This document shows, one piece after another, positions 1-24,648 of a stretch of DNA of 24,648 nt; the stretch's first letter is position 1; each line of letters starts with the position of its first letter. The position numbers and the translations under genes were made by a program. The notes under the pieces were generated by a model. It was not told the DNA's origin and did no database searches. It saw only the letters and a list, made by a program, of their open reading frames with translations. The stretch covers positions 1 through 24,648 of the IMG/VR virus record IMGVR_UViG_3300049255_000596. One strand, given 5' to 3'. Source of the stretch: a virus.

Positions 1-567
1 TCAGGACCCGGGCGAGAGGGTGACCATCGCGACGCCCTGGCCGAGGATGCCGAGGGCAGCGGCGGCGCCGCGGCTGAGGTCGATGATGCGGCTGCGCGTG
101 CCCGGGCGATCGGTGATCGTGACGGTAATTGACCTGTCGGAGTTGTGCAGGGCAACCCGGACTTTGCTGCCGAGCGGGAGCGTGGCGTGGGCGGCGGTAA
201 GGGCGTTCTCGTCGTACCGGGTGCCGCTGCTGGTACGATTGCCTTGCCAGCGTTTGCCGCCATACCATGAAGCTGCGCCGGTCTGTTTCCAGCCGGCTTC
301 GCCGGTCGGGCTCTCGGTGTAGCTGAACCCGTCATCGACGAAAGCCGTTGTGACCGGGGCCGGGCCCGTGCGTCGACGCGGACCGGCGGCGCTTTTCTGA
401 TGCCGGGCGTTGGCGGCGGGCCGGCGATGTTCGGCGACGTTCGATTTCCGCGTGGCGTCGGTGGTGTCTTGCGGGGGACCGGCCTGAGCAGTGGCGGTGA
501 GCATCGGGCCAGCCAGCAGCATGGAAACGAGCACGCCCGGGAATACCCGGCTTGCGCGTGAGATCAT
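1..567 (-). CDS. rlpA: RlpA-family septal ring lytic transglycosylase-like protein
   Basis: A 188-residue secreted protein with a double-psi beta-barrel domain of the RlpA type. Family members act in the periplasm on peptidoglycan glycan strands, often on denuded strands at the septum. Residues 1-29 look like a signal peptide ending in AQA. The barrel spans about residues 97-186 and shows ASWYGGK, TSSG-RYD, ALTAAH-TLPLG and RIIDLSRGAA. The conserved His (H127) and Asp (D153) matching the known catalytic pair are both kept, although the usual NDRGP stretch reads TDRPG. There is no lipobox Cys and no SPOR domain, so it is a minimal form. The ATG at 567 follows a good minus-strand ribosome site (GGGGAG). 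It points away from the phage operon, so it may be a host gene beside the prophage or an early-region wall enzyme of the phage. The fold is secure; ownership is not. Confidence 0.88.
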   Translation of the reverse strand: MISRASRVFPGVLVSMLLAGPMLTATAQAGPPQDTTDATRKSNVAEHRRPAANARHQKSAAGPRRRTGPAPVTTAFVDDGFSYTESPTGEAGWKQTGAASWYGGKRWQGNRTSSGTRYDENALTAAHATLPLGSKVRVALHNSDRSITVTITDRPGTRSRIIDLSRGAAAALGILGQGVAMVTLSPGS

Positions 568-1151
568 CGAAGTCTCCCCTCATTGAGCGGCCCGGTATTG
601 GGCGCCGAGCCTTGGCGCAGGCGAGACCGCGCCATAGTCATTCAGGTTGCCAAGAGTGCCTGCACGGAAAAACGCACAGAGAGTCTGCCGCCACAGCAAT
701 CCGACGACACGAGACAGCCAAGTGGTTACATCCAACAGCGCGGTATCGGAGCAAGTCTTGGCGGTCAGGTCAACCCCTCAAATTGCAAAGCCTCGAACAG
801 ACAGGAGAATGCGAGCTCGTGACTAATCCGGCACGATCGGAATTGGCCGCAATTGGTCAAAATTGTGGCGAACTGCGAGGTCACTTTAAGTCGGCCGAGC
901 GCTGGATACGGAAGCGCAATAAAATTTGCAACCCGCGATTGTCGCGAGGCTTGCAAACGGGCCGGACTGCATTCCTAGAAGAAGTGAGGCTCAGGCCGCT
1001 TCGAAGCGACACAACGACCCTACCCGGACCCAATCCCGGAAAACCGGACCACGCGTCGGTGGCGCAGCCAAACCGAATCGGTCACCGCAGTGGATTTCGG
1101 CGCGGCACCCCTACAGCCGTAGCGTGTGGTCCAGGACCGCCAGACCCGCCG
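568..1151. other. Gap without a convincing gene
   Basis: This 584-base stretch separates two minus-strand genes. Open frames exist on both strands, but none has a good start signal or a protein-like composition I recognise. It is less GC-rich than the phage genes around it. The clearest structure is the series of AATTG repeats at 841-875, listed separately. I see no tRNA and no recognisable attachment core. Confidence 0.5.
841..875. repeat. AATTG direct repeats with 10-bp phasing
   Basis: AATTG starts at 841, 851 and 861, and a variant AACTG starts at 871, so four half-sites sit on the same face of the helix. The intervening five bases differ (GCCGC, GTCAA, TGGCG). This looks like an iteron-type or cooperative regulator site rather than coding repetition. 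Which gene it would control is unclear; the RlpA-like gene begins about 270 bases to the left on the minus strand. Confidence 0.4.
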
Positions 1152-1496
1152 TCAACCAAAGACGCGACAGCGCGGGCAGTGCCATCCAGAACCGGCGGCA
1201 GGCTGCGGATGCGCCTTGTTGTCGCCCGGACGATAGTCATGATACAACATACACTCTTCATTGAATGCTGCGGCGGGATCAGAGACGTAATCAAATCGAA
1301 AGTGGCGATATTTGCCGACATGATGCTGCAAGCGTGCGTTCACGTCGGTATCAGAACGGCCCACGAAATCTACATGGAACCCGTCTTCCGTCGATTCGCC
1401 GAGTACAAACGCGCCCGGACAGTTTCGGGTTACGATACTGTCGAGGGCCTGGGGACTGAGATGGTATGGGCCATCGCCAAACCCTACGCCCGGCAT
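1152..1496 (-). CDS. Small GIY-YIG-like protein
   Basis: A 114-residue protein. The start ATG at 1496 is preceded on the minus strand by GGAGG with a five-base spacer, which decides the start over upstream in-frame ATGs at 1508 and 1532. Residues 28-30 (GAF) and 44-55 (FVGRSDTDVNAR) match the GIY and YIG signature and the following Arg of GIY-YIG nuclease domains. A Glu at 80 or 81 (FNEEC) sits where the metal-binding Glu is expected. The tail ends in HCPRC, a possible half zinc site. The GIY Tyr and the YIG Tyr are both Phe, so catalysis is uncertain. It reads away from the late operon, divergent from terL. It could be a homing or restriction-type nuclease, a packaging accessory or a defence gene. 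The family resemblance comes from motif reading only. Confidence 0.66.
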   Translation of the reverse strand: MPGVGFGDGPYHLSPQALDSIVTRNCPGAFVLGESTEDGFHVDFVGRSDTDVNARLQHHVGKYRHFRFDYVSDPAAAFNEECMLYHDYRPGDNKAHPQPAAGSGWHCPRCRVFG

Positions 1497-1545
1497 CCGA
1501 TCCTCCATAGTACTCTCGTGGTCGTGGAGCATTCCCGCACCGCGT

Positions 1546-1581
1546 TGCAACCACAAATTTTCGACGAATGCAACCACGAAT
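1546..1581. promoter_or_regulatory. Operator-like direct repeats around a palindrome
   Basis: A 13-base repeat, TGCAACCACRAAT, occurs at 1546-1558 and 1569-1581, 23 bases apart from start to start (about two helical turns). Between the copies lies TTCGACGAA (1560-1568), a palindrome around one central base. The block lies in the divergent region between the GIY-YIG-like gene and the terminase gene, just upstream of promoter-like boxes. A regulator of late transcription is a reasonable guess. Confidence 0.42.
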
Positions 1582-1585
1582 GCGC

Positions 1586-1617
1586 TTGCCCGGACGCCCC
1601 AGTTTTCGGTATATATT
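1586..1617 (+). promoter_or_regulatory. Possible late-operon promoter
   Basis: TTGCCC at 1586-1591 and TATATA at 1610-1615 are separated by 18 bases and resemble weak -35 and -10 boxes. The AT-rich TATATATT block stands out in this GC-rich DNA and lies about 100 bases before the terminase start. The -35 match is poor, so an activator could be needed. Confidence 0.3.
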
Positions 1618-1713
1618 CCTGTATGGTCGGTGGTGTGCGTAGGACCTCGTGGTGACGGTACCGCGGTCCTGAACGTTGGCGCTTCGGTCCCCCCCTTTGC
1701 ACAACGGATTTCC

Positions 1714-3048
1714 ATGGGTCTCGCCGAGTGGGCGTCGCAGGTGCTGCGCCCACTGCAACCGGCCGCCCACCACTGCCGACTGCTGGCGGAATTGGAGGCG
1801 GTGGCGGCCGGCGACTGTGACCGGCTGATGCTGCTGATGCCGCCGGGGAGCGCGAAAAGTACCTACGCGAGCGTGGTTTTTCCGGCCTGGTTCCTGTTGC
1901 GCCACAAGTGGGCAAGCGTGATCGCCGCCTGCCACACCGAAAGCCTGGCCGCGCATTTCGGCCGCCGTGTGCGGGGCCTGCTGTTGGCGTATGCCACGCA
2001 GGACGGCGCAGCGCTCGCCAAAGACGACCGTGCCGCGGGCCGGTTCTCGACAACCGGCGGGGCAAGCTATTTTGCGGCTGGCGTGCGCGGGCCGCTGATG
2101 GGACGGCGCGCCGACCTGATCGTGATCGACGACCCGATCAAGAGCCAGGCCGAGGCGGATAGTGCGATCTCTCGCGATGCGCTGTGGGACTGGTTTCGCG
2201 CTGACCTGACCACGCGGCTGACGCCGGGGGGACGGATGGTGCTGGTGATGACCCGCTGGCACGAGGACGATCTGGCGGGGCGACTGCTGGCGGGTGGCGA
2301 TGGTTGGCGGACGCTGTGCCTGCCGGCGCTGGCAGAGGATTGCGACCCATTGGGACGGGCGCCGGACGAGCCGCTGTGGCCGGAATGGGAGGATGCGGCG
2401 GCGCTGGCGCGGAAGCGACTGGCCGTTGGACCGCGGGCCTGGGCGGCGTTGTACCAGCAGCGGCCGCGTGCCGAGGCGGACGCGCTGTTTCGTATTGGAC
2501 GCCTCGGTATACTGGAGGCCGAACCCGCATGCCGGCGTGTGGTGCGGGCATGGGATCTGGCGGCAACGGCGCCCTCGGACGGACGCGATCCGGACTGGAC
2601 GGCCGGCGTGAAACTCGCGCGCACCGAGGCGGGCGGGTTCGTGGTGCTCGACGTGCAGCGCCTGCGCGGCGGACCGATGGACGTCGCGGATGCCATCCTG
2701 CAGGCGGCCAGGCTCGACGGGCGGAGTGTGGCGGTGGGTCTGCCGCAGGATCCAGGCCAGGCCGGCAAGCAGCAGGTGGCGTGGCTGACTGGATTGCTGG
2801 CGGGGTTTCGCGTAGTGGCGAGCCCGGAAACCGGCGCGAAACTGACGCGGGCCGGGCCGGCGGCGGCGCAGGTGGAGGCGGGCACGGTCTCGCTGTTGCG
2901 CGGTCCGTGGAACCGGGCGTTCCTGGACGAACTGCGGGACTTTCCGGCCGGGCGCAAGGATGACCAGGTCGATGCGCTGTCCAGGGCGCTGGCGATGCTG
3001 GCGGAGGCGCCTGCGCGACGGATGCAGGTGGAAGTGATGGCACGGTAG
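1714..3048 (+). CDS. terL: Phage terminase large subunit
   Basis: The DNA-packaging motor: an N-terminal ATPase that pumps DNA into the prohead and a C-terminal RNase-H-like nuclease that cuts concatemers. With the start used here (444 residues), Walker A PPGSAKST lies near residue 45 and Walker B LIVIDDP near 135-141. The nuclease part shows RAWDLAAT (near 278), the PQDPGQAGK stretch and DDQVDAL near the end, which supply the acidic metal ligands. The length is normal. The frame stays open upstream to a GTG at 1630, but the ATG at 1714 (MGLAEWASQVL) fits the expected N-terminus; neither has a strong ribosome site. No small terminase precedes it, which is unusual for this position. It is the first gene of the late operon. 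Confidence 0.95.
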   Translation: MGLAEWASQVLRPLQPAAHHCRLLAELEAVAAGDCDRLMLLMPPGSAKSTYASVVFPAWFLLRHKWASVIAACHTESLAAHFGRRVRGLLLAYATQDGAALAKDDRAAGRFSTTGGASYFAAGVRGPLMGRRADLIVIDDPIKSQAEADSAISRDALWDWFRADLTTRLTPGGRMVLVMTRWHEDDLAGRLLAGGDGWRTLCLPALAEDCDPLGRAPDEPLWPEWEDAAALARKRLAVGPRAWAALYQQRPRAEADALFRIGRLGILEAEPACRRVVRAWDLAATAPSDGRDPDWTAGVKLARTEAGGFVVLDVQRLRGGPMDVADAILQAARLDGRSVAVGLPQDPGQAGKQQVAWLTGLLAGFRVVASPETGAKLTRAGPAAAQVEAGTVSLLRGPWNRAFLDELRDFPAGRKDDQVDALSRALAMLAEAPARRMQVEVMAR

Positions 3049-3156
3049 CTGTCGCGGGCTGCAGTTCGCGTCTGCCGCGTGGCGCCGTCTTCCCCTCGCA
3101 GTACCGACGAATGGCTGATTGCGACAGCCACACGATGGCCACAGCAGCGAGGACGC

Positions 3157-4551
3157 ATGTTCGACACCATCTGTGCGCTGATCCCGTCCGATCCGGATTA
3201 TCCGGAGCGGGCGCGAAAGCTGGATATTCTGGTGCGCGTGCTGGAGGGACGGCTGTACGACGCGCTGCCGTACGAGTTTCACGATGAACGCGGCGCCGGC
3301 GGTGAGTACATTCCGCTGCGGCGGCGGCGGCCCTCCGTGCGCTATCCGCTGGCACGCATCGTGGTGGACGACAGTCTTTCACTGGTGTTCGGCGAAGGAC
3401 ATTTTCCGACTCTCGACTGCACCGATGCGCGTGGCCGCGCCGTGCTGGCCGACATCGCCCGCGAGAGTGGGCTGAACCAGACGATGCTGGAGGCCGCGCT
3501 GCGTGGCTCGGTCGGCAGTGTCGCTGTGCTGCTCCGGGTACTGTCTGGGCGTGTGTTCTTCCGCGTGTTGCCGAGTACGTATCTGACGCCGCAGTGGAAT
3601 GCGGCAGCGCCGGACCAGCTGGCGAGCGTGACCGAGCTGTACAAGGTGTCCGGCGCGGTGCTGGCTGCACAGGGCTATGCGATCGCGGATCCGTCGGGGA
3701 TATACTGGTTTCAGCGTGTCTGGGACGACGACGAGGAAAAATGGTTCGTGCCGACGCCGGTCTCGGACGGCAGGCCGAGTGAGGTGGACACGTCCCGCAG
3801 CGTGCGGCACGGGCTGGGGTTCGTGCCGATCGTGTGGGTCCGCAATCTGCCGGGCGGCGACGATGTGGATGGTGGCTGCACCTTTCGGCTGGCGGTCGAG
3901 ACTGGGATCGAGATCGACTACCAGCTCTCACAGGCGGGACGGGGCCTGAAATATTCCTCCGATCCGACGCTGCTGATCCGCGAACCCGCGGGCGTGGACA
4001 ACGAAATCGTGCGCGGCGGCGGCAACGCACTGGTTGTGAGCGAAAAGGGCGACGCGAAGCTGCTCGAGATCGGCGGCACCGCGGCGGCGGCGGTGATCGA
4101 CTATGTGCGGTTCCTGCGCGAACTGGCGCTGGAGGGCGTGCACGGCAACCGCGCGAGTGCCGACCGGTTGAGCGCACCGCAAAGCGGGCGGGCGCTGGAA
4201 CTGATGAACCAGGGGCTGATCTGGCTCGCCGACAATCTGCGCGTGAGCTATGGCGGCGCCCTTCTGCAACTGGCGCAGATGGTGGTTCGGGCGAGCGAAA
4301 TCTATCCGCTGAGCGTGCGCGGTGAGGCGGTGGCGCCGCTCGACGCAGGCGCGCGGATCACGCTGCGGTGGCCGCGCTGGTATCCGCCGGATGCCGAGGA
4401 TCGCCAGCGCGACGCGCTGACCTTGAAGACGCTGGCCGATGCCGGCCAGATCAGCCGCGAGACCGCGGTGATGTCGATCGCCGACGTCTATGACATCGAG
4501 GACGTGGCGGCGGAGCTGGCACGCATCAAGCGGGACCAGGCGGCGAGCTGA
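3157..4551 (+). CDS. Phage portal protein
   Basis: Forms the dodecameric ring at the head vertex through which DNA enters and to which the neck binds. The 464-residue sequence has the look of the SPP1 gp6-like portal family: an N-terminal FHDER/YIPLRRRRPSVRY region, a central DYQLSQAGRGLKYSSDPTLLI segment typical of the stem and wing, and a helical C-terminus with SAPQSGRALELMNQ. An in-frame GTG at 3079 would add 26 residues, but the ATG at 3157 follows GAGGA at good spacing and gives MFDTICALI, a natural start. It sits between the terminase and scaffold genes, the standard order. The 108-base gap before it holds no gene. Confidence 0.93.
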   Translation: MFDTICALIPSDPDYPERARKLDILVRVLEGRLYDALPYEFHDERGAGGEYIPLRRRRPSVRYPLARIVVDDSLSLVFGEGHFPTLDCTDARGRAVLADIARESGLNQTMLEAALRGSVGSVAVLLRVLSGRVFFRVLPSTYLTPQWNAAAPDQLASVTELYKVSGAVLAAQGYAIADPSGIYWFQRVWDDDEEKWFVPTPVSDGRPSEVDTSRSVRHGLGFVPIVWVRNLPGGDDVDGGCTFRLAVETGIEIDYQLSQAGRGLKYSSDPTLLIREPAGVDNEIVRGGGNALVVSEKGDAKLLEIGGTAAAAVIDYVRFLRELALEGVHGNRASADRLSAPQSGRALELMNQGLIWLADNLRVSYGGALLQLAQMVVRASEIYPLSVRGEAVAPLDAGARITLRWPRWYPPDAEDRQRDALTLKTLADAGQISRETAVMSIADVYDIEDVAAELARIKRDQAAS

Positions 4552-4555
4552 GCGC

Positions 4556-4581
4556 GCCCCGACCCCCTCCCGAGACGGGGG
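4556..4581 (+). other. GC-rich hairpin between portal and scaffold genes
   Basis: A C-rich run followed by a G-rich run with a short GAGAC loop can fold into an imperfect hairpin just upstream of the scaffold ribosome site. It has no T-run, so it is more likely a transcript-stability or attenuation element than a terminator. Confidence 0.3.
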
Positions 4582-4599
4582 GAGCAGAAAGGCCAAGGC

Positions 4600-4980
4600 A
4601 TGACCGAGGACGTTTCCGAGGATCCGGCGGCGCGGGCGGCGGCGCTGGAGCGGCGGCTGGTGGAGGTGGAGGCGAATGCGCGCAGCCGCATCGTACAGGC
4701 GGAGCTGAAGGCGGAGGCGGTGCGCGCCGGCATGGTCGACCTCGACGGGCTGAAGCTGCTCGACGCCGCCGCGATCAAGCTGAATGCGGCCGGCGAGGTG
4801 GAGGATGCGGCGGCGCTGATGCGCGACCTGCGGCGCGCGAAGCCGTGGCTGTTCGGCGGCGCCTCGTCGTCCTCGACGGCGGCGGCGCCCGCGGCACAGG
4901 TGCCGCAGACCAAGCCGGCGACGGCGATGAGCCACGAGGAGTGGCAGAAGGCGCGCGCGGAACTGATCAAGCGTCGGTAG
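4600..4980 (+). CDS. Probable capsid scaffolding protein
   Basis: A 126-residue, charged, Ala-rich protein. Residues 10-45 form a predicted coiled coil (ALERRLVEVEANARSR), followed by AGMVDLDGLKLLDAAAI, then a low-complexity Ser/Ala linker (residues 87-108), and a basic C-terminus ending in ELIKRR. A coiled coil plus a basic helical tail that binds coat protein is the usual plan of phage scaffolds, and the gene lies between portal and capsid as expected. The start is supported by an AG-rich leader and a methionine directly before the acidic N-terminus. No protease gene was seen nearby, so the scaffold may leave the head without being cleaved. The role rests on position and composition; there is no catalytic motif. 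Confidence 0.72.
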   Translation: MTEDVSEDPAARAAALERRLVEVEANARSRIVQAELKAEAVRAGMVDLDGLKLLDAAAIKLNAAGEVEDAAALMRDLRRAKPWLFGGASSSSTAAAPAAQVPQTKPATAMSHEEWQKARAELIKRR

Positions 4981-4982
4981 CC

Positions 4983-5296
4983 GTGAGCGGGCAGGGCTGG
5001 CAATGCCAGGGGCGGCAGGAGCATGGCTGGTTCGGCCAAGGCACCTGCGCGGCTGACGCCGGTGGCGCGGCTGGCGAGGACATCGCCGCATCGGCGCAGA
5101 CTGTCCTGCATGGCGTGCTCGGACATCTGCCGGCAGGCGAGCGGGCGCGCTGGTAGGCACGGCTGACCGGCGGCGCCGGGCGACGGACGGCGGCGCTGCT
5201 GGCGGCATGGGCGGGCGCGGCCGGGCTTGGCCGCGCAGCGTTCCGTCAGCGCTTCATGCCGAAGCTGGCCAGCGACGATGAGGCCGAGCAGCGAGT
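4983..5296 (+). pseudogene. Small phage gene interrupted by an amber codon
   Basis: A GTG two bases after the scaffold stop opens a frame encoding SGQGWQCQGRQEHGWFGQGT and continues for 57 residues to a TAG at 5154-5156. After the TAG the same frame stays protein-like for about 46 more codons (ARLTGGAGRRTAALLAAWAG and on to ASDDEAEQRVG) before it runs into the REP-like palindrome at 5297. The Trp/Gln/Cys-rich N-terminus looks like a conserved phage protein, but I cannot name a function. The simplest reading is a once longer gene cut by a nonsense mutation and a palindromic element. Alternatives are a genuine 57-residue protein ending at 5156 or amber readthrough. The start codon lacks a clear ribosome site and could be coupled to the scaffold stop. 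Confidence 0.5.
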
Positions 5297-5367
5297 AGGG
5301 CGGATAAGCGACGCGCCATCCGCCGCGACGTGCCGCGACGGCGGATGGCGCTTCGCTTATCCGCCCT
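5297..5367. repeat. REP-like palindromic element
   Basis: Two 29-base arms, 5297-5325 and 5339-5367, are inverted complements with a single mismatch and a 13-base centre. The arms begin AGGGCGGATAAGCG and end in the complement of that. Palindromes of this GGCGGATAAGCG type recall dispersed intergenic REP or MITE-like repeats of proteobacterial chromosomes. In RNA it would form a very stable stem between the scaffold and capsid genes. Confidence 0.78.
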
Positions 5368-5408
5368 GCGTTTCATCGACGCTGGCGGATTGGCCGCGCC
5401 GATCCTCG

Positions 5409-5444
5409 GAGGCTCTCCCACCGAAGCGAGGGAGAGGGAACCTC
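5409..5444 (+). other. Hairpin in the capsid leader
   Basis: CTCTCCC (5413-5419) pairs with GGGAGAG (5430-5436). The stem extends through GAGG (5409-5412) and CCTC (5441-5444) across a small internal loop. It lies about 110 bases before the capsid start, within the 188-base leader (5368-5555) that holds no gene. It has no T-run. A role in setting capsid mRNA level or stability is possible. Confidence 0.4.
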
Positions 5445-5555
5445 GCCTTCGTCCGCGCCCACGCGAAGACACCGACGACACCTGAACGAACAGCGCCGCC
5501 TCGCGCGCGGGGCGGGTTCGCGCCGGCTCCCAAGTTCTGCAACACGAGGACCAAG

Positions 5556-6878
5556 ATGGGCATTCAGAATTTTCCGGCGGCGCTGCAGCCGATCATCCAG
5601 CAGGGGTTCCTGGAGCGCGAGTTCCAGTCGGCGCTGAACAGCCGGCTCGGCTACCGCGCGGTCGCCGACCGCGTGGAATTCGCGGTCGGCATCGGCGAGA
5701 CGCTGACCAAAACCCGCGCCGGGCTGAAGCCGAGCATCACCACGCCGCTGTCGCCCTCGACCAACACCAACCTGGACAACGGGCTGACGCCGGCGGGGTT
5801 CAATGTCGAGCAATACACCATCACGCTGAACTTCTATGCGGCGACCGCCGATCTGAACATGGTGACGAGCCGTGTCGGCATCGCCAGCCAGTTCCTGCTG
5901 AACGCCGCGATCAACGGCGAGCAGGCGGCACGCAGCCTTGACGAACTGGCGCGCAACGCGCTGTTCAACAGCTATTTCGGCGGCAACACCCGCGTGCGCT
6001 CGACGCTCGGCTCGCCGGGCACGGCGGTGGCGGTGGACGACATCCGTGGTTTCACCAGCGTGTTCGTCAACGGCGTGCCGAGTGCGGTGAGCAGCGGCAA
6101 TCCGCTGACCGTGACGGTCGGCAGCGACGCCTATTCGCTGGTGGGCGTGAGCGCCGACGGCAGCAACGTCTCGACCGCGCCGAACGGCATTTCGGGCGTG
6201 TTGACCTTCGGCACCTCGGTGACGGTGGCCGACGCGACCGCTGGCAACGTGGTGACGGCGGCGACGGCGAGTGCGATCGTGCGGCCGAATTCACGTACCT
6301 GCACGACGCAGATCATCGCGACCGACCTGCTCGACATGGCGACGCTGCTGAATGCCGTCTCGACCCTGCGGCTGAACGCGGTGCCGGAGATTGACGGCGC
6401 GTATAACTGCTATCTTGACCCGGTGAGCGCGCGGCAACTGTTCGGCGACGAGGCATTCCGGCAGTTGTTCACCGGTGCCACCAGCGCCAACCAGGTGTTC
6501 AAGCAGGGCATGGTGAACGATTTCCTTGGCCTGCGCTTCATTCCGACGACAGAGGCGTTCGTGACGGCGAACCCGGCGATCACCGGTGGCCTGATCCGCC
6601 GGCCGATCGTGTGCGGCAAGGGGGCGTTGATCGAGGGCGACTTCGCCGGGTTGGCGGAATCGGACGTGGCACCGAAGGACAGCATCATCTCGGTGGTGGA
6701 CGGTGTCGCGATGGTGACGCGCGAGCCGATCGATCGGCTGCAGCAGATCATCGCGCAGAGCTGGTACTGGATCGGCGGCTTCACTACGCCGAGCGACACG
6801 ACCACCAGCCCGACCACGATCCCGACGGCGACCAACGCCGCGTTCAAGCGCGCGGTGATGGTGGAGCACGCCGGCTGA
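5556..6878 (+). CDS. Major capsid protein
   Basis: The 440-residue coat protein that builds the icosahedral head. The frame is open 100 codons further upstream, but the ATG at 5556 follows CACGAGGA with good spacing and the upstream part is palindrome and leader sequence. The N-terminal region (MGIQNFPAALQPIIQQGFLE) and SLDELARNALFNSYFGGNT are typical of the core. Residues about 170-245 form a Thr/Val/Gly-rich insertion (VNGVPSAVSSGNPLTVTVG and on) that looks like a small beta domain on the capsid surface. The C-terminal part carries YNCYLDPVSARQLFGDEAF, VNDFLGLRFIPTTEAF and DRLQQIIAQSWYWIGGF. Resemblance to N4-gp56-like or HK97-fold coat proteins is inferred from pattern and position. It ends in a conserved-looking FKRAVMVEHAG. 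Confidence 0.92.
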   Translation: MGIQNFPAALQPIIQQGFLEREFQSALNSRLGYRAVADRVEFAVGIGETLTKTRAGLKPSITTPLSPSTNTNLDNGLTPAGFNVEQYTITLNFYAATADLNMVTSRVGIASQFLLNAAINGEQAARSLDELARNALFNSYFGGNTRVRSTLGSPGTAVAVDDIRGFTSVFVNGVPSAVSSGNPLTVTVGSDAYSLVGVSADGSNVSTAPNGISGVLTFGTSVTVADATAGNVVTAATASAIVRPNSRTCTTQIIATDLLDMATLLNAVSTLRLNAVPEIDGAYNCYLDPVSARQLFGDEAFRQLFTGATSANQVFKQGMVNDFLGLRFIPTTEAFVTANPAITGGLIRRPIVCGKGALIEGDFAGLAESDVAPKDSIISVVDGVAMVTREPIDRLQQIIAQSWYWIGGFTTPSDTTTSPTTIPTATNAAFKRAVMVEHAG

Positions 6879-6939
6879 GGGCTGCTGTTGGCGGTTGGGT
6901 GAAGGGTGGGCCGCACTCAGGCCCGCCCCCTCCCGCTGG

Positions 6940-6962
6940 CCCCCTCCCGCAAGGGGAGGGGG
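6940..6962 (+). other. GC-rich hairpin downstream of the capsid gene
   Basis: A perfect nine-base stem, CCCCCTCCC (6940-6948) with GGGAGGGGG (6954-6962), encloses a GCAAG loop. It lies in the 110-base gap after the capsid stop and close to the ribosome site of the next gene. Without a T-run it is not a classical terminator; it may block 3' exonucleases and raise capsid mRNA relative to downstream genes. Confidence 0.5.
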
Positions 6963-6988
6963 AATAGCTTCCCATCCGGGAGTTGGGC

Positions 6989-7384
6989 ATGTCCGGCAGT
7001 TTGGCGACGGTGTTCACTGACGCGCAGAAGACCGATATCCGGCGCTACTGCGGCTACCCGGCCTATGGCGCGGGAGCCTCGGGGTTTCAGGGGTGGCGAT
7101 TCTTCCAGGCGTACGGGCTGCTGGAATTTCGCTTGAACAATCTATCGCCCGCTGAGATCGCAGTGGCGACCAACTATCTTGCTACGTTGGCGATGCTGGA
7201 ATGCGCCGTGCCCGATGCCAGCACGCGCCTCGATACTGCCGAAGCGGCGGTGTGGACGCGCAATCCGTACGAGGTGCGCGAGCGCGCCGCGTTGTTCGAT
7301 GATTGGCGGCGGCGGCTGTGCGCGTTCCTCGGCCTGCCGCCGGGGCCGGGTCTTGGCGACGGCACGCTCGCGCTGGTGGTGTGA
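6989..7384 (+). CDS. Putative head-tail connector protein
   Basis: A 131-residue protein directly after the capsid gene. It begins MSGSLATVFTDAQKTDIRRYCGYPAYG, contains WRFFQAYGLLEFRLNNLS, and continues as a mostly helical chain with RERAALFDDWRRRLCAFLGLPPG near the end. Connector (adaptor) proteins that dock under the portal are small, helical and encoded here. I recognise no signature motif, so the role comes from position, size and predicted helix content. The ATG at 6989 is preferred over an in-frame TTG at 6983 and follows GGGAG. Its TGA overlaps the next ATG (TGATG), which suggests coupled translation with the following neck gene. Confidence 0.65.
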   Translation: MSGSLATVFTDAQKTDIRRYCGYPAYGAGASGFQGWRFFQAYGLLEFRLNNLSPAEIAVATNYLATLAMLECAVPDASTRLDTAEAAVWTRNPYEVRERAALFDDWRRRLCAFLGLPPGPGLGDGTLALVV

Positions 7385-8049
7385 TGCTCGATACGTATGC
7401 GGTACCAGACGCGATCCGGCGGGGCCTGGGGCTGGCAGCGCGGGCGGTGGGGGACTGGTGCGACCTGTATCGGCCGAACGGCGCGACGGCACCGCTCGGT
7501 GCCGACAAGCGCATCCTGCGTCTGCCGGCGGCGTTCGCCAACCCGCAGGGGTTCAAAATGCCTGTGGGCTACGGCGATGCGCTGTGGGAGGGCTATTTCG
7601 ATACCGCCTACTCGCGCGCCGGCGACTATATCGGCGGGCCGGACGGGGTGTTCTTCATTGCTTCGCAGCCGCGACTGGGGCCGGTGCTGTGCGTGAAGAC
7701 CAACCGTGTGCTGAGCCTGGCGCGGCCAGCGGCGCCGGTGTTGGCGGGCATGAACGGCTATGTCGGTGTGCTTCCGGCGGCGGTGACGCCGCTCATGAGC
7801 CTCTGGCCGGCGAGCGTGCTGGCGGCCGGCCAGGGCGGGCGCGGGGCGTTGCCGGGCGATGCGCCTGGGCTGCTCGGCGGCGCCGGCGGCTGGGCGGTGT
7901 TGCTGCCGGCCGCGGGTGTGGATGACCAAGCGGTGCTGCTGCGGCCGGGCGACCTCGCGCATGACGAGCTGGGCCGATCCGGTGTCGTGTCGAGCGCGGA
8001 ACTGACCGAGCTTGGCTGGCGGCTGCACGTTCGGCAGGCGGCAAGCTGA
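7384..8049 (+). CDS. Putative phage neck protein
   Basis: A 221-residue protein with the pattern DWCDLYRPNGATAPLG, then LPAAF, then YGDALWEGYFDTAYSRAGDYIGG, FFIASQPRLGPVLCVKTNRV and a Gly/Ala-rich second half ending LTELGWRLHVRQAAS. The DLYRP start and the central beta-rich segment resemble head-closure or stopper proteins that seal the connector after packaging. That is a position-based inference; I cannot assign a named family. It overlaps its neighbours at both ends through TGATG junctions (7384 and 8049), so connector, neck and the next protein are probably made together in similar amounts. Confidence 0.6.
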   Translation: MLDTYAVPDAIRRGLGLAARAVGDWCDLYRPNGATAPLGADKRILRLPAAFANPQGFKMPVGYGDALWEGYFDTAYSRAGDYIGGPDGVFFIASQPRLGPVLCVKTNRVLSLARPAAPVLAGMNGYVGVLPAAVTPLMSLWPASVLAAGQGGRGALPGDAPGLLGGAGGWAVLLPAAGVDDQAVLLRPGDLAHDELGRSGVVSSAELTELGWRLHVRQAAS

Positions 8050-8879
8050 TGGCAGACCAGTCGGATGTGGAAACGGCTATCGCCGGCGTGGTCGGCGGTG
8101 CGCTGTATCCGGGCGGGCTTTCTGCGCCGTGCGCGGTGCCCGCGGCGATCTGCCGGATTTATCGCGGTTGGCCGGTATCGGCGGGACTCGACGCTGATCT
8201 GGCGGCCGGACGCACGAATGTATCCATAGTGGCGATCAGCAAACGCGCGGAGAACACGACCCGTTGGCCGGACCATTGGAGTGAGAAGGCGGTGACCGTG
8301 CCGACGCTGTTTGTGGCGGTGGCCGGCGATGCAGCGACCTTCTCTGGCGTGGCCGCGATCGGCCAGGTGGCAGCGCTGATCGTTGACGGAGTCGCGGCGA
8401 CGTGTCGCACCGAGTCGGGCGACACGCCGGCGGATGTGGCGGCGACGCTCGCGCGCGTGCTGACGCCGATGCGCGCGGCGAGCGCCAGCGGCGCCACGGT
8501 GACAGTGCCGGGCGCGCGCAGCCTCGTGGCGCGCGTGGAGGCCGACCAGCCGGTGCTGCGGCAGACGCGGCGGCAGCGCCAGGCGTTCCGCGTGACCTGC
8601 TGGTGTCCTGACCCGACCACTCGCGATGCCGTGGGTGCGACGATCGATGCGGCACTTTCTGGCATCGACTTCATCGGCCTGGCCGACGGCACGAGTGGAC
8701 GACTGCGGTATCTCACCTCCGCCGTGTCGGATCGCTGGGAGGACGCGGTGCTGTACCGGCGCGAACTGACATACAGCGTCGACTATCCGACCACGATCGC
8801 GACGACGCTACCTCGCATGGCAGTGGGGGCAATGCAGTTTTCGCCGAACGGCGTGACAGTCGAAACCCTGTTGAGCTGA
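8049..8879 (+). CDS. Putative tail terminator or neck protein
   Basis: A 276-residue protein coded between the neck gene and the tail sheath. It begins MADQSDVETAIAGVVGGALYPGG, then VPAAICRIYRGWPVSAGLDADLAAGRTNVSI, a fold-like start that resembles minor tail proteins capping the tube. Middle parts are Val/Ala-rich beta-type sequence (VPTLFVAVAGDAATFSGVAA). A conserved-looking QRQAFRVTCWCPDPTTRDAVG follows, and the C-terminus reads YRRELTYSVDYPTTIATTLP. The mention of input range followed by a DYPTTI strand fits proteins that join tail to head. No catalytic motif is visible. The start ATG overlaps the upstream stop. Confidence 0.58.
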   Translation: MADQSDVETAIAGVVGGALYPGGLSAPCAVPAAICRIYRGWPVSAGLDADLAAGRTNVSIVAISKRAENTTRWPDHWSEKAVTVPTLFVAVAGDAATFSGVAAIGQVAALIVDGVAATCRTESGDTPADVAATLARVLTPMRAASASGATVTVPGARSLVARVEADQPVLRQTRRQRQAFRVTCWCPDPTTRDAVGATIDAALSGIDFIGLADGTSGRLRYLTSAVSDRWEDAVLYRRELTYSVDYPTTIATTLPRMAVGAMQFSPNGVTVETLLS

Positions 8880-8937
8880 TCACCATCCAGTCAATTGAGC
8901 GCACGGGCCGAGCGGCCCGGGCAGGAGGACGAACAGA

Positions 8938-10509
8938 ATGCCGATCGTGCAGCAGAGCAGCATCAACACGACCGCTCTCGTGGTGCCCGACCTCTACGTG
9001 CAGATCGTCCCGCCGCAGAACTTGCTGCTGAACGGGGTGCCCACGGACATCGTGGGCGTCGTCGGCAGCGCGAGCTGGGGGCCGGTGGGGCAGCCGGTGA
9101 TCGTGGCCACGATGTCCGACTACGCCAGCAGCTTCGGGCCACTGGTGGCGCGCGCATTTGACATGGGCACGCAGGTGGCGACCGCGGTGCAGCAGGGGGC
9201 GCAGAACTTCCGCTGCGTGCGGGCGACCGATGGCACCGACACTGCGGCGCACCTGACGCTGCCGGGGACCAGTTTCACTTTCACTGGGTTGTATACCGGC
9301 AGTCTCGGCAACGGCATCAGCGTGGCGTTGTCGAGCGGCAGCAAGGCCAGCACCTGGCGGCTGACGGTCGTGCTACCCGGGTTGCAGCCAGAAATATACG
9401 ACAACATCGCGGGCACCGGCGCGCAGTTCTGGACCGCGCTGGCGAACGCCGTCAACGCCGGGCAGGGATTGCAACGCGGGCCAAGCGGCATTGTGAAGGC
9501 GAGCACAGGCGGCACGGCGACCATGGCGGCGGCGTTCGCGTATTCCTTCAGTAGTGGCGTCCCAGGTTCCGACGGCGCCACGGGCGTGACGGCGACCACG
9601 CTGGTGGGCCTAGACGTCGCGCCGCGCACCGGCATGTATGCGCTCCGCGGGCAGGGATGCAGCATTGGACTGCTGGCGGACGCGACCGATCCGACGCAGT
9701 GGACGACGCAGGCGGCATTCGGATTGTCCGAGGGCGTCTACATGATCCTGACCGGTCCGGCCGGCGACAATATCGCGAACGCGGTGAGCACCAAGCAGTC
9801 GGCGGGGCTGGATACCTATGCGTGCAAGCTGATGTTCGGTGATTGGATCTGGTGGAACGACCCGGTGAACGCGGTGCTGCGGGTGGTCAGCCCGCAGGGA
9901 TTCGTGGCCGGACGGCTGGCCAATCTCAGCCCCGAGCAGAGCAGCCTGAACAAGCCGCTGTATTCCGTGGTGGGTAGCCAGCTCAGCGGCACGCCGGGCG
10001 CCGGGCAGAGCACCAGCTATGCGGCCGCGGATCTGGGAGTGCTGTTCCTTGCCGGAATCGACGTGATCGCCAATCCGCAGCCGGGTGGCTCGTTCTGGGG
10101 TGTGCGCGGCGGGTTCAACGCGTCATCCAATCAGGCGGCAAACACCGACAACTACACGCGTCTGACCAACTACATCGCGGCGACCCTTGCGTCAGGCATG
10201 GGGCAGTATGTTGGGCAACTGGTCAACGCCGACCTGTTCCGCCGGATCCGCGCGACCCAGTTGAGCTTCCTGCAGGGGATGCTGTCGCAGGGGCTGCTCG
10301 GCAGTACCGACGGCAGCCTGCCGTTCAGCGTGATCTGCGACACCAGCAACAATCCGCCGGCTCGCACCGGACTCGGCTACGTGCAAAGCGATGCACAGGT
10401 GCAGTACCAGGCAATCAACGAATTCTTCATTGTCAACATCGAGGGTGGACAGACAGTGCAGGTGCAGGCACAGGTGTTGCCGAACACGCCAGGTGCGCTC
10501 GCGGCATAG
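8938..10509 (+). CDS. Contractile tail sheath protein
   Basis: The 523-residue sheath subunit that wraps the tail tube and contracts to drive it through the host envelope. The N-terminus (VPDLYVQIVPPQNLLLNGVPTDIVGVVGSASWGPVGQPV) is the typical sheath start, with the strand that exchanges between subunits. A beta-rich insertion covers about residues 100-210. The C-terminal domain carries NYTRLTNYIAATLASGMGQYVGQ, DLFRRIRATQLSFLQGMLSQG and the last exchanged strand (NEFFIVNIEGGQTVQVQAQV). A strong GGAGGA lies 11 bases before the ATG. Its presence assigns the phage to the contractile-tail type. Confidence 0.97.
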   Translation: MPIVQQSSINTTALVVPDLYVQIVPPQNLLLNGVPTDIVGVVGSASWGPVGQPVIVATMSDYASSFGPLVARAFDMGTQVATAVQQGAQNFRCVRATDGTDTAAHLTLPGTSFTFTGLYTGSLGNGISVALSSGSKASTWRLTVVLPGLQPEIYDNIAGTGAQFWTALANAVNAGQGLQRGPSGIVKASTGGTATMAAAFAYSFSSGVPGSDGATGVTATTLVGLDVAPRTGMYALRGQGCSIGLLADATDPTQWTTQAAFGLSEGVYMILTGPAGDNIANAVSTKQSAGLDTYACKLMFGDWIWWNDPVNAVLRVVSPQGFVAGRLANLSPEQSSLNKPLYSVVGSQLSGTPGAGQSTSYAAADLGVLFLAGIDVIANPQPGGSFWGVRGGFNASSNQAANTDNYTRLTNYIAATLASGMGQYVGQLVNADLFRRIRATQLSFLQGMLSQGLLGSTDGSLPFSVICDTSNNPPARTGLGYVQSDAQVQYQAINEFFIVNIEGGQTVQVQAQVLPNTPGALAA

Positions 10510-10548
10510 CCGGCCATCTGTTTGCCCACCTCTCCCCATCCAGCAGGC

Positions 10549-10566
10549 CGGACAGGGGCCTGTCCG
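10549..10566 (+). other. Hairpin between sheath and tube genes
   Basis: An eight-base perfect stem, CGGACAGG with CCTGTCCG, around a GG centre (in practice a six or seven base stem with a small loop). It sits in the 82-base gap between the sheath stop and the tube ATG, upstream of the tube ribosome site (GAGGA). It could adjust the sheath-to-tube ratio or protect transcript ends. Confidence 0.45.
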
Positions 10567-10591
10567 CGGGTTGCAATTCTGAGGATACCCA

Positions 10592-11020
10592 ATGTCAGGC
10601 AGCATGTTTTCCATTGGCCGCGACAGTCAGGTCGTGGTGCTTGGCGCCTATGGCCGGGTCGATCTGGCGCACGTCACCGGCTTCGAGGCGCGGCAGCTTA
10701 CGGCTTCCGTTCGGGTCGACCGCATCGACGGCGTGCAACTCGGTGTGGAGCTGCCGAAAGGCTGGGATGGGCATTTTGATCTGGAGCGGGGCAACTCCGC
10801 AGCCGAGGATTTCATTGCGCAACTCGAGGCCGATTTTCACGCCGGCAACTCGCCGGCGCCGGGGACTCTTTATCAGTACATCGTCGAATCCGACGGTTCC
10901 ACCAGCACCTACCAGTTCGACAATGCGGTTTTCCGGATGGCGAATGCTGGTACTTGGCGCGGTGATGCCAGCGTGAAGCAGCGACTGGAGTTCTTTGCCA
11001 GCACGCGGGTGCGGATGTGA
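10592..11020 (+). CDS. Tail tube protein
   Basis: A 142-residue protein of the size usual for tubes of contractile tails; it forms stacked hexameric rings inside the sheath. It begins MSGSMFSIGRDSQVVVLGAYGRVDL, has alternating beta strands and an ELPKGWDGHFDLERGN loop, and ends in SVKQRLEFFASTRVRM, the form expected for a tube strand closing the ring. It follows the sheath gene in the standard order, and a GAGGATACCC leader precedes its ATG. Its stop overlaps the start of the tail-chaperone gene (TGATG at 11018-11022). Confidence 0.93.
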   Translation: MSGSMFSIGRDSQVVVLGAYGRVDLAHVTGFEARQLTASVRVDRIDGVQLGVELPKGWDGHFDLERGNSAAEDFIAQLEADFHAGNSPAPGTLYQYIVESDGSTSTYQFDNAVFRMANAGTWRGDASVKQRLEFFASTRVRM

Positions 11021-11367
11021 TGGCCAGCCCTTCGGCACGGCTGGTGGCGGCGGCGCAGGCGGCGCCGACGGTGACCGACGCGCAGGGTCGGGTCCTGGTA
11101 CTGAGGCGGCTCACGGCGCTCGACAAGCTGCGACTGTTCAAGGCGGCGGGGCCGGTGCTGGCACAGAATCAGTCGTGGCTGGGCATGGCGGTGCTGGCCG
11201 CGAGCGTGACCGCCATTGACGACGTGCCGGTGCCGCAACCGGCGACCGAGGGGCAGATCGAGGCGCTGGTCGGGCGCCTCGGCGACAGCGGGATCGCCGC
11301 GGCGGCAGCGGCGCTCGCCGAGACGCAGTCGAGTGCTGCAGATATGGCGGCCGCAGCGGGAAACTGA
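11020..11367 (+). CDS. Tail assembly chaperone, short form
   Basis: A 115-residue protein, MASPSARLVAAAQ through LRRLTALDKLRLFKAAG to AETQSSAADMAAAAGN. Small Ala-rich helical proteins at this spot, between tube and tape-measure genes, act as assembly chaperones like lambda gpG or P2 gpE: they coat the tape measure before the tube polymerises. RRLTALDKLRLFKAAGPVLA is typical of the N-domain. The zero-frame product ends at a TGA (11365-11367) directly after a slippery heptamer, so this is the major form and a minority of ribosomes go on to the long form. The ATG at 11020 overlaps the tube stop; a GTG directly before it is an alternative start. Confidence 0.88.
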   Translation: MASPSARLVAAAQAAPTVTDAQGRVLVLRRLTALDKLRLFKAAGPVLAQNQSWLGMAVLAASVTAIDDVPVPQPATEGQIEALVGRLGDSGIAAAAAALAETQSSAADMAAAAGN

Positions 11368-11540
11368 GCCGGCACCCCGATCTGGTCGACTGTCTGTTCC
11401 TGATACGGAACGGGGTGCCGTTCGACGTGGCGTTCTGCCTTTCGCCGGAGGAACGGCTGGCCTTCGTGGTGGCACTTGGCCGGCTGGACGGCGGAGAGTT
11501 CGACTTTACGTCGCTGCGCTGGAAGGAACGGAAAGCGTGA
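11020..11540 (+). CDS. Tail assembly chaperone, -1 frameshift fusion
   Basis: A 173-residue fusion made by -1 frameshifting at GGGAAAC (11358-11364). In zero frame the codons are GCG-GGA-AAC-TGA. After the slip they read GGG-AAA-CTG-AGC, and the -1 frame stays open to the TGA at 11538-11540. The added 58 residues read LSRHPDLVDCLFLIRNGVPF, then DVAFCLSPEERLAFVVALGRLDGG and EFDFTSLRWKERKA, a compact well-formed domain like the T part of lambda gpGT. In that system the fusion recruits tube protein to the chaperone-coated tape measure. The extension has no plausible start of its own. Join: 11020-11363 read in zero frame with slippage at the heptamer, then 11364-11540. Confidence 0.87.
11358..11364 (+). 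promoter_or_regulatory. Ribosomal -1 frameshift site GGGAAAC
   Basis: The heptamer fits the X-XXY-YYZ rule and is close to the lambda G/T site GGGAAAG. A stop codon follows immediately, and the coding signal changes to the -1 frame exactly here. GC-rich sequence downstream could add a stimulating structure, but I could not fold it reliably. Confidence 0.88.
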
Positions 11541-12412
11541 GCGGAATCGAGAAGGATGAGACCGATGTACCCGAGCCGGACGCGCCGGGCTTGGCGCTGC
11601 CGCTGGGTGACAGGTTGGGCGAGGCGATTGAAGCGGCGGCGGCGACACTGGCAACTGTACAGGCTGCGGCCGATCGCGTGTTGGGCGGGCTCTCTCGGTT
11701 TCAGACGGCGGGATCCTCGGCTTTGGCCGTGCCAGTCGCCAAGGTTGCGTTGGGTCCCTTGGGCTCGTCGGCTGTTGCAGAGGCGGTCGCGGACCGTCCA
11801 ACCATCGCGCCGACATCTTCCGCCGACGCACAAGGCGAAAGCGAGTCGCCTGCGCGACATGCAGCAGTCGCGTCACAGTCAGAGATTATGGCGCCGGCGC
11901 AGGCATTCGCTCGCTCTTTCCCATCGGCGGGGACATCAGGGGGCGGGTGGCGGCCGGTATCGGCGGCGCCCGCGCTACTGGCGTCATTTGCACCGCAGGC
12001 GCCTGTTGTGCCGTTGCGAGACACGGATCTGCCGAAGATCGCTTGGCCGGGGTCTGCGGCGCCGCCGGGCGACTTGTTCGGGTGTGGCGTTTCGCCGCTG
12101 GAGCGCGGTTCGGTCACGCCGGGCGATTCCGCGGCCCCGCAGGTGCCGGCTCCCGGATCTGTGGAGTTTGGCGCCCGGACGACGTCGGAAACATCGGCCG
12201 CTTCACGTGGCCCGGCGTCGCCGATGGCGCAGCGACGGCTCGGCGCGAGCACGGGTGGACCGACTGGAGGCGACGTTTACCTCGACGGCACGCGCATGGG
12301 CACCTGGATTGCCGACTATCTGGCGCGGGAGGCCGGCCGGCCGCAATCCGGCGGCACCGGGTTCGATCAGCGGCTGACCGCGCCCTGGCCAGGCACACTG
12401 CAGGGAGGCTGA
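11537..12412 (+). CDS. Short protein in the tape-measure position
   Basis: A 291-residue protein starting at a GTG that overlaps the chaperone stop as GTGA, with GGAAGGAA upstream. The N-terminal 60 residues are helical (LGEAIEAAAATLATVQAAAD). A long Ala/Pro/Ser-rich, low-order middle follows (about residues 60-240), then a compact C-terminal motif, GGDVYLDGTRMGTWIADYLA with RPQSGGTGFDQR and WPGTLQGG. Gene order puts it where the tape measure belongs, right after the frameshifted chaperone and before the hub genes. It is far shorter than common tape measures and lacks long heptad repeats, so it may be a very short tape measure or a different tail protein. The C-terminal motif looks conserved and could bind the hub. 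Confidence 0.6.
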   Translation: MSGIEKDETDVPEPDAPGLALPLGDRLGEAIEAAAATLATVQAAADRVLGGLSRFQTAGSSALAVPVAKVALGPLGSSAVAEAVADRPTIAPTSSADAQGESESPARHAAVASQSEIMAPAQAFARSFPSAGTSGGGWRPVSAAPALLASFAPQAPVVPLRDTDLPKIAWPGSAAPPGDLFGCGVSPLERGSVTPGDSAAPQVPAPGSVEFGARTTSETSAASRGPASPMAQRRLGASTGGPTGGDVYLDGTRMGTWIADYLAREAGRPQSGGTGFDQRLTAPWPGTLQGG

Positions 12413-12416
12413 TGCC

Positions 12417-13100
12417 ATGTCGGACTTCCTGCAGCTCGGCCCGGTGAGTTTCCAGGATTTCGAACTACCCGCCCACATCGGCTTCGGTGGCAGCCAGCGC
12501 CTTGCGGTGCATGTGCTGCCGGGCGGCGTGCGGGTGATCGACGCGATGGGGCGCGACGACGCAGATATCGCCTGGAGCGGGGCGTTTTCCGGCCCGGACG
12601 CGGCCGACCGGGCGAGATTGCTCGATGTGCTGCGGGTCGAGGGCGGCGTGCTGCCGCTTTCGTGGGACGCGTTTTGCTATTTGGTGGTGATCGCCGAGTT
12701 CAGCGCCGCCTATGAGCACGTGAATTGGCTACCGTATCGGATTTCGTGCAAGGTGGTACGGGATCTTGCTCAATCGGCCGCGGACGTGGCGCTATCGCTG
12801 GCGACTGGGGTGCTGGCCGACCTGGGTGCCGTCGCCGGCGTCGACGTATCGGGCGCGCTGTCAGCAGTGGGTGTCGCGGGGGCCTTCTCACCGGGCAGCG
12901 TCGCCTATGCCGGCGCACTCGGCGCAGTCGGGCAAGTGGCGGCACAGGCGTCGGCCGGAATGGCATCGGCGGGGGCGGCACTACTAGAGGCGCCCGATCC
13001 GGCCTCGGCTGCCACCGCCGCCGGGCAGCTTGCCACATTCGCGGACGCCAACGGCTATGCCGGACGGGCACTCGCGAATCTCGGAAACGCGGAAGGATGA
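12417..13100 (+). CDS. DNA-circularisation N-terminal domain tail protein
   Basis: A 227-residue protein. Residues 1-115 follow the pattern of the Mu-type DNA circulation protein N-terminus (FELPAHIGFGGSQRLAVHVLPGG, then WSGAFSGPDAADRARLLDVL and GVLPLSWDAFCYLVV). In related tails this domain belongs to the baseplate hub region near the tape-measure end. Residues 116-227 are an Ala/Gly-rich helical tail. The ATG at 12417 follows GGGAGGCTGATGCC, close to the upstream stop. The short tail compared with longer Mu relatives is notable. The name reflects the domain family; a role in circularising DNA is not shown by the sequence, and a structural hub or tube-end role is more likely here. Confidence 0.72.
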   Translation: MSDFLQLGPVSFQDFELPAHIGFGGSQRLAVHVLPGGVRVIDAMGRDDADIAWSGAFSGPDAADRARLLDVLRVEGGVLPLSWDAFCYLVVIAEFSAAYEHVNWLPYRISCKVVRDLAQSAADVALSLATGVLADLGAVAGVDVSGALSAVGVAGAFSPGSVAYAGALGAVGQVAAQASAGMASAGAALLEAPDPASAATAAGQLATFADANGYAGRALANLGNAEG

Positions 13101-13104
13101 GCCG

Positions 13105-13290
13105 ATGCAGACCATCCAGGTGGCGGGCGGCAATCTGTACCATATCGCCGCCCAATATCTCGGCGATGCGACGCAGTGGATTCGCATCGCACAGCTGAAC
13201 AATATTTCTGATCCGATGCTGAGCGGCACGGTGACGTTGCGCATTCCACCGGTTGACTCGAGTGCTGGAGGCGGCGTTGTCGCCCAGTGA
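13105..13290 (+). CDS. LysM-like tail protein (P2 gpX type)
   Basis: A 61-residue protein, MQTIQVAGGNLYHIAAQYLG, then QWIRIAQLNNISDPMLSGTVTLRIPP. The AGGNLYHIAAQYLGDATQWIRIAQLN pattern is a LysM motif, like the small X-type tail protein of P2-like phages that sits next to the hub and binds or bridges baseplate parts. The ATG at 13105 follows GGAAGGATGAG. The end overlaps the next gene by several codons. It is too small for any enzymatic domain. Confidence 0.82.
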   Translation: MQTIQVAGGNLYHIAAQYLGDATQWIRIAQLNNISDPMLSGTVTLRIPPVDSSAGGGVVAQ

Positions 13291-14314
13291 TTTCATCGGC
13301 GCAGGCACGGTTCGCGCACCTCAATTGCTTGTGCTTGCAAACGGTGTACCGCTGTCTGGTGCGACGGATGCGATAGTGACCAGCACGGGGCATTTCGCTG
13401 CCGACTGTTTTCGCGTGTGCGCCGCGCTGCACGGTGATGCTGCAACGTGGGCGGCGACGACACCAATCGCGATCGACGTCCAGATGGCGCTATCGCCACT
13501 GGCGGGGTTCGTCAGCATTGTGCAGGGCACCGCCGATCAGGTGTCGATCGATCCGATCCAGGGCACGCTGACGCTTGAGGGTCGCGATCGCAGCGCCGAC
13601 CTGATCGAGGCGCGCACGCAGGAGACGTTTGCCAACCGCACATCCTCGGAGATCGCGACGATCCTCGCCGGGCGGCACAACCTGGCGGCGGATGTGGCGG
13701 TGACGACGACGCCGGTGGGACGCTACTGGGAACTCGAGCACGACAGCCTGACTTTGAATGCAGCCGGTCGCGCGACGACGGAATGGGATTTGCTTGTCAC
13801 GCTTGCCTTGCGCGAGGGATACGCCTTGTGGGTCTCTGGCCAGACGCTGCATTTCCGCGCGCCCGACGTGACCATGCCGCCGGTGGTGCTGCCGGTTTCG
13901 GACATGTCGTCACTCCGGCTGGAGCGCGCTCAAGGATTCGCTGGCGATATCATCGTAATGGTGAAGAGCTGGCACAGCCGCGCCGGGACCTCGTGCACGC
14001 AGACAGCACGGACACAGCGCGGGGCGGCAACCTCACGTAGCTACATATTCGTGATGCCCAATCTGACCGAAGATGCGGCGTCGAATATTGCGCAGCGCAA
14101 GCTTGCCGACCTTTCCACGCACGAGTTGTTGGCAAACCTGGAGATGCCGGGCGAACTTGGCCTTACGCCGCGCATGCAAGTTTTGTTGCTCGGCACCGGC
14201 ACGTTGTTCGACACGGTGTTTCGCATCGACGAGGTGGAGCGCCGCCTGCACGCGACGCGCGGGTTTTCCCAGCGGGTACGGATGCGGGCGGCTTCGGCGC
14301 TGGAGTCCGGCTGA
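13277..14314 (+). CDS. Baseplate hub protein (late control D type)
   Basis: About 345 residues, equivalent to P2 gpD or Mu gp44: a trimeric hub that connects the tube to the spike. Features are an N-terminal beta barrel (APQLLVLANGVPLSGATDAIV), the GTLTLEGRDRSADLIEARTQETF block (residues near 100-120), FANRTSSEIATILAGRHNL, and TEWDLLVTLALREGYALWVSGQTLHF, all typical. The C-terminal part, NIAQRKLADLSTHELLANLEMPG with LGTGTLFDTVFRIDEVERRL, is the usual closing barrel. The start is uncertain. A TTG at 13277 has GGAGG with five-base spacing; a GTG at 13262 and a TTG at 13253 are in the same frame without ribosome sites. It overlaps the LysM-like gene by at least 14 bases. Confidence 0.9.
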   Translation: MSPSDFIGAGTVRAPQLLVLANGVPLSGATDAIVTSTGHFAADCFRVCAALHGDAATWAATTPIAIDVQMALSPLAGFVSIVQGTADQVSIDPIQGTLTLEGRDRSADLIEARTQETFANRTSSEIATILAGRHNLAADVAVTTTPVGRYWELEHDSLTLNAAGRATTEWDLLVTLALREGYALWVSGQTLHFRAPDVTMPPVVLPVSDMSSLRLERAQGFAGDIIVMVKSWHSRAGTSCTQTARTQRGAATSRSYIFVMPNLTEDAASNIAQRKLADLSTHELLANLEMPGELGLTPRMQVLLLGTGTLFDTVFRIDEVERRLHATRGFSQRVRMRAASALESG

Positions 14315-14841
14315 TGCAACGATTCCTCAATTCATTGAAGGCGCAGGCGGGGGCTTTGGATCTGGCGCATGGAAGGCCGCGGTTTGGCACGGTGGTCAGC
14401 GTTGATCCGAAGCGGCACGCGGCAAAAGTGTCACTGCAGCCCGAGGGTGTGGTGACCGGCTGGTTGCCGGTACTCAGCCCCTGGGTGGGAGCGGGTTGGG
14501 GAGTCTCAGTGCCGCCAATGCCGGGGCAACAAGTGTTCGTGTTGCCGCAAGACGGCGAAGGCGAACACGGTGTGATCGTTGGCGGCGCTTGGAGTGATGC
14601 ATCGGCAACGCCCGGCGCGCCGGTTGGAGAGATCTGGCTGGTCCACCAGTCCGGAAGCTTCATCAAGCTGATAAGCGACGGCACGGTACGGGTCAGCGGC
14701 GACCTGCACGTCAACGGCGATGTCTACGACCGGCATGGCAGCGTTGACCGCTTGCGCGGCAACTACAATGCGCATGTGCACGGAGGCGTCACCCCGGGGG
14801 GCAGCGACACCGGCACGACTAGTTCCACCGATCCGGAGTAG
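14314..14841 (+). CDS. Baseplate assembly protein V (central spike)
   Basis: A 175-residue gpV-type protein that forms the needle-like spike under the hub. An OB-fold N-domain (GTVVSVDPKRHAAKVSLQPEG, then WLPVLSPWVGAGWGVSVPPMPGQQVFVLPQDGE) leads to a beta-helix part with SGSFIKLISDGTVRVSGDLHVNGDV. The tip region, HGSVDRLRGNYNAHVHGGVTPGG, has the NxHxH arrangement that binds iron in P2-type spikes. The C-terminal tail is Thr/Ser-rich. The ATG overlaps the hub stop as TGATG. Confidence 0.93.
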   Translation: MQRFLNSLKAQAGALDLAHGRPRFGTVVSVDPKRHAAKVSLQPEGVVTGWLPVLSPWVGAGWGVSVPPMPGQQVFVLPQDGEGEHGVIVGGAWSDASATPGAPVGEIWLVHQSGSFIKLISDGTVRVSGDLHVNGDVYDRHGSVDRLRGNYNAHVHGGVTPGGSDTGTTSSTDPE

Positions 14842-14844
14842 CCG

Positions 14845-15216
14845 ATGTCGGACGTTTTTCAGCAATATGCCGGCGACCTCGTGGTCGGGCCTGGCGGCGA
14901 TCTTGCGGCCGCCAATGGCACGCTGCTCGGCCAGCAGCGCGTGCTGCGGCGGCTGCTGACCAACCCAGGCGACTATCTGTGGAACCCGAACTATGGCGCG
15001 GGGCTGGCTCAGTTCGTCGGCAAGCCGGCCAACGCTGCGCGCATTCACTCCGTCATCCGCGGCCAGATCTTCCTGGAGAGCGCCGTGGCGCGTCAGCCGG
15101 AGCCGGTGGTCAACGTCGCGGCGAGCCCGTCCGGTAGCGTGACAGTGCAGATCAGCTACGCCGATAGCAGCACCGGGGAGACCCAGGTGCTCAGCTTCAC
15201 CGTCGGAGAAGTCTAG
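14845..15216 (+). CDS. Baseplate protein of the gpW/gp25 family
   Basis: A 123-residue wedge protein related to P2 gpW and T4 gp25, which start sheath assembly on the baseplate. It begins MSDVFQQYAGDLVVGPGGDLA and shows GTLLGQQRVLRRLLTNPGDYLWNPNYGAGLAQFVG, the family core in which N-terminal LGQQR-LRRLLT and WNPNYGAGL are diagnostic. The C-terminal half is beta-rich. GGAG lies shortly upstream in the end of the V gene, and the gap is only three bases. Located between V and J as in P2-like clusters. Confidence 0.92.
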   Translation: MSDVFQQYAGDLVVGPGGDLAAANGTLLGQQRVLRRLLTNPGDYLWNPNYGAGLAQFVGKPANAARIHSVIRGQIFLESAVARQPEPVVNVAASPSGSVTVQISYADSSTGETQVLSFTVGEV

Positions 15217-15219
15217 GCC

Positions 15220-16344
15220 ATGCAACTGCAACTTCGCACGTTCGACGCAATCGTGGCGTCTGCCGCCGCCGCGGTGCAGGGCGCGGCGCAGACAGTGCTC
15301 GATCTGACCGTAGGCAGCGTGCTTCGCGCAGTGCTCGAGTCGAACGCGGGTCTCGGACTGTGGATGCAATGGCTGATCCTGGAGGTGCTGCAGACCACGC
15401 GGGCGGCGACCAGCGCGGGGCCTGACCTTGACAGCTGGATGGCCGACTTCCAGTTGACCCGGCTCGCGGCGGTGGCGGCGAGCGGCGTGGTGACGTTCGG
15501 GCGTTTCTCGCCAGTCAGCACGGCGCTGGTACCGGTCGGCACCACGGTCCGAACTGCCGACGGATCGCAGAGCTTTTCCGTTGTGGCCGACACGACCAGT
15601 GCAGCGTGGAGCGGTGCGCAGAACGGATTTCTTCTGGCAGTCGGTACGGCTTCTGTCAACGTGCCGGTGACGGCGGCCGCGGCCGGCAGCGCAGGAAATG
15701 TTCAGGCGGGTGCCATTTCGCTGATCGCGGCAGCGGTGCCGGGCGTCGATACCGTGACCAACGCGTCCGCAACTGCCGGCGGTATGAACGCCGAAAGCGA
15801 TGCTGCGTTCCGCGCCCGTTTTGCCGCCTACCTGGTAAGCCTGTTCAAGGCAACGACGGCGGCTGTGGGTTATGCTGTCTCGACAGTGCAACAAGGGCTG
15901 CAATACACCATACAGGAAAACGTCACGCCCAGCGGAGCCGCCCAGCCGGGCTGCTTCGTCGTGACGGTGAACGACGGGAGCGGGACACCGCCGTCAGCCT
16001 TGCTGACGGCGGTTACGATGGCAATCGAGGCGGTCCGTCCGATCGGTTCGATCTGGACTGTCCTTGGACCAACCGTCAGCACGGCCAATGTAACGATGGC
16101 CATCGTCACTGCCCCGAGCGCGGTGCATGCGACGGTGACCGCGCAGGTCGCCGCCGCAATCACCGCCTTCATCAACGCATTGCCGGTGGGAGCGACGCTG
16201 CCATGGTCGCGGCTCGCGCAGGTGGCTTACGACACCTCGACCAGCGTGACGAACGTGACCGGTGTGCTGCTGAATGCTGGTACGGGAGACATTGCGCCGG
16301 GTGCCGGTGGGGTAGTGATGGCCGGCAGTGTGACGGTGTCCTGA
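15220..16344 (+). CDS. Baseplate J-like protein
   Basis: A 374-residue baseplate wedge protein like P2 gpJ or Mu gp47. The N-terminal helical part carries DLTVGSVLRAVLESNAGLGLWMQWLILEVL and GPDLDSWMADFQL. A beta domain follows (FGRFSPVSTALVPVGTTVRTADG). The middle has the family hallmark NAESDAAFRARFAAYLVSLFKATTAAVGYAV near residues 190-225. The C-terminal part is a repeat-like beta/alpha domain ending in a Gly/Val-rich tail. Length fits the family. The ATG is three bases after the gp25-type stop, with GGAGAAG upstream. Confidence 0.95.
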   Translation: MQLQLRTFDAIVASAAAAVQGAAQTVLDLTVGSVLRAVLESNAGLGLWMQWLILEVLQTTRAATSAGPDLDSWMADFQLTRLAAVAASGVVTFGRFSPVSTALVPVGTTVRTADGSQSFSVVADTTSAAWSGAQNGFLLAVGTASVNVPVTAAAAGSAGNVQAGAISLIAAAVPGVDTVTNASATAGGMNAESDAAFRARFAAYLVSLFKATTAAVGYAVSTVQQGLQYTIQENVTPSGAAQPGCFVVTVNDGSGTPPSALLTAVTMAIEAVRPIGSIWTVLGPTVSTANVTMAIVTAPSAVHATVTAQVAAAITAFINALPVGATLPWSRLAQVAYDTSTSVTNVTGVLLNAGTGDIAPGAGGVVMAGSVTVS

Positions 16345-16345
16345 G

Positions 16346-17017
16346 ATGATCGGGGATACCGGAGACATGCTGGCGCGGCTGCTTGCATTGCTGCCGCTGC
16401 GCTGGTTCCCTGACGTGGCGCCGGTACTCGGGTCGCTGCTTTCTGGACTATCGGATGGCTGGGCGTGGCTATACGCGATGCTGGGATACGCCAGATTGCA
16501 GACGCGGATTGCCACGGCGACCGACAGCTTTCTCGATCTGATTTCGCAGGATTTCTTCGCAACCGCCCTGTTACGCCGCTTTGGCGAAGCGGATGCCGCG
16601 TTTCGGAGCCGAATCCAACGCGAGTTGCTCCGCCCGCGGGCGACGCGCGCCGCACTGATTACTGAACTCTTAGCACTGACAGGCCGTGCTCCAGTGGTGT
16701 TCGAGCCGGCGCGTCCGGCCGATACCGGCGCCTGGGGACTGGCGGCAGGCTACGGCGTGGGCGGCGGCTGGGGCAGTCTGCTGTTGCCGTTCCAGTGTTT
16801 TGTGACGGCCTTCCGCCCGCTTGGCTCAGGTGTGCCATTGGTCGGCGGCTGGAGCGGCTTGGGCGTAGTCAGCAGCAATGGCGGCTACGGCGCGGGTGCG
16901 ATGGAATACGTCAGCCTTGCGATGGTGCAAAGCCAAGTGAGCGACACCGACATCAAGCTAGCGATCGCCGGCACAGTTCCGGTTGCCGTGACCGCTTGGA
17001 CCCGGATTTCAAACTGA
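16346..17017 (+). CDS. Tail protein I-like baseplate protein
   Basis: A 223-residue protein after J, the place of P2 gpI or Mu gp48, which links the baseplate wedges to fibres. The N-terminal half is helical: LARLLALLPLRWFPDVAPVLGSLL, DSFLDLISQDFFATALLRRFGEADAAFRSRIQRELLRPRATRAAL. This FRxRI-RELLRPRATR segment is typical of the family. The second half is Gly-rich (GLAAGYGVGGGWGSLLLPFQCFVTAFRP) and ends in a beta-type tail that may bind the fibre. It begins one base after the J stop. Confidence 0.85.
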   Translation: MIGDTGDMLARLLALLPLRWFPDVAPVLGSLLSGLSDGWAWLYAMLGYARLQTRIATATDSFLDLISQDFFATALLRRFGEADAAFRSRIQRELLRPRATRAALITELLALTGRAPVVFEPARPADTGAWGLAAGYGVGGGWGSLLLPFQCFVTAFRPLGSGVPLVGGWSGLGVVSSNGGYGAGAMEYVSLAMVQSQVSDTDIKLAIAGTVPVAVTAWTRISN

Positions 17018-17024
17018 GGACCCG

Positions 17025-18239
17025 ATGGACCGCATCATCGTCTACCCGGGCGCGATCCCGCTCGATACCGACATGCTCAATACCAACCGCAATACGATGA
17101 CGGCGCTGCACGCGCTGATCTCGGCGACGCTTGGCACCGTCACCGCGTTGGACGGGCTCGGCGTCACGGCAACCACGCCGCCCTCGATGAACATCATCGT
17201 CGGCCAGGGCAGTATAACCTTGTACGGGCCATTGGACGGCGTCGCCTATGGATCGCTCGGAACCGACATCACGGATAGCATCGTGAAGATGGGTGTGGCC
17301 GTCGCGCCCACCACGCTGACACTGACCGCACCGACCACGGCTGGCTATGCCATCGTCTATTTGGTGGAGGCCGGTTTCGCCGAGACCGACGTGAAGCCGG
17401 TGGTATTGCCCTATTACAATGCCGCCAATCCGGTGCAGCCGTACCTCGGCCCGGGGAACAGCGGCGCGTCACAGGCCACGGTACGACAGCAAACCGTGAC
17501 GGTGCAATTGAAGGCCGGGGCCGAAGCACCGGTCGGCAGCACTGTCGTGCCGCCTGTCGATTCCGGCTTTGTGGCGTTGGCGACGATCATGGTGCTTGCC
17601 GGGACAACGCAGGTGGCTTCGGGCAGCGTGAGCTTGGCGGCGACAACGCGCTTCACTCCGTGGAAGCTGCCGGACCTCATGCCGGGTTACGCCTTCGCCG
17701 AAGCCTTTACGGTGAGTGGCAGCTTTACCGTGCCGAACGGCGTGACCCGGCTGCGTCTTAGGATAGTCGGCGGCGGCGGTGCGGGCGCCAGCGGCGGCAC
17801 GGGCGGCGGTGGCGGAGGCGGGGGCGCCGGTGGCAGCGGCGAGCACTGGCTGACCGGCATGGTGCCCGGCACGGTGATCCCGGTGACTGTCGGCGCGTCG
17901 GGTGCACCGGTCTCGGGCTCCGCTGGCGGACCGGGCGGCACGAGCAGTTTCGGCAGCTACTGTTCGGCCAGCGGTGGCGGCGGTGGCAGCGGTACCACGG
18001 GCAGTCTGGGTGGCACAGCTTCCGGCACCGCGATTTCGTATCCCGGCGCCTGGGGGACCGACGCGGTTCCAGGGGTGTCGCGCGGTGGGGACGGTGGCGC
18101 ACCCGGTACCGGCAAGGGCGGTAGCAACGGAGCACCCGGCCAGAATGCCACCAATTACGGCGGCGGCGGCGGCGGCGGAAGCGGGACCGGCTTCGGTGGG
18201 GGCGCCGGCGGCGGCGGCATCGTAATCGTGGAGTGGTAA
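17025..18239 (+). CDS. Tail fibre with glycine-rich tip domain
   Basis: A 404-residue fibre. The N-terminal VYPGAIPLDTDMLNTNRNTM is a fibre attachment motif common in myophages. The next 200 residues are beta-rich stalk-like sequence. From about residue 249 to the end the protein is dominated by Gly runs (GGGGAGASGG, GGGGGSGTT, GGGGGGGSGTG), ending GGGGIVIVEW. Such Gly-rich tips occur in receptor-binding adhesins whose polyglycine helices pack in a sandwich, with surface loops contacting the host. The C-terminal IVIVEW is the usual last strand. GAGGACCC precedes the ATG. The following small gene may help it fold. Confidence 0.88.
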   Translation: MDRIIVYPGAIPLDTDMLNTNRNTMTALHALISATLGTVTALDGLGVTATTPPSMNIIVGQGSITLYGPLDGVAYGSLGTDITDSIVKMGVAVAPTTLTLTAPTTAGYAIVYLVEAGFAETDVKPVVLPYYNAANPVQPYLGPGNSGASQATVRQQTVTVQLKAGAEAPVGSTVVPPVDSGFVALATIMVLAGTTQVASGSVSLAATTRFTPWKLPDLMPGYAFAEAFTVSGSFTVPNGVTRLRLRIVGGGGAGASGGTGGGGGGGGAGGSGEHWLTGMVPGTVIPVTVGASGAPVSGSAGGPGGTSSFGSYCSASGGGGGSGTTGSLGGTASGTAISYPGAWGTDAVPGVSRGGDGGAPGTGKGGSNGAPGQNATNYGGGGGGGSGTGFGGGAGGGGIVIVEW

Positions 18240-18242
18240 GCG

Positions 18243-18551
18243 ATGAAGACCTATGCACGCATCGACCACAGTGTCGTGGCCGAACTGTTCGCCACCGACG
18301 CGCCGATTCGGGAGCTGTTCCACCCATCATTGCGCTGGGTAGAGGTGGCCGGCCCGGATGTGGCGGTGGGCTGGCTGGAAACCGCCGCTGGCCTGGTGCC
18401 GGCGCCGGAACCGCCGACGGCTCCAGAGACCGGCGCGCCAACGCTGGCAGCGTTGCAGTTACAGCTTGCGGCTCTCACAGCGGAGGTCGCGGCGTTGGCG
18501 AAGACCGCGCAGCTGCCTAACCCTGCCACGGGAAATGCAGCGTCCGCATAG
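18243..18551 (+). CDS. Small fibre-associated protein
   Basis: A 102-residue protein beginning MKTYARIDHSVVAELFATDAPIRELFHPSLRWVEV, a start common to short proteins coded after myophage fibres (fibre assembly or capping proteins). A Pro-rich linker (PAPEPPTAPETGAP, residues about 55-68) leads to a C-terminal coiled coil, LAALQLQLAALTAEVAALAK. The gene starts three bases after the fibre stop, which points to joint action. A chaperone for the glycine-rich fibre is the best guess; no motif proves it. Confidence 0.65.
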   Translation: MKTYARIDHSVVAELFATDAPIRELFHPSLRWVEVAGPDVAVGWLETAAGLVPAPEPPTAPETGAPTLAALQLQLAALTAEVAALAKTAQLPNPATGNAASA

Positions 18552-18597
18552 CTCTTTGAGGCAGCGCGAACGTCATCCGTCCAGGAGCAAAGCCCCC

Positions 18598-19086
18598 ATG
18601 CCAACCGCTGTTTCGCAACTCTGGCGGCCATCCTGCGCGCGCTCGGTGGCGCTAGACGGGTTCTTGCCTTTGCCGCGCGGGGTGATCCCCGCCGACCTGC
18701 CGGCGCCGATATGGCCGGTCAAGGACCCGGGCGACGTCCTGGACTACGAGCTCGATGTTTCGGCGGCGTTGGCCGGTGACCCGTCGGACCAGGTGTCGAG
18801 CGTCTCGGTCACAATCGTGCCGAGCGGCAACCCAGGTGACCTGACGCTGGGCCGAGTTGCTGCGCGTGGCACGGCGGCGGTGTTGTGGCTTTCCGCCGGG
18901 CAGCCGGAGGTAACGTATGCTGTGCAGATCTCTGTTGGCACGCTGACCGGGCGCGTGATCGGTCGCACAGTGCTGCTTCCCGTGCAGACGCTCGCAGCCG
19001 CGTTGCCGCCAGCAAATCCATTGCTGACCGATACTGGCACCGTGGTCACCGACCAGAACGGCAATCCGATTCTCGTCGGCGGTTGA
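18598..19086 (+). CDS. Fibre-tail adaptor protein
   Basis: A 162-residue protein. Residues 35-135 have the Ig-like pattern of phage fibre-tail adaptors: KDPGDVLDYELDVSAAL, then SVSVTIVPSGNPGDLTLGRVA, VLWLSAGQPEVTYAVQISVGTLTGRVIGRTVLLPVQ. These adaptors join a long fibre to the baseplate. It lies directly upstream of the very large fibre gene, which fits. The ATG at 18598 has CCAGGAG about ten bases upstream; the frame is open much further but that part is shadow coding of the preceding gene. The C-terminus, TDTGTVVTDQNGNPILVGG, may be the fibre contact. Confidence 0.8.
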   Translation: MPTAVSQLWRPSCARSVALDGFLPLPRGVIPADLPAPIWPVKDPGDVLDYELDVSAALAGDPSDQVSSVSVTIVPSGNPGDLTLGRVAARGTAAVLWLSAGQPEVTYAVQISVGTLTGRVIGRTVLLPVQTLAAALPPANPLLTDTGTVVTDQNGNPILVGG

Positions 19087-19117
19087 TTTCGCGGGACCAG
19101 CCGGGCCGGCCGCTCTG

Positions 19118-19140
19118 CCTCCTTCCGCGACGGAAGGGGG
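19118..19140 (+). terminator. Possible weak terminator or attenuator
   Basis: CCTTCCG (19121-19127) pairs with CGGAAGG (19131-19137) around a CGA loop, the stem can extend by three weaker pairs, and TTT follows at 19141-19143. It lies in the 88-base gap between adaptor and large fibre genes. The short T-run makes full termination unlikely, so it may lower fibre transcription. Confidence 0.4.
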
Positions 19141-19174
19141 TTTCATGCCCCATTTGCTCCCTGGGAGTTTGCTG

Positions 19175-22100
19175 ATGCCCACCGTGCAGCAGTTGCCGCA
19201 GACTACCACAGTCAACCCGACCGACGAGCTGATGCTCGACCAATCTGGCGTCAGCGTCTCGGCGAGCGTCGCCCAGTTGCTGGCAGCCGGCTCGGCTGCG
19301 CTGACGCTGACCGGTGACGTGACCGGCTCCGGGACAGGCACCATCGTGACGACACTGGCGCCGGTCGCTACGCCCGGCACCTTCAGCAAGGTGACAGTCA
19401 ACGCCAAAGGCCTGGTTACCGGCGGCGGCTCGGTGGCGAGTGCGGATGTGGTGGAGGCGCTCGGCTATACTCCGTACAACGCTGCCAACCCAGCCGGATA
19501 TGTCGCACCGAGCGGACTGGCGCGGGTCGCGTCCAGCGGCAACTATGGCGATCTGGCCGGTACGCCAGCATTTGGTAGCATGGCTGCGCAGAACGCGAGC
19601 GCCGTTGCGATCACCGGGGGCACGATCGGCGGCGTCGACTTCTCCAGCGTTGTCGTGGAGGCGGTCGGCAGCACCACCCCACGCAGCCTTGCCACGCGAG
19701 CCGCGGATTTTGTCAATGTGCTCGATTACGGAGCCGACCCGTCGGGGATTGCCGACAGCGCACCGGCTTTCCTGGCAGCGATGAATTCGATCCCAAGCGG
19801 CGGTTGGGGCAAGCTTGTCGTTCCGCACGGCACATACCGTCTGAATAGCTTTCTCAATACGCCATCTGGACGTTCGGTCGCGGTGGTGTTCGAGGACGGC
19901 GCAATCACCATCGGCAGCGGTGGACTGGGTGTGGACCGGGTGGAGAGCCGCCAGGGCCCGTTCAGCCTCTGGCAGGGCGGCGGCGGTTGGTTCGGTTTCT
20001 CGCCTACCGTCGGCGCGCCGCAGGACTACGCGTTCAACACGCAGATTATCGGGAACACGGCGGGCAATAGCGGGGCTACGCGCATCGGCTGGTCACGCAA
20101 TTATACCAATTACAACTACTACGGAAAATATTCCTCCGGCATTGATTTTGCCGAGCAAAGCATTTATTCGTGGCCGCACACCTACGACAATTCATCGGGC
20201 TGGGGTCACTGGGAAATAATTACCGGCACGACGTATGACGAGGATAGCGTACACCGTGCGCACGTCAGCGCTTCAGCCGAGCATTCCGAGTTCGACATCG
20301 TCAGCAATGGACCCGAGGCGGGTTGGACCTTCCACTCCGGACTGGGCCTCGGCGTGCAGGGCATGTCCATCGATCCATGGGGGCAGAATGGTCTCTATGG
20401 CGGCAACATCCTGTTCGGCTTCGGCTCGGCCGGGTCGTTCGATGGCCAAAACGGCGGTCTCAACCAGCGCTGGCCGAGCTATCCCGCCGTGTTTTCAGCG
20501 GGCAACCCGACGGCCGTGGCACAGAACAGCACCGTCGTCATCACCTTTGATGCAACCGCGCATGCCACAGTCAGCGTGTCCGGCGGCGGCGTGAGTGCTG
20601 TTTCGGTGAGCAACGGCGGGGGCATTTATAGCTCCGTCCCCAGTGTCGTTTTCTCAGGTGGCGGAGGCAGTGGCGCAGCCGGCACGCCGGTGATGCTGGC
20701 CGGTTCAATCGTAGGCGTGACGATCACCTCTTCCGGCAGTGGCTATAGCAGCGCGCCCGGCGTGAGCTTTACCGGCGGCGGCGTGGCTTCGCCCTCGCCG
20801 GTCACAGTCACGCTCAATCCGGATGGCGCGCACGGCGATCTTGCCTCGATCGCCGCGGCGATCAACGCGGCGACGATCCCCAACGTCGCAGCTGCCGTGT
20901 CGATCTGGGGTGGCGTGGTCAGCCGCCTGGTGGTGTTTGGCACCGCGCAGAACGATCTCGGCACGTTGACCTTGGGCGGCACTGCGCTTGGGGCGCTCGG
21001 CATCCCCCCACAGTCGTATGCGACGCTACGCGACACAATGACCGTGGTGTTGGGCGGCACTGGCGACGTGTCTGTCGATGACCAGTTGACCATCAACGGC
21101 ACCACCGTGACCGTGGGCGGCGCCGGCGCCCAGGCTGATGTGGTTAGCGCCATCACCGCCGCTAACCTCGAGGGCATCAAGGCCGACATCAACGCCAACG
21201 GGCGTTTCGTGCTGACTGCGTGGATTCCGCAGAATCCCGGCGGTCTGGTGCTGAGCCAACCATCGGGGTTCAGCACACTTGGAAAGCTCGGACTGACAGC
21301 CGGCACGTTCTGGCCGCCGACACCGCCAAAAGGGTTTGCCACCGCATACGGCGAACTGTCCTCGCCGGTCTGCCCCACCACCGATCAACTGAGCATTGCC
21401 GCGACCGATCTTGCCGGCAATACCTTTGGCCCGGTCACGGTAACTCTGAACGGTGGCGGTGGCAGCGGTTGGCCGGCCGATGTGGCGCTGTCGATCCAGG
21501 CGGCGCTGACTGCCGCCGGCTGGTATGGCAGCGGCTTCAACCTGCTGACGGCGCCACCGGCAATCGTGTCGACCCTGGTGCACGGTAGCGGCGGCAGCCA
21601 GGGGCTGGTCATCCGCAATACTGCCGGCGGCACGCTGACGCTTGCCAATGTCACCGGCACGCCGCTGGGCACGCTTGGCCTGGTGCCGGGGACCTATCAG
21701 CCGGGCGGCTTCTCGGCGGGATCGCAGAGCGTGTTCATGGCGGCAGAGGATTCGATCGCGGCACAAGGGCGCGGTGTATTTGTGGGTGGCGCCAGCACCG
21801 CCACGGACCGCACTGTCTGGCCGCACGCGCCGCTGGAAGCGCGCGGCAGCTTCCTGCACGGCCTGCGGATGGATAAGGCGACGTTTGACGACAACACGGC
21901 GCTGCTGCTTGGGGCCGGTCAGGCGATCGGCTTTGGCTCCGGTCCTGGCGCAGTGTCGCTGACCAACGCTTCGGGAACGTTTGAGGTGAACGGCACGCCG
22001 GTGGCGCTCGTGCCAGCCGTCCCGACTCACACGTCGCAGCTCACCAACGACACCGGATTCATCGCCGTTCCGGCAATCCCGTCTGGCGCGGGCACGTTAC

Positions 22101-23818
22101 TAGGGGCCACCGTTACCGCCGGCGCCGCCGCCACAATCATGGTGGGCAGCAATCTGAGCCTCGCCAGTGGCACGCTTTCAGCCACTGGCGGCGGCAGTGG
22201 CTCGGTCACCAGCGTCGTGGTGGGCGCCGGACTGGCCGGAGGCACCATTACCACAGCCGGCACGATCAGCCTGGACACGCTGCCGGGGGCGAGCCTGCTC
22301 GGCAATCCGGCTGGCACTGCCGCGGTGCCCGGCGTCGTCGCAATCGGCTCGGGCGTAACGCTGTCTGTGGGGGGCACACTTTCCAACGCCGGTGTATTGA
22401 GTTTCAATAGCCGCAGCGGCTCGGTTTCGCTCGCGTCGTCGGATGTCAGCGCGGCGCTTGGCTACACGCCGCTCTCGAACGCGGGCGGCACACTGTCCGG
22501 TACGTTCAGCAATTCCGGCACTATCTCGGGCGGGACTTGGGCGGGCGCCATTACGGCCGCAGGCACATTGTCGATCACCGGCGCCGCGACGGCGACGACG
22601 CAGGCAGCTGGCGACAACTCGACGAATTTGGCGACGACAGCCTACGTGTATCAGGCTACCTCGAACGCCAGCACCGTTGCCACAACTGGCGGCAGCGTCA
22701 CGCTTACCGCCGTTCAGTATGGCGCGCCGATCCTGCTGGCCACCGGCACGCTGGCTTCCGCCGCCACTTTCCTTGTGCCCAACAATGGCGATTGGATTGT
22801 AAGCAACCGCACCAGCGGTGCCTTCACGCTTTCGGTGAAGACTGCGTCCGGCACCGGGGTCGTGGTGGACCAGGGCTACTCCGTGCATCTGATTGCCGAC
22901 GGCACCGACGTCGTTTTTGCCACGACCGACTTCAACGGCATCACGTTGCAGGGAACTGTGACAAACGCCGGCACGATCAGCGGCGGCGCAATCGCGCCGT
23001 TGACAATCGTGGCGGGCACTGCCGGGTCGATGGTCACGGTGTCTCAGTCGGCCGACGCCGGCGGCTACCATCCTGTGGTGATTAAGGCCGGCGGCACCAA
23101 CAGCAATGTGCCGATGGTGCTGACGCCGGCCGGAGCAGGCTACATCGCCACCGCCTTGTCAGACGGCAGCAGCACCAATGGCAACCAGCGCGGCCAATAC
23201 TCGGTTGACTTGCAGCAGTCGCGCTCCGCCAACACACAAGTGGCCAGCGGAGCGTATGCTGCCTTGCCTGGCGGGGCGGGCAATACGGCAGGAGGGAACT
23301 ATAGCCTTGCGATGGGGCAGGGCAGCACGGCGACCGGCCAGGGCAGTGTCGCGCTTGGACAGTACTCCAATGACGGCGGCGCCTACGGCAAACTGGTCTT
23401 CTCCGCCAACGGCTCCGCGGTCGGCAACCAGCTTGCGGCGTCGACGCTGTATGTGTCCTCGGTGTCCGCGGCCACACGCATGACCTCCGACGGCAACGCC
23501 GCCGGAACCGCGAACAGCGTGCCGATTCGCAGCAACCACGTGATCGCCGGCACTCTGACGGTAGCGGTCCGCAATGTCTCGAACGGCGATGGCGCGTATT
23601 GGAGCATTCCCGTGCTGTTCAAGAACAGCGCCGGCACGGTCAGCGTGAGCAGCCCCGGCACGTCGGGGATCGCGCCGACGGTTGCCGACAGCTCGCTAAC
23701 CACGGCGAGCATCGCGATCGGCGCCGACAACACCAACAAGGGATTGTCGGTGACGATCACGCCGCCGACCAGCGTGACGGTCAACGCATCCGGCGTGTTC
23801 CTGGCGGCGGAGATGTAG
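19175..23818 (+). CDS. Very large mosaic tail fibre / tailspike-like protein
   Basis: A 1547-residue fibre, the largest gene here. The ATG at 19175 (MPTVQQLPQTTTVNPTDELM) follows GGGAG; an in-frame ATG at 19145 is less likely. Domain order: attachment head (1-60), a YTPYNAANPAGYV fibre repeat (about 100-120), a pectate-lyase-like start NVLDYGADPSGIADSAPAFLAA (about 180-205), an aromatic-rich region (about 250-430), Gly/Ser beta repeats (about 455-545), three modules resembling flagellin hook IN motifs (about 543-846, each closing with an LG-LGL-GTY type end), further stalk with YTPLSNAGGTLSG, and a C-terminal part with YadA-head-like Gly repeats (about 1360-1396, AMGQGSTATGQGSVALGQ). It probably binds and may degrade a surface glycan. 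No catalytic residues can be pointed to with confidence. Confidence 0.92.
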   Translation: MPTVQQLPQTTTVNPTDELMLDQSGVSVSASVAQLLAAGSAALTLTGDVTGSGTGTIVTTLAPVATPGTFSKVTVNAKGLVTGGGSVASADVVEALGYTPYNAANPAGYVAPSGLARVASSGNYGDLAGTPAFGSMAAQNASAVAITGGTIGGVDFSSVVVEAVGSTTPRSLATRAADFVNVLDYGADPSGIADSAPAFLAAMNSIPSGGWGKLVVPHGTYRLNSFLNTPSGRSVAVVFEDGAITIGSGGLGVDRVESRQGPFSLWQGGGGWFGFSPTVGAPQDYAFNTQIIGNTAGNSGATRIGWSRNYTNYNYYGKYSSGIDFAEQSIYSWPHTYDNSSGWGHWEIITGTTYDEDSVHRAHVSASAEHSEFDIVSNGPEAGWTFHSGLGLGVQGMSIDPWGQNGLYGGNILFGFGSAGSFDGQNGGLNQRWPSYPAVFSAGNPTAVAQNSTVVITFDATAHATVSVSGGGVSAVSVSNGGGIYSSVPSVVFSGGGGSGAAGTPVMLAGSIVGVTITSSGSGYSSAPGVSFTGGGVASPSPVTVTLNPDGAHGDLASIAAAINAATIPNVAAAVSIWGGVVSRLVVFGTAQNDLGTLTLGGTALGALGIPPQSYATLRDTMTVVLGGTGDVSVDDQLTINGTTVTVGGAGAQADVVSAITAANLEGIKADINANGRFVLTAWIPQNPGGLVLSQPSGFSTLGKLGLTAGTFWPPTPPKGFATAYGELSSPVCPTTDQLSIAATDLAGNTFGPVTVTLNGGGGSGWPADVALSIQAALTAAGWYGSGFNLLTAPPAIVSTLVHGSGGSQGLVIRNTAGGTLTLANVTGTPLGTLGLVPGTYQPGGFSAGSQSVFMAAEDSIAAQGRGVFVGGASTATDRTVWPHAPLEARGSFLHGLRMDKATFDDNTALLLGAGQAIGFGSGPGAVSLTNASGTFEVNGTPVALVPAVPTHTSQLTNDTGFIAVPAIPSGAGTLLGATVTAGAAATIMVGSNLSLASGTLSATGGGSGSVTSVVVGAGLAGGTITTAGTISLDTLPGASLLGNPAGTAAVPGVVAIGSGVTLSVGGTLSNAGVLSFNSRSGSVSLASSDVSAALGYTPLSNAGGTLSGTFSNSGTISGGTWAGAITAAGTLSITGAATATTQAAGDNSTNLATTAYVYQATSNASTVATTGGSVTLTAVQYGAPILLATGTLASAATFLVPNNGDWIVSNRTSGAFTLSVKTASGTGVVVDQGYSVHLIADGTDVVFATTDFNGITLQGTVTNAGTISGGAIAPLTIVAGTAGSMVTVSQSADAGGYHPVVIKAGGTNSNVPMVLTPAGAGYIATALSDGSSTNGNQRGQYSVDLQQSRSANTQVASGAYAALPGGAGNTAGGNYSLAMGQGSTATGQGSVALGQYSNDGGAYGKLVFSANGSAVGNQLAASTLYVSSVSAATRMTSDGNAAGTANSVPIRSNHVIAGTLTVAVRNVSNGDGAYWSIPVLFKNSAGTVSVSSPGTSGIAPTVADSSLTTASIAIGADNTNKGLSVTITPPTSVTVNASGVFLAAEM

Positions 23819-23819
23819 C

Positions 23820-24065
23820 GTGGAACAGGCCGCTACAGCACCTGCCACTGACCAGGAGCGGATCGCCCGGCTGGAGGAGCGGATCGGCTCGGTGCATGCG
23901 CTGGTGGCGGAGATCCGCCAGGACCAGAAGGCGATGGCTGACGTGATTTCGCGTGCGTCCGGCGGAATGCGCGTGCTTGTCCTGGTGGGCGGGCTGGCCG
24001 GGCTGGCGGGGGTTGCGCGCGCCATCGCTGCGTGGGCCGCCGGCTGGCTGCCGCACGGGCAGTGA
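23820..24065 (+). CDS. Holin-like membrane protein
   Basis: An 81-residue protein from a GTG one base after the fibre stop region, with GGAG upstream. The N-terminal 45 residues are charged and likely coiled coil (RIARLEERIGSVHALVAEIRQDQKAMADVI). A single hydrophobic stretch, MRVLVLVGGLAGLAGVARAIAAWAAGW (about 52-76), forms one membrane helix, followed by LPHGQ. The plan of a coiled coil plus one membrane helix at the end of the late operon resembles small phage holins or holin partners that control lysis timing. No endolysin gene was recognised next to it, which leaves the role open. Confidence 0.66.
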   Translation: MEQAATAPATDQERIARLEERIGSVHALVAEIRQDQKAMADVISRASGGMRVLVLVGGLAGLAGVARAIAAWAAGWLPHGQ

Positions 24066-24127
24066 GGGCGCCATGTCCTAGGTGTGTCAGGGGCGCACCG
24101 CACCGCTGTATTGCCGGCGACCTACCC

Positions 24128-24153
24128 GCTGAGGCCAAATTCGTGGCCTCAGC
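24128..24153. terminator. Perfect hairpin at the end of the late operon
   Basis: A ten-base perfect stem, GCTGAGGCCA (24128-24137) with TGGCCTCAGC (24144-24153), around an AATTCG loop. It lies in the 124-base gap after the last phage-like gene. Neither side has a T-run, so it may stop transcription with help from Rho or protect the transcript end. Confidence 0.55.
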
Positions 24154-24189
24154 CAAACAAACATGTTGCAATGCCGTCTAGAATTCGGA

Positions 24190-24648
24190 ATGATGACATT
24201 CTCCGGGACATTTCTGCTGGTCGGCTTGGCCGTCGGCTGTGGCTTCAGCACAGAGGCGCGGGCACAGCGCGGGACGCCCGAATCGTCGCCACACTCCTAT
24301 GTCGACGTAACCTTCCTGCTCGACAATTCCACCTCGATGCTTCTCGCCTTCACGCTGGCCGGCGTGTCGACGATGGAGGCGCTCACCTTGGGCGTCAGGC
24401 AGTCCCGGCTCGCGCCGAACTCAAGTATTTTCGGCCTCCAAGGTCTTCAGTGCGCCTGGGCCGGCCACTGGAGCGCCACGAACCATGACTCCTACGGCCT
24501 CGCCCGTACCGCCGGCGTCCAGCTCCGGTTCGATGCAGCGAAAGCGGCGGTGCAGTCGGCAATCGCCCGGATGTCGGCCACCGAGCAGAATACCGGGATC
24601 GCCAACCAGTTCGGCACCTCGATCTATCCCATCTTATTCACGGCATAG
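24190..24648 (+). CDS. Secreted TadG-like von Willebrand A fragment
   Basis: A 152-residue product that ends with the TAG at the window edge. Residues 1-25 form a signal peptide (MMTFSGTFLLVGLAVGCGFS, cleavage likely after ARA). The mature part carries VDVTFLLDNSTSM, the DxSxS metal site of VWA domains, then a Cys-poor version of the TadG loop (CAWAGH where TadG proteins usually have CAFACH), then YGLARTAGVQLRFDAAKAAVQSAI and NQFGTSIYPI. Full TadG proteins are longer and continue beyond this strand, and have a membrane anchor ahead of it, so this is a truncated or remodelled copy. ATGs at 24190, 24193 and 24163 are possible starts; none has a strong ribosome site. It may be a phage cargo gene or a decaying host gene. 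Confidence 0.62.
   Translation: MMTFSGTFLLVGLAVGCGFSTEARAQRGTPESSPHSYVDVTFLLDNSTSMLLAFTLAGVSTMEALTLGVRQSRLAPNSSIFGLQGLQCAWAGHWSATNHDSYGLARTAGVQLRFDAAKAAVQSAIARMSATEQNTGIANQFGTSIYPILFTA

Follow-up and report, generated by a model that had tools for sequence, protein, structure and literature searches.

Two short, overlapping reading frames lying between a tail tube candidate and a tape-measure candidate raise the question of whether they encode two separate small proteins or the two parts of one tail assembly chaperone, joined by ribosomal frameshifting. The DNA is an IMG/VR virus record with a phage-like gene cluster, and the whole stretch of 24,648 bases that was analysed is referred to here as the window. 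An earlier note on this DNA had proposed a -1 frameshift. Our analysis indicates that a programmed -1 frameshift very probably yields a gpGT-like fusion as a minor product, alongside a gpG-like chaperone as the major one, a reading drawn from the site itself and from its relatives.

Proposed frameshift site and predicted products

The zero-frame ORF, the gpG-like N-terminal part of the chaperone, occupies 11020..11367 on the plus strand and encodes 115 aa from an ATG overlapping with the tube gene's stop codon (TGATG), with an alternative GTG start at 11017. The slippery heptamer GGGAAAC (G_GGA_AAC), assigned by its phase and its conservation in relatives, lies at 11358..11364 on the plus strand and is immediately followed by the zero-frame stop TGA (11365..11367, plus strand). 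The frame of ORF 11017/11020-11367 reads G GGA AAC TGA, bearing out two claims of the earlier note, namely an in-phase GGGAAAC and a TGA directly after it. The -1-frame extension (11364..11540, plus strand), a gpT-like domain, comprises 58 codons (LSRHPDL...KERKA) plus TGA. This frame is open from the heptamer to the TGA at 11538-11540, giving 60 codons from GGG 11358 and 58 from CTG 11364, and contains no ATG, GTG or TTG between the upstream stop (~11217) and the heptamer. The frame read-out thus agrees with the 58-codon domain, beginning at the slip point and lacking its own start, that had been described before. The predicted fusion from ATG 11020 amounts to 115 + 58 = 173 aa, also as previously given.

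One detail requires correction. The junction peptide had been given as GK-LSRHPDL, whereas that of the main product should read GN-LSRHPDL (...AAAGN-LSRHPDL), because tandem slippage would leave the A-site AAC already decoded as Asn; GK-LSRHPDL would arise only if slippage precedes AAC decoding. The bare heptamer is no evidence in itself, since GGGAAAC is expected 1.94 times per window by chance and is observed once; with roughly two occurrences expected, the case therefore rests on context and relatives. The position, phase and conservation of the heptamer are far beyond chance.

Conservation of the site among relatives

Scans with the tube protein and with the -1 domain gave 144 viral loci, and a slippery heptamer stands at the same codon in 143/143 viral sequences that have the -1 domain, the window included. 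The tube-protein scan, which made no use of the site, found the -1 domain together with the heptamer in 62/64 loci; in the other two (L064 and L065) no -1 domain was seen, their tube matches being partial and close to where the stored DNA ends. From GTDB genomes, a profile scan with patterns avoiding the heptamer added 80 loci, mostly from Acetobacteraceae or Rhodospirillales. Pooling the viral loci, the genomes and phage phiKX1 gave 175 sequences distinct at 95%, of which 174 carry the heptamer at the same codon, 153 as GGGAAAC and 21 as AAAAAAC, the replacement of GGG by AAA keeping the site slippery. The lysine codon at the site is AAA in 174/174 sequences, compared with 28 AAA to 99 AAG elsewhere in the -1 domain. 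A conserved heptamer in relatives was a check named beforehand, and the 174/175 distinct loci confirm it; relatives devoid of the slippery site and the -1 domain, named as the outcome that would speak against the frameshift, were looked for, and the relatives keep both.

The cassette is likewise retained in diverged copies from complete genomes (L369-L372). One Acidiphilium genome has a still more distant copy (L346), in which AAAAAAC TGA is preserved and the precise sequence of the 5' stem arm is not. The sole relative without a heptamer, a MAG sequence (L192, ~5982), has also lost the 5' stem arm. Its 3' arm and both reading frames are intact, which is compatible with natural loss or with an assembly fault in the MAG.

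In 149/175 distinct relatives a stop comes immediately after the heptamer; in the 26/175 without it, the next zero-frame stop lies mostly at +25. The immediate stop was considered as an invariant feature, being present in 93/98 sequences at first, and was rejected once more genomes had been added (149/175). CTA-G pairing was also discarded as demonstrating that the stop is under selection, as CTC-G and CTT-G occur too.

A constrained stem downstream of the heptamer

On the plus strand, a 6-nt spacer (11365..11370) separates the heptamer from the 5' arm of a putative stimulatory stem, GGCACCCC (11371..11378), whose 3' arm, GGGGTGCC, lies at 11412..11419. A ninth pair, G11379-C11411, brings the stem to 8-9 bp, beginning 6 nt 3' of the heptamer. 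The usual spacer for -1 frameshifting is 5-9 nt (PMC5009743), and the 6-nt spacer falls within this range.

Beyond the heptamer, codon counts place the frozen synonymous sites on the stem arms: arginine codon 5 is only CGG or AGG (155/155), glycine codon 19 is GGG in 173/175 sequences, and valine codon 20 is GTG in 175/175. In 83 clusters at 80% identity, synonymous sites are constrained across the heptamer and the two stem arms: codon homozygosity reaches 0.95-1.00 at codons 1, 2, 19 and 20 against 0.29-0.50 expected, and lies near expectation after codon 21. The six core stem pairs are intact in 81/83 clusters, whereas synonymous recoding keeps them in 5%, and paired cells make up 97.4% for the stem versus 40-51% for slid versions. 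One compensatory change was found in the stem, GGCACGCC/GGCGTGCC; covariation support is slight because the stem pairs vary little.

The strongest independent test searched IMG/VR for exact matches to the stem, leaving the heptamer out of the query, and returned at least 80 readable loci. Among the stem-only matches listed (at least 80 loci), a slippery heptamer stands exactly 6 nt upstream in 80/80, with every other heptamer-stem spacing occurring 0-3 times. As all of the stem-only loci listed (at least 80) were this cassette, the stem is a good fingerprint for such clusters. The local fold has z=-2.87; over a longer stretch of 141 nt the fold does not stand out (z=-0.25). No Rfam family matched at 11300-11560 up to E=1.

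Within the stem loop (11380-11410), synonymous bias is also seen at codons 9, 10, 12 and 15 (CTG, ATC, TGC and CTG), hinting at further loop structure or a pseudoknot. An inner helix drawn by RNAalifold (columns 33-35/59-61) was rejected, being broken at one pair in 18/65. A Shine-Dalgarno-like 5' stimulator was likewise set aside as a general feature, with AGGA, GGAG or GAGG found upstream in only 56/175 relatives.

Gene neighbourhood and structural models

The genes surrounding the site follow, on the plus strand, the order sheath, tube candidate, frameshift pair and tape-measure-like ORF. The tail sheath of a contractile tail (8938..10509) is identified by phrog_23 tail sheath (E=7e-43), and the tail tube candidate directly upstream of the pair (10592..11020) matches PHROG 12993, which gives no function, its role being assigned from its position after the sheath. 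The tape-measure candidate, assigned by position, encodes 291 aa (11537..12412), and its GTG start overlaps the -1 stop. Relative L149 has a 420-aa ORF in the corresponding position (6536-7798), and the two are alike at the C-terminus, which reads GDVYLDGTRMGTWIADYLAREAGRP in the window. Tape-measure length usually sets tail length, and by this rule 291 aa, or the 420 aa of L149, would imply that the contractile tail is very short. An additional gene of ~120 aa precedes the tape-measure candidate in many relatives. The tail module closes with a 1557-aa ORF (19145-23818) that is repetitive, with a receptor-binding-like tail fibre composition.

The zero-frame protein matches PHROG 20383 (E=6e-24, function not given) and, as a weak, sub-threshold signal, phrog_508 tail assembly chaperone (E=0.007, 5/46 members). 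Its AlphaFold model has a mean pLDDT of 92, with the HK97 tail assembly chaperone 2OB9 as the top PDB fold neighbour, a non-significant match (E=0.44, TM 0.44); its best viral fold neighbours include Mu FS-gp41, also a weak match (Foldseek E=0.016, TMq 0.57). AlphaFold models the -1 domain confidently as small and helical (mean pLDDT 87.5). Foldseek gave this domain no significant match, a 49-aa phage protein scoring best (E=0.41), and neither PHROGs nor tblastn against the phages collection gave any. Pfam and NCBIfam gave nothing credible for either part, single matches such as eIF-5a and HydG being judged chance, and searching PDB sequences with the chaperone profile gave no match. The locus fits a tail assembly chaperone of the lambda G/GT type on the basis of gene order and the weak HK97 and Mu fold matches. 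The earlier reading as a lambda gpG/gpGT-type chaperone thereby gains support from location, from the phrog_508, 2OB9 and Mu FS-gp41 signals, weak as these are, and from the relatives.

Alternative explanations

Two alternatives would make the -1 domain a separate protein. In termination-reinitiation, ribosomes would stop at TGA 11365 and restart at the overlapping CTG 11364 (CTGA), releasing a 58-aa protein; this overlap resembles ATGA and GTGA coupling, and CTG is the commonest codon there (128/175). Restart is nevertheless disfavoured, because 47/175 relatives have another codon at this place, including CTA in 21, CTC in 17 and CTT in 8. The six preceding bases, moreover, stay slippery in all 174, and restarting ribosomes would have no need of AAA AAA or GGG AAA, nor of a fixed 6-nt spacing to the stem, which makes this course highly unlikely. 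An internal start at GTG 11415 (codon 20), giving a 41-aa protein, could appeal to the invariance of that GTG (175/175) and to GenBank, which starts the phiKX1 equivalent at an internal ATG (L146:4291) as a separate CDS. The invariance, however, is explained by pairing with the CAC of the 5' arm, CAT variants keeping the pair as G-U, and such a start is disfavoured because the strongly conserved residues before it (K2, L3, H6, L13 and L15) would be lost; we regard it as even less likely than restart at the CTG.

The remaining alternatives would join or separate the frames before translation. Transcriptional slippage at a run of A would produce mRNAs fusing the frames, and AAAAAAC, with its six-A run, occurs in 21 relatives. 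Against this, the GGGAAAC of 153 relatives offers no more than three consecutive A, and a run of three is too short for polymerase slippage; lacking a long run, GGGAAAC disfavours this explanation, and the conserved stem, at a distance typical of ribosomal frameshifting, is in keeping with an event at the ribosome, leaving transcriptional slippage a very slim chance. The metagenomic source, and L192 as the relative without the heptamer, might raise suspicion of an indel introduced by sequencing or assembly, or of a once-single gene in decay, but this explanation is refuted by the relatives: 174 distinct sequences share the frame change, and they come from many assemblies, isolate genomes and phiKX1 among them. 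Of all the alternatives it is the least probable, its likelihood being practically negligible.

Possible chromosomally fixed clusters in Acetobacteraceae

The head-and-tail cluster of the window spans 1630-24065 and has an rlpA-type lytic transglycosylase (PF03330) on its left flank (1-567, minus strand). A relative of this rlpA gene lies directly upstream of the same terminase, as in the window, in three of the seven genomes examined (G006, G007 and G008). The terminase and the -1 domain each occur once, ~9 kb apart, in 7/7 of these genomes, and no tyrosine integrase was found on the cluster-bearing contig among the matches listed for the seven. In one complete genome, an integrase lies some tens of kilobases away. 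The right flank of the cluster is not shared among the genomes compared. Across the family, the -1 domain was found in 61/150 genomes sampled; strong matches (E below 1e-24) are always single copy, while weaker E-values give up to three per genome. From the single-copy, rlpA-adjacent pattern without a listed integrase, some members of the group would seem to be particle clusters fixed in the chromosome and possibly resembling gene transfer agents. Similar Acetobacteraceae phage-like regions in peat moss metagenomes have been read as possible degraded prophages (PMC12142844).

Proposed mechanism and significance

In the favoured reading, programmed -1 frameshifting, most ribosomes would stop at TGA 11365 and release the 115-aa gpG-like chaperone. 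The stem (11371-11419) would hold up a fraction of ribosomes with GGA in the P site and AAC in the A site, and these would slip one base back onto GGG and AAA and read CTG next, producing the 173-aa gpGT-like fusion. We infer the shift, its partial efficiency and the stimulating role of the stem from a cassette whose presence, conservation and synonymous constraint are observed directly. By analogy with lambda, the short form would coat the tape measure and the extension would recruit tube subunits, which are thus the presumed binding partners. In E. coli, AAC is a poor slip codon in the A site compared with AAG (PMC5009743); given this weakness of A_AAC, the conserved stem may compensate.

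A more specific proposal is put forward tentatively and is rather unlikely to hold in full. It states that the near-invariant cassette (GGG or AAA, AAAC, usually a stop, a 6-nt spacer, GGCACCCC-N33-GGGGTGCC and perhaps loop pairing) might be particular to Acetobacteraceae phages and phage-derived clusters, might work with an AAC slip codon disfavoured by E. coli ribosomes, and might be carried partly by single-copy, apparently chromosomally fixed GTA-like clusters for contractile-tail particles. If the fixed-cluster reading is true, the frameshift would be maintained by the bacterium and not by an infectious phage.

With this locus, the tail chaperone frameshifts gain a large and well-defined family from the Alphaproteobacteria, together with a compact, strongly constrained putative stimulatory RNA that is absent from Rfam. 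Gene callers split such pairs, as with the phiKX1 halves in GenBank, and the conserved A_AAC site raises the question of slippage in bacteria other than E. coli.

Comparison with known systems

The frameshift of the lambda gpG/gpGT tail assembly chaperone uses G_GGA_AAG (Xu, Hendrix and Duda 2004, as related in PMC5009743 and PMC10885494). As far as these accounts go, lambda and the window have in common a small gene, sited between tail tube and tape measure, with a -1 shift close to its end, a short form plus a C-terminally extended form (predicted in the window), and an extension without a separate start. By the same accounts, the window differs in its slip codon, AAC compared with AAG, in the zero-frame stop immediately after the heptamer, in its short 58-aa extension and in its contractile tail. 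No sequence similarity of the pair to lambda G/T was detected. Mu FS-gp41 (UniProt P0DJY4) is, like the predicted window product, a frameshifted probable tail assembly protein of a contractile-tail phage, its likeness to the zero-frame part being a weak structural match only.

Both heptamers have been predicted for chaperone shifts elsewhere. Burkholderia phage KL1 has a predicted GGGAAAC shift with TGA directly after and a predicted downstream stem-loop (PMC3483164), Caulobacter phage Colossus and phage phiCbK have predicted shifts at GGGAAAC and AAAAAAC, respectively (PMC3556154), and further predictions are GGGAAAC in halovirus HCTV-1 (PMC5009743) and AAAAAAC in HCTV-2. KL1 and Colossus are siphoviruses, whereas the window cluster has a contractile tail, and the likeness of KL1, Colossus and HCTV-1 to the window rests on their heptamers and not on homology.

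Komagataeibacter phage phiKX1 (LC644975.1, L146), found through the tube protein only (34.5% identity), is homologous to the window in the tube, the zero-frame gene and the -1 domain (37% identity). It carries AAAAAACTGA at the same place, comprising AAAAAAC TGA, a 6-nt spacer and identical stem arms, and its tape measure (742 aa) is longer than the candidate in the window. In GenBank its halves (L146 3929-4276 and 4291-4470) are separate hypothetical CDS, the second from an internal ATG; judged by sequence, they should be one frameshifted CDS. PhiKX2 (LC644976) was matched by the tube protein only. The fixed GGCACCCC/GGGGTGCC stem has, as far as seen, no counterpart outside the present group. 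Frameshifts in tail chaperones are thus already well known, and what is new here is the family and its near-invariant stem.
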